From: a virus | Length of the DNA: 52,317 nt | IMG/VR virus record: IMGVR_UViG_3300021957_000053 | Coordinates: 1 to 52,317 of that record | Direction: 5' to 3' (one strand) | Shown here: positions 1-52,317 of the stretch, piece by piece | Position numbering within the stretch: position 1 is the stretch's first letter | Layout of the letters: each line of letters begins with the position of its first letter | Position numbers and translations under genes: made by a program | The notes under the pieces: generated by a model | The model's input: only the letters and a program-made list of their open reading frames with translations | What the model was told of the DNA's origin: nothing | The model's database searches: none

Positions 1-1
1 A

Positions 2-142
2 GAAGACATCGTAGCAATAGAACAACGTATGGGCAGGTTAGAAGACTCTGTGCAAAGTCAAGCAGTAGCACTTGCCCGTATTGACGAAAACATAAAAGCA
101 ATAAGATCATCAGTAGAAAAGATGGCAGACAGAAATGATTAA
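2..142 (+). CDS. C-terminal 46 residues of a coiled-coil protein (partial)
   Basis: An open frame enters from the left edge and stops at a TAA at 140-142, so the start lies outside the window. The visible part is charged and helical, with spaced hydrophobic residues that suggest a coiled coil. It ends just before the next late gene on the same strand, so it belongs to the virion/late operon. No family is recognised. The last bases of the window do not continue this frame, so the window ends do not simply join here. Confidence 0.6.
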   Translation, partial: EDIVAIEQRMGRLEDSVQSQAVALARIDENIKAIRSSVEKMADRND

Positions 143-156
143 TAAGGTTTGCCATA

Positions 157-624
157 ATGATAGAAGTATTAGCTTTAGCAGGTGCAGTTACTAAAATAGC
201 TGGTGCAGTTAGTTCTGCAGTTAAAGCTGGTGGTGATGTAGCAGACTTACTGCCTCACTTTGGTAAGTTAGCTAAGTTAGAAGCTGACATAAGTATAGCT
301 GAACAGGGTAGGCACAAAGGCCCACTAGGTAGACTTACCTCATCTGAAGAAGAAGGCTTTGCAATTGCACAAGCTAAGATGAAACACAAGGAAGCACAGA
401 ACGAATTACGTGAAGTGTGTAGACTATACGGACCACCGGGCATGTGGGATCTTGTCGTAAAAGAGCAAGCTGCTGCTAGGGTTAGACAGAAAGAAGCACT
501 AGAGGCACAAGCTAAAGCAAGAGATAAATTGTTTTGGGGTTTATCTTTAACATTAGGTGTGATAATATTTGTAGGTGGTACGGCTGCAATGATCTGGGGT
601 CTTAACGAAGTAGTAAATGGATAG
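157..624 (+). CDS. Small late protein with coiled coil and C-terminal membrane segment
   Basis: 155 residues. The N-terminus is an Ala/Val-rich amphipathic stretch, followed by a charged helical middle (about residues 40-125) and one clear transmembrane segment near residues 126-150. The gene sits 14 bp after the partial upstream gene and 11 bp before the giant repeat protein. That places it in the late operon, where a membrane-anchored helical protein could be an ejection or lysis accessory. Proteins of this build are common in marine phage late operons. The role is inferred from context only. Confidence 0.7.
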   Translation: MIEVLALAGAVTKIAGAVSSAVKAGGDVADLLPHFGKLAKLEADISIAEQGRHKGPLGRLTSSEEEGFAIAQAKMKHKEAQNELREVCRLYGPPGMWDLVVKEQAAARVRQKEALEAQAKARDKLFWGLSLTLGVIIFVGGTAAMIWGLNEVVNG

Positions 625-635
625 GTATTAATATT

Positions 636-3600
636 ATGGGAATGACTAAAGAACAATTAGCTAAAGTAGAAAAATTAACTGCTGGTAATCCTGCAGCTAA
701 AGCTCGTATTGAGGCTGCTGCTAAAAAATTAATGCAATCCAAAGGTCTTATGAATAAAGGCGGTGTTGTAGCTTTTAATCAAGGTGGATCTTCACAGAGC
801 AATTATGCAGCTTATAGAAGTACTGAGGGTTATGAACCTCAAGAGGGAACGCAAGCTTATATAGATAAATATGGTCAAACCGAATCTACTAATGAAACAA
901 CAATTAATCCTAATAATTTACAAAATACTCAAGAAGATGTAACACAGCCTAATCAAACACTAGAAGATATGATGAAACGTAATATAGACACTGGTAAAAC
1001 AGATGTTAAAACAGGGGTTACTTTTGACAGTCCTTTTAAGGGCGATACTTACACAGAACAAAATATACCAGAAGGTTTTGATTATACTTCTTTTTGGGAA
1101 AATTTATCTGAAGAAGATAAACAAGAAGTTATACCTAACTATCAAGATTTTGGTGAAGGCGCTATAATTTCATCTATATTTGAAAGTATGGAAAATGATA
1201 CAGGCAGTAATTATTATAGTGAAAATACAAAAGAATATGTAGATAGATTAAAAAGTAAAGTTAAATCAACTATGCCCGTAGAGGAAAAATCTTTTACAGA
1301 AAATCTAGATACTTTACAAAGTGATTTATCTAGAGCAAGAGTTGATTTATCAAGCATGCCAAAAGGCGTAGCACCTCCTGCAGAAGATGAAATTGACACT
1401 AGGACACAAAAAGAAATAAACGACTATGCTGCGTATCAAGCTACTGCTGAAAATGTAAATAATTTAGAAGGTCAAGTATCTGTTGCGCAGCAAGCCGTAA
1501 GAACTTCTTCTGTTCCCGGAGCAAGTGAAGCTACAGCAATAGCAGCCTCAGATCCTATGTCTCTTGTCGCTACACAAGATGTAGAAAAAATTGGAGATCA
1601 AAGTGCTGAAGCTTTAGATAGTCAATTAATACCTATTGGTACAGGTATGGCCGGTAAATTAGATCCACAAAAGTTATTAGAAGATACTACAGCTGGTATG
1701 TCATTTGTAGGGGGTAACGGACCACGTTGGGATAGTAGTAAAAATAAATTCGTACTTAGTACTATGACTCCCGGAGAAGCGCTACAAGAATTTACAGCAG
1801 CTGAATTAATTCAAAAATATAAACCTGAGTTAAATGTAAATGATTATGTTACCGGACCTCAAGTTGATGTTAGTACCGTAGGAACTACAGCACAAGCAGA
1901 TGATCCTACTAAAACAGATGCAGCTACTTATGATGCGGATAAAGTTTCTACAAAAGTCTCAACAGAAGTAGATAAACTTAACCCTGCACAACTAGAGGAT
2001 TTAACTAAAAAAGTTGTAGCTCAAGGTATGCTACCAGAAGATTTAGCTCAACTAGATCTTGACCCTGCTCAAATAGAAAAAGTAAGAACAGTTGCAGATA
2101 TTGCAGATTTAGTTCTTACTGATGAACAGAAAGTAAAGGCAGCTACTTTAGCTAATAGTGGTATACCTTTACCTAAAGCTATTGAACAGGTTACAGATAA
2201 AACATTTGAAGCAAACCCTCAAAAATTTGAGAGTGCTACACCAGAAGCTCAAGCAGCAGTAGACTATGATCTGGGTGAAATTGAAGGTGTACAAAGTGTT
2301 GTAGATAAAGAGACTGAAATTGTAAATCCACAAGGATTAGATTTATCTCCTGAACAGTCAGAAGAAATTACTTCTGATTACCAATCTAGTTTAGAAGCAG
2401 TAACAGGTAAGGTAGAAAAAGGGGAAACTATAAATCCCGAAGATACTTATAATTTAACTCCAACTTCTATTGCAAGTATTAATAAAGAAAAAGTAGAAGA
2501 CCCTGCTACCATGACTGACTATCCTACTGCAGGTGGTGCTGATACTGACTATAGAAGTACCATTGAAGGTGCAAAAGGATCTGTTGGTGTAGATGAATTA
2601 ATAAATGCAGAAGCAATAGGTATTAATAAAGAAGTTGTTAATCAATCTGTATTTGCTATTGCTAAAACAATGGAAGAAGTTAATGAAGCAGCAGTAATGA
2701 AAGCTGCAACATTAAATCAGACTACCCTTGCAGAAGGTGTTGTAGGTGCAGTTAATCCTATGTCTACAGTTCAAGGCCAAATGTCTGAACTTATGAACCA
2801 GTTTAATGATGGTACACCAGCATGGGCTGCAGGGGCTATGAGGGCTGCTACAGCAGCTATGTCTGCTCGTGGGTTAGGTGGTAGCTCAATGGCAATGGCA
2901 GCTATCACACAGGCTGCTATTGAGTCTGCGTTACCAATTGCACAATCTGATGCTAAGTTCTATCAAGATATGGATATGACTAACCTTAGTAACCGTCAGG
3001 CTACTTCATTAGCTAATGCTGCAGCTTCTCAAGGTATAGAGCTTAGAAACCTTGATAATATGCAAGCAGCTGCATTAAAAAACAGTACTCAAGCTTTTGA
3101 TTTACAGTCGCAAAACTTAACCAACCTTCAAGAAACTGTACTGGCTAACTTAAATGTTAAAGCTTCAGTTCAAAATAAGTCATTAGATATTAATGCTCAA
3201 GCATCTATAGCTAATGCTGCTCGTTATGCAGAAATGAATAATATCAATTTAAATAACAAGCAACAGTCTTTACTTCAAGAGTCCTCAGAAAATTTACAGA
3301 TTGAACTCTCAGAATTAAGTAATGAACAGCAAGCAGCAATTTCTTCACTGCAAGTTAAAGCATCTTTAATGGGTCAAAACTTAAGCAATGAACAGCAAAT
3401 GGCTGTACTGGAGTCTACTCAAAACTTTGAAGCTGCTGAGTTTGATGCCTCAGCTAAACAACAAGCCTTTATGCAGGATGCTCAAGCTCAAGCTGCACTT
3501 GAAGGTAAGTCTATGGATATACGACAGCAGACAGCACTGTTTAATGCTAGTCGTATAGCTGAAGTAAATGATGTTAATCTTACTAATCAACAACAAGTTG

Positions 3601-4898
3601 CTTTACAAAAATCAACTGAAAGTCTTTCTATTGAAATAGAAAATCTCAATAGTCGTGAGTCTACTGCTCTTGCCAATGCACAACTTCGTGCTGCTTTGCA
3701 GGGTAAAGTTCTTGACAATAAACAACAGTCTGCTATACTAAATGCGGAAAGATATGCAGAAGCTAATAACATTAGCGTCACTAACGCACAACAAGCTGTT
3801 GTTCAAGAGTATGCTGCTCGTACTACAATGGAAGGTAAAGTACTAGATAATCAGCAACAAGCTGCAATATTTAATATCGCTAATCAAATACAAGAACGTG
3901 GGGTAGAGTTAAGTAATGAACAACAAGTAGAGTTATTTAATACTACTAATAACTTAGAGGTAGAAATGGCTAACCTCTCAAATAAACAACAGACTGCTCT
4001 CGCTAATGCACAGATTGATGCCGCTCTTAGAGGGCAGGAGTTATCTAATTTCCAGCAATCAAATGTTTTAAATGCTGCAAGAGTCAGTGAAATTGCTAAT
4101 ATTAACTTTACTACCGAACAACAAACAGCAATACAAAATTCTAAGTTAGCTCAATCATTTGATATAGAGAATCTTAATGCTGAACAGGCGTTATTACTTG
4201 CTGATGCTGCAGCTATGACTGCTATAGACATGTCTAATTTAGACAAAAGACAGCAAGCTCAGGTTCAAAATGCTCAAAACTTTTTACAATTAGATATGGC
4301 TAACTTAAACAATGAGCAACAGACTGCTATATTTAAGTCGCAACAAAACATCGGAGCTTTACTTTCTGATCAAGCTGCAGAAAATGCAAAGCTACAGTTT
4401 AATGCAGCATCTGAAAATCAAGTCAATCAATTCTTTGCAGATCTTTCTGCTAATGTTAATAAGTTTAACACAGAGCAAAAGAATGTAATTGCACAGTTTA
4501 ATGCAGGGGAAGAAAATGCTGGTGCTAAATTTGATGCTCAATTAGAATCTGCAAGACAGCAGTTTAATGCTAGTAATGAATTAGTAATTGAACAAGCTAA
4601 CACTAAGTGGAGACAGGATATAGTTACCTTAGATACTGCCGCACAGAATGATGCAAACGCTGCTGCTGCTACTATAGCGGCTAGTATTACTAGCTCAGTG
4701 TTAGATCAAATTTGGCAACGTGAACGTGATATGATGGACTATGCAGTAACTAGTTCAGAGAATGAAGCTGATAGAACTAATGCTATCATACTCCAAAAGT
4801 TAGCAGGTCAGTATAGCTTAGATGCTGCAGAATTAAGAGCAGAGTTAGAGGCTGACTCTCAAGTAGGTGCTGCTCTTTGGGATTTAGTTTTTGGTTAA
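636..4898 (+). CDS. Giant virion protein (1420 aa) with 21 tandem 22-residue repeats
   Basis: Residues 1-51 carry a short basic helix ending in the motif SKGLMNKGGVVAFNQGG. Residues about 60-780 are acidic and Thr/Gln/Asp-rich, without a recognised fold. Residues 784-1245 (bases 2985-4370) are 21 consecutive 22-residue units with no insertions or deletions, each starting with a version of L-S/N-N-x-Q-Q, and grouped in part into 66-residue super-units. The C-terminus is again helical. Two 11-residue turns per unit point to a hendecad helix or coiled coil. The size and the position beside a lytic transglycosylase and other large internal proteins suggest a structural or ejection protein. A start at 642 (second Met) is also possible. 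Confidence 0.8.
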   Translation: MGMTKEQLAKVEKLTAGNPAAKARIEAAAKKLMQSKGLMNKGGVVAFNQGGSSQSNYAAYRSTEGYEPQEGTQAYIDKYGQTESTNETTINPNNLQNTQEDVTQPNQTLEDMMKRNIDTGKTDVKTGVTFDSPFKGDTYTEQNIPEGFDYTSFWENLSEEDKQEVIPNYQDFGEGAIISSIFESMENDTGSNYYSENTKEYVDRLKSKVKSTMPVEEKSFTENLDTLQSDLSRARVDLSSMPKGVAPPAEDEIDTRTQKEINDYAAYQATAENVNNLEGQVSVAQQAVRTSSVPGASEATAIAASDPMSLVATQDVEKIGDQSAEALDSQLIPIGTGMAGKLDPQKLLEDTTAGMSFVGGNGPRWDSSKNKFVLSTMTPGEALQEFTAAELIQKYKPELNVNDYVTGPQVDVSTVGTTAQADDPTKTDAATYDADKVSTKVSTEVDKLNPAQLEDLTKKVVAQGMLPEDLAQLDLDPAQIEKVRTVADIADLVLTDEQKVKAATLANSGIPLPKAIEQVTDKTFEANPQKFESATPEAQAAVDYDLGEIEGVQSVVDKETEIVNPQGLDLSPEQSEEITSDYQSSLEAVTGKVEKGETINPEDTYNLTPTSIASINKEKVEDPATMTDYPTAGGADTDYRSTIEGAKGSVGVDELINAEAIGINKEVVNQSVFAIAKTMEEVNEAAVMKAATLNQTTLAEGVVGAVNPMSTVQGQMSELMNQFNDGTPAWAAGAMRAATAAMSARGLGGSSMAMAAITQAAIESALPIAQSDAKFYQDMDMTNLSNRQATSLANAAASQGIELRNLDNMQAAALKNSTQAFDLQSQNLTNLQETVLANLNVKASVQNKSLDINAQASIANAARYAEMNNINLNNKQQSLLQESSENLQIELSELSNEQQAAISSLQVKASLMGQNLSNEQQMAVLESTQNFEAAEFDASAKQQAFMQDAQAQAALEGKSMDIRQQTALFNASRIAEVNDVNLTNQQQVALQKSTESLSIEIENLNSRESTALANAQLRAALQGKVLDNKQQSAILNAERYAEANNISVTNAQQAVVQEYAARTTMEGKVLDNQQQAAIFNIANQIQERGVELSNEQQVELFNTTNNLEVEMANLSNKQQTALANAQIDAALRGQELSNFQQSNVLNAARVSEIANINFTTEQQTAIQNSKLAQSFDIENLNAEQALLLADAAAMTAIDMSNLDKRQQAQVQNAQNFLQLDMANLNNEQQTAIFKSQQNIGALLSDQAAENAKLQFNAASENQVNQFFADLSANVNKFNTEQKNVIAQFNAGEENAGAKFDAQLESARQQFNASNELVIEQANTKWRQDIVTLDTAAQNDANAAAATIAASITSSVLDQIWQRERDMMDYAVTSSENEADRTNAIILQKLAGQYSLDAAELRAELEADSQVGAALWDLVFG
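2985..4370 (+). repeat. 21 x 66-bp coding repeat (22-residue units)
   Basis: The codons here specify 21 units of exactly 22 residues in unbroken phase. Position 1 is hydrophobic (usually Leu), positions 2-4 are usually Ser/Asn/Asp, Asn and a variable residue, and positions 5-6 are usually Gln-Gln. Three unit types recur in order several times: one with Ala-Asn-Ala-Gln then Ala-Ala-Leu, one with Asn-Ala-x-Arg then Asn-Asn-Ile-Asn, and one ending Ile-Glu-Asn. DNA identity between units is low, so selection on the protein, not recent duplication, keeps the period. Confidence 0.9.
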
Positions 4899-4909
4899 GG
4901 GGATTAACA

Positions 4910-5704
4910 ATGGCTTTTGAGCTATATAAACAAAAAGACATAAAACGTTTTAGACAAAGACGTGCTGAATTTAACAGTAGCAAAGCTAGGCTAGGAACTA
5001 GAGCGAGTATTCAAGGCTCTAAATCTTCTACAGGTCTTATGCAACAAGAAATGAATGAGTACCTGTACCCAGAAACTAAACCGGAAACTAAAGATCCGGT
5101 TGAAACAACAATGTCTTGGGCTAGTTTCATAGAAGAAAATAGGTCTAAAATGCCTAAAGTAGAATCAAAAGATCCGGTAGTTAAGGATAAGATTCCTACG
5201 CCTAGATCTAGGGATCAAGGTGGTCTTGATCCAAGTCTAGATGAAAAATCTGCAGAATTATTTAAAGACCCTTATTTTAAAGAAACATTTGATAGGATGG
5301 TTAATAAGTATGATCAAGTAACTAAGTATGAACTACTAAGAGTTATAGACGGAGAATCTAGCATGGACCCTACAGCTAAGAATCCTGATTCAAATGCTTC
5401 CGGTTTGTTTCAGTTTATACCTAAGGTTGCTGCAGAGTTAGGGTTTACCCCAGAAGAAATTAGAGATATGCCAGCTTCTTCACAATTAAAACTTTATGAA
5501 AAGTATTTAGATAACTATGATTATGATGGTAGTGTAAGCTTAGGTATAATGCAAGCAGCACCAGCTAAAAGAAATGCATCTCCTGATACTGTTATTTATA
5601 AAAAGGGTTCCGCTGCTTGGAAACAAAATCCTGGGTGGAGGGATAAGAAAACTGGTAATATAACTAAAGCAAGTATTGATGCGTATTACAGGAGAAATAT
5701 GTAA
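4910..5704 (+). CDS. Lytic transglycosylase (SLT-type) virion protein
   Basis: 264 residues. The first 110 residues are basic and proline-rich without a fold I recognise. Residues about 138-215 match a lysozyme-like SLT domain: the helix ELLRVIDGESSMDP carries the likely catalytic Glu149, followed by the ASGLFQF signature usual in these enzymes. Such domains cut peptidoglycan to let a short-tailed phage's ejected proteins cross the cell wall. I chose ATG 4910, with AAGGGG seven to eight bases upstream, over an in-frame ATG at 4877 that overlaps the previous gene. It overlaps the next start in a TAATG junction, so the two are translationally coupled. Confidence 0.85.
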   Translation: MAFELYKQKDIKRFRQRRAEFNSSKARLGTRASIQGSKSSTGLMQQEMNEYLYPETKPETKDPVETTMSWASFIEENRSKMPKVESKDPVVKDKIPTPRSRDQGGLDPSLDEKSAELFKDPYFKETFDRMVNKYDQVTKYELLRVIDGESSMDPTAKNPDSNASGLFQFIPKVAAELGFTPEEIRDMPASSQLKLYEKYLDNYDYDGSVSLGIMQAAPAKRNASPDTVIYKKGSAAWKQNPGWRDKKTGNITKASIDAYYRRNM

Positions 5705-6249
5705 TGAAAAGGTTTGAAGCACCAATACCCGGACAGTCATTAACTAAAACTCCCGGTAACTATCCTTGGGAAAAAGAACCTAAGTTAGTAGATGTCGATG
5801 AAGTAATTAAAGCACATCTAACTAAAATATCTGAAGAGGATTCTATAGATAACTTACTGTTTATTTTAGAGTCAGGTCTGCCAGTAAATATTTTAGTTGA
5901 AACTATTTTAACTACTGCTGTTAGTAAAGGATTACATACTGTAGACGTAAGTTTGATTGTCGCACCAGTGATTCATGAGTTTGTTGTAGACTTAGCCACT
6001 GATGCGGGGGTAAACTTTAAAGAGTTCTTTGAAGACCCTAGTATGACAGAGCAAGAAAAAAATAGAAAAGCTGACATATTAATTAAAAAATCTTTAGCTG
6101 CTACTCCTGATGAAGAAAAAGATTCTGGGTATGATATGTTAAAAGAACTTTCTGGTACGACAGAAGCAAAAGCTGAAGAGCCTGTAGAAGAACAACCTAT
6201 GAAAGAACAATCTAAAGGTCTAATGAGTAGAGGTACACAGAATGGTTAA
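5704..6249 (+). CDS. Conserved late structural protein, 181 aa
   Basis: The N-terminus reads RFEAPIPGQSLTKTPGNYPWE, a proline-rich opening I associate with a family found in marine phages. The middle (about residues 45-110) is hydrophobic and helical, and the C-terminus is very acidic. The last residues, QSKGLMSRGTQNG, echo the SKGLMNKGG motif near the start of the 1420-aa protein. It is coupled to the transglycosylase gene upstream (TAATG) and overlaps the next gene by 8 bp. The function is unknown; the context says virion or ejection apparatus. Confidence 0.75.
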   Translation: MKRFEAPIPGQSLTKTPGNYPWEKEPKLVDVDEVIKAHLTKISEEDSIDNLLFILESGLPVNILVETILTTAVSKGLHTVDVSLIVAPVIHEFVVDLATDAGVNFKEFFEDPSMTEQEKNRKADILIKKSLAATPDEEKDSGYDMLKELSGTTEAKAEEPVEEQPMKEQSKGLMSRGTQNG

Positions 6250-7189
6250 TTTAAGAGTTGCTGCAGGTGGAGCCGCTGCAAGATACCTACAAAAAGAAGA
6301 TGAAAGAGAAGCTTTTATTAGAGAGCTTAGTATGAAAAATAGACAGTACCTTTTAGAAACTGGTGCTCAAAAACTGCAAGACTTAAGGGATCGTAGGGAT
6401 GCTAAACTTTCTAAAATTAGTGTAGCTACAAGCTTAGGGTTTACAGAAGAAGCTGCTATTCTTTTAGATGCATCCGGTCAACTTGATAAACAAATATCAG
6501 AGCTTTCTAAACTTAGTGATGATAAAATTAACAAAGATAATATTAAAATGATTAGCGAACTTGTTGTAAATAAAGTAAATCCAGAATACAGAGCACAAGT
6601 ATTAGAATCATTTTTAACTTCTACTAATTTTGATGTATCAGAAATACAAGAACGATTTGGTAATGCTATCTTTAATGCTGCAGAAGGTAGTGTAGAAAAA
6701 GCAAGTAAGATTTTATCTGAAGCTCCATCAGGATCTTCTATGTCTATAGATAATTTTGATATTAGCTTTAGACCTACTAGACCTATGACCACTGAAGATT
6801 TAAATACTGCAAATAAAGCAATAGATAATATTATCCAAGCTAATTTTGGTAATCTTTATACTGGAGATGGTGAAACCTATCAGGGAGAAGACGCACCTGA
6901 AGTTGGTAGAATTAGAAATGAAATGATGGAAGTGTATAAAAATACTTGGAACACCGCTACATACACTGGCAATCCTATAGATATACTTTATAGTTTAGGT
7001 GATAGTATTTACCAACAAACAAGAAAACAAGGTAGGCCAGCAGCAGGAGTTGTTGTAACTCCTAATTGGCAGGATTTACCTGACTATAATCAACCACCAC
7101 CAACTGGAGGGGGATCTGATAATAGTGGTGCTGAAGAGGATTTAACCGATGAAAATCCTTATGAAAAAATATACCCTTTAAACCCATAA
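6242..7189 (+). CDS. Late protein of unknown function, 315 aa
   Basis: The N-terminal 90 residues are helical and strongly charged (coiled-coil-like), the centre is mixed, and the C-terminus is rich in Pro, Gly and Asp (DYNQPPPTGGGSDNSG region). No catalytic motif is seen. It lies between the 181-aa structural protein (8-bp overlap) and the 1126-aa internal protein, all on one strand with almost no spacing. I infer an internal virion or ejection component, but the sequence does not prove it. Confidence 0.7.
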   Translation: MVNLRVAAGGAAARYLQKEDEREAFIRELSMKNRQYLLETGAQKLQDLRDRRDAKLSKISVATSLGFTEEAAILLDASGQLDKQISELSKLSDDKINKDNIKMISELVVNKVNPEYRAQVLESFLTSTNFDVSEIQERFGNAIFNAAEGSVEKASKILSEAPSGSSMSIDNFDISFRPTRPMTTEDLNTANKAIDNIIQANFGNLYTGDGETYQGEDAPEVGRIRNEMMEVYKNTWNTATYTGNPIDILYSLGDSIYQQTRKQGRPAAGVVVTPNWQDLPDYNQPPPTGGGSDNSGAEEDLTDENPYEKIYPLNP

Positions 7190-7202
7190 AGTAAGGTTAA
7201 AT

Positions 7203-10200
7203 ATGACTTCTTATTTAGAAAACATAGAAGAAAAAAACTTTTTAGATTTAAAAGATAACTACGATTTTCAAGTAGATCTTGTTAAGTTTTTTTCTGGTGG
7301 CAGATATAAAATGTCTCGTGAAGAAATGGAGAAACAGGGTTTTGAAAACTTAACTCGTAAGTTTGCAGAACATATGAGGTTTCAAAGCTGGAATGATGCC
7401 ACTGCTTTAAAAGATTTAAACTATGTTAATAATAAAAAATTACCTCAGGGTGGTAAAGAATCTTTTGGTAATCTCTTACAGGCATGGGATAACTCTGAGG
7501 CTGCAGGTACTGGTGCTTGGAGTGGGTTAGGGGATTTCAGTGAGGCATTGATTAAATCTCCATCCACATACTTAGGTATGGGTAGCTTTGGTTTAGCTAA
7601 GGCTGGTGCTAAAGCTGCAACTAAAACTACACAAATATTAGTTAGAAAAAAACTAAAGGACTATTTTAGTAAACGGGTAGTAGCTAAAGGTATGGCTACT
7701 GGTGCAGTAACTGAAGGTGCTATCGGTGGAGTAACCTCTTACGGTGCAGGAGAGGTTCGTGAAGAGCTATTAAATCAAGAGTATACTACCTCTGATCTAA
7801 TTAAAGACACTGCTATTAATGCTGCTTTTGGTGCTGTTGGTGGCGGTGTTGGCGCTAAGATAACAGAAAAGAAAGCTATCAATGTAGAAGAGTTACTAAC
7901 AAAGCAAAAAGAATTAAATAAAAAGAACTCTTTAGAGGCAAGTAAAAAAGCAAATCAAAAAATTACCAGTACTAAACAAGAGTATAAGAGATTTGCAATA
8001 AACAAAACATTAGATATGGAAGCCACACTTGCAGCTAGAGCAGGTGATAAAGTAACTGGGGTAATTAAAGATCCGCTTGATCCTGAGAAGGTAAGTATGG
8101 GCCAGTCTATTTTAAACAGCATGCAAAATCCAGAAGTAAATGATGTATTTAGTTCTGGTTTAGATCTTACCACAATGAGATCTATTACTGCAGCAACTAT
8201 TGAGATAGCAGAGAAACTAGACCTAAAAGATAACGAAAGGATCACAACTGCTGTCGCTAACTCTATTAATAGTAAGACCTTAGATGTTACTAAATTAATA
8301 CCAGAAATTAGAGATAAGTATAATCTAACTAACGAACAATTTTCTTTAATATATTTAGCTGATCTATCTGCAGCAGGTAAAAAACTAGCCGAAGCATCTA
8401 AAATATCTAAAGCTGTCAGTAAGGTAGAGGCAGAAGCACCGTCAGAAATTATGGGAGATCTTACTAAACTTTCTAATAGGGGCTTATCAACCATTAATGA
8501 TGTACAAGCAGCAGAAATATCTGCTAATGTAATTAAAAACTCTGCTGGTCGTAGTAAAAGTATGGTAGCTTATAACTTTCTACAAGACTTAGATCAAATG
8601 CGTATTGCATTTATGACATCACAACCTGCTACAACAGCCCGTAACGTTACATCTACTGGATTACTAGCTGCAGTAGAGATTAGTGATGAGTTTTACCGTG
8701 GTTTGTACAGAACTATAACAGGTAAAGAAGGTGGGGGAATAGGTAACACAGTCCGTAACATGTCCTCTACTCTTCGTGGATTAAGTATGGACAGTGCAAC
8801 TGCACAGGTTGTTAGGGGCATGCTCCAAGAAGAAATGCCAGAAGCATATGCAAGAACATTTCATGATACACTAAGATCAGAAGTCTCAGGTCAAAGTCAA
8901 ACAGCTTTTGCTAAAGCAGGTAGGTTCGTTAATATTTTTAACACTGCCACTGATACTGTATTTAAAGAAGCAGCATTCTTTAGTAGTTTAGATAGACAGC
9001 TAAGAACTGCAGGTAATGAAACTGTTGGTACTAATGCAAGAGATTTTATCCTTAAAACAGGTAAACTTGATAAGCTTGATAAGTCTATGGTGGACAAAGC
9101 CCTTGATGATGCTAATAGATTTACAATGCAAAGAACTTATATGGATGATAAATCTTTATTCGGTCAAGGCGCAAGGATGGCATCTTCAGTGAATAAAAAG
9201 ATTCCCTTTCTTATGTCAGGAGCTTTAGGTGTACCTTTCCCAAGGTACGTAGCTAATCATATAGAAATGATTGCTGATTACACTCCGGGTTTAGGGGAGC
9301 TTGCTAAAAGATTTGAAAGTTCTTCAAGTTCAGACGCAGCATTTTCTTTTACAGGAGATCCATATAAATCTGTTGAAGATAGAAGAGTAAGGCAGTTTAC
9401 TGGCGCAGGTTTAATAGCTCTTGGCTACTATTTAGCTAGTACTAAAGAAGGTGAAATAAATTATAAGTCCATAGAAAATTCTATTAAAGGTGAGGCTGAT
9501 ATTGCTTCTTCGTTAGGGTTTATTATTGCACCAGTATTTATTGGAGATTTATTCTACAGATACAACCAAGGACTTGCTATGCCAGAAAGCATAACAAATG
9601 AGGCTCTGTCTGTTGCAGGTGGTTTAAATGATATGGGGTTTGATCTTAGTGGTATTAAAGAAGTTATAAATTCTTTTTCTGAAGGTGGTATAACTGAAGG
9701 GGCTTCAAAAATGGGAGGTAATATTTTATCAACATTTACCTATCCACTAACTCCACTAAGAGATTTACAAGGTCAGTTTAGTTATGAGTCTGCTGGTGCC
9801 CCTTACACCAGAAGCCTAGCTTCAAGTTTAGAAGAAGATAAAACAGAAGAAACATCTGGTATGTTTGCAGCGCAAGCTACAAGATTTTTACCTGATTATG
9901 ACTTTATACAATACACACAATCTTTTACTCGTAATGAAGGTAATGATATTGATTACTATAGTCCTTTTAATCCTATGCCTGTAGGCAAGATGAACCCTAT
10001 TGCAAAGACTTTCACTGGTGTAGCTGGTAGTCCAACACTTACTGGCATACAAAGGGAAATGAACAGACTTAATTTAGAAGAGTATAAACTCTATGGAAAC
10101 TCTAAAGTAAAAAATAATAATTTAGATTATGTAGTTAGGTACAGACTATCACAGGTTATGCATAAAAACTTTGAAGCTTGGAGAAAAGAAAAACTACCAC

Positions 10201-10583
10201 TTGGTTCAGAGGTAGAGAATAAAACTTATGATGAAATAGAATCAGTAGAATTAAAGAAAGAAATTTTTAAGGGGTTTATAGATCGTCAGGTGGAGCATCA
10301 AATAAAGAAAACAGAAGAATGGTTTGGCAGTCTTATAGGTCAAAGAAATAATATGAAAGCTAGGGGTTATATTCGTAATAACTATTTTCTGAAGATAGCA
10401 GAGCAAGGCGACAGGATATTTAACAAAGCCGCATCTGATTTAACAGGTAAGAAATTTAAAACCTCTAAAGAATATTTAGAGGACTCTGAAAGTATAGAAG
10501 AAGAACTAGAGAGACGCCAGAGTTTAATAGAAGCTGTAGGTAAACTAGAGACTAAAATCCCTAAGTTTCAACAAACCCCCTAG
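7203..10583 (+). CDS. Large internal virion (ejection-type) protein, 1126 aa
   Basis: Residues about 95-220 are rich in Gly/Ala and amphipathic, with stretches such as AFGAVGGGVGAKI that could enter membranes. A motif around residues 470-490 (FMTSQPATTARNV) is one I associate with large internal proteins of podoviruses. The remainder is helical. Length, position after the transglycosylase gene and lack of enzyme motifs fit an ejection protein delivered with the DNA. It is the last gene of the rightward late operon: its stop overlaps the end of the convergent leftward gene by 4 bp. AAGG lies seven bases before the start. Confidence 0.8.
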   Translation: MTSYLENIEEKNFLDLKDNYDFQVDLVKFFSGGRYKMSREEMEKQGFENLTRKFAEHMRFQSWNDATALKDLNYVNNKKLPQGGKESFGNLLQAWDNSEAAGTGAWSGLGDFSEALIKSPSTYLGMGSFGLAKAGAKAATKTTQILVRKKLKDYFSKRVVAKGMATGAVTEGAIGGVTSYGAGEVREELLNQEYTTSDLIKDTAINAAFGAVGGGVGAKITEKKAINVEELLTKQKELNKKNSLEASKKANQKITSTKQEYKRFAINKTLDMEATLAARAGDKVTGVIKDPLDPEKVSMGQSILNSMQNPEVNDVFSSGLDLTTMRSITAATIEIAEKLDLKDNERITTAVANSINSKTLDVTKLIPEIRDKYNLTNEQFSLIYLADLSAAGKKLAEASKISKAVSKVEAEAPSEIMGDLTKLSNRGLSTINDVQAAEISANVIKNSAGRSKSMVAYNFLQDLDQMRIAFMTSQPATTARNVTSTGLLAAVEISDEFYRGLYRTITGKEGGGIGNTVRNMSSTLRGLSMDSATAQVVRGMLQEEMPEAYARTFHDTLRSEVSGQSQTAFAKAGRFVNIFNTATDTVFKEAAFFSSLDRQLRTAGNETVGTNARDFILKTGKLDKLDKSMVDKALDDANRFTMQRTYMDDKSLFGQGARMASSVNKKIPFLMSGALGVPFPRYVANHIEMIADYTPGLGELAKRFESSSSSDAAFSFTGDPYKSVEDRRVRQFTGAGLIALGYYLASTKEGEINYKSIENSIKGEADIASSLGFIIAPVFIGDLFYRYNQGLAMPESITNEALSVAGGLNDMGFDLSGIKEVINSFSEGGITEGASKMGGNILSTFTYPLTPLRDLQGQFSYESAGAPYTRSLASSLEEDKTEETSGMFAAQATRFLPDYDFIQYTQSFTRNEGNDIDYYSPFNPMPVGKMNPIAKTFTGVAGSPTLTGIQREMNRLNLEEYKLYGNSKVKNNNLDYVVRYRLSQVMHKNFEAWRKEKLPLGSEVENKTYDEIESVELKKEIFKGFIDRQVEHQIKKTEEWFGSLIGQRNNMKARGYIRNNYFLKIAEQGDRIFNKAASDLTGKKFKTSKEYLEDSESIEEELERRQSLIEAVGKLETKIPKFQQTP

Positions 10584-10783
10584 TCATCTTCACTTAACAT
10601 ATAGTCTGCCCATTCATATGCTGCTCTTTTAATATCAGACATTTGAGAGCCTTTGCTATTAACAAGCAACCCAGCTAGGGCTTGCCCAGCTAGGTAACGT
10701 CTTGCAGTTAAAGGCTTAGTATCTTTAGGGGTACGCTTATTCTGTACGTACTTCTTAGCTTCTGTTTCTAGTTTTGTTTTCAT
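10580..10783 (-). CDS. Small early protein, 67 aa, unknown
   Basis: A basic N-terminus (MKTKLETEAKKYVQNKRTPKD) is followed by an Ala-rich helix and an acidic end. It starts inside the last 29 bp of the RMF-like gene upstream and ends against the late operon, overlapping it by 4 bp. It is thus the last gene of the leftward early transcript. No family is recognised. Confidence 0.6.
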   Translation of the reverse strand: MKTKLETEAKKYVQNKRTPKDTKPLTARRYLAGQALAGLLVNSKGSQMSDIKRAAYEWADYMLSEDD

Positions 10784-10925
10784 TCTCTTTAACTTTTTCT
10801 AGATTGGAGAAATAAGCTTTGTTAAAACCAAACTCCCAATCACGATTATCTTTAGTATTAGGACGGTAGGGATTCCCTAACCGTCCTTTTTTAAATGCGT
10901 CCATACCTTTTTGAAAAGCATTCAT
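10755..10925 (-). CDS. RMF/CrpP-like small protein, 56 aa
   Basis: Start ATG 10925 is preceded by GGAGATCCATAA, a good ribosome binding site. The pattern AFQKGMDAFKKGRLGNPYRP followed by DWEFGFNKA is that of small ribosome modulation factor-like proteins: a Gly-rich helix, an Asn-Pro-Tyr turn, then a Trp-x-x-Gly-Phe helix. Members of the family dimerise 70S ribosomes (RMF) or have other small regulatory roles (CrpP-like). In a phage it could slow or redirect host translation; that is inference. The coding DNA also contains a strong rightward transcription terminator (10861-10892). Confidence 0.6.
   Translation of the reverse strand: MNAFQKGMDAFKKGRLGNPYRPNTKDNRDWEFGFNKAYFSNLEKVKENENKTRNRS
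10861..10892 (+). terminator. Rho-independent terminator for the rightward late operon
   Basis: GGACGGT-AGGGA pairs with TCCCT-A-ACCGTCC (one bulged A), giving about 12 base pairs with a tiny loop, followed directly by six T on the + strand. It lies about 280 bp beyond the last late gene and inside the opposing RMF-like gene. It therefore ends rightward transcripts after they have run antisense across two early genes. Confidence 0.8.
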
Positions 10926-11155
10926 TTATGGATCTCCTTCATAGTCTCTAACATTTTACGTAAGTACCATTCTGCTTTTTCCATATCTTCAACAGGCTTA
11001 CTTTTGTAACCGTGTCGATGCTGATACTTAATTAAGTTTCCATGACAGTAACCTTTAAACTCCTCTGGTGTTAGTACTTGTTTAATGTAGTCTATGCACT
11101 CCACTCCCTCACCTAGCTTATAGTGAGAGGGGTTGTTGACCGGATCATAACTCAT
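10922..11155 (-). CDS. DUF3310 family protein, 77 aa
   Basis: The signature NPSHY, then CIDYI, EEFKGYCHGNLIKY, and KPVEDMEKAEWYL match the DUF3310 family, which is very common in phage early regions and sometimes labelled a nucleotide kinase without good proof. Its ATG overlaps the upstream stop (ATGA), indicating coupling. A GGAG near its end serves the next gene. The biochemical role is unknown. Confidence 0.85.
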   Translation of the reverse strand: MSYDPVNNPSHYKLGEGVECIDYIKQVLTPEEFKGYCHGNLIKYQHRHGYKSKPVEDMEKAEWYLRKMLETMKEIHK

Positions 11156-11607
11156 TTGATTTCCACTAGCTCCGCTTCTGTGTAGGGGATGTGATAGAAC
11201 GTTTCATGTTGAGGCATTCTATGGTTTGGGCCTGTAGGTTTTTGGATACAGGCGTCTGTCATTTGAGTGCCACTAATCTTCCATGCTTTATTATAACTTT
11301 TATTAAAGACAAAGAAGTTTAAGTTATCTAAGTTGTCTTTATACTTTTCTACTAATCTTCGTTTACGTGCAGGTATTCTAACCTCTGCCCAATGGGTAGG
11401 CCAATCACCATTCCATTGTGCCTTACGTTCAGCTTCATGATAATGTGTAACCCCATTCTTTTCTGACTTAACATCTGCATAGTAGTCTTCAGTAGAACTA
11501 AGGATCGTATGTCCTTCAGCTTCTAAGTATTTGATAAGTGCTTCTTTAGATGGTGCGTCAACTTTGTCATAAACTTTTTTTCTGAAAGGTCTTACATATA
11601 CATCCAT
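11152..11607 (-). CDS. Early protein, 151 aa, possible nuclease-like fold
   Basis: I chose ATG 11607 because AAAGGAG lies seven bases upstream; an in-frame ATG 51 bases earlier has no such site. The order Asp (YYADVKSEK), Glu-x-x-Lys (HEAERKAQW), then a beta-rich stretch (LNFFVFNKSYNKAWKI) is reminiscent of PD-(D/E)XK nucleases, but the match is weak and I treat it as a hint only. It is coupled to the DUF3310 gene downstream by an ATGA overlap. Confidence 0.6.
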   Translation of the reverse strand: MDVYVRPFRKKVYDKVDAPSKEALIKYLEAEGHTILSSTEDYYADVKSEKNGVTHYHEAERKAQWNGDWPTHWAEVRIPARKRRLVEKYKDNLDNLNFFVFNKSYNKAWKISGTQMTDACIQKPTGPNHRMPQHETFYHIPYTEAELVEIK

Positions 11608-11635
11608 GATGTACTCCTTTGTGGTGAGATTTGAA

Positions 11636-11824
11636 TTATATACTCTTTGGTATCTCAAAGCAATAGGTATTTGCAGTTGAATCCGGTGAAGGTTTAGTGC
11701 TCACTAACCTCTCTTCCATTGTTATCGCTACCTTCATACATGTGTTGTAATCAGGAAACAAAGAATGAAAAGCTTGCACTTTCATATTACCTTGAAAGGT
11801 CATAATGAGCACTAAAACATACAT
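11636..11824 (-). CDS. Small early protein, 62 aa
   Basis: A hydrophobic start (MYVLVLIMTFQG) could be a membrane anchor or signal sequence, followed by a soluble part with two Cys residues (NTCMKV and NTYCFE). Its ATG overlaps the stop of the 30-aa upstream gene (TAATG). Function unknown. It could be a small exported or membrane-attached protein. Confidence 0.55.
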   Translation of the reverse strand: MYVLVLIMTFQGNMKVQAFHSLFPDYNTCMKVAITMEERLVSTKPSPDSTANTYCFEIPKSI

Positions 11825-11916
11825 TAGAACAGACCTGACAGAACATCCACTGTCATTGGGATTACAACTTCTGCTACTACTATTGTACCTACTAGGAATG
11901 TCATTACTTCAAACAT
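11824..11916 (-). CDS. Very small membrane protein, 30 aa
   Basis: ATG 11916 follows AAGGAGAAAAAT, and the SD begins right at the nrdJ stop codon. The 30 residues are almost all hydrophobic (FEVMTFLVGTIVVAEVVIP), enough for one membrane segment. The stop overlaps the next start (TAATG). Tight coupling on both sides supports a real gene despite its length. Confidence 0.55.
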   Translation of the reverse strand: MFEVMTFLVGTIVVAEVVIPMTVDVLSGLF

Positions 11917-11926
11917 ATTTTTCTCC

Positions 11927-13846
11927 TTATGTTATGTCTACCATTTCACACACATCACCTGTACAGGCCATTGTCTGCATTGATACTGTGTTGTCTTCTT
12001 TTTCGTACTCTGAAAGCCCTGACCAATCAATAGCTTTAGGCATAGTCAATAGTACATTGCTGTAAGTATCACTGTCAACCTCTTGATAAGGTGCTTGTTG
12101 ATAGGTATGTTCATTGTATGGTAGAAATGACACACCTGACATTTCATCAAAGTATTTATAAACAAAGGCACCTACTTCAAACCACTCATCTTTCTTAACG
12201 TTAATTGTAACACTTGGTTTATGCTCACACCATGATCTCTGGTAGGACAACCACATTTCTAGTTGCTCAATAGCAGTCATGTCTGATGTAACGACAGAAC
12301 CTTTAGGTGATTGAATAGGGAAACTGAACACTGTTGTTTGATCTGGCTTCATAACACAAGGCTCACTGGGGATACCTTGATCTTTCATAAACTGTGTCAA
12401 CGGATCTTTATTATCACCACGCACAGTACGGATATAATAGGGACTGTGGCGAGCATGTATGCCACTGGCACTATCCACCAGTTGTGAGACTGTTCCCGAT
12501 GGTTTGCAGCATGTAATTGCAGTAGCCACAGGTATACCAAGACGGTCAGCCCATTCAGCATTAGTAGAAACACAGATCCTACGAAGATGTTCAAGAGTAT
12601 CCTCCAGTCCTTTATTCTTCTTGGTCATAAGAGGATTGTCCATTATCCCTGTGAGTGACACACCAAGCAGTCGTTCTTCTTCTGTATTTCTAGACCACAC
12701 CTTTCGCAAGTAGGGGAACTTAGTGTATGTGGATTGGATAGTTCCCAGAATTGTTGCCAGACGGACTTTTCGTTCAAGATCGTCAACACTGTCTGTTGCA
12801 CGGACAACAACCTCTGTAAGATTACAGAACTGATATGGACGCAGGATGATTTCACTGCAAGGATTAGTTCCAAACTCAAAGTCTGCATTACGCCTACCAT
12901 TCTTAGCAGCCTGTACCTTACTTGCTTGACGATTAAATACACCACGTTCTCCACTCCCTGACTCCACCAATGCCATCCACTCTCGCATGAATGATACAGC
13001 ATCTGGTTTTTCTGTATAGCTAACACTGTTATTAGCTAAGGCACGTTGTGGATCGTTTTCCCACCATGCACCTGACTTAGCATGGCGCATACGATCATCA
13101 CTAAGGTTACTCAAAGAGATCATAGCTGATCTACGTACTCCACCTACAACTACTACCTCACCAATCTTACACATAATGTCATGACACTCAATGCTAGATA
13201 GCTTACGTCCTTGTGAAGATTTGAAGGTATTAATTACAAAGTTAAACAGATCTACCAAAGGTGCTGGGCCAGATGCTCTACCACCAAACGTCTTTAGTTT
13301 AGCACCAGCAGGTCGAACTTTAGATACATCCCACTTGGGAATCTCACCACTGTAAAGGAGTGCAATCAATTGTCGAAGACCCTTAGCCCAAGCTTCCTTG
13401 GAGTCACCCACGACAACAGTAGTCTCACTGTCGAACAACTCAGGAACTTCTGGAAGCTTGCTGATGAACTGCCTCTCAACACTGAACCCGACACCAGTAC
13501 CACACAAGAGGACGAACATAGCCTCATCGAAGGACTTAGGGTCATCTACGGGTAAGTAGCTACAGTTATACATACAAGTGTTGTCACGGTTAGCAGCAGG
13601 ACCAGCAGTCATCATTGCTCTCATAGAAGGCATAACCTCTAAACCAAGAATAGCTTGTTCTATTTGTTGTGCTATCTCCATGTTGTCTTCACTAGCACCA
13701 CTATCAACTATAGGCTCAACCACATTATTCATGTAACGCCCTACTGTTTCATCCCATGACTCTCTTCGCCCTTCCTCTTCAAGCCATCGGGCATAACGTG
13801 AAGTGTGAATGAATGCTTGATAATCTGTTGGTAGGTAGTTATTCAT
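11927..13846 (-). CDS. nrdJ: Adenosylcobalamin-dependent (class II) ribonucleotide reductase
   Basis: 639 residues. It converts ribonucleotides to deoxyribonucleotides for phage DNA synthesis. The text MPSMRAMMTAGPA, DNTCMYNCSYLPVDD and CGTGVGFSVERQ is that of monomeric class II RTPR enzymes. NPCSEI carries the active-site Cys (about residue 330) and Glu, and the C-terminal CTGDVC is the redox-shuttle Cys pair. It is somewhat shorter than the roughly 740-residue lactobacillus enzyme. Class II enzymes need vitamin B12, so the host must make or import cobalamin. GGAG stands seven bases before the ATG, which overlaps the mazG stop (ATGA). Confidence 0.95.
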   Translation of the reverse strand: MNNYLPTDYQAFIHTSRYARWLEEEGRRESWDETVGRYMNNVVEPIVDSGASEDNMEIAQQIEQAILGLEVMPSMRAMMTAGPAANRDNTCMYNCSYLPVDDPKSFDEAMFVLLCGTGVGFSVERQFISKLPEVPELFDSETTVVVGDSKEAWAKGLRQLIALLYSGEIPKWDVSKVRPAGAKLKTFGGRASGPAPLVDLFNFVINTFKSSQGRKLSSIECHDIMCKIGEVVVVGGVRRSAMISLSNLSDDRMRHAKSGAWWENDPQRALANNSVSYTEKPDAVSFMREWMALVESGSGERGVFNRQASKVQAAKNGRRNADFEFGTNPCSEIILRPYQFCNLTEVVVRATDSVDDLERKVRLATILGTIQSTYTKFPYLRKVWSRNTEEERLLGVSLTGIMDNPLMTKKNKGLEDTLEHLRRICVSTNAEWADRLGIPVATAITCCKPSGTVSQLVDSASGIHARHSPYYIRTVRGDNKDPLTQFMKDQGIPSEPCVMKPDQTTVFSFPIQSPKGSVVTSDMTAIEQLEMWLSYQRSWCEHKPSVTINVKKDEWFEVGAFVYKYFDEMSGVSFLPYNEHTYQQAPYQEVDSDTYSNVLLTMPKAIDWSGLSEYEKEDNTVSMQTMACTGDVCEMVDIT

Positions 13847-14229
13847 CTATTGTCTCCGCTTCCCTTTAATACACCACGTTGTTCTCTATCGTCTAACTTT
13901 GCCATGTTCATCTCCATAACCTTACGTAGGTTACCCCCGAAGATGTTTGCCAAGGCTACTGTATAGAATAGTACATCACCCAACTCTTTTAATATATCTT
14001 CATCGCTGAATCTATTCTTATCACGAAAGAGTTTCTTTATCTTCTCAGATACCTCACCCGCTTCACCAGAGAGGCCAAGAGTATTTTCTATTAGACGATC
14101 CCGCCCTTTAGTTAATATCTTGTCCTCTACAAACTGGCTATAGAAACGAACCGGATCTTCATTGTAGTCTGGACTATTCTGAAACATATCAAAATAGCCA
14201 AACGCTTCTAGATCACTCCGATTGATCAT
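13843..14229 (-). CDS. mazG: MazG-like nucleoside triphosphate pyrophosphohydrolase
   Basis: About 128 residues. The MazG fold shows as LGLSGEAGEVSEKIKK (first acidic cluster) and ILKELGDVLFYTVALANIFG (second acidic cluster), the metal-binding E-x-x-E and E-x-x-D sites. The C-terminus AKLDDREQRG...GSGDNR is usual for phage MazG. It hydrolyses NTPs/dNTPs or alarmone-type nucleotides; in phages it is thought to adjust nucleotide pools. ATG 14229 has GGAAGG upstream; an in-frame GTG at 14238 is an alternative. The stop overlaps the nrdJ start. Confidence 0.9.
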   Translation of the reverse strand: MINRSDLEAFGYFDMFQNSPDYNEDPVRFYSQFVEDKILTKGRDRLIENTLGLSGEAGEVSEKIKKLFRDKNRFSDEDILKELGDVLFYTVALANIFGGNLRKVMEMNMAKLDDREQRGVLKGSGDNR

Positions 14230-14419
14230 CCTTATCACCTTCCAATGACTGTTTCAATTCATTCGTTTTCATTTGTTGAATTGCATTTACACATTGGATC
14301 ATGTGATTCAAAAGATTTGAAGAGTTAGATCCAAGATTCAAAAGGTTTAGAATCTCTTTCTGCTCATCATTCATGTCTTCAAGTTCATATTCTTTATCGT
14401 CTAATGTTAGTTTAGTCAT
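14213..14419 (-). CDS. Small acidic early protein, 68 aa
   Basis: KLTLDDKEYELEDMNDEQKEIL opens the protein, followed by an Asn/Leu-rich helix and a helix ending KTNELKQSLEGDK. The layout (strand-turn-strand, then a long helix) recalls small phage proteins of the DUF6447 type. That name is only a suggestion. It overlaps mazG downstream and the 60-aa gene upstream, so it is part of the same transcript. Confidence 0.65.
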   Translation of the reverse strand: MTKLTLDDKEYELEDMNDEQKEILNLLNLGSNSSNLLNHMIQCVNAIQQMKTNELKQSLEGDKDDQSE

Positions 14420-14594
14420 CTGTTTTTACCTCGCAGTTTGTTACAGTTATATCGTCTAAGTCATACAGGATATCCTGTATTAGTTCTTGAATCACATTCA
14501 AATTATATCTTGGATCTGACTCAAAAAAATTTGCATCTGGTTCTACCTTTATGTTGACAGTAACCTCATATCGGAAACCCCTAGTTATACTCAT
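14412..14594 (-). CDS. Small early protein, 60 aa
   Basis: Alternating beta-type sequence (GFRYEVTVNIKVEPDANFF) is followed by an acidic helix (VIQELIQDILYDLDD) and a final strand ending in acidic residues. No family recognised. It overlaps the next gene by 8 bp and lies 13 bp after the preceding one, as expected for a coupled early operon. Confidence 0.6.
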   Translation of the reverse strand: MSITRGFRYEVTVNIKVEPDANFFESDPRYNLNVIQELIQDILYDLDDITVTNCEVKTDD

Positions 14595-14607
14595 CTAAAA
14601 CCCCATG

Positions 14608-14841
14608 TCAATCTTCGATTTCAATTTCTATCGGATTAATATTCTTTTGAAAGTATTTAACCATCTCATAAGCATCGTTAAAAGTGTCAAAGAAATACTC
14701 CATAGAATCAATCTTACCATCCACCTCAATCTTGCATAGGTTGTAATGTACATCATCAAGATCGGGGTGATCAAAAGGATAAGGACCAGAGATAACATCC
14801 CAAATCTTTATCGGCTTATCTTGTATATCACTGTTTGTCAT
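14608..14841 (-). CDS. Small acidic early protein, 77 aa
   Basis: A soluble, acidic, aromatic-rich protein (IWDVISGPYPFDHPDLDDVHYN; EYFFDTFNDAYEMVKYF). Its start overlaps the end of the nuclease gene upstream by 14 bp. No motif gives a function. Confidence 0.6.
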   Translation of the reverse strand: MTNSDIQDKPIKIWDVISGPYPFDHPDLDDVHYNLCKIEVDGKIDSMEYFFDTFNDAYEMVKYFQKNINPIEIEIED

Positions 14842-15178
14842 TGTTACCCCTAAGCAATTGTATGTAATGATCTAGTTCTGTTACTACTAACCATTTTTGT
14901 CTATCACCTCTGTAGAAAACAACAGGTGGATTCTTTGTATGATTGTTAGCTTGTTGCATCCACCCATACACAGTTTTTAAACCTGACTTCCTACGTTTAA
15001 CTTCTATTGATATGGGTATTAACTTACGTGCTGCAGGTGATAGTTGTATGTCTGCACCAGTATCACCCATAACTGTAGACTTAATATCATCAGGCTCAAG
15101 CTCAGGGAAGGCTTCTAGTAAAGCATCCCTGATCTCTTGCTGACCCAGCCTACCTTTTTGTTTGGCTGTCTTACTCAA
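14828..15178 (-). CDS. PD-(D/E)XK endonuclease, resolvase-like
   Basis: 116 residues. The order KGRLGQQEIRDAL (helix with Glu), then GDTGADIQLSP (metal-binding Asp), then SIEVKRRKSG (E-x-K) is the catalytic set of small PD-(D/E)XK nucleases such as phage Holliday-junction resolvases and VRR-NUC proteins. It probably cuts branched or recombination DNA during replication or packaging. It overlaps the Cas4/RecB-like exonuclease gene upstream by 4 bp, so two nucleases are made together. The exact substrate cannot be read from the sequence. Confidence 0.75.
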   Translation of the reverse strand: MSKTAKQKGRLGQQEIRDALLEAFPELEPDDIKSTVMGDTGADIQLSPAARKLIPISIEVKRRKSGLKTVYGWMQQANNHTKNPPVVFYRGDRQKWLVVTELDHYIQLLRGNNDKQ

Positions 15179-16029
15179 TCTATTAACTCCGGTACTTTTG
15201 GTTTCTTAACAACATCAATCAAGTACTCCTTACGTCCACCAGAATATTGAAACACCCTAGCTTCAGGCCAGCATATCTTTCGATACTCACAACCTGAACA
15301 AGCAAACGTAAGCTTAGTGTTTTCAGATGTGTCTGACTGAGGTATAGGTGCTATCCGTTCCTCTGGTAAATCACCTGACACAACCTCTTTTACTTTCTTA
15401 ACCTCTTGTTCTTTGTTTTTTAGCTCATCAGTGAAGTCATAGGTATCTAACACTAACTCGAAGTTATCTTTCTGTACGACAAGAAAAGCACCACGTTTTT
15501 TATCTGTTACAAGTGGATCATCTTTACCTGCATATACATACGAACTTAACTGACTGATGTAACCGTATGGATCATCATCACGCAGCACATGATTCTTAAA
15601 CTTCTGCATCCCATATCGTGACGCAGACTTAACATCTATTGTCACACCATCAATGACTGCATCCCTGTGACCCTTGATGCCATGAACAGACAGACGATCC
15701 TGCTCACCCTGTACATCATGTCCTGCTGCCCTTGCTAATGCAAGGACAAGAGTCTCTAAAAGATCCCCGTAAAAGAAAAGACCGAGTAACTGAGGCTTTA
15801 ATGGTGCAGCTTCTTCTGTTTTATTTATTCTATACCAAGTCTTTCTTTTACAGGGCGAACCCACAGAGGATAAACTTAAATACCCTCTGGGCTTCTGAGG
15901 TTCCTTGAATCTAGCTTCCGCTGTTTGAGCTATATTAGTTGCTAGATATTCTGTAATCGTCTTATCCCACCCACCCTTTCCTTCAATTACAGAATAAATA
16001 TCTTCGACTAATGTATTTATATTAGGCAT
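15175..16029 (-). CDS. Cas4/RecB-type exonuclease with C-terminal Cys cluster
   Basis: 284 residues. CKRKTWYR near residue 55 supplies the first Cys, KGHRDAVIDGV then TIDVKSAS give the Asp and E/D-x-K metal site, and YISQLSSYVYA is the Gln-x-x-x-Tyr motif of RecB-family nucleases. Near the C-terminus CSGCEYRKICWP adds three Cys, so together with the early Cys an iron-sulphur cluster like that of Cas4/AddB is likely. Probably a 5'-3' exonuclease for recombination or host DNA breakdown. It lies between the SSB-like gene and the resolvase-like gene in the replication operon. Confidence 0.8.
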   Translation of the reverse strand: MPNINTLVEDIYSVIEGKGGWDKTITEYLATNIAQTAEARFKEPQKPRGYLSLSSVGSPCKRKTWYRINKTEEAAPLKPQLLGLFFYGDLLETLVLALARAAGHDVQGEQDRLSVHGIKGHRDAVIDGVTIDVKSASRYGMQKFKNHVLRDDDPYGYISQLSSYVYAGKDDPLVTDKKRGAFLVVQKDNFELVLDTYDFTDELKNKEQEVKKVKEVVSGDLPEERIAPIPQSDTSENTKLTFACSGCEYRKICWPEARVFQYSGGRKEYLIDVVKKPKVPELID

Positions 16030-16039
16030 AACCTACTCC

Positions 16040-16582
16040 TTAAAATGGAATTTCTTCTGAGACAAGTTCAGCTTCATTTACTACAGCGGCTGGTGGTACA
16101 CTACCTGATGTGATGTCCTTAGTGAAAGGATCAGGTCCAGATATCCCTGATGTACCATCAAACTCTACATGCTTCATAACCTTAACACGCTCAAGTCTTG
16201 TAGTCACAGTGCTGTACTGTTTGTTTTTGTAGATGTCTAACTCTACCAGAACCTCTGAACCATTACCAATGGGGCCATCACTATCGAAGTTCCAAGCGGT
16301 GCCATCTGGCTTGTACACTGCAGGTGCTCCACCATCCCAGTCATTGGGGGTTTCAAACTTACGTGTAAACTTGAAGGCACGTCCTCGTCCTTCTGGATCA
16401 TCCTTACCAGAGGACATACACCCTGATGCCTTAACACGGTCAGTGTTATCTTGATCAAGAATCATCTCAATCGTACACCGTCCATTAGTATCTTGCCACT
16501 GCCCTTGATACCCATCAAGATCACGGTTTTCTTCAAATACTTTTGCCCACTGAGCAATACCTGTTACTGTTATTTTAGCCAT
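16040..16582 (-). CDS. ssb: Single-stranded DNA-binding protein, phage type
   Basis: 180 residues with a beta-rich body holding many aromatic and basic residues, and an acidic tail ending LVSEEIPF. That tail is like the acidic end with a terminal Phe of bacterial and T7-type SSBs, which recruits replication partners. There is no close match to the standard SSB fold by eye, so the call rests on the tail, the size and the place between the DNA polymerase and the exonuclease. AAAGGAG precedes the ATG. It has its own promoter in the 66-bp gap upstream. Confidence 0.7.
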   Translation of the reverse strand: MAKITVTGIAQWAKVFEENRDLDGYQGQWQDTNGRCTIEMILDQDNTDRVKASGCMSSGKDDPEGRGRAFKFTRKFETPNDWDGGAPAVYKPDGTAWNFDSDGPIGNGSEVLVELDIYKNKQYSTVTTRLERVKVMKHVEFDGTSGISGPDPFTKDITSGSVPPAAVVNEAELVSEEIPF

Positions 16583-16611
16583 TCGCTAACTCCTTTAAAG
16601 ACTAGAATTGA

Positions 16612-16641
16612 ATTGTAGCATGTATTAAAAAGAACATGCAA
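16612..16641 (-). promoter_or_regulatory. Promoter of the SSB-nuclease-mazG-nrdJ operon
   Basis: On the - strand: TTGCAT, exactly 18 bp, TACAAT, with TGC right before the -10 box (extended -10). An inverted pair GCATGT-n10-ACATGC spans the spacer (16618-16639) and could be an operator. It lies in the gap between the polymerase and SSB genes. Confidence 0.65.
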
Positions 16642-16648
16642 GAACTTT

Positions 16649-18478
16649 TTAGTGTATCTCGGAATATTTATTTCCGAACTGCACATCAATACCTAAATCA
16701 ACATTAAGATTTAACTCCTTATTTAGTTTATTAATAGCATTAACAAGCCTACGTTGGTGATGTTCTTCATGACCTTTCTTAACAAGATTAATTGATTCAT
16801 CGTGAAACTGACCTACGATATTAGGTCTTGCTATACGGTAGTAAGCTACCCACTTATCAAAACAGTAAGCACCTGTAGATTGGTTGAGTGTAGAGAATAC
16901 ATCCTTCTCATATCGAAGAGTATGCCAGAACTTACTGACAGGATTTTGTACCCACATCTGTCCATTGATAAGCTTCACTTTCTTTAGGTTGTCTGCAGCA
17001 AACTCTGCGACAGACCAGTTACGTTCCCAGTATGCATTCAAAAGCTTCTTAGCTTCTTGTTCTGTCATACCAGTTTCTCTTGATAGTTTTGCTGCGCCAA
17101 CCCCATAGGTGGCTGAGTAATTAACTACTTTGTAGTTCTTTCGTAATGACTTCAAGTTGATTTCACCTGAATTATGTTTATCTATATCAGTCTGTGTAAC
17201 TGCACCAGCATGTTTAGCTAAGTCTAGGTGTGGATCAAATCCATCCTTTGACATCTCCTCTACGTACTTAGGGTCGTATGGTTTCATATAGTGTCGCTTG
17301 GTTGTATCTTCAAGTGATGTCATATCAGCACCACATAACACATAACCTTCTGGTGCTATGAGGCAACCACGTATTTCTTTACCCCAAGGTTTATCTATAC
17401 CCGGAAGATTTACTAAAGGCTTTTTGTGTTTGAATCTTAGTGTATTAGTAAGACCTTCAATCTCTGCCTTAACATAACCATTAACTTCACACTCTAACAT
17501 AACTTTAAAAATGCCAAGCCTGTGCTGAATAACTGTAAGGCCATCAAGCACACTGACCGTAGGGTTGGCATCAATCAACAACTTAACTGAGTTAGTAAGC
17601 TCACCATTCTTTCGTACTTGTGGAATCTTACGATCCTCAACAAACTTAAATGTACAAGGCTTCCAACCTAGATCAAACAGCCATGCCTTTACCTGATCAC
17701 TGGACTTAGGGTTAGGCTCTTCAACTCCTTTCACTATTTCTATTTCACCGATATAGTCAGAGGGATGCATATGCTCTAGAAGTAAAGCGTTCCATTCAGC
17801 ACCCTGTTTAGATAGTGATCCATCTTTCTTATGCATTACTTTTGGCTTTGACTTCTTTCTAAGCAAGGTACGCATAGGCATTACTGTTTTTAATTCAGTA
17901 ATCTTTTTATCTTGTTCAGCTTTTAGTTTATCTAAACAATTTTTAGCAAGATCAACGTCAAGTTTCCACCCACTCTCTTCTGCAGCATAAGCACATTTCA
18001 TTTTAAATGTAAGATACTGTAAGAATCTATCAAGGTTAGACTTGTCTTTGTAAACCATCATAAATCTTTGGATAAGATTTTCCCAAAGTCTTTTAGTTAT
18101 CTTAACATCTTCTTGACATCTATGTATGTACTCTTCTTGAGATAGGTTTACCCAATCAGTTATTTCTGGTTTGGGTACACCAAAGTCTTCGCCAAAAGAT
18201 TCAAGCCCATGCTTAGGTCTATCAGTATTAATTACCCATGACATAGGTAATGTATCATACAACTTAGCTTTAATCTTAATACCTAAGATCTTTTCTAATA
18301 ATGGTACATCATAACGTACAATGTTGTGACCTATCAAAACCTTTTGATTAAGCAGTATGTTTCTCATTGCATCATAGTCACTGGTAGAACCCATAGGGAT
18401 TCCACCTGTAGTGAACGACATGCAGTGTATTTTGGTGGCATCATCTAAGAGGCCATCAGCTTCTACATCAAATATCAT
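16649..18478 (-). CDS. Family A DNA polymerase with 3'-5' exonuclease
   Basis: 609 residues; replicates the phage genome. Exonuclease: DVEADGL (Asp4, Glu6), IGHNIVRYD (Asp57), EEYIHRCQED (Asp124). Polymerase: motif A with Asp385 in GADMTSLED, motif B RKNYKVVNYSATYG, motif C FHDES (Asp560). In motif B the residue matching E. coli Pol I Phe762 is Tyr454, the form linked to T7-like polymerases with weak discrimination against dideoxynucleotides. Motif A has Glu-Asp-Thr where many relatives have Glu-Leu-Arg. The start overlaps the primase-helicase stop (TAATG), so the two are co-translated. Confidence 0.95.
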   Translation of the reverse strand: MIFDVEADGLLDDATKIHCMSFTTGGIPMGSTSDYDAMRNILLNQKVLIGHNIVRYDVPLLEKILGIKIKAKLYDTLPMSWVINTDRPKHGLESFGEDFGVPKPEITDWVNLSQEEYIHRCQEDVKITKRLWENLIQRFMMVYKDKSNLDRFLQYLTFKMKCAYAAEESGWKLDVDLAKNCLDKLKAEQDKKITELKTVMPMRTLLRKKSKPKVMHKKDGSLSKQGAEWNALLLEHMHPSDYIGEIEIVKGVEEPNPKSSDQVKAWLFDLGWKPCTFKFVEDRKIPQVRKNGELTNSVKLLIDANPTVSVLDGLTVIQHRLGIFKVMLECEVNGYVKAEIEGLTNTLRFKHKKPLVNLPGIDKPWGKEIRGCLIAPEGYVLCGADMTSLEDTTKRHYMKPYDPKYVEEMSKDGFDPHLDLAKHAGAVTQTDIDKHNSGEINLKSLRKNYKVVNYSATYGVGAAKLSRETGMTEQEAKKLLNAYWERNWSVAEFAADNLKKVKLINGQMWVQNPVSKFWHTLRYEKDVFSTLNQSTGAYCFDKWVAYYRIARPNIVGQFHDESINLVKKGHEEHHQRRLVNAINKLNKELNLNVDLGIDVQFGNKYSEIH

Positions 18479-20076
18479 TACGCCACCTGTGATTCTTGTG
18501 TAAACAAATCCTCTCTTAGTATGGTTGTTGTTGGATCGTAGTACACTGATCCAGCCCTACCTAACTTAGCAAAAGGTCTGTTCTTATCTACGATAAAGGT
18601 TGTTGTGTTCTGTTCTACTTCATCTTCACTTTCTGCTGTACGTTCTAGCTTGATGCATATGATCGCCTCTTCCTCAAGTGAAGCAGCATACTTGGTACGT
18701 CCATCATCATTGACCTGAGAGATAAAGATCACACCAATGTTTAACTCCTTAGCTAACTGAGCCATACGTGAGCCTAGTGTAGTCAGTGTACTGGTAGCAC
18801 CATCCACACCTGAGTTAGATAGGTAGGCTAGACGTTGTACATGGTCAATAAATATGTAGCCAGCACCATACACTGTAACAGCTAGACGTACATAGTCGAG
18901 CAACTTAAGTGGATCATCGTGTGACATCATCTCAAAGATAATTGTCTTCTCACCTTTGGTTGCAATCTTAGCAGCCTCAATGACGTTCTGCTCTGACACG
19001 TTGTTGTTGGCAGCATCCTCTTTAGTTCTGACGTTTACACCTAGATGATACGTAGCCATAGCACGGTAGGTGGTAGACTTCATCTCTTCCATGTGCAGCA
19101 TTGCTACTGATGTATCACCATTGTTGAGTAAGCCTGTCTCAAAGTATCTGATCACCTCAGTCTTACCAGTACCACGAGGGGCTTTGATGAATGTCAATCC
19201 ACCCTTAACCATACCACGAATCTTTTCATCCAAGCCAGTGTGACCTGTTGGTACGTACTCATATGGATTCTCATTCTTGATTGCTGCTTCTACATCAGCA
19301 TCAGAACAAAAGAAATTCTCTGGTGTGTAACGTTGTGGTGATCGTGCAGCCCACATAAGCTTCTCATGCTTACCTGTCTCAAGGAACTCATTAGCATCTT
19401 TACACTCTGTCATAGGCACATAGTAAAACTTTTCAGGGAATGCCTGATACAATTTATCAGCAGCCCTACGTCCAGCATCATCAAGCTCACCTGCATACAC
19501 AATCTCTTTGAATGATGATAAGTATTTTAAATTGTGCTTGATAAACTTCTCACCAATAGATGCAGAAGGTAAAGACTTTACAGGGAATGTCTTGCCAAGG
19601 ATCTGATACAAGCTGGCTGCATCGAACTCACCTTCTGTAAGATAGATACGTTTACCTGTACCAGCATTGAACTCAGGGCCAAACAGGTGGTTCATACCAA
19701 GACCACGATCTTTGACCCATGACTTTGATTTGTCATTACACATACGATATTTAATTGTATGCGGGTACTTGTATGCATACCGTACATCCTCACCATTCGG
19801 GCCAGTCTGTATTTGTATTCCATAAAGTTTGCATACATCAGTATCAATACCTCTGATGCCATCATACTTAACACCAGTGACTTGTATATTCTGTGGTTGG
19901 ATACGTTCTTTCAAGGGGTACTCCTGCTTAACCCAATCAAATGTGGTGGGCATGTTCTTCATTGGATATGCCCTACTGCATGAGTGACAGTGACCGTAGC
20001 CATCATCATTCCAATTGAATGCATCCGAAGAACTACAATCTTCATAGGGGCATGGTGAATGTGGATTATCTGACAT
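18478..20076 (-). CDS. T7 gp4-like primase-helicase
   Basis: 532 residues. The zinc-binding head has Cys9, Cys14, Cys30 and Cys33. A Toprim primase core follows with YLTEGEFD (Glu148/Glu150) and GELDDAGRRAA (Asp199/Asp200). The DnaB/RecA-type helicase has Walker A APRGTGKT (Lys305), Walker B IFIDH (Asp411) and the GVIFISQ motif (Gln454). It unwinds DNA and lays primers for the family A polymerase encoded directly downstream. No separate helicase loader is seen. Together with the polymerase and SSB it makes a compact, self-sufficient replisome. Confidence 0.95.
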   Translation of the reverse strand: MSDNPHSPCPYEDCSSSDAFNWNDDGYGHCHSCSRAYPMKNMPTTFDWVKQEYPLKERIQPQNIQVTGVKYDGIRGIDTDVCKLYGIQIQTGPNGEDVRYAYKYPHTIKYRMCNDKSKSWVKDRGLGMNHLFGPEFNAGTGKRIYLTEGEFDAASLYQILGKTFPVKSLPSASIGEKFIKHNLKYLSSFKEIVYAGELDDAGRRAADKLYQAFPEKFYYVPMTECKDANEFLETGKHEKLMWAARSPQRYTPENFFCSDADVEAAIKNENPYEYVPTGHTGLDEKIRGMVKGGLTFIKAPRGTGKTEVIRYFETGLLNNGDTSVAMLHMEEMKSTTYRAMATYHLGVNVRTKEDAANNNVSEQNVIEAAKIATKGEKTIIFEMMSHDDPLKLLDYVRLAVTVYGAGYIFIDHVQRLAYLSNSGVDGATSTLTTLGSRMAQLAKELNIGVIFISQVNDDGRTKYAASLEEEAIICIKLERTAESEDEVEQNTTTFIVDKNRPFAKLGRAGSVYYDPTTTILREDLFTQESQVA

Positions 20077-20206
20077 TTGTTTTTCCTTTAATAAAGGTTT
20101 TTAAACTTTTGAAACTGAAGTATAGCAGCCAAAGAGGGATGAATGCAATACTACCTACGACAACAGATAAGGAAATTATGTACGGTATGTACTCACTTGG
20201 TGACAA
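20066..20206 (-). CDS. Possible small membrane protein with TTG start, 46 aa
   Basis: An open frame starting TTG 20206 (AGGA upstream) encodes one clear membrane segment (IISLSVVVGSIAFIPLWLLYF) and a basic tail (KSLKTFIKGK). It fills the otherwise empty gap between the 79-aa gene and the primase-helicase and overlaps both slightly. No ATG is available. The hydropathy and fit to the gap support it; the rare start makes it uncertain. Confidence 0.4.
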   Translation of the reverse strand: MSPSEYIPYIISLSVVVGSIAFIPLWLLYFSFKSLKTFIKGKTNVR

Positions 20207-20432
20207 AAGTCCTATTCCTTTGGGTAGATCTAGTTCGTTCTTCTTTTGTCATAGGTCTTATGTATCGTTCGTAATCTACTACAGTACCTGTGTTCCATCT
20301 TGTTGCCTCAGAATCTGCCTTTTCTTTTGTTTCAAATAAAAGAACCTCTGAATCGTAAGTCCAAGGGTTTTCCTTTCGTACTAAAGTATACTCACCTTTT
20401 TCTATCTCAATCTGAACTGCGTACATCTTCAC
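20193..20432 (-). CDS. Small early protein, 79 aa
   Basis: KMYAVQIEIEKGEYTLVRKENPWTYDSEVLLFETKEKADSEA looks like a small beta-strand domain with a helix, a layout often seen in phage early proteins of unknown role. The C-terminus is basic. GGAG lies shortly before the ATG, and the start overlaps the end of the 57-aa gene. Confidence 0.65.
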   Translation of the reverse strand: MKMYAVQIEIEKGEYTLVRKENPWTYDSEVLLFETKEKADSEATRWNTGTVVDYERYIRPMTKEERTRSTQRNRTFVTK

Positions 20433-20580
20433 TCCTTTCTGATTCTAAACCAGCTTTAACTAAAGCTATAAACCCTGCGTTAAAGATAGCTGCGAATGTT
20501 TTAGGGTCACACTCTACTTGTAGTGTAGCACTACCATCTTCATGTTCTTCTACTTCTGTAATTTTAATTATGTCATTCAT
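20407..20580 (-). CDS. Small acidic early protein, 57 aa
   Basis: ATG 20580 follows GGAGTAAACA. The protein reads as two strands (DIIKITEVEEHEDGSATLQVE) and a hydrophobic helix (FAAIFNAGFIALVKAGLE), ending acidic. It overlaps the genes on both sides, fitting the compact operon. Function unknown. Confidence 0.6.
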   Translation of the reverse strand: MNDIIKITEVEEHEDGSATLQVECDPKTFAAIFNAGFIALVKAGLESERSEDVRSSD

Positions 20581-20728
20581 TGTTTACTCCTATGCATGGT
20601 AATAATATAGATAGCTTGCAGTACTTTGGGTATTCATCATACGTCATAGCTATTAATACTGGTGGTGCAGCTATCAGTAAAGCTACAATAGCTGACGCCT
20701 TGATCGCACCGTTAATGTTACCTCTCAT
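20573..20728 (-). CDS. Small membrane or exported protein, 51 aa
   Basis: After a short polar start comes a hydrophobic run (SAIVALLIAAPPVLIAM) suited to a membrane anchor or uncleaved signal, then a short tail with two Cys. Its ATG overlaps the thyX stop (TGATG), and its stop overlaps the next start. Coupling supports reality; the role is unknown. Confidence 0.55.
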   Translation of the reverse strand: MRGNINGAIKASAIVALLIAAPPVLIAMTYDEYPKYCKLSILLPCIGVNNE

Positions 20729-21381
20729 CATTCATTCTCCCTTAATGCTTCCCATGATACAGGAAACAGCTTAGCCATTTCAGTGTCTATATATCCAGCT
20801 ACAACCTGTGTTTCGTACTGTGTGTCAGGCTTACAACGTAGGTTACACATGTCTGCAAATGCATCTAAGCTACCTGACCAGTACCACTCAGTGACCATGC
20901 TCTGTGGCAGTACCATACGTGCTTGCTCTGGACACACACCTGCTTCAAGCAATGTTTCATATTCATACAATGCTGATCTGTTAAACTCATGTGGAACTAG
21001 GTAAGGAACCTTAACTTCACCTGAACTTCCTTGTTTTATATCCTCTGCTCTACCACGCCATTCACTAGGCACATATAACTCAGGCTCAGTGTCCACATAC
21101 CTACGACTAATCTCATTCCATCGTAGGAACTTATGCTTGACTAGCTGTCTAGCTACAAACACTGGAGCCTTGACATGGAAGCTGGCAAAGCAATGCCCGA
21201 AGGGGCTGATGTGCTTGTGCTTGGCTAGGTAACGTATGAGCTTGGCATCCTTGTCTTTCAACTTAGGTGGACCCCATACGTCACTGGTATCCATTTCACT
21301 ACGCTTACCAAAGCTTACTCGTGCTGCATTAGCTACAGATAAGTCAGTACCCATGTGATCTATGTAAAACGTTTGTAACAT
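20728..21381 (-). CDS. thyX: Flavin-dependent thymidylate synthase
   Basis: 217 residues. Makes dTMP from dUMP using FAD and methylene-tetrahydrofolate. The family signature RHR-x7-S appears as KHKFLRWNEISRRY, with Lys in place of both outer Arg, a variation also known in phage ThyX. The pair PEQARMVLPQSMVTEWYWSG and FADMCNLR form the substrate site. Together with nrdJ and mazG it secures deoxynucleotides for replication. Its ATG is directly coupled to the recombinase stop. Confidence 0.93.
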   Translation of the reverse strand: MLQTFYIDHMGTDLSVANAARVSFGKRSEMDTSDVWGPPKLKDKDAKLIRYLAKHKHISPFGHCFASFHVKAPVFVARQLVKHKFLRWNEISRRYVDTEPELYVPSEWRGRAEDIKQGSSGEVKVPYLVPHEFNRSALYEYETLLEAGVCPEQARMVLPQSMVTEWYWSGSLDAFADMCNLRCKPDTQYETQVVAGYIDTEMAKLFPVSWEALRENE

Positions 21382-22466
21382 TATTTCTTTCTCCTATCTA
21401 ATGCTGACTTAGCTGCAGCATAAGTATGTTTATGGTATGGATTTAGTGAAGAGATATTCTGATGTCCTGTCACTGACATAATAGCTAGATGATCTACCTC
21501 TGAGTCAATCATTTCTACTATAGCACTCTTCCTTAAATCTCCGACAAGTAAATTAGATGGTAGGTCTGCAGCTTCTTTTATTTGATTTGCTAATGATGAT
21601 ACCTGACCTACGTTTAATGGTCTGTAGGCACCATCTGATGGTCTCTGATGTGGTACTACGTAGTCTTGAAAGTCCCAATCTTTTTTCTGTTGAGTGAGCA
21701 TGTCCATGATCTCTTCAGAAATTGGTAGCTCAACTGTTGCTCCACGTTTAGTTTGTTTTATCTTTACCTTCTTCTCTTTAAAATTAATTGAAGACCACTT
21801 TAATAATCTTATATCGGTAGGTCTTTGTGCCCACTCATAGCACATCAGTACAATCAATCCTACATTACGCCAATCAAAATCAGTGAATGCAACATCAAGA
21901 AATTTTTCTACCTGTTCTTGCGTCCATGTTGTATCTCTTGTTTCATGTTTTCTTTTACGAACTTTAGACATAGGGTTATACTTAATTAAATCAATAGAGA
22001 TACAAAAATTTATTAGTAATGAAAAGATTCTTGAACACTGATTCCCTTTAGACACACTTACATCTTCACACCATTCTTCATAAGCCTCAGTACAATGCAT
22101 AGCAGTAAGGTCTTTAATCTTAACCTGACCTAACTTCCTACTACCAACACTTGTATTAGCAATAGCATTCATTGTGTTATCGTAAGTTCTTTGTGAGTTA
22201 TATGCTAACTGTTTAAAATGTGTAGTTGTTACATAGTATTTATAAATGTGTAGTATTGTAGAGTTAGGCCCAATGTTTCCTGCGACAATATCTCCACGTT
22301 TAAATGCTTCTACCTTTTCTATCAGCCTTGGTATCTCATACCTTGCTGCACGTCCATCTTTAAATGTTTGTCTTCGTGCAACACCAGCATCAATAGCATC
22401 TTGTGGTGGTGTAAATCTCCATACAGTACCAGTCTTTAAGTTTCCTTTCTTTGTATATTTATACAT
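21381..22466 (-). CDS. int: Tyrosine recombinase (integrase)
   Basis: 361 residues. An N-terminal core-binding part (about 70-175) is followed by a catalytic domain with Arg215 (EWAQRPTDI), Lys240 (KQTKRG), Arg312 (GDLRKS), His335 (TGHQN) and likely nucleophile Tyr344 (LNPYHKH), nine residues after the His. The first His of the usual H-x-x-R box is Gly309. It cuts and rejoins DNA at specific sites, suggesting integration or genome-dimer resolution. It lies at the head of the thyX-replication gene block behind its own promoter. No excisionase, repressor or attachment site was recognised. Confidence 0.88.
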   Translation of the reverse strand: MYKYTKKGNLKTGTVWRFTPPQDAIDAGVARRQTFKDGRAARYEIPRLIEKVEAFKRGDIVAGNIGPNSTILHIYKYYVTTTHFKQLAYNSQRTYDNTMNAIANTSVGSRKLGQVKIKDLTAMHCTEAYEEWCEDVSVSKGNQCSRIFSLLINFCISIDLIKYNPMSKVRKRKHETRDTTWTQEQVEKFLDVAFTDFDWRNVGLIVLMCYEWAQRPTDIRLLKWSSINFKEKKVKIKQTKRGATVELPISEEIMDMLTQQKKDWDFQDYVVPHQRPSDGAYRPLNVGQVSSLANQIKEAADLPSNLLVGDLRKSAIVEMIDSEVDHLAIMSVTGHQNISSLNPYHKHTYAAAKSALDRRKK

Positions 22467-22502
22467 AATAATATTTAATCCTTATAGTAATACTTTAAAG
22501 TA

Positions 22503-22532
22503 AGAGTAGCATAGTAGGGTACTACAACGCAA
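22503..22532 (-). promoter_or_regulatory. Promoter of the integrase-thyX-replication operon
   Basis: On the - strand: TTGCGT, exactly 18 bp, TACTCT, with TGC before the -10 box. The spacer lies within an inverted repeat AGTAGGGT-n13-ACCCTACT (22513-22541) that could bind a regulator or end upstream transcription. It shares architecture with the promoters at 16.6 and 28.0 kb. Confidence 0.55.
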
Positions 22533-22548
22533 CACCCTACTAAATTTA

Positions 22549-22746
22549 TTATCTGTAACCGTCATCTTTCCATGACATAACTTCTGCAATTTTTTCTATA
22601 TTGCATAGGGTTTTAATACATTCGTATATAGTTACAGTACAGTCTGCAAAAGATAGACTGTTAGCAACGTCTACACTATCCGAAAGTAGATCTTGATAGG
22701 TGGACGCTACTCTTTCATCCTTATGGATAACCTCTACATAATACAT
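22549..22746 (-). CDS. Small early protein, 65 aa
   Basis: YYVEVIHKDERVASTYQDLLSD starts as a strand and helix; two Cys lie in CTVTIYECIKTLC. Acidic and soluble. It is the last gene before the gap holding the integrase promoter. No family recognised. Confidence 0.55.
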   Translation of the reverse strand: MYYVEVIHKDERVASTYQDLLSDSVDVANSLSFADCTVTIYECIKTLCNIEKIAEVMSWKDDGYR

Positions 22747-22750
22747 AACA

Positions 22751-23011
22751 CTAACGCTTACCCCCTTCTATCACAATTAGTTGTGGGTTCCTTGGTTTAG
22801 ATGTCAAAACATTTCTCAATTCTTCATACCTTTCTAAGTTATAGTCTCGCATTTTTATCACAGGCTCTGTGTCCATGATGTCAAAGACAGCATTGGGGAA
22901 TGCATCTTCTAGTTTCTCGCAGATAAGACTAGCACTTTCGATGGTCGAGCACCTCATTACGAGGCACTCTTCCAACTCATCAACATACATTTCTACTACA
23001 TAATAATCCAT
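22751..23011 (-). CDS. Small early protein, 86 aa
   Basis: YYVVEMYVDELEECLVMRCSTIE then a helix and strand recall the build of the 65-aa gene directly downstream, which also opens with Tyr-Tyr-Val-x-x and a strand. The two may be distant relatives arising by duplication. The C-terminus is basic (SKPRNPQLIVIEGGKR). Function unknown. Confidence 0.6.
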   Translation of the reverse strand: MDYYVVEMYVDELEECLVMRCSTIESASLICEKLEDAFPNAVFDIMDTEPVIKMRDYNLERYEELRNVLTSKPRNPQLIVIEGGKR

Positions 23012-23014
23012 GTA

Positions 23015-23233
23015 CTATCCTGCAAAGTGATACAGCTTACGTCCATAAGCATGGTTAATATATAAGGTACGTTTACCGAAGTGATAAGCATTCATAGTAT
23101 GAAGCGGCTCATACTTGAGCCAACCACGAGAGCTACGGCTACGTTTGCGATACAATCCTTTCTTACCTAAGAGATTGAAACGAAACCCTTTTGTTCCGTC
23201 ATTAAGTGGTTTAGTTGCAAAGATTACAAACAT
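23015..23233 (-). CDS. Small basic early protein, 72 aa
   Basis: ATG 23233 has AAAGGAG seven bases upstream; a longer frame upstream overlaps the neighbour and is less likely. The protein is Lys/Arg/Tyr-rich (LLGKKGLYRKRSRSSRGW), so it probably binds nucleic acid, but no fold is recognised. Confidence 0.55.
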   Translation of the reverse strand: MFVIFATKPLNDGTKGFRFNLLGKKGLYRKRSRSSRGWLKYEPLHTMNAYHFGKRTLYINHAYGRKLYHFAG

Positions 23234-23249
23234 ATTTAACTCCTTTAAA

Positions 23250-23528
23250 TTAATAAGACCCATGATAGGGATGAATGCAGAGGTGAGGAAATGCCATCCT
23301 CAAACTACCTTCTGCACTAGATATACTTCTAGCATCTTCTATCGTAATGTCAAACATTTCTCGAAGATTGCTTTCAGTTTCTTGTAGTGCATCGTAGGCA
23401 GACTTGATTGCTTTTACCTGCTCGTCTATTAAGTCATGGCATTTTTCTTCAAGATCTATTCTACGTGCTTCTCGTTTATCTGCCCACTCTTGATGGCTCT
23501 TTGTGATTTCTTCTGGAGTCATTGTCAT
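23250..23528 (-). CDS. Helical early protein, 92 aa
   Basis: Residues 5-65 form a highly charged helix (SHQEWADKREARRIDLEEKC; LQETESNLREMF), likely a coiled coil. The SD AAGGAAC follows one copy of the CGGAA-N-TTCCG element, which separates this gene from the DUF932-like gene. Function unknown. Confidence 0.6.
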   Translation of the reverse strand: MTMTPEEITKSHQEWADKREARRIDLEEKCHDLIDEQVKAIKSAYDALQETESNLREMFDITIEDARSISSAEGSLRMAFPHLCIHPYHGSY

Positions 23529-23542
23529 TTTAGTTCCTTTCC

Positions 23543-23564
23543 ATTCTCGGAATTTCCGTGATTA
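23543..23564 (-). repeat. CGGAA-N-TTCCG intergenic element, copy 1
   Basis: Reads TAATCACGGAAATTCCGAGA then AT on the - strand. The TAA is the stop codon of the DUF932-like gene, and the element is followed by the SD of the 92-aa gene. Confidence 0.85.
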
Positions 23565-24401
23565 AGCTGCAAGTAAAAAACGATTGTCACTAACCCACTT
23601 GGATACCTCCTGTTCTCTACCCCACATTGAGGTAGCTTGTGTGTCATTACCTGTATTACGAAGATTAAATCCATTACGATCATCTGCATAAGTAGCATAG
23701 TTAGTAAAGGCAGAGTACAAGGCCCACTTGTTTTCACCTCTCATGCATGTCTCTGTACGGTACAGTTGATACATCTTCTTTGCCTTACGTTCTGATGGTA
23801 TCATTGCTTCTAGCAATGCCTCTACATCTACATCCTTGAGGCTAGTCTGTGCCCATGTTTTCATCTTGATGGCTTGCTCATAGAAGTCTGACCGTAGGTT
23901 AGACAGTTCATTTATGAACGAGCTAAGTGAGAAGTTAGAGGTGTTCTTTCTCCGAACTTTATCATGCTCACCACTGATGCACCCATTGGTGCAGAAGCTA
24001 TCAATAGCACCAAAGAATACTTGGTTACTACATGACCCATCAATACCATGTAATGATATAATACGGTTCTTTACCTCAGTCTGATGTCGATCAGTTTCTA
24101 TAACTGATTTCATACTAGGTAGTGTAATGTCGAGCATAGCCCAAGCACCACCACGAGCAGTCCTGAAGTTAAAGTCTGCACCATGTAAGTCACCCTCTTG
24201 TAACTCCTGAGTAGCAGTGTCTACGACATTACGAAAGAAGTCACCATGATTGGCACAAGTAAAGTCCTTGCCCACAATACCAAGGTATTCACCTGTATTA
24301 GTATTGATTACATACTTCTTATCTTTGAATTTAGTTTCCTCGAACTCTACTTCAAAGTCCAAGTGCTCTGGTACGAATGATGTTGTTGTATCAAAAGGCA
24401 T
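23562..24401 (-). CDS. DUF932-like phage protein, 279 aa
   Basis: The order of motifs (early KYVINTNTGEYLGIVGKDF, middle WAMLDITLPS, later FFGAIDSFCTNGCISGEHDKVRRKNT, and C-terminal LYSAFTNYATYADDRNGF) matches the DUF932 family carried by many phages and plasmids. Members are sometimes called LGT-type or plasmid-like proteins; no activity is proven. It is the largest gene of this stretch of small early genes and has copies of the intergenic element close to both ends. The call rests on pattern memory, so family membership is likely and function open. Confidence 0.75.
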   Translation of the reverse strand: MPFDTTTSFVPEHLDFEVEFEETKFKDKKYVINTNTGEYLGIVGKDFTCANHGDFFRNVVDTATQELQEGDLHGADFNFRTARGGAWAMLDITLPSMKSVIETDRHQTEVKNRIISLHGIDGSCSNQVFFGAIDSFCTNGCISGEHDKVRRKNTSNFSLSSFINELSNLRSDFYEQAIKMKTWAQTSLKDVDVEALLEAMIPSERKAKKMYQLYRTETCMRGENKWALYSAFTNYATYADDRNGFNLRNTGNDTQATSMWGREQEVSKWVSDNRFLLAA

Positions 24402-24402
24402 G

Positions 24403-24564
24403 TTATATCTCCATTTCTGTTATAAATTCTAAAGCTTCTTCTTCATCTGCACTTTCAGTGTAATACGCCCAGAGATCTTCTTGAACGTAATTAATTAACT
24501 GATCTATATCTAAACTGTCTGTCCATTTAGTTATAGCTTCTTCAAGTTTATCTTCGATATTCAT
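24403..24564 (-). CDS. Small acidic early protein, 53 aa
   Basis: ATG 24564 follows AAAGGAGTCGAT. Longer in-frame translation runs back through copy 2 of the repeated element and is unlikely to be used. The protein is a strongly acidic helix bundle type (DKLEEAITKWTDSLDIDQL; ESADEEEALEFITE), which could mimic DNA or bind a basic host protein; that is speculation. Confidence 0.6.
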   Translation of the reverse strand: MNIEDKLEEAITKWTDSLDIDQLINYVQEDLWAYYTESADEEEALEFITEMEI

Positions 24565-24577
24565 ATCGACTCCTTTC

Positions 24578-24599
24578 ATTCTCGGAATTTCCGTGATTA
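24578..24599 (-). repeat. CGGAA-N-TTCCG intergenic element, copy 2
   Basis: Identical to copy 1. Its TAA (24597-24599) ends the 232-aa Cys-rich gene, and AAAGGAG of the 53-aa gene follows at once. Confidence 0.85.
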
Positions 24600-25295
24600 G
24601 TGTTCCGATAGATGCACAATCTGTGTGCGGTTGATAGTCTTTTGTGCAAAGCAACCTGCCTTGCAGTCCTTGCAGTGACCCTTGAGATCCTTGTGGGTCT
24701 TAGGGCATAGGAACATTCTTGTTCCATAGACAGGATCAGATGTCAAGTCATCATCACCATAGAACATAATATTCCAGTCATCATCAATCAACATCTTCCA
24801 TTCAGCCTTGCTGTTGGATGGGTCAAGTGATGCATTAATGGCACAGTTAGGTAGAGGCATAAGCTCTTTCTCAATCAGAGCTTTGAGGCGTGGGTTACGC
24901 CATGCTCTGGTAGGAATCCACCATGTAGTATCTGGATTAAGTAGGCACATAGTCTTGACACGGTACACATCAATCACATCTTTGAAGGCTTCGCCTCTAG
25001 TCATGTGACGAACACGACTAGTATCATACCGTTTACGACTAAAGAATTTAGTGAAGTCAGAGTTAGACTTGTTTAGTTTCTGCCAGATAGTCTCACATCT
25101 GTCATCACGTTTAGCCATGTTAGGGTACATCTTGTATAACTTAACGTTATAACAAGTGTCATCGCAGTAATCTGTACGGTGGTCACAAGAACCAGTGTGG
25201 TTCTCGGTATCATTTATCGGTCTGTCTGTTGCAGCCATGCCTATGTCGGCACAGTATCTGAATAGATCATTAAGTTCTTGTGTTGTTACAGTCAT
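24597..25295 (-). CDS. Cysteine-rich early protein, 232 aa (Gp88-like, tentative)
   Basis: Cys clusters sit near the N-terminus (CDHRTDYCDDTCYN) and at the C-terminus (LCPKTHKDLKGHCKDCKAGC), with HMTRGEAFKDVIDVYR, NPDTTWWIPTRAW and ASLDPS between. This ordering resembles the Gp88-type proteins of actinophages and other phages, which have conserved Cys sets of unknown role, perhaps metal or Fe-S binding. The start ATG is the last three bases of copy 3 of the repeated element, so that element and translation start are physically linked. Confidence 0.65.
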   Translation of the reverse strand: MTVTTQELNDLFRYCADIGMAATDRPINDTENHTGSCDHRTDYCDDTCYNVKLYKMYPNMAKRDDRCETIWQKLNKSNSDFTKFFSRKRYDTSRVRHMTRGEAFKDVIDVYRVKTMCLLNPDTTWWIPTRAWRNPRLKALIEKELMPLPNCAINASLDPSNSKAEWKMLIDDDWNIMFYGDDDLTSDPVYGTRMFLCPKTHKDLKGHCKDCKAGCFAQKTINRTQIVHLSEH

Positions 25296-25315
25296 TCTCG
25301 GAATCTCCGTGATTG
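25294..25315 (-). repeat. CGGAA-N-TTCCG intergenic element, copy 3
   Basis: One base differs in the centre (GGAGATTCC). Its final AT plus the following G form the start codon of the 232-aa gene. Here the stop codon of the upstream gene lies 11 bp before the element. Confidence 0.8.
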
Positions 25316-25325
25316 GATGTTTCGT

Positions 25326-25718
25326 TTAAGTTCTGAATACCTTTATGACAGGTTTATTTTGTTTGTCAATATACAAATAAGCAACCTCGGCATGGTAGAT
25401 CGGCTCATCGTGCTCATCTACAAATGTGTTTGCATGGTATGGGTTATACCTGACACGTTCAAGCCTAGCTACATCATGAGGCAAGGCATAGTCAGGATCT
25501 TGAAACCATAGGTCAGCATCCACCTCAACCTCTTGAGGTCTGACAAATGCATGTACATTCTTGACTCTTTCATCTTGAGTCTTTGCCCACCCTGCAGGTT
25601 GCACTGCAAAGATAGGCTTGTGTGCTATGATACTATTAGTATGCCATTGCACCTTACCGTTTCTTTTCCTTACAGAAAAGACATGCTTGTGTAGGTTATA
25701 ATATATCTCGGTCTTCAT
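25326..25718 (-). CDS. Early protein, 130 aa
   Basis: ATG 25718 has GGAG six bases upstream, just after copy 4 of the element; an in-frame ATG four codons earlier (25730) overlaps the element end. The text HVFSVRKRNGKVQWHTNSIIAHKP and later VNVHAFVRPQEVEV-like stretches belong to a conserved phage early protein type I cannot name. Basic N-terminus, mixed alpha/beta. Confidence 0.65.
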   Translation of the reverse strand: MKTEIYYNLHKHVFSVRKRNGKVQWHTNSIIAHKPIFAVQPAGWAKTQDERVKNVHAFVRPQEVEVDADLWFQDPDYALPHDVARLERVRYNPYHANTFVDEHDEPIYHAEVAYLYIDKQNKPVIKVFRT

Positions 25719-25728
25719 TTGATTCTCC

Positions 25729-25750
25729 ATTCTCGGAATTTCCGTGATTA
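25729..25750 (-). repeat. CGGAA-N-TTCCG intergenic element, copy 4
   Basis: Identical to copies 1 and 2. Its TAA (25748-25750) is the stop codon of the 132-aa gene, and the SD of the 130-aa gene follows. Confidence 0.85.
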
Positions 25751-26146
25751 CAATTTGATGCAAAAGTCTAGCTCTCTTGCTAGTTCATGCCATCCAGTAG
25801 GCATACATAGGTACGCCTTGTTCTGCTGCAAGTGCACTATTATGTTACCCACAGATAGGCTAGTGTCACCCTTAGCAAGGGTGGTAACCTTAGCTTTACC
25901 ATATCCATTCCCTGCATCAAAGACAGCTTCCAATGGGTCAACAGACTCAGATAGCACACCCAGATGCAGGAACTTGGTTGGGTAATACATGTTATGAAAC
26001 AAAGCATCATTGACACTCTGTTCTGCAGACTTCTCATTGAGAAGCCTCAAATCAAAAGCAATCCTTGCTATCTCTGATTGAGGGTTCTCATTAATTATGT
26101 CATAGACTTCTGGTCTGAACTGATAGACGAGGTATGATCTGGACAT
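25748..26146 (-). CDS. Early protein, 132 aa
   Basis: Opens SRSYLVYQFRPEVYDIINENP, a strand followed by helix, with a beta-rich second half (SLSVGNIIVHLQQNKAYLCM) and a final helix. AAGGAG lies a few bases upstream. It overlaps the 3' end of the 68-aa gene. No family recognised. Confidence 0.6.
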   Translation of the reverse strand: MSRSYLVYQFRPEVYDIINENPQSEIARIAFDLRLLNEKSAEQSVNDALFHNMYYPTKFLHLGVLSESVDPLEAVFDAGNGYGKAKVTTLAKGDTSLSVGNIIVHLQQNKAYLCMPTGWHELARELDFCIKL

Positions 26147-26301
26147 TGGCTTAACTCCTTGTTGCCATGAATTTCCTTAGTTCTGTCACAGGATGAAACA
26201 GATGTCAAGGCTTTTGTTTTGAATAGCATTTGTCGATGCCATATAGACCGCCAATATTTGTCGGCACGTAAAGCAAACCTATCACGTTTGTTAATCTGCA
26301 T
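26095..26301 (-). CDS. Small basic early protein, 68 aa
   Basis: ATG 26301 stands directly behind GGAGGAGGAAG, the strongest SD in this stretch. The first half is basic and aromatic (NKRDRFALRADKYWRSIWHRQ), and the second half is Ser/Asp-rich. It overlaps the zinc-finger gene upstream and the 132-aa gene downstream (52 bp), so part of the C-terminus could be chance extension. Confidence 0.5.
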   Translation of the reverse strand: MQINKRDRFALRADKYWRSIWHRQMLFKTKALTSVSSCDRTKEIHGNKELSQCPDHTSSISSDQKSMT

Positions 26302-26425
26302 CTTCCTCCTCCATATTTAAAAACATTTCTGAGCACACTTCGCATAGATCACCACACTCATATCCATTCCATTCTGTATAGTGCAGAACTTCCTCTTCGT
26401 CACCACAGTTTTCACATTTAGGCAT
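26291..26425 (-). CDS. Small zinc-finger-like protein, 44 aa
   Basis: PKCENCGDEEE carries a first Cys-x-x-Cys pair, and YECGDLCEVCSEM a second set (Cys-x3-Cys-x-x-Cys), a pattern for one structural zinc. The rest is acidic. Its end contains the GGAGGAGGAAG used by the next gene, so translation is coupled. Small zinc ribbons in phages often bind host transcription or nucleic-acid proteins; the target here is unknown. Confidence 0.65.
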   Translation of the reverse strand: MPKCENCGDEEEVLHYTEWNGYECGDLCEVCSEMFLNMEEEDAD

Positions 26426-26428
26426 AGC

Positions 26429-26662
26429 TTAATCCTCATCTCCACACATGTTATCCCATTCTTCAGGGCTGATACCTGTCTTAATAAACTCACGTTGCTC
26501 GGCATCCAAGTCAGGCATTACATTCTGAATCAGTTCACCTGATTGTAGCCAGTATTCTATCTTACCCTGAGTCGTAGGTAAAACCATAGAGTTTACTCTA
26601 CCTGAAAGCATAGACTTCTTGTGAACAAATACTTTGTTCTCTGCAATGTGTTCTATCCGCAT
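26429..26662 (-). CDS. Small early protein, 77 aa
   Basis: RIEHIAENKVFVHKKSMLSGRVNSM then a strand-rich centre and an acidic helical end (DLDAEQREFIKTGISPEEWDNM). AAAGGAG lies eight bases upstream, right after copy 5 of the element. Three bases separate its stop from the zinc-finger gene. Unknown function. Confidence 0.6.
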   Translation of the reverse strand: MRIEHIAENKVFVHKKSMLSGRVNSMVLPTTQGKIEYWLQSGELIQNVMPDLDAEQREFIKTGISPEEWDNMCGDED

Positions 26663-26808
26663 GTTATTCTCCTTTTCATTCTCGGATTTTCCGTGATTAG
26701 TTTTGCATTGTTAGGGAAACGTTTCAGTATCTTCGATACTTGGCGCATGTCACGACAAGTAAGATAAGAAAACATAAACCCTTCCTCATCATAGAAACAT
26801 ACACGCAT
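26653..26808 (-). CDS. Small early protein, 51 aa, reading through the repeated element
   Basis: Starts MRVCFYDEEGFMFSYLTCRDM and continues as a basic helix. Its reading frame crosses copy 5 of the intergenic element, translating it as LITENPRM, and stops ten bases into the next gene. No ribosome site better than GGGGGTGA is seen. The inverted repeat AGTATC-TTC-GATACT (26726-26740) in its middle is the first member of the hairpin-dense tract. Confidence 0.5.
   Translation of the reverse strand: MRVCFYDEEGFMFSYLTCRDMRQVSKILKRFPNNAKLITENPRMKRRITCG
26678..26699 (-). repeat. CGGAA-N-TTCCG intergenic element, copy 5
   Basis: One base differs (GGAAAATCC). Here the TAA is not used as a stop; the element is read in frame by the 51-aa gene. 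It is followed by AAAGGAG of the 77-aa gene. Confidence 0.8.
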
Positions 26809-26810
26809 GA

Positions 26811-26966
26811 TCACCCCCGATCAAAAGCTAAAACAGAAAGTAATATTACTACAGGTAGTAAGGATAATAATATTATAGGATTAATAGTAGTATAAGCTAC
26901 TATTAATAATATACTTGAAGTAGATATAAGTATTAATAACCAAGCAAGAAATAATATTACTGGCAT
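26811..26966 (-). CDS. Small membrane protein, 51 aa
   Basis: ATG 26966 has AAAGGAG eight bases upstream. The 51 residues are nearly all hydrophobic with two membrane segments (ILFLAWLLILISTSSILLIV; IILLSLLPVVILLSVL) and a charged end (FDRG). A holin-like or membrane-signalling protein is possible. Its DNA contains the 10-bp-arm inverted repeat TTAATAGTAG/CTACTATTAA and an AGTAATATTACT palindrome, so it lies in the hairpin-dense tract. Confidence 0.6.
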   Translation of the reverse strand: MPVILFLAWLLILISTSSILLIVAYTTINPIILLSLLPVVILLSVLAFDRG

Positions 26967-27002
26967 CGCATGATCTCCTTTGCCGCATGTCCACAAAAAA
27001 GT

Positions 27003-27023
27003 ATTCTCGGAATTTCCGAGAAC
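27003..27023 (-). repeat. CGGAA-N-TTCCG element, copy 6 (symmetrical form)
   Basis: TTCTCGGAA-T-TTCCGAGAA: arms of 9 bp around a single centre base. Copies 1-5 have only a shorter core symmetry. It lies in the 112-bp gap between the membrane protein and the 61-aa gene. Confidence 0.85.
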
Positions 27024-27055
27024 ACCATTATACTTCTCTGAAGTATAAACAAAAA

Positions 27056-27080
27056 AAGCTCCCCGAAGGGAGCTTCTTTT
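27056..27080 (-). terminator. Hairpin terminator with UUCG loop
   Basis: AAGCTCCC and GGGAGCTT pair (8 bp) around a 4-base loop. On the - strand the loop reads TTCG and the stem is followed by TTTTTTT, a textbook rho-independent terminator. On the + strand CTTCTTTT follows, so it may work both ways. It lies just after the 61-aa gene. Confidence 0.8.
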
Positions 27081-27264
27081 ATATTTCACCGAGAAAGATT
27101 AAACAATCTATAAAGCCTTCAGCTTTATGTTTGTTTATCCAAGAGTCACTCTCCTTTTTAAGGAGGACTGGTAAATCATATCTGTCGGTTATTAACCGAC
27201 CTTGATAGCAAAAACAGTATTCATTATCTGAATACTCTAAGATTTGAACTCCACTATATTCCAT
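27079..27264 (-). CDS. Small acidic protein in hairpin tract, 61 aa
   Basis: EYSGVQILEYSDNEYCFCYQG, then LITDRYDLPVLLKKESD, a small mixed alpha/beta sequence of unknown family. Its DNA is largely made of inverted repeats (AGTATTCA/TGAATACT, GTCGGTT/AACCGAC, CTCCTT/AAGGAG, ATAAAGC/GCTTTAT). The SD (GGAGA) lies in the loop and right arm of a 7-bp stem at 27268-27284, the same arrangement as for the 204-aa gene. Confidence 0.55.
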   Translation of the reverse strand: MEYSGVQILEYSDNEYCFCYQGRLITDRYDLPVLLKKESDSWINKHKAEGFIDCLIFLGEI

Positions 27265-27267
27265 ATT

Positions 27268-27284
27268 TTAAATCTCCGATTTAA
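27268..27284 (-). promoter_or_regulatory. Hairpin presenting the SD of the 61-aa gene
   Basis: TTAAATC-TCC-GATTTAA on the + strand; in the mRNA the loop is GGA and the SD GGAGA spans loop and stem, a few bases before the start codon. Folding would partly hide the ribosome site. Confidence 0.6.
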
Positions 27285-27288
27285 GTTG

Positions 27289-27310
27289 ATCACGGAATTT
27301 CCGAGATTGA
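27289..27310 (+). repeat. CGGAA-N-TTCCG element, copy 7 (opposite orientation)
   Basis: Reads ATCACGGAATTTCCGAGATT then GA on the + strand, the reverse of copies 1-5. It lies between the 204-aa gene and the SD hairpin of the 61-aa gene. Confidence 0.8.
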
Positions 27311-27311
27311 A

Positions 27312-27331
27312 TAGCCCCCCGAAGGGGGCTA
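27312..27331. other. GC-rich hairpin after the 204-aa gene
   Basis: TAGCCCCC and GGGGGCTA pair around CGAA (TTCG on the - strand). It resembles the terminator at 27056 but has no T run, so it may be an RNA 3'-end protector or processing block and not a terminator. Confidence 0.6.
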
Positions 27332-27337
27332 AATGAT

Positions 27338-27952
27338 TTACTTGAAGAGCTTTGCAAGCTCTTTTGCGAACTCAGATCTCTTAAAGCCTCCGGCTTGAAG
27401 AGCATCAAATACTTGCTCTGCAAGTTCCTTTTCGTTCTTGGCTATCACTGTCTCAAAGACAGTGTTCTTTAGCACTTCCTCAGCCTTATTAGGCTGCTCA
27501 GAAGCCTTCGGCTTGCCCTTCGAGGTGTTTCCTGCTGAAGAAGCTTTAGGCTTCTTACGAAGCTCAGGATGAGCTTCCAGAACAATCTTCCGTATCGAAG
27601 ATACGCCAAGTGCTGAAAGCTTACCAGCTTTGTTTAACTGTTGGACTTTAGTCCAATGGGTGGCAATCCACTTGGCATCATATTTATCAGCGGAGCTGAT
27701 GTTTTCATTCGACAAATCGGTTCCACCGATAAAAGAGCCGTAGGCTTTCTTGTCACCACCGAACAATGCTTCAATTTGAAGCAAGACATTACCGAGTTCT
27801 CGGTAAAGGTTAAGCTGATCCTCTTGGATCAGATAAAGCTTGTCATAACAAGCTACGGCATGGCTGATTCCATCAGTGATAGTGTAGGTCTTACGACCTA
27901 ATTTGAATTGGCTGTTCAATGTTACCGTAGGTAAAGTAGCTGAATTTGTCAT
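27338..27952 (-). CDS. First early gene: 204-aa protein encoded almost entirely by hairpins
   Basis: The N-terminal 120 residues look folded (FKLGRKTYTITDGISHAVACYDK; YRELGNVLLQIEALFGGDKKAYG; WIATHWTKVQQLN). Residues about 125-160 are a Lys/Pro/Ser linker (RKKPKASSAGNTSKGKPKAS), and the end is helical and charged (KELAEQVFDALQAGGFKRSEFAKEL). No family recognised. The shape (domain, basic linker, helix) fits a DNA-binding or early takeover protein. The coding DNA holds at least 16 perfect inverted repeats, yet the frame is intact, so both protein and structure seem maintained. It is the first gene behind the 28.0-kb promoter. Confidence 0.75.
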   Translation of the reverse strand: MTNSATLPTVTLNSQFKLGRKTYTITDGISHAVACYDKLYLIQEDQLNLYRELGNVLLQIEALFGGDKKAYGSFIGGTDLSNENISSADKYDAKWIATHWTKVQQLNKAGKLSALGVSSIRKIVLEAHPELRKKPKASSAGNTSKGKPKASEQPNKAEEVLKNTVFETVIAKNEKELAEQVFDALQAGGFKRSEFAKELAKLFK

Positions 27953-27954
27953 CG

Positions 27955-27969
27955 TTAATCTCCGATTAA
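27955..27969 (-). promoter_or_regulatory. Hairpin presenting the SD of the 204-aa gene
   Basis: TTAATC-TCC-GATTAA on the + strand, giving loop GGA in the mRNA with the SD GGAG across loop and stem. It has the same loop and inner stem as the hairpin before the 61-aa gene, pointing to shared control of translation. Confidence 0.6.
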
Positions 27970-28011
27970 GTTAAGGTTGCTGCCTCATCGATTTGCCGAT
28001 GAAGCCCTTAC

Positions 28012-28041
28012 TTTGTAGCACTATCCAAAATCGATTGTCAA
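28012..28041 (-). promoter_or_regulatory. Leftward early promoter
   Basis: On the - strand: TTGACA, exactly 18 bp, TACAAA, with TGC before the -10 box. It is placed to start the early transcript about 50 bp upstream of the 204-aa gene. The leader would contain the hairpin TCATCG/CGATGA (27985-28002) and the SD hairpin. Confidence 0.65.
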
Positions 28042-28070
28042 GCCCTATTTAAACCCTAAAGGGTTTACCT

Positions 28071-28093
28071 ATTCTCGGAAATTCCGAGATTGA
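28071..28093 (-). repeat. CGGAA-N-TTCCG element, copy 8 (symmetrical form)
   Basis: TCTCGGAA-A-TTCCGAGA: 8-bp arms around one base, lying just upstream of the leftward early promoter, where a bound protein could influence it. Confidence 0.8.
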
Positions 28094-28699
28094 ACTTCCC
28101 CTTTAGGGGAAAAACTTCCCATCTTTTCCCAAGCATTATGCGAAAGAAAAAGCTATGCAGGTGATCCTGATCCCAAGCATGATCCCAACCGATTGAACCA
28201 TATTATGGTTTGACCATGATCTTGGTCTAAAGACCAAAGCCCTGTAATCCCCAAGAGATTACCTTGTAATCTGATAAAGGGAATCCCTTATTGTTTATAA
28301 AAACAATACATTTCAATGACTTGTCATTGATTCTTGTTGAATCCTACGGATTTACAGGCATGATCAAGCCCATCTAGGCTACGGGGGGCATGGGCCAGTG
28401 GGGGGTACGTAGATACTATATACACTCAATGACAGAGAGGGGTATTTTTAGTTGGTAACTACAATTATACCAGCCCATATATAGTATTCCCTAGTAAAAA
28501 CATAGGGTTAATCTAATTATTGGTACGAAAGTAAGTAGTCTATAATAGGATACTGGGGAGATATGTGAGATATGTTACAAAGTCTGTAACAATTTGTGAC
28601 CATATGGACTTATACTTTGTGGTAACTGGACTTACATAGAAATTTAATAGTGTTAAATAAATATTAAATTAATTTAAATATTATTTCTTACTTTTAGTC

Positions 28700-28727
28700 T
28701 TGACAAATATTCAAAGTGCGGTATAAT
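28700..28727 (+). promoter_or_regulatory. Rightward consensus sigma70-type promoter
   Basis: TTGACA, 16 bp, TATAAT: both boxes are perfect consensus. The expected start point falls within the inverted repeat that follows, so this promoter is likely to be repressible. It would drive the lysis and head genes. Confidence 0.8.
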
Positions 28728-28763
28728 ATACTTAAAGTATTACTTAGAGGGTACTTTAAGTAT
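28728..28763. promoter_or_regulatory. Operator-like inverted repeat over the start point
   Basis: ATACTTAAAGTA and TACTTTAAGTAT are perfect 12-bp inverted arms separated by 12 bp. The left arm plus one base is itself the palindrome ATACTT-A-AAGTAT. A further AGTAT-TAA-ATACT follows at 28759-28771. Placement immediately after the -10 box suggests repressor sites or a leader hairpin. Confidence 0.65.
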
Positions 28764-28854
28764 TAAATACTAATTATAATTATTAATAAATATTAATACT
28801 TAAAGAAATCCTTTAAGGATAGTGTAAATTTTTTGCTGTCGTAGGTAAAAAGTA

Positions 28855-28882
28855 TTGACTTCCCATTTTAAAGTAGTATAAC
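28855..28882 (+). promoter_or_regulatory. Second rightward promoter
   Basis: TTGACT, 16 bp, TATAAC, followed by TAAGGA. The start point would be only a few bases before the first gene's start codon, giving a very short leader. Confidence 0.7.
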
Positions 28883-28895
28883 TAAGGACAATCAA

Positions 28896-29141
28896 TTGCC
28901 AAAAATGTATTCTTCCGATAATGTGCTAGAGGAATTTTATAAAGCTTTAGCTGATGAGGACGAGGGTAGACTCCGTAGAGTTCATATCCCACGTTCAGAT
29001 GTTTTTTATGTAAGAGAAAAAATATTTCAGGACACTGGCACTAAGTATTCTCTAGACAGAGTTGAAAGAGCTATGTATTTAGAGGGTCATCTTAGTGCCA
29101 GTGATGTTTTTGAACCTAGAAGAAAGAGGGAATGGGAATGA
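28896..29141 (+). CDS. First rightward gene, 81 aa, unknown
   Basis: TTG 28896 is favoured because AAGGA lies seven bases upstream; ATG 28905 in the same frame lacks that spacing. The protein is charged: DEDEGRLRRVHIPRSDVFYVREKIF, then KYSLDRVERAMYLEGHLS, then a basic tail. The central stretch could be a small winged-helix or helix-turn-helix type unit, but this is not certain. It is the first gene behind two rightward promoters, a place often held by a regulator. The stop overlaps the next start. Confidence 0.6.
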   Translation: MPKMYSSDNVLEEFYKALADEDEGRLRRVHIPRSDVFYVREKIFQDTGTKYSLDRVERAMYLEGHLSASDVFEPRRKREWE

Positions 29142-29338
29142 CAGTAGCAATGGAACGTATTCTAGCTTGGAAGATAATGCCAAGACTAATGATGCTAGTA
29201 ATGACGGTTATGTATATTCGCTGTATTGAGTGGGCATTATCACAACCAGATCTATCTACACAGCAATCAGCATTAATATCGGTAGTTACTGGTGCTATGA
29301 CTGGGGCATTTGCTGTTTGGCTGAGTAACGAAAAATGA
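29138..29338 (+). CDS. Small membrane protein, holin or antiholin candidate, 66 aa
   Basis: Two membrane segments (IMPRLMMLVMTVMYIRCIEW and LISVVTGAMTGAFAVWLS) joined by a short polar loop, ending in a charged tail. This is the class II holin build. It overlaps the gene before (ATGA) and the 3TM holin-like gene after it (ATGA), and the endolysin gene follows, forming a lysis cassette. ATG 29132 is an alternative start. Confidence 0.65.
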   Translation: MTVAMERILAWKIMPRLMMLVMTVMYIRCIEWALSQPDLSTQQSALISVVTGAMTGAFAVWLSNEK

Positions 29339-29685
29339 TAGGTCAGATTCTAGGGGCAGTTGGTGGATTGGCTACCACTTACTTAGATGGTAAGGTAGCG
29401 GTACAAAAAGCCAATGCTGAAATTAAAGTCAAGCAAGCTACTGGTGAGATTGACTGGGACATTGAAGCTATTAAAGCTACACAAAACTCATGGAAAGATG
29501 AGTGGATTACATTACTATTTTCAATTCCACTGATTCTAGCATTTTGTGGTGATTGGGGTAATAGTATTGTCCAAGCTGGGTTTACTGCATTGGACAGTAT
29601 GCCAGCATGGTATCAATACTCACTAGGTGGGATTGTAAGCGCCAGTATTGGAATACGATCCGTATCTAAATTTTTTGGGAAGTGA
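29335..29685 (+). CDS. Holin-like protein of the 3TM/GTA type, 116 aa
   Basis: A glycine-rich N-terminal segment (IGQILGAVGGLATTYLDG), a charged helix (KANAEIKVKQATGEIDWDIEAIKATQNSWKDEW, shown here as two parts: KANAEIKVKQATG and EIDWDIEAIKATQ), then two membrane segments (ITLLFSIPLILAFCGDW; LGGIVSASIGI). This matches the 3TM holin family known from gene transfer agents and marine phages. It probably permits endolysin to reach the wall. It lies 3 bp before the endolysin gene. Confidence 0.75.
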   Translation: MIGQILGAVGGLATTYLDGKVAVQKANAEIKVKQATGEIDWDIEAIKATQNSWKDEWITLLFSIPLILAFCGDWGNSIVQAGFTALDSMPAWYQYSLGGIVSASIGIRSVSKFFGK

Positions 29686-29688
29686 CAA

Positions 29689-30198
29689 ATGAAAAAAAAC
29701 TTTGACAAATGTTTATCAATGCTACTACATCATGAAGGTGGGTTTGTAAATCACCCTAAAGATCCGGGTGGTATGACTAACCTTGGTGTTACTAAGGCTG
29801 TCTACGATAAGTGGATTGGTCGTGAGTCTACTGAACAAGAGATGCGTGACTTAACTTTTATAGATGTAGCTCCTATTTATAAAAAGAACTATTGGGATAA
29901 GGTAAGAGGCGATGATCTTCCTAGCGGTGTTGACTGGTGTGCCTTTGACTGGGGAGTTAATTCTGGTTCTGGTCGTCCAGCTAAAGCTATACAACGTGCT
30001 GTGGGAGCAACAGCAGATGGGGCTATTGGTCCTATGACCTTACAAGCTGTTATGAATAAAGAACCTCAAATGATTATTGAAAGTGTTTTTAATCAACGTC
30101 AGAAGTTCTATGAGTCTTTACGTACCTTTGAAACTTTTGGTCGTGGTTGGACTAGACGAAATAAAGAAACACTAGACCAAGCGTTGAGTATGATTTGA
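29689..30198 (+). CDS. Endolysin, GH108 family (N-acetylmuramidase type)
   Basis: 169 residues. LLHHEGGFVNHPKDPGG with Glu16 and TNLGVTKAVYDKW form the GH108 catalytic region. VDWCAFDWGVNSGSGRP and a C-terminal half with GATADGAIGPMTLQAV match the peptidoglycan-binding part usual in the family. It breaks the glycan strands of peptidoglycan at lysis. No signal peptide is seen, so export depends on the holin genes just upstream. The stop overlaps the next ATG (TGATG). Confidence 0.92.
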   Translation: MKKNFDKCLSMLLHHEGGFVNHPKDPGGMTNLGVTKAVYDKWIGRESTEQEMRDLTFIDVAPIYKKNYWDKVRGDDLPSGVDWCAFDWGVNSGSGRPAKAIQRAVGATADGAIGPMTLQAVMNKEPQMIIESVFNQRQKFYESLRTFETFGRGWTRRNKETLDQALSMI

Positions 30199-30491
30199 TG
30201 AGTATACCTGAACGAGTTAAAACTAAGATGAAAGAAGAAGGTCTTAAGGGTGTAAACAAACCTAAGAAAACCCCTAGCCACCCTAAGAAGTCACACTGTG
30301 TTATGGCTAAAGAAGGTGACACCTATAAGTTTATTCGTTTTGGGCAGCAGGGTGTAAGTGGTGCTGGTAAGAATCCTAAGTCTGCAAAAGATAAAGCTCG
30401 TAAGAAAAGTTATTACGCTAGACATAATGCTCAGGACTCTAAGCCTAGCAAATTATCAGCTAGGTATTGGTCACATAAGGTAAAGTGGTAA
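30198..30491 (+). CDS. Conserved small basic phage protein, 97 aa
   Basis: SIPERVKTKMKEEGLKGVNKP, SHPKKSHCVMAKEGDTYKFI, RFGQQGVSGAGKNPKSAKDK and a final SARYWSHKVKW form a pattern I have met as a conserved phage protein beside terminase genes. It is very Lys-rich, so DNA binding is likely, but its role is unknown. It shares the high basic content and the GxxGAGK-type turn with the small proteins at 32.0-32.6 kb. Confidence 0.75.
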   Translation: MSIPERVKTKMKEEGLKGVNKPKKTPSHPKKSHCVMAKEGDTYKFIRFGQQGVSGAGKNPKSAKDKARKKSYYARHNAQDSKPSKLSARYWSHKVKW

Positions 30492-30733
30492 TGACCCTTA
30501 TCTCTCACTTTCCTTTACCCAGTATGCCATTCCAAACTCATGAGAATATTGTTTTTGAGAAGGCAGATAAAGATAGGTCTAGCAGAAATAACGAAGTAGA
30601 AGAGCCTAACAGGATTACCCCTGATACACCAGTAGAAGAGCTTAAGCTGGTTAATCAGATGTATGCCTATAACCCTAACCCAAACAAACTACGTACTCCA
30701 GATGGACAGATCGTAGACTTTATTATAGCTTAA
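30491..30733 (+). CDS. Small late protein, 80 aa
   Basis: ATG 30491 overlaps the upstream stop (TAATG). The protein is polar and Pro/Asn/Glu-rich (LPLPSMPFQTHENIVFEKAD-like start; ITPDTPVEELKLVNQMYAYN). No fold recognised. Confidence 0.6.
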   Translation: MTLISHFPLPSMPFQTHENIVFEKADKDRSSRNNEVEEPNRITPDTPVEELKLVNQMYAYNPNPNKLRTPDGQIVDFIIA

Positions 30734-30744
30734 AGGAAAGTAAT

Positions 30745-30915
30745 ATGAATAACAAAATGAATCCCGGAATGAAAGCACTAAAGAAAAAAGCACCAGCAGT
30801 AGCAGCTAAGATGGGCTATAAGTATGGTGGTATGACTAAGAAAAAATCTGGTTACAACAAAGGTGGTATGGCTAACTGTGGTGCCTCTATGAAAGCTACA
30901 CAAGGAAATAAATAA
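30745..30915 (+). CDS. Small basic protein with KGG motifs, 56 aa
   Basis: AAAGGAAAG lies before ATG 30745. The sequence is MNNKMNPGMKALKKKAP, then KYGGMTKKKSGYNKGGMANCG: basic with repeated Tyr/Asn-Lys-Gly-Gly-Met. The same Gly-Gly motif style recurs in the large virion proteins. Its stop overlaps the next start (TAATG). Confidence 0.65.
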   Translation: MNNKMNPGMKALKKKAPAVAAKMGYKYGGMTKKKSGYNKGGMANCGASMKATQGNK

Positions 30916-31487
30916 TGGCTAGTTATAAAGATTATAAAAGTATTTCTGCTGCTAAAAAAGCAGGGTCTATGTACTATACAGATAAAAATGGAAAGAAAGC
31001 ACTGGCTGTAACTAAAGAGCAGTTAGATTCTTGGAAGAAAAAGAACAAAGGTAAGTTTAAAGGTTCTGCTCTTACTGCTTGGGCTAATGCTAAAGGTAAA
31101 AATCTTACAGATAAAAAACCTCCTGCTACAAAACCTAAAGCAAAACCTTCAACACCCGGTTCAAAACGTCCACCTAAACGACCTTTAGGTGCGCCAACCC
31201 TTAGAGAAAGAAATCCAATTAAAACTGAAACTCTTTTACCGGGATCAGATAAAACACTTGAAGATGTACTTAAGGATAGTGATAAAAAAAGTCCTAGCCG
31301 TGGTCCTTCAAAAAGACCTAGACGTAGCCCTTCCTCATTAACTCCGAATGAAAAGAAGTTACGAGATTGGAAAGCAGGGGAAAAGAATCTTTCCATGAAA
31401 GAACAGGGAAGACTTCGCAAATGGGCTTTACGTAATGATAAATCCGTACCAAAAGATTTATACAGTACTCCAGATAACTACAAATAA
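30915..31487 (+). CDS. Lys/Pro-rich basic protein, 190 aa
   Basis: An N-terminal part (YKSISAAKKAGSMYYTDKNGK, then LTAWANAKGKN) is followed by a long disordered Lys/Pro/Ser/Arg stretch (residues about 65-145) and a helical basic end. A protein this basic may coat or condense DNA in the head, or bind nucleic acid after infection. Coupled by TAATG to the gene before and directly abutting the gene after. Confidence 0.65.
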   Translation: MASYKDYKSISAAKKAGSMYYTDKNGKKALAVTKEQLDSWKKKNKGKFKGSALTAWANAKGKNLTDKKPPATKPKAKPSTPGSKRPPKRPLGAPTLRERNPIKTETLLPGSDKTLEDVLKDSDKKSPSRGPSKRPRRSPSSLTPNEKKLRDWKAGEKNLSMKEQGRLRKWALRNDKSVPKDLYSTPDNYK

Positions 31488-31859
31488 ATGCCTGTTTTAA
31501 ATAGCTCCAAGTTTCATACACAAGGGTACACTATTGCATCTACTTCGGCAGATGCTAGTGCTACCGTTGTGTATACCTGCCCTGCTAACTTTAGTGCTAT
31601 TACTAGGTATCTACACATTAGTAATAGTGCCACCTCTACTAAAAAAGTGTATGTGCAGTTTTACCATGCTGAAGATAATGCGTATCATTACATAGCTAAC
31701 GGACTTAGTATGGCAGGACATTCTGTAGTTAACCTAGTTAATGGTGGATACTTTAACTTACACTCAGGTGATAAGATTATGGTATATGGTGAGACTACAA
31801 ATACTATGGAAGTACTTGTTTCATTAGAAGAGTATTTTGACCCCAACAGAAATGCATAA
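31488..31859 (+). CDS. Small beta-rich structural protein, 123 aa
   Basis: Mostly beta strands with many Ser/Thr/Tyr/Val (YTIASTSADASATVVYTCPA; KKVYVQFYHAEDNAYHYI; GDKIMVYGETTNTMEVLVS). This build is common for head-decoration or fibre-tip proteins. It begins directly after the preceding stop codon without a gap. Function is inferred from composition. Confidence 0.65.
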   Translation: MPVLNSSKFHTQGYTIASTSADASATVVYTCPANFSAITRYLHISNSATSTKKVYVQFYHAEDNAYHYIANGLSMAGHSVVNLVNGGYFNLHSGDKIMVYGETTNTMEVLVSLEEYFDPNRNA

Positions 31860-31864
31860 CGGGG

Positions 31865-31893
31865 TTGCAATCTTATCTATAGTATGTTATAAC
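31865..31893 (+). promoter_or_regulatory. Promoter of the DUF1127 gene
   Basis: TTGCAA, 17 bp, TATAAC, with TGT before the -10 box (extended -10). It lies in the 79-bp gap before the DUF1127 gene and so gives that gene and the terminase genes an extra transcript. Confidence 0.7.
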
Positions 31894-31908
31894 TAAATAT
31901 GTAAAACT

Positions 31909-31932
31909 ACTCCTGCACAAGATAAAAGGAGT
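31909..31932 (+). promoter_or_regulatory. SD-sequestering stem before DUF1127
   Basis: ACTCCT pairs with AGGAGT (6 bp, 12-nt loop), and the right arm contains the AGGAG that serves ATG 31939. When folded, the ribosome site would be closed. Confidence 0.5.
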
Positions 31933-31938
31933 GGTGCT

Positions 31939-32079
31939 ATGTTTAAGAAAATATTTAAAAAGATTCAAGAGAATCAACAACGAAGAGCAGACTATTGGAT
32001 ACTCATGAACTTGAGTGACAAGGAACTGCATGACATGGGAATTAGTCGTGGCGAAATCAGGCAAAAAATCTACAGTTAA
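31939..32079 (+). CDS. DUF1127 protein, 46 aa
   Basis: After a basic N-terminus (MFKKIFKKIQENQQRRADYW) comes the DUF1127 core ILMNLSDKELHDMGISRGEI. The family consists of tiny Arg-rich proteins abundant in Alphaproteobacteria. Studied members in Agrobacterium and Rhodobacter affect phosphate/carbon physiology and RNA turnover, and one binds RNA. A phage copy could redirect host RNA handling. It has its own promoter and an SD-hiding stem, unusual for a gene inside the late operon, and its 3' end overlaps the next gene by 32 bp. Confidence 0.75.
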   Translation: MFKKIFKKIQENQQRRADYWILMNLSDKELHDMGISRGEIRQKIYS

Positions 32080-32233
32080 TGCAGCGGGTAATTATACTAA
32101 GCCTAGTATGCGTAAGCGCCTTGTTGCTTCCGTTAAAGCTGGAGGGAAAGGTGGAGCACCCGGACAATGGAGCGCCCGGAAAGCTCAAATGGTTGCAAAA
32201 CAATACAAGGCAAAAGGTGGAGGGTATAAGTAG
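32048..32233 (+). CDS. Conserved small basic phage protein, 61 aa (GTG start)
   Basis: GTG 32048 gives AKSGKKSTVNAAGNYTKPSM, then KAGGKGGAPGQWSARKAQMV and a final YKAKGGGYK, a strongly conserved short sequence in marine and other environmental podoviruses. It overlaps DUF1127 by 32 bp and the next GTG gene by 1 bp (TAGTG). Its role is unknown; the high charge suggests nucleic-acid binding. Confidence 0.75.
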   Translation: MAKSGKKSTVNAAGNYTKPSMRKRLVASVKAGGKGGAPGQWSARKAQMVAKQYKAKGGGYK

Positions 32234-32385
32234 TGAAGGTAGATGCACCTAAAGGCTATCATTGGATGAAGCAAAAAGATGGTAGTTTAAAACTAATGAA
32301 ACATAAAGATAAGTTTGTACCTCATAAGGGTGCATCTCTCACTGCTAACTTTGCTGTACAAAAGAAACACGATGCCAAAAAGTAA
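32233..32385 (+). CDS. Small basic protein, 50 aa (GTG start)
   Basis: GTG 32233 overlaps the previous stop. The protein reads KVDAPKGYHWMKQKDGSLKL, MKHKDKFVPHKGASLTANFA, then basic, a pattern I know as a small conserved phage protein. It overlaps the following gene by 14 bp. Function unknown. Confidence 0.7.
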   Translation: MKVDAPKGYHWMKQKDGSLKLMKHKDKFVPHKGASLTANFAVQKKHDAKK

Positions 32386-32632
32386 AAGTCAAAAAAGTTT
32401 AACAGCTTGGACTAAGCAGAAATGGAGAACCAAAAGTGGTAAACCATCAACGCAAGGTTCAAAGGCTACAGGCGAAAGGTATCTACCTGAGAAGGCTATT
32501 AAGTCTCTTAGTTCTTCTGAGTATGCCGCTACAACACGAGCAAAACGAAAAGGCACTAAGGCGGGTAAGCAGTTTGTGGCTCAACCTAAGAAAGTTAGAG
32601 CCAAAGTAAAACCGCATAGGAAAATCACATGA
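32372..32632 (+). CDS. Conserved basic protein, DUF5872-like, 86 aa
   Basis: SLTAWTKQKWRTKSGKPSTQ, then GERYLPEKAIKSLSSSEYAATTRAKRKG (two parts of one stretch) and FVAQPKKVRAKVK fit a family widespread in phages and environmental genomes that I recall as DUF5872. The name is moderately sure; the function is not known. ATG 32372 lies inside the end of the preceding gene, and the stop overlaps the terminase small subunit start (ATGA). Confidence 0.7.
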   Translation: MPKSKSQKSLTAWTKQKWRTKSGKPSTQGSKATGERYLPEKAIKSLSSSEYAATTRAKRKGTKAGKQFVAQPKKVRAKVKPHRKIT

Positions 32633-32997
32633 GCCGTAATCTAACGGAAAAACAACAGAAGTTTCTTGATGTTCTATTTGAAGAAGCTCAAGGTAATTTA
32701 TCTCAAGCAAGAAAGATGGCTGGATATGCTGATACTGTCGCAACTTCAGCTATTGTAAATTCTTTACAAGATGAGATTGCAGAAAGAACTAAAAAGTTTA
32801 TTTCTTCTACTGCAGTTAAAGCTGCTTACTCTATGAAACAAATTATGGATAGCCCAACTGACTTGGGTAACAAAGAAAAAATGGCAGCAGCAAAAGATGT
32901 ATTAGATCGTAGTGGATTTAAAGCTTCAGATAAAGTAGAAGTATCTGCGTCTAACCCTTTATTTATTTTACCACCTAAAAATGAAGAAGATTTATAA
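32629..32997 (+). CDS. Terminase small subunit (probable)
   Basis: 122 residues. LTEKQQKFLDVLFEEAQGNL, then ARKMAGYADTVAT and a helical region ending AAAKDVLDRSGFKASDKVEV match phage small terminases: an N-terminal helix-turn-helix for recognising packaging sites, then an oligomerisation helix. Two genes before the large terminase, as usual. It overlaps the following gene by 17 bp. Confidence 0.75.
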   Translation: MSRNLTEKQQKFLDVLFEEAQGNLSQARKMAGYADTVATSAIVNSLQDEIAERTKKFISSTAVKAAYSMKQIMDSPTDLGNKEKMAAAKDVLDRSGFKASDKVEVSASNPLFILPPKNEEDL

Positions 32998-33397
32998 GAC
33001 TTGGAAGTTACCTGCACCAAAGCAGGGAGAAGAGTTTGAATGGAGAAAAGTTGTACGAGTAGGCAGATTAGTTCCATTTGGCTATAGACAAGACCCTGAT
33101 GACTGTGATATACTATTACCTATCCCAAAAGAATTAGATCTTTTAGAGGAAGCTAAAAAGTACCTAAAGCAGTATAGTTATAGAGATGTAGCCGCTTGGT
33201 TAAGTGAGCAATCGGATCGGTACATATCTCACGTAGGGTTAATGAAAAGAGTTAAAAGTGAACAAAAGCGTAAGAGAGAAGCTGCAAACCAACGCTACCT
33301 CGCTGAAAAGTACAAAGCGGCCCTCGAAAAAGCGGAAAAGCTCGAAGCCGAAAGACTCGGTGGTAAAGGTATCAAGTCCAACTCAGCTACAATATGA
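32981..33397 (+). CDS. Helix-turn-helix-type protein next to terminase, 138 aa
   Basis: The N-terminal half is beta-rich with KTWKLPAPKQGEEFEWRKVV. Residues about 62-92 (YLKQYSYRDVAAWLSEQSDRYI-type text) look like a resolvase-style helix-turn-helix, followed by a long charged helix (KRVKSEQKRKREAANQRYLA). It may take part in DNA recognition for packaging. Its last 140 bp overlap the longest possible large-terminase frame. Confidence 0.65.
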   Translation: MKKIYKTWKLPAPKQGEEFEWRKVVRVGRLVPFGYRQDPDDCDILLPIPKELDLLEEAKKYLKQYSYRDVAAWLSEQSDRYISHVGLMKRVKSEQKRKREAANQRYLAEKYKAALEKAEKLEAERLGGKGIKSNSATI

Positions 33398-34802
33398 AGA
33401 AGAATTTAATACTAATGAAGTTATTTTTGAACCTAACCCCGGTCCACAAACAGAATTTTTAGCTTCTACTGAACAAGAAGTATTATATGGGGGTTCAGCA
33501 GGTGGTGGTAAATCATACAGTTTAGTTGCTGACCCTGTACGTTATTTAAATAATCCTAATGCTAGAATGCTTTTAGTACGTAGGAGCACTGAAGAACTAA
33601 GAGAGCTTATTTCTGTATCTAAACAATTATACCCTAAAGCAATTCCCGGTATTAAGTTTATGGAAAGAGATAAGACTTGGGTAGCCCCTAGTGGTGCAAC
33701 TCTTTGGATGTCTTACCTAGACCGTGACGATGATGTTATGAGATATCAGGGTCAAGCATTTAATTGGATAGGTTTTGACGAACTTACACAGTGGCCTACA
33801 CCTTACCCTTGGAACTACATGAGGTCACGACTTAGGACAACAAGAGCTAGTGGACTACCCTTATATATGAGGGCAACTAGTAACCCCGGAGGTCCGGGAC
33901 ATCAATGGGTTAAAAAAATATTTATTGACCCTAATACTCCTAACGAATCATTTTGGGCTACGGATGCAGATAGTGGAGAAACAATTTGCTGGCCTAAAGG
34001 ACATAGCAGAGAAGGTGAGCCACTATTTAAACGTAGGTTTATACCTGCTACCTTATTCGATAATCCTTACCTAGCAGAAGATGGTATGTATGAGGCTAAT
34101 CTTCTGTCGTTACCTGAGCATCAGCGTAGGCAACTACTAGAAGGTGACTGGGATATTAATGAGGGGGCGGCATTCCCTGAGTTTAATAGGCGTATACATG
34201 TAGTAGAGCCTTTTGATATACCTAGTGGTTGGGCAAAGTTTAGGGCTTGCGACTATGGTTATGGTTCTCATACAGGGGTTGTATGGATTGCTGTTAGTCC
34301 ATCAGAACAATTAATAGTATATAGAGAACTATATGTAAGTAAAGTTATTGCATCTGATCTTGCGGATATGATACTTGAAATAGAAGATGAAGAAAAGATT
34401 CGCTATGGTGTTTTGGATAGTTCTTTATGGCATAAGCGTGGTGATACTGGGCCATCATTGGCTGAACAAATGATTATGAAAGGTTGCAGGTGGCGTCCTG
34501 CAGATAGATCTAAAGGTTCTCGTGTTGCTGGTAAAAATGAAATACATAGAAGACTTCAAGTTGATGAGTTTACTGAAGAACCAAGATTGGTATTTTTTAG
34601 TAACTGTACTAATACCATATCTCAATTACCTGCACTACCTCTTGATAAAAATAACCCAGAAGATGTAGATACAAATGCAGAAGATCATCTATACGATGCA
34701 CTTAGATATGGTGTTATGACAAGACCACGTAGTAGTTTATTTGATTACAATCCAGCTAGTAACACTGGCTTTCAGATTAGTGATCCAACTTTTGGATATT
34801 AA
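33258..34802 (+). CDS. terL: Terminase large subunit
   Basis: 514 residues if started at ATG 33258. Packaging motor and DNA-cutting enzyme. ATPase: Walker A GGSAGGGKS (Lys85), Walker B WIGFDE (Asp174, Glu175). Nuclease: Asp332 in ACDYGYG, Asp387 in GVLDSS, and DHLYDALRYG (Asp476, Asp480). The first about 34 residues are Lys/Ser-rich and overlap the upstream gene in another frame, so the real start may be GTG 33360 (no ATG exists between 33258 and the ATPase core). The portal gene follows 9 bp later. Confidence 0.95.
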   Translation: MNKSVREKLQTNATSLKSTKRPSKKRKSSKPKDSVVKVSSPTQLQYEEEFNTNEVIFEPNPGPQTEFLASTEQEVLYGGSAGGGKSYSLVADPVRYLNNPNARMLLVRRSTEELRELISVSKQLYPKAIPGIKFMERDKTWVAPSGATLWMSYLDRDDDVMRYQGQAFNWIGFDELTQWPTPYPWNYMRSRLRTTRASGLPLYMRATSNPGGPGHQWVKKIFIDPNTPNESFWATDADSGETICWPKGHSREGEPLFKRRFIPATLFDNPYLAEDGMYEANLLSLPEHQRRQLLEGDWDINEGAAFPEFNRRIHVVEPFDIPSGWAKFRACDYGYGSHTGVVWIAVSPSEQLIVYRELYVSKVIASDLADMILEIEDEEKIRYGVLDSSLWHKRGDTGPSLAEQMIMKGCRWRPADRSKGSRVAGKNEIHRRLQVDEFTEEPRLVFFSNCTNTISQLPALPLDKNNPEDVDTNAEDHLYDALRYGVMTRPRSSLFDYNPASNTGFQISDPTFGY

Positions 34803-34811
34803 GGAAATATA

Positions 34812-36923
34812 ATGGAAGAAGAGTTTGAAGAAACAATAGATCTTGAAAGTTCTACTGCAATAGAAGATTCCAAAGAAAAAGATTATGATGATCCTTCTTC
34901 TGGAACTATTCTTAACTTTGTAAGAGAAAAATATTCAAAAGCATCTAATGCACGAGAGACAGAAGAAACTCGTTGGATACAAGCTTACAGAAATTATCGT
35001 GGTATCTATGGATCTGATGTACAATTTACTTCCACAGAAAAATCCAGAGTTTTTGTTAAAGTAACTAAAACAAAAGTACTTGCTGCCTATGGGCAAATTG
35101 TAGAGGTATTGTTTGGTAATAATAAATTTCCTATTACTGTTGATCCAACAACTTTACCAGAAGGTATTGCAGAGTCTGTTCACTTTGATCAAAATCCTGA
35201 AGCACAAAAAGCTGAAGCAAAAATAGAATTAGAACCGGGAGAGACCGCAAGATCTTTAAGGGATCGTATCGGAGGTTTAAAAAATAAACTAGCTTCAGTA
35301 GAAGATAAATTAAAAGAAGGTGCTGGTACAACTCCAAGTCAAATTACTTTTCATCCTGCAATGGTTGCAGCTAAAAAAATGGAAAAGAAAATACATGATC
35401 AACTAGAGGAATCTAATGCTAATAAACAACTTCGTGTAGCAGCATTTGAATGTGCTTTATTTGGTACTGGTATTATGAAAGGCCCATTTGCTGTAGATAA
35501 AGAGTATGCTAATTGGTCTGAGGATGGTGAGTATGCACCAACTATAAAGACAATACCTCAAACTTCTTCTGTATCTATTTGGAATTTTTATCCTGATCCT
35601 GATGCATCTAATATGGATGAAGCTGAGTATGTTGTTGAAAGACATAAAATGTCTCGTTCACAATTACGCTCTTTAAAGAAACGTCCTTTCTTTCGCTCAA
35701 ACAGTATTGACACTTCTATTTCTTTAGGTGAGTCTTATACTAAAGAGTGGTGGGAACAAGTAATGGAAGATGATGCTCAAGAGTCAAGAGCAGAACGTTT
35801 TGAAGTTTTAGAGTTTTGGGGTAATGTAGATACAGAAATTCTTGAGGGTCATGATATTGATATTCCAAGTGAGTTAAAAGACACTGATCAATTAAATGTA
35901 AATATTTGGGTTTGTAATGGTCAAGTACTTAGATTAGTTATGAACCCATTTACACCAACACTTATTCCATACTATGCTGTACCATATGAGGTAAGTCCTT
36001 ATAGTTTATTTGGTGTAGGTATTGCAGAGAATATGGATGATACACAAACTCTTATGAATGGTTTTATGCGTATGGCAGTAGATAATGCTGCTTTATCGGG
36101 TAATATGTTAATTGAAGTTGATGAAACTAACTTAGTACCGGGGCAGGACTTGTCTGTGTACCCCGGAAAAGTGTTCCGTAGACAAGGCGGTGCACCCGGA
36201 CAAGCCATTTTTGGTACTAAGTTTCCTAACGTATCTAACGAAAACATGCAAATGTTTGATAAAGCAAGGATATTAGCAGATGAGTCAACTGGATTTCCAT
36301 CTTTCGCACATGGTCAAACAGGGGTCAGTGGTGTTGGTCGTACTGCTTCTGGTATTAGTATGCTTATGTCTGCTGCCAACGGAAGCATTAGGAACGTTGT
36401 AAAGAATGTAGACGACTATTTACTCGGTCCTATAGCTAAAGCATTTTTTAATTTTAACATGCAGTTTAATTACGATGAAGAAATTAAAGGTGATTTAGAA
36501 GTAAAAGCTCGTGGCACTGAAAGTCTAATGGCTAATGAAGTACGTAGTCAAAGACTGATGCAATTCCTTGGTGTAGTGCAGAATCCTGTACTTGCTCCAT
36601 TTGCTAAGATGGACTATATCATACGTGAGATTGCTAAGTCTATGGATCTTGATCCTGATAAACTTACTAACTCTATGTCTGATGCTGCTGTTCAAGCTGA
36701 GATACTTAAAAAGTTTCAAGAGCAAAATCCACCTCCAGCACCACCTGAGGGTCAAGGCCCACCAACCCCACCGCAACCGGGAGCTAGTCCACAGGGACCA
36801 CCTGCGGGTGCTCAGGCTCAGGATACGTCAGGAGCAGGGGGAGGTACTATAGGAACTGGTACAGCCCCCCAGCCGGGAGAACAGGGCTTCTCAGGTAATA
36901 CTGGTGGGGCACCTGTACAGTGA
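34812..36923 (+). CDS. Portal protein
   Basis: 703 residues. Position after terL and the text WNFYPDPDASNMDEAEYVVE, SPYSLFGVGIAENMDDTQTL and GVGRTASGISMLMSAANGSI fit P22-like portals of podoviruses; the portal forms the ring through which DNA enters and leaves the head. The N-terminus is acidic. The last 75 residues are Pro/Gly/Gln-rich and probably disordered (PPPAPPEGQGPPTPPQPG), an extension not needed for the portal fold. The stop overlaps the next GTG start. Confidence 0.9.
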   Translation: MEEEFEETIDLESSTAIEDSKEKDYDDPSSGTILNFVREKYSKASNARETEETRWIQAYRNYRGIYGSDVQFTSTEKSRVFVKVTKTKVLAAYGQIVEVLFGNNKFPITVDPTTLPEGIAESVHFDQNPEAQKAEAKIELEPGETARSLRDRIGGLKNKLASVEDKLKEGAGTTPSQITFHPAMVAAKKMEKKIHDQLEESNANKQLRVAAFECALFGTGIMKGPFAVDKEYANWSEDGEYAPTIKTIPQTSSVSIWNFYPDPDASNMDEAEYVVERHKMSRSQLRSLKKRPFFRSNSIDTSISLGESYTKEWWEQVMEDDAQESRAERFEVLEFWGNVDTEILEGHDIDIPSELKDTDQLNVNIWVCNGQVLRLVMNPFTPTLIPYYAVPYEVSPYSLFGVGIAENMDDTQTLMNGFMRMAVDNAALSGNMLIEVDETNLVPGQDLSVYPGKVFRRQGGAPGQAIFGTKFPNVSNENMQMFDKARILADESTGFPSFAHGQTGVSGVGRTASGISMLMSAANGSIRNVVKNVDDYLLGPIAKAFFNFNMQFNYDEEIKGDLEVKARGTESLMANEVRSQRLMQFLGVVQNPVLAPFAKMDYIIREIAKSMDLDPDKLTNSMSDAAVQAEILKKFQEQNPPPAPPEGQGPPTPPQPGASPQGPPAGAQAQDTSGAGGGTIGTGTAPQPGEQGFSGNTGGAPVQ

Positions 36924-37114
36924 GCCAATTAAAGCTAGTCGTAAATAACAAACCTCAGTGGGATGCAATGCTGGAAGAAATTGACTTTCGCATTGCATTT
37001 ATACATAAACAAATGGAACAATACGATGACCCTGCAGAAATCTACAGGTTTCAAGGGGAGATTCGTGCATTAAGATCTTTAACTAAACTTAGGGATAAAG
37101 TTAATAATGGCTAG
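36920..37114 (+). CDS. Small conserved protein after portal, 64 aa (GTG start)
   Basis: GTG 36920 overlaps the portal stop (GTGA). Two helices (KPQWDAMLEEIDFRIAFIHKQM; PAEIYRFQGEIRALRSL) form a short coiled-coil type protein that commonly follows portal genes in this kind of phage. It overlaps the next gene by 8 bp. Role unknown; a head or adaptor accessory is plausible. Confidence 0.7.
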   Translation: MSQLKLVVNNKPQWDAMLEEIDFRIAFIHKQMEQYDDPAEIYRFQGEIRALRSLTKLRDKVNNG

Positions 37115-40100
37115 TGTTGACGAACAAATGAAAAAAGGTATGGGCTATGGTGAACTAATCGTAGATAATATACTTGGCTTAGATAATGAGTATGAATCAT
37201 TTGGTGAAAAACTTGGCAAAGTTATTGATGAAGATGAGTTAAAATTTTTAAAGGATGCTGCAGTAGGAGTATACGAAGGGGCTAAGGAATTTATAACTAG
37301 CCCTGTAGAAACTACAAAAGAAGTTGTAACTAATATTAAAGACAGTGTACAAAGACTTGGTAGTGAAGATTTAGATACAAGACTACAAAATATGTATAGT
37401 GTATCATACGACCAAGCTACAGATCAACAGGTAAACTCTGCAAGAGAAGCTGTTATCGGTGATGCCATGACTGCATTAGAGTTAATTCCTGCAGCTAAAG
37501 CAGCAACAGTTACTGCAAAAGCAGCAAGTTCTGCTGTACCTAGTGGAGTTAAAGCTGATATAGTGGGTCAAACCAAAGCAGTCTTTGATGGTGACATGGA
37601 GTTTCTAAAAGGTACACCAACAGAACGTTCTGGTACTGTAGGTGTTGGTGCAGAAGTAGTTGGTCAAGATAATGTAAGTCTTGATGATATTAATGATTAT
37701 ATGGATTTAGAAGTACAACCTACTAAATCTAAAAAAGAAACAAATCCTTTAGTTAGAAGTGTAAATGCTAGTAATGTAGAGGTTCAAGCAGACTTAGCAG
37801 ATTTTCGTAGTTCTGTTTTAGGTTCTTTAGACAATCTTGCCATTGGTAAAGATGGTATGTCTGGCTTTCAAATCAAAAAGTTTTTAGAAAAGAGAGCACC
37901 GAAAATAAATAAAACAGAGTTGTATTGGTCAGGTCTTTTAGAAAACTTAGACGATAACAAAAAATATTCTAAACAACAATTAAAAACTCTTGCAGATAGA
38001 AATGTACCTAAAGTAGATATAGAAGTTCTTCGGAGTAATAAAACAAAATATCGTGGAGAACAAAGGGTAGTTTTTCAAAGCAACAATCCTAATGGAGATA
38101 TTATAAATCCTTTAGATAGTTATATAGAAATAATTCTTAGAAATAAAAACACTAAAGGCACTAAATATGATGCTGCTGATATGCATTTTTATTCGCCTGA
38201 AGGTGAAAATATTTTAGCTCATGTAAGAGGTAGTTTTGTAAAAACTGATGAAATTAAAGATTCAAATTTTCCAATAAAAGAAAAGTTTTTTATTGTTGAA
38301 GAACTACAAAGTGATGCTGTACAACAACACACAGTGGCAGATAAAGCAATTGCTAAAAAAATTAAAGAACAAGAAATATCTAAACCAACTTTAGGTGATA
38401 TAGGTCTTCACTATCAAACAGAGTTTGGTGATATAACTTTTTCTTATCACATGAAAGGTATTGATTTTACCGATAAGTTTGTAAACGATATGAATCGTTA
38501 CAATTATGACTTTAGATCTATAGGAGATCAAGACACTGCAGAACAAGCAGTAAACTTAGGTTTAACTAAGATCATAGATGATATAGCAAAGTTAAAAAGT
38601 GATTTTGTAGATGGTAATCGTACTAAAGATTCAATTGTATCTTTATTAAGTCAAGAATATGGCTTAAAAGAAAATTCTATTAAAAGAAGAAGTATAGAAG
38701 AATTAGATGAAGTTGATAATATTTTTGCAAATGTTTTAAGTGATTATGTTTTTGGTAAATCTGCTGCAAGAAAATTTAATAAAGAATATAATAATAAACT
38801 TAAAGAAGATTTAATAAATACTTTTAAAAGTATAAATATTACTGCTGGTATTGAAGAAGATTTAGTTCCAGCTAAACTTTCTGATACAATTAGAATGTCT
38901 TTGCTTGCTGTAATCAAAGAGTCTAAAGATAATGGTACAAATAAAATATATATTCCTACCCCTAAAGTTATAGCTAGAGCACATGATTTAAGTTTAGATG
39001 CCGCTAAGAATACTTATAGTGATGGTGTTAGAAAAGTTTTAAGGTCACTCAACAGTGAAACAAACGGTAAAATAAAATTTAAAAATAAAAATCCTGATAA
39101 TCTTATTTATTATGATGATATGAATGAAACAGGAATAGAAATAGATATTACAGATTTTGATTTACCAGATGATCCACAGTTTAGATTTGCCGAAGGAGGC
39201 GTAGTAAAAGATATGGATAACCAAATGAAAATGGCTCTTATGCAAGAGGGTGGATTACAAGACGATGGTATGAGTCAAGATCCTGTATCAGGTAATGAAA
39301 TACCTAATGGTTCTATGGCTAGTGAAGTTCGAGATGATATCCCTGCTCAATTATCTGAGGGTGAGTATGTTGTACCTGCTGATGTCGTTAGATTTTTTGG
39401 TGTAAAGTTTTTTGAAGATCTTCGTTCAGAAGCAAAAATGGGCTTGCAACAAATGGATAAAGATGGTAGGATAGGTGGTGAGCCAGTAGCTGTAACTGCT
39501 ATAATGGGTGCAGCACCTATTTCTGACGCAGAACTAGATCAACTTATTCAACAGGAACTAAGTCAAGAAGCTAAGCCAGCTATGGCTATGGGTGGTCTAA
39601 TGGCTAATCAGCAACCTACAATGCAACAGCAACAACCTATGATGCAACAGCAACAACCTATGATGCAACCTCAACCTAATCCGTATCAACAGCAACAACA
39701 AATGATGTACAATAAACCTACTATTAATATGAACAAAGGTGGTTTTATTTCTACTTCTATGGAGTCTCTTAGGGCTGGTTATGCTCCGGGAGGATCTGTA
39801 ACAGGATTTGATCCAAGTAAATATTCTTATGGTGGTACTGGTTCTGGTATGGGATCAGGTTTAAAGGTTATTCAATACGTTAATGATGCTGGAAATATTA
39901 GATGGTATACATTTATTGATGGTAAAATACAACCTCCCGGAACAAAAATACCTGCGGGTTATAAACCATCTGATCCTAGTTTAAATGCTCCACTGCCTGA
40001 AACTCCAGTAACACCTCCGCCTGATACTGGTGTAACTCCACCAGATTCAGGAGACAGAGATGACAAAGACGATGGTGGTGGTGGAAGTAAAGATCCGCAA

Positions 40101-40850
40101 GATCAAATAGAAGTTGACATGTCAAAAAAACTAAAAGAAGTTGATTGGGATGGAGATCTATTAGAACAAGCAAAAGGTTTTGTACAAGATAATCAAGGTC
40201 AAGACATATCTAAACTTGGCGGTGCTGCTGCATTACTAGGTGGACCCGGTGCTATTATAGGTGGTGTCATGGGTGTTGGCGGTAAAATAATGGAGCTTGA
40301 AGGTATTTCTAACGCTAGGGCTATGTCACTTATAGCAGAAGCCAGAGGAGATACAGAAGCTGCTAATAAAATTAATGAGTTTGTAGATTCTCATGTTAAA
40401 GCTAGAGGTGGACTAATAGATTTTGCAGATGGTTTTGTAGCTAAAGGAACAATGAGAGCTAATGACTTAGCTAAAGATTTTGGATTTGATAGCCTAGAGG
40501 ATGCAAAAGAAAATAAAGACGAATTTAACAAAACTTTTAAATCTAGAAAAACTGGATTTGTTGGTGTTATGGGGGATATGACAGCCCAAGAACGCAAAGC
40601 TATGGTTGATAAAGCAAATAAAGACGCTAAAGCTATACTTGATGCTAAAGCTGCTAAAGATAAAAAGTCTAGTGGTAGTAGTCGTGATGATGACTATAGT
40701 GCAGCAGATATGATGAGAGATCGATTAGATAGGATGTCTAAAGCTGAAGGACAATCTGGAGGTTTTCAAGGTAGTGTAACTAGTGGATCTGTTTACGCAG
40801 GAGGTAATAGGGCTAAAGGTGGATTAATGCTCAAGAAAAAAAATAAATAG
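37107..40850 (+). CDS. Large polyvalent-type virion protein, 1247 aa
   Basis: The N-terminal 150 residues are helical and Ala/Val-rich. Residues about 225-440 contain ADMHFYSPEGENILAHVRGS followed by KFFIVEELQSDAV, recalling the E-x-Q-S-D motif of large polyvalent proteins carried in phage particles. Residues about 740-790 (DIPAQLSEGEYVVPADVVRF, FGVKFFEDLRSEAK) are a conserved block in marine podoviruses. The rest is Gln/Met-, Gly- and Pro-rich with six Gly-Gly motifs, ending AKGGLMLKKKNK. It sits between portal and scaffold, so it is probably carried in the head and perhaps injected. Confidence 0.75.
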   Translation: MASVDEQMKKGMGYGELIVDNILGLDNEYESFGEKLGKVIDEDELKFLKDAAVGVYEGAKEFITSPVETTKEVVTNIKDSVQRLGSEDLDTRLQNMYSVSYDQATDQQVNSAREAVIGDAMTALELIPAAKAATVTAKAASSAVPSGVKADIVGQTKAVFDGDMEFLKGTPTERSGTVGVGAEVVGQDNVSLDDINDYMDLEVQPTKSKKETNPLVRSVNASNVEVQADLADFRSSVLGSLDNLAIGKDGMSGFQIKKFLEKRAPKINKTELYWSGLLENLDDNKKYSKQQLKTLADRNVPKVDIEVLRSNKTKYRGEQRVVFQSNNPNGDIINPLDSYIEIILRNKNTKGTKYDAADMHFYSPEGENILAHVRGSFVKTDEIKDSNFPIKEKFFIVEELQSDAVQQHTVADKAIAKKIKEQEISKPTLGDIGLHYQTEFGDITFSYHMKGIDFTDKFVNDMNRYNYDFRSIGDQDTAEQAVNLGLTKIIDDIAKLKSDFVDGNRTKDSIVSLLSQEYGLKENSIKRRSIEELDEVDNIFANVLSDYVFGKSAARKFNKEYNNKLKEDLINTFKSINITAGIEEDLVPAKLSDTIRMSLLAVIKESKDNGTNKIYIPTPKVIARAHDLSLDAAKNTYSDGVRKVLRSLNSETNGKIKFKNKNPDNLIYYDDMNETGIEIDITDFDLPDDPQFRFAEGGVVKDMDNQMKMALMQEGGLQDDGMSQDPVSGNEIPNGSMASEVRDDIPAQLSEGEYVVPADVVRFFGVKFFEDLRSEAKMGLQQMDKDGRIGGEPVAVTAIMGAAPISDAELDQLIQQELSQEAKPAMAMGGLMANQQPTMQQQQPMMQQQQPMMQPQPNPYQQQQQMMYNKPTINMNKGGFISTSMESLRAGYAPGGSVTGFDPSKYSYGGTGSGMGSGLKVIQYVNDAGNIRWYTFIDGKIQPPGTKIPAGYKPSDPSLNAPLPETPVTPPPDTGVTPPDSGDRDDKDDGGGGSKDPQDQIEVDMSKKLKEVDWDGDLLEQAKGFVQDNQGQDISKLGGAAALLGGPGAIIGGVMGVGGKIMELEGISNARAMSLIAEARGDTEAANKINEFVDSHVKARGGLIDFADGFVAKGTMRANDLAKDFGFDSLEDAKENKDEFNKTFKSRKTGFVGVMGDMTAQERKAMVDKANKDAKAILDAKAAKDKKSSGSSRDDDYSAADMMRDRLDRMSKAEGQSGGFQGSVTSGSVYAGGNRAKGGLMLKKKNK

Positions 40851-40933
40851 TACAGATTATTTAATAGGTATTCTATACTAGTAACGATAAGGCTACTCAG
40901 CTACGGCTGACCCCAACATAAAAGGAGATGGAT

Positions 40934-41800
40934 ATGCCTGAACTAGCAGAGGTGGAAACACCAAAAACAGCAGGGTTTGTGAACCCTTCATACAGTAATC
41001 GTAATCGTAAACGGATTGAGGAAGAAGAAGAGGAATTAAAAAACTTTGAAGCAGACTCAAAAGAAGAAGTTGCCGAAGAAGAAACGACCGATACAGAAGA
41101 TAAAGAAGAGACGTTATCTAGAGAAGAAAAATCTTTTAAAAAAAGATATGGTGATCTTCGCAGACATATGAGCGAAAAAGAAAAAGAATGGAAAGAAAAA
41201 TTTGAAGGTCTTGAATCTCGTTTAGAAGATACGTCTATTATACCACCTAAGTCTGATGAAGACATTGCACAGTGGGCATCAAAGTATCCTGATGTAGCTG
41301 GAATAGTAGAAACTATTGCTACTAAAAAAGCACAGGAAATGTTTAGTAAGGCTGAACAACGATTAGAACAAATAGATGCTAAAGAAGCAGAGATGTCTAG
41401 AGCATCAGCGGAAGACACAATACGTAAAGCTCATTCTGATTTTGATAAACTAAGGCAGTCAGATAAGTTTCACGATTGGGTTGATGAACAACCTAAGTGG
41501 GTTCAAGATGCATTGTATGAAAATGCTGATGATCCTGATTCAGTAATACGTGTTATTGATCTTTATAAAGTTGATAACGGAATGACTAAGAGTGATTATG
41601 CTGCTAAACGTAGAGCGGCAGCAAGCACAGTTAAAAAAGGTTCTCGCACTAAACTTGATGCAGAAGAAACAAATGGTTCAATAAAAGAATCAGATGTAGC
41701 TAATATGTCTGCTAAAGAGTTTCAAAATCGAGAAGAAGAAATTACTAAAGCTATCCAGTCTGGTAAATTTATTTACGATATGTCTGGATCAGCACGGTAA
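40934..41800 (+). CDS. Scaffolding protein
   Basis: 288 residues, extremely acidic and helical (RIEEEEEELKNFEADSKEEV; SREEKSFKKRYGDLRRHMSE), with long coiled coil and no enzyme motif. It lies directly before the coat gene, as scaffolds do in P22- and T7-like phages; it guides procapsid assembly and then leaves. ATG 40934 is six bases after AAAGGAG; an in-frame ATG at 40928 is too close to the SD. Confidence 0.85.
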   Translation: MPELAEVETPKTAGFVNPSYSNRNRKRIEEEEEELKNFEADSKEEVAEEETTDTEDKEETLSREEKSFKKRYGDLRRHMSEKEKEWKEKFEGLESRLEDTSIIPPKSDEDIAQWASKYPDVAGIVETIATKKAQEMFSKAEQRLEQIDAKEAEMSRASAEDTIRKAHSDFDKLRQSDKFHDWVDEQPKWVQDALYENADDPDSVIRVIDLYKVDNGMTKSDYAAKRRAAASTVKKGSRTKLDAEETNGSIKESDVANMSAKEFQNREEEITKAIQSGKFIYDMSGSAR

Positions 41801-41801
41801 T

Positions 41802-41835
41802 ATACTGTTGACAAATAAAAAACTAACAGTATAAC
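41802..41835 (+). promoter_or_regulatory. Coat gene promoter with overlapping inverted repeat
   Basis: TTGACA (41808-41813), 16 bp, TATAAC (41830-41835). The inverted arms ATACTGTT and AACAGTAT (41802-41809 and 41825-41832) cover both boxes, so a bound protein would block or modulate the promoter. The leader is about 200 nt. Confidence 0.7.
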
Positions 41836-41844
41836 TAGGGAGTA

Positions 41845-41880
41845 TAAAATAAAAGCCTCTTATGACTACCTTTTATTTTA
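41845..41880 (+). promoter_or_regulatory. Hairpin at the 5' end of the coat mRNA leader
   Basis: TAAAATAAAAG pairs with CTTTTATTTTA (11 bp, 14-nt loop) almost at the start of the transcript. Smaller stems follow (CCTGT/ACAGG near 41920, ACTAAT/ATTAGT at 41942-41965). Such 5' hairpins can stabilise mRNA of highly expressed genes. Confidence 0.6.
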
Positions 41881-42041
41881 ACTCAATTTCTAACAAAGTC
41901 TAAACTATAAAGAACTACCTGTTCAAGTACAGGCCCGTATAACTAATGGTTGGCCGACTATTAGTCTTACGCACCCTAGAAAAGTAACAGCCTCTTATTG
42001 GTATTAGCTTTTAAATAAGCCAACTATCAGGAGGATTTATT

Positions 42042-43115
42042 ATGGCTTTTACAACCGCATCTGGTTACGGGAACTTACCTAATGGTAATTTTAGCCCTGT
42101 AATCTATTCAAAAAAAGTACAGCTTGCTTTCCGTAAAGCAACTGTATGTGGTGACATCACCAACTCTGATTATTTTGGCGAAATTGCCGCTCAAGGCGAT
42201 ACCGTTAAAATTATTAAAGAACCTGAAATTTCCGTAAGCAGCTATGCTCGTGGTACACAAATTTCAGCACAAGATCTTGACGATGAAGATTTTTCTTTGG
42301 TCATTGATAAAGCTAACTATTTTGCTTTTAAAATGGACGATATTGAAGAAGCTCATAGTCACGTCAATTTTATGGATCTTGCAACCAACCGTGCAGCTTA
42401 TCGTTTGGCTGATCAACATGACCAAGAAGTTCTTGGCTATTTGTCAGGCTACAAGCAATCAGCTTTGCACACCGATGCAGATACAGTTAATGACCAAGTA
42501 AATGGTAGTAAAGCTGTAGTAACTGCTGGTTCTGATGAATTGCTAACTTCAATGAAACTCCGTAAGGATTCATTTGGCAACATCACAACAAGTTCTGCTG
42601 CGGATCACTCGATTCCAATTGCAGCACGTTTGCCGGGTGCAACTGCACTACCAACAGCAACAGCTTCACCAGCAATGGTTGTAGCTCGTATGGCTCGTTT
42701 GCTTGACCAACAACAAGTTGATAAGCAAGGTCGCTGGCTGGTCGTAGATCCAGTATTCATGGAAATCATGGCTGACGAAGATTCACGTCTTTTGAATGCA
42801 GATTACGGTGAGTCTGGTGCACTTCGTAATGGTTTGGTTCTCAACAACCTGCACGGCTTCCGTGTGTACTCTTCATCTAACCTACCTTCAGTAGGTACAG
42901 GTTCAGGTACAACAGGTTCCGCAAACCAAAACACTAACTATGGTGTTATCGTAGCTGGTCATGATTCTGCAGTAGCCACTGCCGAGCAGATCAACAAAAC
43001 TGAAACATATCGTGACCCTGACAGCTTCGCTGACATTGTTCGTGGTATGCATCTATATGGTAGGAAGATTCTTCGCCCTGAAGCAATCGTCACTGCCAAA
43101 TATAACGCAGCGTAA
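42042..43115 (+). CDS. Major coat protein (HK97/P22-type fold, inferred)
   Basis: 357 residues. It lies after the scaffold with its own promoter and a strong AGGAGGA ribosome site. FSPVIYSKKVQLAFRKATVC, YFGEIAAQGDTVKIIKEPEI, then NYFAFKMDDIEEAHSHVNFM and LATNRAAYRLADQHDQEVLG are the features of P22 gp5-like coat proteins: an N-terminal arm, a beta-rich domain, and a spine helix. Codon use here is richer in C/G at third positions than in neighbouring genes, as expected for the most highly expressed gene. Confidence 0.92.
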   Translation: MAFTTASGYGNLPNGNFSPVIYSKKVQLAFRKATVCGDITNSDYFGEIAAQGDTVKIIKEPEISVSSYARGTQISAQDLDDEDFSLVIDKANYFAFKMDDIEEAHSHVNFMDLATNRAAYRLADQHDQEVLGYLSGYKQSALHTDADTVNDQVNGSKAVVTAGSDELLTSMKLRKDSFGNITTSSAADHSIPIAARLPGATALPTATASPAMVVARMARLLDQQQVDKQGRWLVVDPVFMEIMADEDSRLLNADYGESGALRNGLVLNNLHGFRVYSSSNLPSVGTGSGTTGSANQNTNYGVIVAGHDSAVATAEQINKTETYRDPDSFADIVRGMHLYGRKILRPEAIVTAKYNAA

Positions 43116-43128
43116 GGGGAAATAAAAA

Positions 43129-43533
43129 ATGGCTTTACAAAACGTTAATGTTATTGAGGCAACTCTTGACTGTACAACAGTAACCGCAACTGGCGCTTAC
43201 TCAGTACTTACTATTCCTGCATACACAGTAGTTCTTGCTGCTGGTGTTGAAGTTACTGAAGCACTAACTGGTGCTTCTGCTTTAACTTTTGATGTAGGAA
43301 CTGGTGTTGATGATGACGAATGGGTAGCAGCTTATGCTATGGCTTCTAAAGCTGTAGGTGCTGTTGCTTCTTCAACTCCCGGTTTGTTTAATGCAGCCGC
43401 TGAAGACACCATTGATGTACAAGTTGATACTTTGACTGGTACAGTTACTGCAGGTAAACTTCGTGTTTGGGCAATCGTAGTAGATTGTGACGGACGTGAA
43501 GCAGAAGAAGTAGATCGTGATCTTCTTGCCTAA
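43129..43533 (+). CDS. Probable head decoration protein, 134 aa
   Basis: A beta-rich, Ala/Val/Thr-rich acidic protein (VIEATLDCTTVTATGAYSVL; VWAIVVDCDGREAEEVDRD) located 13 bp after the coat gene and before a terminator, so made in similar amounts to coat. This fits a head stabilisation or decoration protein; there is no decisive motif. Confidence 0.7.
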   Translation: MALQNVNVIEATLDCTTVTATGAYSVLTIPAYTVVLAAGVEVTEALTGASALTFDVGTGVDDDEWVAAYAMASKAVGAVASSTPGLFNAAAEDTIDVQVDTLTGTVTAGKLRVWAIVVDCDGREAEEVDRDLLA

Positions 43534-43542
43534 AAAGTAAAG

Positions 43543-43581
43543 CTAAGGGGGCTGCTTAAAGTGGCCCTCTTAGTGTTTTTT
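43543..43581 (+). terminator. Rho-independent terminator after the head genes
   Basis: CTAAGGGGGC pairs with GCCCTCTTAG (10 bp including one G-T pair, 11-nt loop), followed by TGTTTTTT. It separates highly expressed coat genes from the tail genes and probably lets some transcription through. Confidence 0.8.
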
Positions 43582-43596
43582 CTATAGGAAAATAAT

Positions 43597-44307
43597 ATGT
43601 CTACATTTGTACAACTTACCAATGAACTGCTAAGACGCTTAAATGAAGTGCCTCTGGATACAGCAGGTGATGGTTTTGATACAGTACGTAATGTGCAATC
43701 TGTAGCTAAAGATGCTATTAATAATAGCCTACGGCAAATATATCAAAGTGGTCAAGAATGGCCCTTTTTAAAAAATACATACACCCAAACACTAACAGCA
43801 GGAACTAGGTTATATAGTTTTCCTTCAGGATATTCTAGTGTTGATTGGGAAACATTTTATTTAAAAAAATTAACCTCTCAAGAAAATGAACCTAAAGTTC
43901 TTAAAGTTCTTTCTTATGAAGAGTATTTAAATAAGTATCGTCCTGTGGATGATAATGGAGATCAAACTAATGGAGACTCTGTACCTATTTTTGTTTATCA
44001 AACTTTTGGTGATCAATTTGGAATTACTCCAGTATCAAATGCTAGTTACGAAGTAGAATACATTTATTGGAGTGTCCCTTCTGATTTAAATAATTATGAT
44101 GATAGTTGTACAATTGCGGAAAGATTTGATCACATCATTGTTGATGGAGCTATGGCATATATGATGGCTTTTAGAAGTAACGACCAAAGCTCTGTTATGC
44201 ACCAACAAAAATTTGATGATGGTATTAAAACTATGAAAAGAGTTTTATTTGATGATGAATTACGTCTTAGATCAACGGTGATTGAAAGACCTAGATGGAC
44301 AATTTAA
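43597..44307 (+). CDS. Head-tail adaptor / tail tubular A-like protein
   Basis: 236 residues. LTNELLRRLNEVPLDTAG at the start, AINNSLRQIYQSGQEWPFLK with its helix-Trp pattern, and the C-terminal DHIIVDGAMAYMMAFRSNDQ match the adaptor (P22 gp4/T7 gp11-type) proteins that form the ring below the portal. It follows the head genes and overlaps the next tail gene by 13 bp. Confidence 0.8.
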   Translation: MSTFVQLTNELLRRLNEVPLDTAGDGFDTVRNVQSVAKDAINNSLRQIYQSGQEWPFLKNTYTQTLTAGTRLYSFPSGYSSVDWETFYLKKLTSQENEPKVLKVLSYEEYLNKYRPVDDNGDQTNGDSVPIFVYQTFGDQFGITPVSNASYEVEYIYWSVPSDLNNYDDSCTIAERFDHIIVDGAMAYMMAFRSNDQSSVMHQQKFDDGIKTMKRVLFDDELRLRSTVIERPRWTI

Positions 44308-45833
44308 AAACTAATATTACTGTTTGTAATGGCGGTCTTATTACTAATGTAGACCCACTAACACATGCCTCTGCTTTAGGTGGCAGTGCTTTACGTATGA
44401 TTAATTATGAGCCATCTTTATCGGGTGGCTATAGACGTATTAGCGGGTTTTCTAATGACTATGGCACTGTACCGGGCAATGGAGCTACGTTAGGTGTGCA
44501 TGTAAACGGTAATTTAAATGATGGTATTTTTGCTTGCAGAAAACCTGATTCTGGGTATAACTATTTACACAAGTGGAATAACTCTAGTTCCTCATGGGAT
44601 GCCATAACTTCTACAGGCAGTCCTACTATGGTAGGTGTAAGCCGTGTACGGTTTGCTGAGTATAACTGGACTGGTGAAGTACTACTTTTAACTGATGGCA
44701 TCAACCCTGCTGCTCTATATGATAGTACTAACTACACACAGATTACGCACACTAATGCACCTGACGATCCTAAGTTTGCAGAAGAGTTTGCTTCACATAT
44801 ATTCTTAGCTGGTGATTCAACAGAACCTTTTAATTTATTTTTTAGTGCCCCACTTAATCCTATTGATTTTAGTCCTGCTGCTGGTGCTGGTGTTATTAAT
44901 GTAGGTTTCACAATTACAAAAATTAAAAAGTTTCGTAATACATTATTTATTTTTGGTGCTAATAACATAAAAAAATTAACAGGTACTGATATTTCTAATT
45001 TTGCACTGGAAAATGTAACTTCAAATTTAGGTTGTGTTGCTCCTGACTCTGTGATAGAATTTGGTGGTGACTTACTTTTTTTAGGCCCAGATGGTATTAG
45101 ACCTATTTCAGGAACTGATCGTATTGGTGATATTGAATTAGCACCGGTATCTAAAGAAATACAAGATATTTTTGATAATTATTATTTATCAGAAACTATT
45201 GTAGATATTAGTATTGTTGCTATTCGTAAGAAATCTCAGTTTAGATTTTTCTTTAAGAATGATAGTTCATTATCTTTGATTGGTGCTATACGTAAAAGTC
45301 AAAATAAACAAAGTATATTTGAATATAGCCAGTTAATTGGCATTGAAGCTAACTGTGTAGCATCTGGTTACATTGGTCAGTTTGAACATGTAATACACGG
45401 TGATGGTTCAGGTAAGGTATTTAGGCAAGAAAAAGGACAATCTTTTAATGGAAGTGATATATTTAGTTTATATCAAACTCCTTATTTTTATATGGAAGAT
45501 CCAGAAATAAGAAAAATTATTTATAAAGTAGATACGTATTTAAAATCAGAGGGTAATACAGAAGTATTTGTTGGTCTATATTATGACTATGATGATGTGT
45601 ATTCTTTAAATCCAACTACATATAATTTTTCAACAGAAGGTGCTGCTGCTATTTATGGTACAGCTATATATGGTTCAGGTGATATTTTTGATGGCAATCC
45701 CTCACCTAAAGCTTTAACTAATGTATCTGGTTCTGGTAAATCTATATCAGTAAGTTATGTTACAAATAATCAAAATGCAAGCCATACAATTCAAGCCATT
45801 GCAATGACGTATGGTTTAGCAGATAGGAGATAA
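44295..45833 (+). CDS. Tail nozzle-like protein, 512 aa
   Basis: A beta-propeller-like sequence opening NLKTNITVCNGGLITNVDPL with NGNLNDGIFACRKPDSGYNY later. LTGTDISNFALENVTSNLGC and DSVIEFGGDLLFLGPDGIRP are typical of the nozzle (P22 gp10/T7 gp12-type) proteins of podovirus tails. It forms the tube tip and sits between the adaptor and the fibre genes, as in other short-tailed phages. Confidence 0.78.
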   Translation: MDNLKTNITVCNGGLITNVDPLTHASALGGSALRMINYEPSLSGGYRRISGFSNDYGTVPGNGATLGVHVNGNLNDGIFACRKPDSGYNYLHKWNNSSSSWDAITSTGSPTMVGVSRVRFAEYNWTGEVLLLTDGINPAALYDSTNYTQITHTNAPDDPKFAEEFASHIFLAGDSTEPFNLFFSAPLNPIDFSPAAGAGVINVGFTITKIKKFRNTLFIFGANNIKKLTGTDISNFALENVTSNLGCVAPDSVIEFGGDLLFLGPDGIRPISGTDRIGDIELAPVSKEIQDIFDNYYLSETIVDISIVAIRKKSQFRFFFKNDSSLSLIGAIRKSQNKQSIFEYSQLIGIEANCVASGYIGQFEHVIHGDGSGKVFRQEKGQSFNGSDIFSLYQTPYFYMEDPEIRKIIYKVDTYLKSEGNTEVFVGLYYDYDDVYSLNPTTYNFSTEGAAAIYGTAIYGSGDIFDGNPSPKALTNVSGSGKSISVSYVTNNQNASHTIQAIAMTYGLADRR

Positions 45834-45836
45834 ACC

Positions 45837-48800
45837 GTGGCAGGTTACGTAAGACAATCTACAGCAGATATTATTCCCACAGCTACAGTTCGTGCTGCAC
45901 CAATTAATGCTGAATACAATGCACTTCGTGATGCCTTTGCTGCATCAGGTGGACACAAGCACGATGGTACAACAGGTGAGGGTGAGTATGTACCTCTCAT
46001 AGCTGACTTAGATGCTCTCAATAAAGTTGTCATTAATACAACAAACAATCGCATAGGCTTTTTTGTCGAAGTATCTAGCTCTGCAGTAGAGCAAGTACGC
46101 ATTCAAGATGGTGCAGTAGTTCCAGTAACAGATAACGATATTGACTTAGGTACATCTTCACTAGAGTTCAAAGACTTGCACTTAGATGGTACAGCTTACA
46201 TTGACACACTAGCGGTACACCAGTCTGCTACTATTACATCTAACCTTACAGTAAATGGTAATACTACACTAGGTAATGCTGCCAGTGACACTATTACGTT
46301 TACAGGTGATGTAGCCTCTCATATTCTTCCTTCTACTGATTCTACATATGATTTAGGTTCCTCTGATTCTGAGTGGCGTAACTTGTATATTGATGGAACA
46401 GCTAATGTAGATGCTTTAGTTGCTGATAGCGCTTATATAAGCTCAGGTACTATTAATAACACAGTTATTGGTGGAACTACAGCAGCGGCTGCAGATTTTA
46501 CTACAATGGATGCTTCAGGTAACGTTACCGTAGGTGGTACGTTGGGTGTAACTGGCGCTACTACAATGTCTAGCACATTGGGTGTAACAGGCAATAGTAC
46601 TGTTGGTGGTACTCTTGGTGTAACTGGTTTGTCTACACTTGCTACTGTTGACATCAATGGCGGTAATATAGATGCAACAGCTATTGGCTCAAGTACTGCA
46701 TCAAGTGCTGTATTTACTAACCTTACAGCTTCCGGTACAGTAAACTTTGCAGGTGCTACTGTATCTAACTTAGGTTCAGTTACTACTGCAGCTATTGGTG
46801 GTGGTACTATTAATAACTCTGTAATTGGTGGCTCTACCCCTGCAGCTATTACAGGTACAACCATTACATCTAACAGTGGCTTTACTGGTAATTTAAACGG
46901 CAATGTAACAGGTGATGTAACAGGTGATTTAACAGGTAATGTTACGTCTACAGGTAACTCTACACTAAACAATTTAACTGTTAATGGTACGCTAGATGTA
47001 ACTAACACTACTATTGAAAACGTATCTGACCCCACTACTGCACAACAGGCTGCAACAAAAGCTTATGTAGATGGTGAGATCACTAGTCTTATTGGTGGCG
47101 CACCCGGTGCTCTTGATACGCTAAACGAATTAGCTGCAGCTATTAATGATGATCAAAACGTATACACTACTCTAACTACTAGCATTGCTACTAAGCTACC
47201 TAAAGCGGGTGGTACAATGAGTGGTGAGATTGCTATGGGTGACAACAAGATTACAGGTCTTGCTACACCTACATCTAACGCTGATGCAGCTACAAAACTC
47301 TATGTAGACAATCAAACTACACAGGCTGAGACTTATGCTGCTAATGCCCTAGCAAGTCAGAACGCTGCTGCCGCTTCATATGATGCATTTGATGATCGTT
47401 ACTTAGGTGCTAAGTCTAGTAATCCTACCGTAGATAATGATGGCAATGCTTTGATTACAGGTGCCTTGTACTTTGATAGTACTAATGGTGTTATGAAAGT
47501 GTACAACGGTAGTGAGTGGGCTAATGCTTCATCATCAGTTGAAGGTGTAAAGGCTAACTTTTATTATACAGCAACTAATGCTCAGACAGTATTCTCAGGA
47601 TCAGACGATAATAGTAATACTCTTGTAGTAGATCAAGTAGGTCTTGTTAATGTCTACATGAATGGTGTACGTCTACACGAGGATGACTATACAATCTCTG
47701 CAGGTGGTAACAGTGTAACGTTAGCTACAGGTGCAGCTACTGGGGATCTTATTTATTTAGAAGTGTTTGGTAACTTTACTGGTCAGTCTGGCGCAGAGGT
47801 AGCTATCACTGGTGGTAGTATTACAGGCTTAAGTGCCTTAGGTGTAGCTGGTAATGCTTCTTTCGGTGACAATAATAAAGCCATCTTCGGTGCTGGATCT
47901 GACCTACAAATTTACCATGATGGGTCTAATAGTTTTATTGTAGATAGCGGCACTGGCCTTTTAGCAATTAGAGGCTCAACCGCTGTAGCATTGCAAGGCA
48001 CTAACGGTGAAAACGCTGTAATAGCAAGCGAAAATGGTGCTGTAGACTTACGTTACGACAATAGCACAAAACTCACCACCACAAGCACAGGTGTAGACAT
48101 CACTGGGACTTTGACCAGCGATGGGCTGACTGTTAAAAATCCAAACGTATCTGGTGAGCAAGTTATATTTAAAATTGAAAATGCAGCTAACACAGGAACG
48201 ATTGGGCAGATTACTTATAACCAGACTGATGACTCAATGGCCATAAGTAACGAAAGCACTGGAATTTTACGTTTTGATACTACAGCAATAGAACGCATGC
48301 GCATCACATCAGCGGGTAACTTGCTGGTGGGTAAGACTTCAGCAGATACTTACAATAATACAAATGGTATTGAGTTACAGGCTAGTGGTTTATTAACGGC
48401 AACAAGAGCTGGCATTGCACAAATACTTAATCGTGAAGATAGTGACGGCAACATTGCAGTGTTCCGCAAAGACGGCACCACTGTGGGGAGTATTAGTAGT
48501 CGCAGCGGTAATGCTATAGTAATAGCAAGTGAAGGTAAATCTGGTATTAACTTTGGCTCTACATCAATTAATCCTTGGCTCAACGGATCAATAACAAATG
48601 GTACTGTGGATTTTGGTCAAAATGCTCATCGCTTCAAAGACCTCTACCTGTCTGGCGGTGTATACCTATCTAACGCTACCACTTCCTCTTTTGCTCAAGT
48701 GTCATCAAATATTTTCCAACTTGGAACATCTACGAGTGACCCATTTGCGTTCTACACCAACAACTCAGAAGCCATGCGCATTGACAGCAGCGGCAATGTT

Positions 48801-50552
48801 GGGATTGGGACGGATTCGCCTAATAGACAGCTTTCCGTAAATGACTACTCCGGAAATGGTACGTTAAGCATAAATGCTGCCTCAAGCGGTGCAAGCACTA
48901 TGTACTTTGCTGATGGCGCTACTGGAACTGATGTCTATTCAGGTTTTATTCAATATAACCATAGTAACAACGCTATGCAGTTTGCTACTAATGGCGGTAA
49001 CGAACGCATGCGCATCGACAGCAGCGGCAATGTTGGGATTGGTGCTTCAACTGTTATAGGTAAACTTCACGTTGATGATAGTTCTGGGGCAACCATGACT
49101 CTTACCAGAACATCAGGCGCAACATCTGGTAATTTAGGTAAGTTACGATTTGGTAATACAAATGTAGATAGTGCTCTTGCGTCTATTGTAGCAATTCAAG
49201 ATGGTGCAACAGACAACAGTGCAATAACTTTTGGAACTCAAAGTAGTGGTGCAGCAGAAGCAGAAGCCATGCGCATCTCGTCAGCGGGTGATCTGGAACT
49301 AATCCAAAGCAATAACCTTTACTGGAAGCACCAAGGCGGTGGAACTATAAGGGCTGGTATTACTGCCGACAGTTCTGACAATCTTACGTTTTCAACAGGT
49401 TCATCTGACAGCACTGCGATGACGATAGACGGAAGCGGTCGGGTGGGAATTGGCTCAGCCCCTAACAGTGGCTGGCGTAATGACATAGCAGATCAAATAG
49501 TTTTAATGCTTGGCACTGAGGCTACTCTTTTCTCAGATGCAGGAGTAACAACTGCACTTATAAACAATGCGAAAATAAATAATGGCGATGCGTTTGTGAA
49601 TATATCTACAAGAGGGGCTTCTCAGTATTTCCAATATGAAGGGGCGCATAAGTGGTATACCGCAGCTTCTGCTAGTGCAGGGTCAAATATAAACACCGAA
49701 ATGACCTCCCCAAAAATGACACTGGATATAAGCGGTAACTTGCTGGTGGGTAAGACTGCTTTAGGTATAGGCACCGCAGGGCATATGTTAGCGGCAGATG
49801 GTTATACTGAGTTTACTAGAACAGCCACATCAACATCAACAGGTAGCGCACTTAATGTTGGGCGTAATAGCTATGATGGCACACTAGCTACTTTCTGGAA
49901 AGACGGCACCGCTGTGGGGAGTATTGGGGTTAGTGGCAATGACTTTTATGTTGCGGGTTCTGCAAGCAATATTGCAGGTGCATATTTTGCAAACAGTAAA
50001 ATAATGCCGATGAAATCAGGCGCTACATCTGATAATACGATTGATTTAGGTACTAGCAGTAAGCGCTTCAAAAACCTCTATCTCTCTGGCGGTGTAGTCT
50101 TTGATGCAGTTGCAGGAAATGCAACGAGCAATACTCTTGATGACTATGAGGAGGGTACGTGGCGGCCAACCATGACTGCTGGAAGCACTAACGTAACCTT
50201 GGATCATCAAGACACAGTTCAAGGTGTATATACAAAAATTGGGCGTCTAGTTACCTTACACATGGAAGTTGATATTAGCAATTTAAACGGTGGAACTGGT
50301 ATTATAAACATAGGCGGTCTACCTTTTACTGTTTCAAATCATCTTGTACCTACAGGAATTGAAGCTAGTGGCTCGGTTGGTTATTTTGCAGGGTGGTCAA
50401 ACAATGTTATAAACGTAGGAATATATGCAGGTTCAGATACTAAATTGCAATTGCAAAAATTAACTGCTGCTGCAATTAATCCCACAGATGTTAATGGTAA
50501 TGATATAGGCACTGGTGAATTTAGAGCAACAATTACTTATTTTTCAGGATAA
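45837..50552 (+). CDS. Giant tail fibre/tailspike protein, 1571 aa (GTG start)
   Basis: GTG 45837 follows the nozzle stop by 3 bp. The N-terminal about 130 residues may bind the tail. Residues about 135-450 are short beta repeats (variations on VGGTLGVTGATTM and GNSTVGGTLGVTG), typical of trimeric fibre shafts. Then come ATKAYVDGEITSLIGGAPGA-type modules and repeated receptor-end blocks (IYHDGSN, AMRIDSSGNVGIG, RFKNLYLSGGV), and the end begins DDYEEGTWRPTMTAG. It recognises the host surface. No autocleaved chaperone is seen. Several blocks recur in the second fibre gene. Confidence 0.88.
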   Translation: MAGYVRQSTADIIPTATVRAAPINAEYNALRDAFAASGGHKHDGTTGEGEYVPLIADLDALNKVVINTTNNRIGFFVEVSSSAVEQVRIQDGAVVPVTDNDIDLGTSSLEFKDLHLDGTAYIDTLAVHQSATITSNLTVNGNTTLGNAASDTITFTGDVASHILPSTDSTYDLGSSDSEWRNLYIDGTANVDALVADSAYISSGTINNTVIGGTTAAAADFTTMDASGNVTVGGTLGVTGATTMSSTLGVTGNSTVGGTLGVTGLSTLATVDINGGNIDATAIGSSTASSAVFTNLTASGTVNFAGATVSNLGSVTTAAIGGGTINNSVIGGSTPAAITGTTITSNSGFTGNLNGNVTGDVTGDLTGNVTSTGNSTLNNLTVNGTLDVTNTTIENVSDPTTAQQAATKAYVDGEITSLIGGAPGALDTLNELAAAINDDQNVYTTLTTSIATKLPKAGGTMSGEIAMGDNKITGLATPTSNADAATKLYVDNQTTQAETYAANALASQNAAAASYDAFDDRYLGAKSSNPTVDNDGNALITGALYFDSTNGVMKVYNGSEWANASSSVEGVKANFYYTATNAQTVFSGSDDNSNTLVVDQVGLVNVYMNGVRLHEDDYTISAGGNSVTLATGAATGDLIYLEVFGNFTGQSGAEVAITGGSITGLSALGVAGNASFGDNNKAIFGAGSDLQIYHDGSNSFIVDSGTGLLAIRGSTAVALQGTNGENAVIASENGAVDLRYDNSTKLTTTSTGVDITGTLTSDGLTVKNPNVSGEQVIFKIENAANTGTIGQITYNQTDDSMAISNESTGILRFDTTAIERMRITSAGNLLVGKTSADTYNNTNGIELQASGLLTATRAGIAQILNREDSDGNIAVFRKDGTTVGSISSRSGNAIVIASEGKSGINFGSTSINPWLNGSITNGTVDFGQNAHRFKDLYLSGGVYLSNATTSSFAQVSSNIFQLGTSTSDPFAFYTNNSEAMRIDSSGNVGIGTDSPNRQLSVNDYSGNGTLSINAASSGASTMYFADGATGTDVYSGFIQYNHSNNAMQFATNGGNERMRIDSSGNVGIGASTVIGKLHVDDSSGATMTLTRTSGATSGNLGKLRFGNTNVDSALASIVAIQDGATDNSAITFGTQSSGAAEAEAMRISSAGDLELIQSNNLYWKHQGGGTIRAGITADSSDNLTFSTGSSDSTAMTIDGSGRVGIGSAPNSGWRNDIADQIVLMLGTEATLFSDAGVTTALINNAKINNGDAFVNISTRGASQYFQYEGAHKWYTAASASAGSNINTEMTSPKMTLDISGNLLVGKTALGIGTAGHMLAADGYTEFTRTATSTSTGSALNVGRNSYDGTLATFWKDGTAVGSIGVSGNDFYVAGSASNIAGAYFANSKIMPMKSGATSDNTIDLGTSSKRFKNLYLSGGVVFDAVAGNATSNTLDDYEEGTWRPTMTAGSTNVTLDHQDTVQGVYTKIGRLVTLHMEVDISNLNGGTGIINIGGLPFTVSNHLVPTGIEASGSVGYFAGWSNNVINVGIYAGSDTKLQLQKLTAAAINPTDVNGNDIGTGEFRATITYFSG

Positions 50553-50603
50553 CCCACTGCATAGCTTTGGGTAGGACAGTCCAACCATCACAGGAGATAA
50601 ACG

Positions 50604-50855
50604 ATGGCACTAACAGAAACACAAGTTGAAGACAAAATAGAGATCGTAGGCGACTACAAGCACATACAAGTGCGTACAGCCACGGTTATTAAGCGTGATG
50701 GCACAGAGATCAGCCGTGGCTTCTCACGCCATGTCATTGCACCAGATGCAGACATTACAGGTGAAAGCACAGAGGTGCAAGCCATCTGTAACGCAGTTCA
50801 CACAGACGAAATTAAAGCAGCCTATGCTGCACACTTAGCAGCACAAGGAGAATAA
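50604..50855 (+). CDS. Small protein after the tail fibre, 83 aa
   Basis: ALTETQVEDKIEIVGDYKHI, QVRTATVIKRDGTEISRGFS, then an acidic end. This type often follows fibre genes in marine podoviruses and may be a fibre accessory or chaperone. CAGGAG lies a few bases upstream. It is 3 bp before the next gene. Confidence 0.7.
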   Translation: MALTETQVEDKIEIVGDYKHIQVRTATVIKRDGTEISRGFSRHVIAPDADITGESTEVQAICNAVHTDEIKAAYAAHLAAQGE

Positions 50856-50857
50856 CA

Positions 50858-51169
50858 ATGGCTGTAACTTACACTTGGACTATTCCAACAACAGAACGTA
50901 CATTAGCAGATGGTGGTGTGACAGTAGCACACTGGCGTTGCGCAGGAGTAGAAGGTGACAACAGTGCATCTTCTTATGGTACAGCAGGTTTTACACCTGA
51001 TGCATCAGCAGATGGCTTTGTAGCCTATGACAGTTTAGCTGAAGCAGATGTACTTGCTTGGGTATGGGGTCAAAGCGAAACATGGAAAGCTGATGTAGAA
51101 GCATCTATTGCATCTAAGATTGATGCACTAGCTAACCCAACTAGTGCTGCTGGCACACCGTGGGCTTAA
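50858..51169 (+). CDS. Small fibre-associated protein, 103 aa
   Basis: VTYTWTIPTTERTLADGGVT, VAHWRCAGVEGDNSASSYGT and a helical end (EADVLAWVWGQSETWKADVE). It is conserved in type with proteins lying between fibre genes in related phages. Role unknown; a fibre assembly helper or tip is plausible from context. Confidence 0.7.
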   Translation: MAVTYTWTIPTTERTLADGGVTVAHWRCAGVEGDNSASSYGTAGFTPDASADGFVAYDSLAEADVLAWVWGQSETWKADVEASIASKIDALANPTSAAGTPWA

Positions 51170-51201
51170 GCTAAACAGATATATAAAGGATCACTGGCAC
51201 A

Positions 51202-52317
51202 ATGACTAAAGCAAGAGAAATAGCAGAACTAGGGCAGAAGCTAACTGTTGATGCCAGTGGTAATATGGAGTTCGCAGGAGACTTAGAGCTAGGTGATAAC
51301 AACAAAGCTATCTTTGGCGCTGGGTCTGACCTACAGATTTACCATGATGGCAGTCATTCTTACATCAAGGACGTAGGCACTGGAAACTTAAATATCCAAT
51401 CAAACGGTGTTGGGGTTGTAATAGCGGATACATCTGCATCTGATTTGGCTGTGTTTAATACAACAAGTGGCGTTGTTACTCTTTATAAATCAGGCTCTCA
51501 AAAACTCGCCACCACCTCCACAGGTGTAGACATCACAGGCACTATCAACAGCGATGGGCTGACTGTGGATACAAACACACTGCACGTTGATGCAACGAAT
51601 AATCGGGTTGGGATTGGCACAGATTCGCCATCAGCCCCCCTACATCTTGTTGGTAGTGCTTTAGTTGGTGTGAATGACTTTGGCGCATATGATAAAGATG
51701 ATGCTAATTTACTTATCAGTAATGGCAATAATGGAACTTCAATATTACTACACGATGGGTCAGGTGCATATCATTCAGGTTTAGTTAAATATGATACGAA
51801 TGTAATGAGTTTGGGTTTGAATAACTCTAACGATACTAACAGTATTCTTACATCTAAAGCTTTAAATATCACATCTACTGGTGTTGGGATTGGGGTTACG
51901 CCTCAAACCGATTGGACTTCTACAATCACCGCACTTCAAATAGGCCCTCAGTCTGTGTTTAGGGCTGGTGCTACGGAATATACCGATGCAACCTTTATGG
52001 GTACAAACGTAAAACAAATATCTGGTACAAACAAATACATAGAAACTGGAGCTGCAACTGAATACTACCAGCAAGGCGGTGTACACTTTTGGAATTACGC
52101 AGCATCTGGCACTGCTGGTAATACGATTTCGTTTAGTGAAGCCATGCGCATCGACAGCAGCGGTAACTTGCTGGTGGGGGCTACAAGCTCTACTGGGGGT
52201 GGTAGGCTGGAACTTAAAGGTTCTGGAACTGGTGCGTATGTTCCGACTGGCTACAATGGTAATAACGTCAATTCTGTTCGTATAACCTCTGGGGGATCTC
52301 CCAGCACTTCGGATACC
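51202..52317 (+). CDS. Second tail fibre gene (cut by the window end)
   Basis: 372 residues remain open to the right edge. AREIAELGQKLTVDASGNME, then NNKAIFGAGSDLQIYHDGSH, NRVGIGTDSP and AMRIDSSGNLLVGATS are the same modules as in the 1571-aa fibre, some nearly identical at DNA level. Paired fibre genes let a phage swap or combine host-binding tips by recombination. ATG 51202 has AAAGGAT upstream. Confidence 0.85.
   Translation, partial: MTKAREIAELGQKLTVDASGNMEFAGDLELGDNNKAIFGAGSDLQIYHDGSHSYIKDVGTGNLNIQSNGVGVVIADTSASDLAVFNTTSGVVTLYKSGSQKLATTSTGVDITGTINSDGLTVDTNTLHVDATNNRVGIGTDSPSAPLHLVGSALVGVNDFGAYDKDDANLLISNGNNGTSILLHDGSGAYHSGLVKYDTNVMSLGLNNSNDTNSILTSKALNITSTGVGIGVTPQTDWTSTITALQIGPQSVFRAGATEYTDATFMGTNVKQISGTNKYIETGAATEYYQQGGVHFWNYAASGTAGNTISFSEAMRIDSSGNLLVGATSSTGGGRLELKGSGTGAYVPTGYNGNNVNSVRITSGGSPSTSDT

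What the first reader, a model, noticed from the sequence alone, without database searches (positions are those of the whole stretch)
23543..28093. Eight copies of a CGGAA-N-TTCCG element at gene junctions
A 21-22-bp element recurs at 23543, 24578, 25294, 25729, 26678, 27003, 27289 and 28071. In copies 1, 2 and 4 its first three bases are the stop codon of the upstream gene; in copy 3 its end supplies the start codon of the next. It is followed by an SD in most cases. Placement resembles the stoperators of mycobacteriophage L5 or the boundary sequences thought to help phages exchange genes. With an integrase present, a repressor binding many early sites is conceivable.
Basis: partly seen in the sequence, partly recalled or inferred. 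Interest (0 to 1): 0.82.

Follow-up and report, generated by a model that had tools for sequence, protein, structure and literature searches.

The report
Repeated operator dyads in marine phage
Eight copies of one symmetric DNA site sit between the early genes of an ocean phage, and comparison with some 90 related sequences indicates they are binding sites for a new family of DNA-binding protein encoded by the phage's first early gene; site and protein change together, much as phage immunity systems do.

Summary
All eight copies match TCWCGGAANTTCCGWGA with at most one mismatch; 60 shuffled genomes gave none. All lie in the leftward early operon of an HMO-2011-type (Roseobacter/SAR116) podovirus.

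They are DNA dyads, not RNA hairpins: the A/T position inside the arm is unpaired across the dyad in 29 of 45 distinct copies.

Relatives carry the same arrangement with other dyads (GTCCAA-N2-TTGGAC, GTCCCAA-N2, CCCCAA-N2, GTCCG-N4, TCATGG-N5, GTGTTA-N2, GTAACG-N1). Two near-identical contigs have identical flanks but different dyads at shared junctions. That contradicts passive recombination boundaries and shows concerted change of specificity.

The cognate protein is very probably the first early gene (window 27338-27952), a ~200-aa family without any Pfam, PHROG or PDB match. All 70 gene-1 loci found by protein search have repeated dyads. Dyad type follows the gene-1 N-terminal domain, including a natural domain-swap chimera. 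Early regions of six relatives without gene 1 lack a junction dyad series.

Best explanation: an autoregulated, stoperator-like repressor/roadblock system, unrelated in site design and sequence to that of mycobacteriophage L5. Repression itself, and its use in lysogeny or lytic timing, are inferred.

The parts
23545..23561 (-). dyad copy 1, TCACGGAAATTCCGAGA; abuts the stop codon of the DUF932 gene, 16 nt before the start of 23250-23528
   Evidence: element present at the orthologous junction in 6 of 6 relatives that have the gene
24580..24596 (-). dyad copy 2; abuts the stop codon of 24597-25295
25296..25312 (-). dyad copy 3 (1 mismatch, TCACGGAGATTCCGAGA); abuts the start codon of 24597-25295, which the longer element includes
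   Evidence: 7 of 8 relatives
25731..25747 (-). dyad copy 4; abuts the stop codon of 25748-26146
   Evidence: 6 of 7 relatives
26680..26696 (-). dyad copy 5 (1 mismatch, TCACGGAAAATCCGAGA)
27005..27021 (-). dyad copy 6, symmetric; follows a hairpin (ATACTTC/GAAGTAT) and an intrinsic-terminator-like site
   Evidence: 6 of 6 relatives
27290..27306 (.). dyad copy 7, opposite orientation; just downstream of the gene-1 stop codon
   Evidence: 4 of 4 relatives
28073..28089 (.). dyad copy 8, in the leader upstream of gene 1
   Evidence: 5 of 5 relatives
27338..27952 (-). gene 1 of the early operon (204 aa): putative dyad-binding protein, bracketed by copies 8 and 7; no known family
21381..22466 (-). 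tyrosine integrase downstream in the same operon
   Evidence: co-occurrence with gene 1
23562..24401 (-). DUF932 gene between copies 1 and 2 (used to find relatives)
24597..25295 (-). gp88-like gene (PF17338) between copies 2 and 3
25326..25718 (-). L5 gp82-like gene (PF25735) downstream of copy 4

Best explanation
The eight elements are operator dyads for a phage-encoded, probably dimeric DNA-binding protein, the product of the first early gene (27338-27952). Its N-terminal helical domain, with a helix-turn-helix-like segment whose second helix starts ID(K/R)RRRSEALW in many relatives, reads the half-site; a variable linker joins it to a C-terminal helical segment that may dimerise. One dyad lies in the leader upstream of gene 1, one just after (or, in some relatives, inside) gene 1, and the rest lie at early-gene junctions. 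A bound protein would limit its own expression and act as a series of roadblocks to RNA polymerase along the early operon, like stoperators but with a different protein and site design. Shown here: the sites, their DNA-level symmetry, their conservation, concerted change of specificity, and co-variation with the gene-1 N domain. Inferred: direct binding, dimerisation, repression or blocking of elongation, and a role in lysogeny/superinfection immunity or in early shut-off.
For: Sites and chance level. DNA rather than RNA: A/T position not complementary across the dyad in 29 of 45 distinct copies; centre flipped between copies (AGTCCG-CTGT/ACAG-CGGACT). Conservation at 36 of 43 shared junctions. 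Several lineages each have their own dyad at early junctions. Concerted switch: L176 and L177 share 60/60 bases downstream and 35/43 to 49/49 upstream at three junctions, but have GTGTTA-N2-TAACAC against GTAACG-N1-CGTTAC. HMO-2011 and L252 show the same with a symmetric change on both arms. Gene 1: 70 of 70 loci found by protein have repeated dyads. Nearest neighbour by N domain predicts dyad type in 59 of 60, by C domain in 53 of 60. Chimera L261 has an N domain 88% identical to a GTCCAA-type protein and a C domain 75% identical to HMO-2011 gp74 (GTCCG type), and its dyads are GTCCAA type. Window-type and RRSEA-type gene 1 are colinear homologs (hhalign E 5.6e-5; hmmsearch E 7e-5). Other operon genes are unlikely as cognate: DUF932, integrase and polymerase are 94-98% identical between L176 and L177 despite different dyads. 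Integrase present in all 20 gene-1 loci with enough downstream DNA; in the group CRP-3 is known to integrate (PMC6918029).
Against: No binding or expression data. Gene 1 has no known DNA-binding domain by sequence and no convincing fold match. The window protein's own model is poor (pLDDT 51). No gene-1 relative was found in a collection of 84,980 species genomes, so prophages carrying it are rare or unsampled. CRP-3, a proven integrator, lacks gene 1 and the dyads, so lysogeny in this group does not require them. L177's gene 1 cannot be aligned to the others. Gene 1 of L176 is off the contig. Promoters are not mapped, so whether the leader dyad is upstream or downstream of the early start is unknown. 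Many of the compared sequences are related, so counts are not independent events.
Confidence: 0.62

Rival explanations
1. Gene 1 binds the dyads but acts positively: an activator, or a DNA-loaded antitermination factor that helps RNA polymerase through the early operon.
For: Gene 1 is the first early gene; the operon has terminator-like hairpins near copies 6 and 7. The leader dyad lies upstream of a TTGACA-type promoter candidate in L219 and L220 and of a TTGACA in the window leader (28041-28036, - strand).
Against: At junction copies 1-5 only 0-17 nt separate the dyad from the start codon, too little for an activated promoter serving that gene. Most junction dyads are not next to terminators.
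Confidence: 0.15
2. The dyads are partition or maintenance sites (parS-like) for an extrachromosomal prophage, and gene 1 is the centromere-binding protein.
For: Multiple dispersed dyads outside coding sequence with a co-varying binding protein would fit; few integrated prophages are seen.
Against: No ParA/ParM-like gene appeared among the operon proteins scanned. Sites are confined to the early operon junctions. An integrase is present wherever it could be checked.
Confidence: 0.08
3. The element works in RNA, as a hairpin controlling translation or processing at gene junctions.
For: Dyads next to Shine-Dalgarno sequences could fold; copies 6 and 8 can form six pairs.
Against: The arm position is mismatched in 29 of 45 distinct elements. 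GTGTTA-AA-TAACAC would fold weakly. Copies occur in both orientations and in the leader 120 nt from a start codon.
Confidence: 0.03
4. Boundary sequences that promote exchange of gene cassettes by homologous recombination.
For: Placement exactly between genes; gene content between dyads differs among relatives.
Against: Near-identical genes carry different dyads in different phages; passive homology cannot explain concerted replacement or co-variation with gene 1.
Confidence: 0.03
5. Sites for a host regulator borrowed by the phage.
For: Host factors can bind palindromes of this size.
Against: The dyad follows the phage gene-1 N domain. CRP-1, CRP-9, CRP-13 and CRP-2 were isolated on the same host strain FZCC0023, yet only CRP-1 has the GTCCAA dyad series.
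Confidence: 0.04

Closest known systems
Stoperators and immunity repressor of mycobacteriophage L5 and Cluster A phages (PMC6550527, PMC9283540)
   Same: Many copies of one site in short intergenic spaces. Site consensus and phage protein diverge together between lineages. Phages carry integrases; two early proteins here are homologs of L5 gp82 and of the gp88 family.
   Different: L5 sites are 13 bp, asymmetric, oriented with transcription, 20-30 per genome, and bound by a monomer with two DNA-binding domains. Here they are 14-21 bp dyads, mostly 3-8 per genome, in the early operon, in both orientations; gene 1 has no detectable sequence relation to a known repressor and is the first early gene.
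Start-associated sequences (SAS/ESAS) of Cluster K mycobacteriophages (PMC3203893)
   Same: Repeated short sequences just upstream of start codons of non-structural genes, sometimes overlapping a stop codon.
   Different: SAS contains the Shine-Dalgarno sequence, is asymmetric and sits 3-7 bp from the start. These dyads lie apart from the SD and occur in leaders and, in some relatives, inside gene 1.
Lambda-type repressor/operator dyads (own knowledge)
   Same: Symmetric half-sites read by a helix-turn-helix dimer, with specificity that switches in concert among immunity types.
   Different: Lambda operators cluster at two promoters; here single dyads are spread along the operon at gene junctions.

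Membership tests
Cluster A (L5) stoperator system | 13-bp asymmetric site in one orientation relative to transcription | tested here: not met
   Sites are dyads; copy 7 is inverted relative to copies 1-5
Cluster A (L5) stoperator system | Cognate repressor recognisably homologous in sequence to the L5 repressor (HTH plus stoperator domain) | tested here: not met
   No sequence match to any PDB repressor, Pfam or PHROG family
Cluster A (L5) stoperator system | Cognate repressor sharing the fold of the L5 repressor | tested here: inconclusive
   Foldseek and VIA-align gave only weak generic helical matches
Cluster A (L5) stoperator system | 20-30 sites across the genome including promoter operators | tested here: not met
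   8 sites in the window, all within 4.6 kb of the early operon; mostly 3-8 in relatives
Cluster A (L5) stoperator system | Sites in short intergenic spaces of early genes | tested here: met
Cluster A (L5) stoperator system | Site consensus co-varies with the phage DNA-binding protein | tested here: met
Cluster A (L5) stoperator system | Bound protein blocks transcription elongation and gives superinfection immunity | not testable with these tools
   needs binding, reporter and lysogen experiments
Start-associated sequences (Cluster K) | Asymmetric GGGATAGGAGCCC containing the ribosome-binding site | tested here: not met
   SD lies outside the dyad
Recombination boundary sequences | Shared junction sequence maintained by homology between exchanging phages | tested here: not met
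   Identical genes, different dyads
RNA hairpin element | Arms keep base pairing through compensatory change | tested here: not met
   29 of 45 distinct elements unpaired at the A/T position
Known repressor/HTH families in Pfam, PHROGs, PDB (gene 1) | Significant profile match of gene 1 | tested here: not met

The most novel reading that the evidence does not exclude
A second, independently evolved stoperator-type immunity system, in the abundant marine HMO-2011-type phages: a new helical DNA-binding protein family (gene 1) with dyad operators strung along the early operon, diversifying into many mutually blind specificities by concerted replacement of all operators in a genome, with modular swapping of the specificity domain.
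Probability: 0.45. Interest if true: 0.85.

Novelty: new variant of a known kind. Interest (0 to 1): 0.72.

Why it matters
HMO-2011-type phages are described as dominant and broadly distributed in the ocean (PMC9038755), yet nothing in the papers read here describes how they regulate early genes. A protein and site pair found in over 80 sequences, with natural switches of specificity between near-identical genomes and a natural domain-swap chimera, gives a ready system for asking how immunity-type specificities evolve outside actinobacteriophages. It also suggests a function for a family of hypothetical proteins and a simple rule for predicting cross-immunity from sequence.

Tried and rejected
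Sequence search of gene 1 against Pfam, PHROGs and PDB found no family. Foldseek and VIA-align on the best gene-1 model gave only generic helical matches (Z up to 4.1); the one good viral match, S4S2E1, is 205 aa like HMO-2011 gp74 and is probably that protein. The window protein's own model is too poor to search. A scan of bacterial genomes for gene 1 found none; portal relatives appear almost only in metagenome bins. Rfam found nothing in the window at its gathering scores and nothing convincing in five leaders. The palindrome GTTTAA-N2-TTAAAC in CRP-9 and CRP-13 (2-3 copies) was seen but no gene-1 relative was found there. An ungapped comparison of the L176/L177 junctions was misaligned by one base and was redone with gaps.
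Full report
WHAT IS THERE. The window is a viral contig of the HMO-2011 type: its portal protein is about 57-77% identical to those of Roseobacter phages such as CRP-9, CRP-13, CRP-345, CRP-1 and of HMO-2011. The early operon runs leftward from about 28.1 kb. The eight elements are real and confined to it: eight sites with at most one mismatch to TCWCGGAANTTCCGWGA at 23545-28089 and none elsewhere, against none in 60 shuffles. In the sense of transcription they read TAATCACGGAAATTCCGAGAATG. Copies 1, 2 and 4 begin with the upstream stop codon; copy 3 supplies a start codon; copy 8 lies in the leader and copy 7 just after the first gene.

DNA OR RNA. In 45 distinct copies from twelve loci of relatives, the A/T base inside each arm is A/A or T/T (unpaired) in 29 and complementary in 16. 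An RNA stem should not tolerate this; a protein that accepts any A:T pair there would. In HMO-2011 the four-base centre is ACAG in some copies and CTGT in others, that is, the site is flipped.

RELATIVES HAVE DIFFERENT DYADS IN THE SAME PLACES. A scan for the motif found about a dozen close relatives with two to six copies. At 43 orthologous junctions in eight relatives, the element is present in 36. More distant relatives, found through the DUF932 gene or as named isolates, carry other repeated dyads at early junctions: TCATGG-N5-CCATGA (L148), GTCCAA-N2-TTGGAC (CRP-345, CRP-1, L154), TGTTA-N2-TAACA (L176), GTAACG-N1-CGTTAC (L177), AGTCCG-N4-CGGACT (HMO-2011, L184), GTCCCA-N4-TGGGAC (L207, L215), GTCCG-N4 (L213).

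NATURAL EXPERIMENT 1. L176 and L177 are close: gp88-like, DUF932, integrase and polymerase proteins are 94-99% identical. At three shared junctions the 60 bases downstream are identical and 35/43, 45/48 and 49/49 aligned upstream bases match, yet L176 has GTGTTA-N2-TAACAC and L177 has GTAACG-N1-CGTTAC at each. At a fourth shared junction the flanks have diverged, but the dyads differ in the same way. NATURAL EXPERIMENT 2. The HMO-2011 copy at position 60 and the L252 copy at 7097 have nearly identical flanks, but AGTCCG-CTGT-CGGACT against AGTCCA-AGGT-TGGACT, a change on both arms. Passive cassette boundaries cannot do this; selection for a changed binding protein can.

THE COGNATE PROTEIN. 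It is unlikely to be one of the genes shared at 94% identity or more between L176 and L177. The first early gene is the natural candidate: in the lineages where it is on the contig a dyad lies in its leader and another just behind it or in its linker codons. In GTCCAA types the codons TCC AAC GTT GGA (SNVG) of an otherwise variable linker are the dyad. A search with gene-1 proteins alone, blind to the dyads, found 70 loci. With exact half-sites 65 carry repeated dyads of the GTCC/TCCC type. Four more have two or three copies when one mismatch is allowed. The last, L270, has its own variant, CCCCAA-N2-TTGGGG. The dyad follows the residues at the start of a conserved helix: ID(K/R)RRR(S/A)EA gives GTCCAA-N2, IDSQRRSEALW gives CCCCAA-N2, VASQRRSEA gives GTCCCAA-N2, VAKQRR(S/K/Q)EA gives GTCCG-N4. 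The nearest neighbour in the N domain predicts the dyad in 59 of 60 cases (the miss can only be the single member of its class), in the C domain in 53 of 60. L261 is a natural chimera: N domain 88% identical to L252 (GTCCAA), C domain 75% identical to HMO-2011 gp74 (GTCCG); its dyads are GTCCAA type. These are mostly related sequences, so the counts are not independent events; the chimera and the two flank-identical switches carry most weight.

The window's gene 1 (204 aa) belongs to the same family: profile comparison is colinear with E 5.6e-5 (probability 66%), and the RRSEA-type profile finds two CGGAA-type proteins at E 7e-5 and 1e-4. The model of an RRSEA-type member is all helical (mean pLDDT 81.6, pTM 0.52) with helices 67-73 and 80-91 in a helix-turn-helix-like order around the specificity residues. 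That this is an HTH is an inference; no fold match supports it.

CONTROLS. The early regions examined of CRP-9, CRP-13, CRP-603, CRP-2, CRP-3 and ctYwJ313 lack gene 1 and lack a repeated junction dyad series; CRP-9 and CRP-13 have two or three GTTTAA-N2-TTAAAC (in CRP-13 they lie in the leader). For all but CRP-9 only part of the genome was read. CRP-1, CRP-9, CRP-13 and CRP-2 share one host strain, which argues against a host factor.

HOW IT MOST LIKELY WORKS. Gene 1 is made first, binds the leader dyad and the dyad behind or inside its own gene, and so limits its own expression; the remaining dyads act as roadblocks along the early operon. Little room (0-17 nt) between dyad and start codon at copies 1-5 argues against local activation. 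An integrase is present in all 20 gene-1 loci with enough fetched DNA. [quoted passage not shown] This makes a lysogeny/immunity role plausible, but CRP-3 itself lacks gene 1 in the regions read, and no gene-1 prophage was found in bacterial genomes. A purely lytic early shut-off is therefore not excluded. My estimates: DNA-binding site 0.95; gene 1 cognate 0.85; roadblock/repressor function 0.6; lysogenic immunity as its main use 0.4.

WHAT IT RESEMBLES. It works like stoperators but is not a member of that family: site symmetry, orientation, number and protein sequence all differ (membership table). In the searches made here, the two papers on HMO-2011-type phages that were read do not mention palindromes, repressors or promoters; a search for HMO-2011 with 'palindromic' gave no paper on the subject by title; the listed papers using the word stoperator concern actinobacteriophages.

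Noticed in passing
leaders of gene 1 in relatives, e.g. L216 about 5945-6045 (HMO-2011 about 53945-54045); alignment A6: A conserved ~95-nt element between leader dyad and gene 1 (CACGAGTTTnGCGCACGAACTTCG...TGCAGTCACnCGnGAAACGGCAGGCGCAGAGGAT) with seven base pairs changed on both sides and no one-sided changes in 27 sequences; no Rfam match in five leaders. Probably an undescribed structured RNA; absent from the window.
   Followed up: partly
window 26900-28450: Leader, gene 1 and the next small gene are unusually rich in short hairpins on both strands (mean folding z -2.8/-2.3 against about -0.5 over the window), including inside the gene-1 coding sequence; weaker but similar in gene 1 of several relatives.
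   Followed up: partly
leaders of relatives upstream of the leader dyad, e.g. L219, L216, L239, L281: Another conserved stem-loop, CAACTGTTATGNNATCAGTTGCC, and a TGCCGATGCA motif occur upstream of the leader dyad in many lineages.
   Followed up: no
L123:1190-1280, L184:4420-4510, L252:7040-7110, window 27022-27045: A hairpin of the type ATACTTTAGTGAAAGTAT (ATACTTCAGAGAAGTAT in the window) stands a short way before dyads at several non-coding junctions; hairpin plus dyad looks like a module.
   Followed up: no
window 27268-27284 and 27956-27971: Shine-Dalgarno sequences lie in the loop of small palindromes (TTAAATCGGAGATTTAA, TTAATCGGAGATTAA) before two of the first early genes.
   Followed up: no
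CRP-9 and CRP-13 (L119/L308, L217): Two or three copies of GTTTAA-N2-TTAAAC, with the same geometry as GTCCAA-N2-TTGGAC, in phages without a detectable gene 1.
   Followed up: partly
window 28700-28727: A perfect match to both sigma-70 hexamers (TTGACA-N16-TATAAT) pointing rightward, towards the other gene arm, without a dyad near it.
   Followed up: no
window 25326-25718 and 24597-25295: Early genes homologous to mycobacteriophage L5 gp82 (PF25735) and to the gp88 family (PF17338), in an HMO-2011-type marine phage.
   Followed up: no

What the first reader, a model, noticed from the sequence alone, without database searches (positions are those of the whole stretch)
26720..28400. Hairpin-dense tract spanning genes and non-coding DNA
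About 1.7 kb is packed with short perfect inverted repeats with tiny loops, nearly end to end. Inside the 615-bp 204-aa gene I count 16 with arms of at least 6 bp and loops of 1-6; chance (4^-6 x 6 loop sizes x 615) gives about one. Arms differ in sequence, so these are not copies of one element, yet the reading frame is intact. I know no named phage system like this. Readings: a structured early RNA (stability, decoy, translation control), a DNA-level device (ssDNA origin, landing zone for the phage's resolvase-like nuclease, barrier to host enzymes), or a mutational process turning near-palindromes into perfect ones.
Basis: partly seen in the sequence, partly recalled or inferred. Interest (0 to 1): 0.93.

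Follow-up and report, generated by a model that had tools for sequence, protein, structure and literature searches.

The report
Hairpin-studded start of phage early operon
A family of ocean viruses packs its first early gene and the flanking DNA with dozens of tiny, perfectly paired hairpins of unrelated sequence, which evolution keeps at high density while the individual hairpins come and go; this is not chance and matches no phage element found in the searches made here.

Summary
The 204-aa gene holds 17 perfect hairpins against 2.5±1.5 in 2,000 synonymous-codon shuffles (maximum 10).

The window is an HMO-2011-type marine podovirus. The tract belongs to the first gene of the leftward early operon. 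I found that gene family in more than 70 further loci (27–100% identity), and the local hairpin maximum lies on or beside the gene in nearly all. Of 35 members tested, 33 show clear excess over synonymous shuffles (332 hairpins in total, 35.8 expected). In cultured phages, HMO-2011, CRP-1 and CRP-345 have both gene and tract; 13 other records or partial records have neither.

The unit is defined: perfect stem of 6–8 bp, loop of 3–4 nt, pyrimidine–purine closing pair. Loops are biased to one strand: GNA triloops 79 on the sense strand, 23 reversed (p=2e-8). Density rises near the promoter, peaks on the first gene and fades over about 4 kb downstream. Density is conserved; individual hairpins turn over, with paired changes, loop flips and one-arm templated changes.

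Best reading: a selected array of sense-strand hairpins, more DNA-like than RNA-like in loop choice, renewed by template switching, perhaps shaping a displaced strand at an early R-loop or origin. The function is inferred. RNA-level and purely mutational readings remain open.

The parts
26726..28352 (-). Core hairpin tract: about 50 perfect hairpins (arms >=6 bp, loops mostly 1-4) over leader, genes and spacers of the leftward early operon
   Evidence: 24 strict units per kb, 0.53 expected
27338..27952 (-). 204-aa first early gene, the anchor of the tract; distant member of the family that includes HMO-2011 phage1322_74, CRP-1 gp01 and CRP-345 gp01
   Evidence: (hhalign E 3e-5)
27953..28670 (-). 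Untranslated leader upstream of the first gene; hairpin-dense up to about 28352, with paired-change hairpins such as TCAATGACaaGTCATTGA versus ACAATGCTaaAGCATTGT in relatives
27955..27969 (-). Hairpin TTAATCggaGATTAA whose loop exposes the Shine-Dalgarno GGAG of the 204-aa gene; changes in length with compensation in relatives
27268..27284 (-). Hairpin TTAAATCggaGATTTAA around the Shine-Dalgarno sequence of the 61-aa gene
27079..27264 (-). 61-aa early ORF inside the tract (4 hairpins against 1.1 in shuffles)
26429..26662 (-). 77-aa early ORF (phrog_20898) at the left edge of the core
27056..27075 (-). UUCG-loop terminator-like hairpin followed by a T run; an RNA-level hairpin inside the tract
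27312..27331 (-). UUCG-loop hairpin TAGCCCCCttcgGGGGGCTA just after the 204-aa stop codon
22500..26700 (-). Downstream tail of weaker hairpin excess along the early operon
28678..28706 (-). Candidate leftward early promoter TTGTCA-17-TAATAT, upstream of the tract (consensus match only)
28700..28727 (+). Perfect sigma-70 consensus TTGACA-16-TATAAT pointing right, conserved in relatives; the rightward operon has no hairpin tract

Best explanation
SHOWN: the tract is a conserved feature of the first early gene of HMO-2011-type phages. It is built from a defined unit (perfect 6-8 bp stem, 3-4 nt loop, 5'-pyrimidine/purine-3' closing pair), laid over coding and non-coding DNA alike, biased to the sense strand, densest over the leader and first gene, and fading along the direction of transcription. 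Density is kept, while single hairpins turn over. INFERRED: the hairpins act as single-stranded structures of the sense (non-template) strand. The most likely setting is DNA that becomes single-stranded when the early transcript opens the duplex (R-loop, or strand displacement at an early replication start). Folding of the displaced strand would keep it from re-annealing, from being coated or cut, or would offer start sites for second-strand synthesis. Template switching at such hairpins makes and repairs perfect stems, which explains their perfection. Selection keeps the density, because any hairpin will do. The linked first-gene protein is a candidate partner.
For: Codon-preserving excess in 33 of 35 members of the gene family, 332 against 35.8. 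Of 16 named phage records checked, only the three with the gene have the tract. Directional profile: 0.1-0.3 units per 250 bp upstream of -1000, 1.9-2.8 in the leader, 3.5-4.2 over the gene, fading to about 0.2 by +4.5 kb. Sense-strand bias: GNA 79 against TNC 23; leader only 26 against 7, loop purines 236/384, p=8e-6. DNA-like loops: triloops 262, tetraloops 177, one UUCG; rRNA has 6% triloops and 42% tetraloops (PMC8794818). Such short GRA-triloop hairpins extrude from DNA in phage N4 at a superhelical density of -0.035 (PMC4496689). Near absence of imperfect stems: 22-26x for perfect stems, 1.2-1.6x with one internal mismatch. Synonymous sites in arms change less than in spacers, tested with hairpins defined in a third genome: 4/72 against 23/113, p=0.005; 5/60 against 35/126, p=0.002. 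Template-switch footprints.
Against: No direct evidence that the region is an origin or forms R-loops; GC skew changes sign there, but so does transcription direction. In the 54-locus set G.U-bearing stems are enriched more than A.C ones (99/55.8 against 66/60.1), which RNA would predict, although G.T is also the milder DNA mismatch. GNRA tetraloops, stable in RNA as well as DNA, lean to the sense strand (14 against 4). With L009 in the comparison, arms are often not more conserved than spacers. The first-gene protein has no recognisable fold or function.
Confidence: 0.38

Rival explanations
1. RNA-level: the 5' part of the early transcript is studded with hairpins that block Rho loading, R-loop formation or ribonucleases, or tune translation. 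Density matters, identity does not.
For: Sense-strand loop bias and a gradient that follows transcription; a long untranslated leader (the candidate promoter lies about 730 nt upstream of the ATG); G.U stems more frequent than A.C stems in the 54-locus set; Shine-Dalgarno sequences exposed in hairpin loops.
Against: No G.U preference in the A/B/C set (30 against 29, expected 19.2 and 20.1) nor among single breaks of orthologous hairpins (13 against 13). Loops of 5-8 nt, common in structured RNA, are at background. UUCG is nearly absent except in the terminator-like hairpins. Within translated genes Rho should not need blocking.
Confidence: 0.3
2. Mutational: hairpin-primed template switching during replication or transcription of this region turns near-palindromes into perfect ones and homogenises arms; the hairpins have no function.
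For: Binary perfection without an excess of imperfect stems, the signature used to argue for arm conversion in Nematomorpha mtDNA (PMC6649704); loop flip ttt/aaa between 95%-identical relatives L004 and L005; a polarised one-arm change in L278, GAAATGAATATG to GATACTTTAGTG, matching the other arm; mismatch type is irrelevant; quasi-palindrome mutations depend on high transcription in yeast (PMC3820800).
Against: Very few stems of 9 bp or more (5 of 53 with >=8, p=0.003); arm synonymous sites conserved, although coupling of coding arms could mimic this; no 5'/3' arm polarity (335 against 346 changes); strict tie to one gene family at one genome position over deep divergence.
Confidence: 0.22
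3. Evasion of guide-based defence: spacers or guides taken from the first-expressed region would contain a self-folding hairpin and work poorly.
For: Indifferent to coding; hairpin centres mostly 20-50 nt apart, so most 30-36 nt windows meet one.
Against: Strand bias is not predicted; no literature support found; hosts unknown for most loci.
Confidence: 0.05
4. N4-like hairpin promoters for a virion RNA polymerase.
For: Stem and loop size and GRA triloops resemble N4 early promoters; the portal protein is related to those of N4-like phages.
Against: No virion RNA polymerase match by PHROGs or PDB profile in the large proteins tested; N4 uses three such promoters with conserved bases, whereas here there are dozens with variable loops.
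Confidence: 0.03

Closest known systems
Coding palindromes in mitochondrial genes of Nematomorpha (PMC6649704)
   Same: Perfect inverted repeats inside functional genes, no excess of imperfect ones, gains and losses between species, template switching proposed
   Different: There arms reach 284 bp; here stems are 6-8 bp with 3-4 nt loops, dozens per kb, one genome position, strand-biased, in phages
Phage N4 early promoter hairpins (PMC4496689)
   Same: Small DNA hairpins in an early region; stem of up to 7 bp; GRA triloop; variable stem bases tolerated
   Different: Three promoters with required bases read by a virion RNA polymerase; here dozens without shared bases and no such polymerase found
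Template-switch evolution of RNA hairpins (PMC8794818)
   Same: Multi-base compensatory changes, loop inversions, stable loops promote switching
   Different: Described for rRNA and microRNA genes in which the stems are functional RNA; here over protein genes and leaders
Densely structured ssRNA phage genomes (MS2)
   Same: Hairpins over coding sequence
   Different: MS2 shows imperfect stems enriched too (G.U 2.6x, A.C 3.0x, perfect 5.1x); here almost only perfect stems are enriched
Dispersed palindromic repeats (REP/BIME, Rickettsia palindromic elements; from general knowledge)
   Same: Small palindromic elements, some in genes
   Different: Those are copies of one sequence; here the arms are unrelated to one another

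Membership tests
HMO-2011-type phage (host genome of the tract) | Related portal and replication genes, class II ribonucleotide reductase, early/late divergent layout | tested here: met
   portal 77% identical to CRP-9; class II RNR; family A polymerase; integrase
N4 virion-RNAP promoter hairpins | Virion RNA polymerase encoded | tested here: not met
   no PHROGs match for the 1126-, 1247- and 1420-aa proteins, no RNAP match for the 1571-aa protein; profile A3 finds no N4 RNAP in the PDB
N4 virion-RNAP promoter hairpins | Conserved purine centre and conserved stem G in each hairpin | tested here: not met
   loops and stems vary freely
Nematomorpha-type coding palindromes | Perfect repeats in coding DNA with no excess of imperfect ones | tested here: met
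Nematomorpha-type coding palindromes | Long arms scattered through the genome | tested here: not met
   stems 6-8 bp, one position
Intrinsic transcription terminators | G+C-rich stem followed by a T run | tested here: not met
   11 terminator-like sites in 26.0-29.2 kb (1.9 expected), a small part of the hairpins
Known structured RNA family | Rfam covariance model match | tested here: not met
   no match near a gathering score
Repetitive palindromic element (REP/BIME/RPE) | Copies share sequence | tested here: not met
   arms differ; only the TCTCGGAAATTCCGAGA motif recurs
CsrA/RsmA sponge RNA | GGA in most loops | tested here: not met
   GGA is in 12 of 54 triloops of lineage A and in a minority overall
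R-loop or strand-displacement replication origin | Initiation mapped in the tract | not testable with these tools
   sequence only; GC skew is confounded with gene direction

The most novel reading that the evidence does not exclude
A new kind of genetic element in which the information is secondary structure alone: a sequence-free array of minimal sense-strand hairpins overlaid on coding and non-coding DNA, inherited as density rather than as individual sites, renewed by template switching, and linked to a dedicated first-gene protein that works with the opened strand at the onset of infection.
Probability: 0.35. Interest if true: 0.94.

Novelty: categorically new. Interest (0 to 1): 0.87.

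Why it matters
Genes are read for protein and regulatory sites for sequence. Here a whole operon start carries a third layer, short hairpins whose number rather than identity is kept, in a dominant and widespread marine phage group (PMC9038755). If functional, it is a new way to encode a nucleic-acid device on top of a gene, with an unknown partner protein. If mutational, it is a natural hotspot for template switching and a direct test case for how perfect hairpins arise. Both can be tested, because cultured phages (HMO-2011, CRP-1) carry it and close relatives without gene and tract serve as controls.

Tried and rejected
Rfam search of the region: nothing near a gathering score. Virion RNA polymerase: none found. 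Structure of the 204-aa protein from its own clade: poor model (pLDDT 52); the family model is good (pLDDT 79) but has no PDB match at E<=0.001, and the best viral match is a 205-aa unnamed entry, the length of the HMO-2011 protein. Pfam and PHROGs on the first genes: only weak scattered matches. Bacterial genomes by the polymerase: no relative. Regular spacing: gaps match random placement; an 11.5-nt period appears in lineage A and L284 but not in lineage C or L256. Arm polarity of changes: none. An early reading that absence of G.U tolerance excludes RNA was softened: it holds in the first sets but the larger set shows some G.U excess, and MS2 shows no G.U preference either. My first view that HMO-2011 has only a mild excess was wrong because the record is cut next to the tract; the end of the record holds it.
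Full report
OBSERVATION. The tract is real. Counting perfect inverted repeats with arms of at least 6 and loops of 0-8, the window holds 0-5 per 500 bp almost everywhere and 8-15 per 500 bp from 26.5 to 29.0 kb. The 204-aa gene holds 17 (loops 1-8), against 2.5±1.5 in 2,000 shuffles that keep protein and codon usage (maximum 10) and 1.1±1.0 when codon order is shuffled. The hairpins are listed; arms differ, loops are short.

WHERE. The window is an IMG/VR contig of the HMO-2011 type: portal protein 77% identical to Roseobacter phage CRP-9, family A polymerase, primase-helicase, class II ribonucleotide reductase, integrase. The tract lies at the start of the leftward early operon. A perfect sigma-70 promoter points right at 28700-28727, and a weaker leftward candidate overlaps it at 28706-28678; both stretches are conserved in relatives. 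The rightward operon has no hairpin excess.

RELATIVES. Ten loci encode close relatives of the 204-aa protein (68-98% identity). The nine that hold most of the tract reach 35-53% hairpin coverage of 1 kb, 10-17 times the composition expectation. A survey of 286 loci (3.4 Mb) found further strong tracts at the same place in distant HMO-2011-type phages, and nothing comparable elsewhere. Their first genes led to a family of about 190-240 aa proteins. Searching with four of them gave 71 loci of 27-100% identity. In nearly all of these the best hairpin window of the locus overlaps or borders that gene, with 4-26 strict units against about 0.5 expected. The 204-aa protein is a distant member (profile-profile E 3e-5).

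ASSOCIATION IN CULTURED PHAGES. By profile search, HMO-2011 (phage1322_74), CRP-1 (gp01) and CRP-345 (gp01) carry the gene (E about 1e-53 or better), and these three have the tract: 14, 12 and 6 units in the best kilobase against 0.53-0.54. Thirteen other phage records or partial records, including CRP-2, -3, -9, -13, -207, -212, -235, -738, SIO1 and T7, have neither gene nor tract. Several of these were examined only in part.

CODON-PRESERVING TEST ON THE FAMILY. Of 35 members, 33 exceed synonymous shuffles (at most 5 of 200 shuffles reach the observed count); the sum is 332 hairpins against 35.8. HMO-2011 phage1322_74 has 8 against 0.5, and CRP-1 gp01 9 against 1.3. Averaged over members, the density per 250 bp is 0.1-0.3 upstream of -1000, 1.9-2.8 in the leader, 3.5-4.2 over the gene, then 1.8 falling to about 0.2 at +4.5 kb. 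Background before the promoter region and a long downstream tail show that the feature follows the transcribed unit.

THE UNIT. In lineage A, excess is found only for effective loops of 3 and 4 nt (loops of 1-2 count as 3-4 once the innermost pair is open); loops of 0 and of 5 or more are near background, and the same holds in lineages B and C. Stems in excess are 5-8 bp with the mode at 6-7, little or none at 4. Stems of 9 or more are rarer than chance extension predicts, 5 of 53 (p=0.003). The closing pair is 5'-pyrimidine/purine-3' in 155 of 190 (p=3e-19), against about half in control regions. This is the signature of folding nucleic acid, not of dyad sites read in duplex DNA.

STRAND. Loops are purine-rich on the sense strand (613/1093, p=6e-5). 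GNA triloops outnumber their reverse complement 79 to 23 (p=2e-8). In the untranslated leader alone the counts are 26 to 7, and loop purines 236/384 (p=8e-6), so coding bias is not the cause. The hairpins therefore matter, or form, on the sense strand: RNA, or non-template DNA.

RNA OR DNA. Loop choice looks more like DNA. Triloops exceed tetraloops (262 to 177) and UUCG occurs once in 177 tetraloops, whereas rRNA has 6% triloops and 42% tetraloops and is rich in UNCG, which is stable in RNA but not DNA (PMC8794818). In the window itself the terminator-like hairpin at 27056-27075 and the hairpin after the 204-aa stop codon do use UUCG. Small GRA-triloop hairpins are known to extrude from DNA in phage N4 at a superhelical density of -0.035 (PMC4496689). 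G.U tolerance gives a mixed answer: none in lineages A-C (stems with one internal G.U 30 observed, 19.2 expected; A.C 29 and 20.1; perfect 299 and 11.3), none among single breaks of orthologous hairpins (13 and 13), but some in the 54-locus set (G.U 99/55.8, A.C 66/60.1). Yardsticks: rRNA shows G.U above A.C; MS2 does not.

EVOLUTION. Density is kept while hairpins change. Between the window and L009, 5 hairpins are identical, 8 replaced by perfectly paired variants and 35 disrupted, although both tracts are about equally dense. Paired changes are plain, for example TAGGTCgtaaGACCTA and TAGGACgtaaGTCCTA inside the gene, and TCAATGACaaGTCATTGA and ACAATGCTaaAGCATTGT in the leader. Imperfect stems are almost absent. 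Some changes look templated: triloop ttt against aaa between 95%-identical relatives, and in L278 a block change in one arm matching the other, where L275 and L286 keep the older form. No arm is preferred. With hairpins defined in a third genome, to avoid ascertainment, synonymous sites in arms diverge about half as much as spacers in most comparisons (4/72 against 23/113, p=0.005; 5/60 against 35/126, p=0.002), but not consistently when L009 defines them. This points to selection on hairpins, with the caveat that coupling of two coding arms by template switching could also lower divergence, and that the comparisons share genomes.

INTERPRETATION. I judge most likely a selected, sense-strand hairpin array acting on opened DNA at the start of the early operon, kept perfect partly by template switching. 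What is shown is the array, its unit, its strand, its position, its link to the gene family and its mode of evolution. What is inferred is DNA rather than RNA as the acting molecule, and an R-loop or strand-displacement role. The first-gene protein, all-helical with a fairly confident model (mean pLDDT 79) but no structural match in the PDB, is the natural candidate partner.

KNOWN SYSTEMS. The closest phenomenon is the perfect coding palindromes of Nematomorpha mitochondria (PMC6649704), which share the all-or-none perfection but have long arms. N4 promoters share unit size and loop type but not number, conserved bases or polymerase. The paper describing the HMO-2011 group does not mention hairpins, inverted repeats or palindromes (PMC9038755). 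Only openly licensed papers could be searched.

Noticed in passing
window 27005-27021 and 28073-28089; related copies near 26683-26700 and 27293-27310: The palindrome TCTCGGAAATTCCGAGA or a close variant recurs upstream of early genes in the tract; it may be an operator or a start-associated element.
   Followed up: partly
window 28678-28727: Overlapping divergent promoter-like sites, the rightward one a perfect TTGACA-16-TATAAT, conserved in the relatives aligned.
   Followed up: partly
window about 27740-27810 compared with L008 and L004: The window matches the L008 allele here while its flanks match L004: a short recombination mosaic that swaps one hairpin pair for another.
   Followed up: partly
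L004 5584 and L005 3446: Triloop of a conserved hairpin inverted (ttt to aaa) between 95%-identical phages: a microinversion.
   Followed up: yes
lineage A tracts and L284: Weak 11.5-nt periodicity of hairpin centre distances, absent in lineage C and L256.
   Followed up: partly
window 7203-10583, 636-4898, 37107-40850: Large proteins (1126, 1420 and 1247 aa) without a PHROGs match in a dominant marine phage group.
   Followed up: partly
L287 (MS2 genome): In MS2, stems with one G.U and stems with one A.C are about equally enriched, so G.U preference is a poor test where both strands fold.
   Followed up: no
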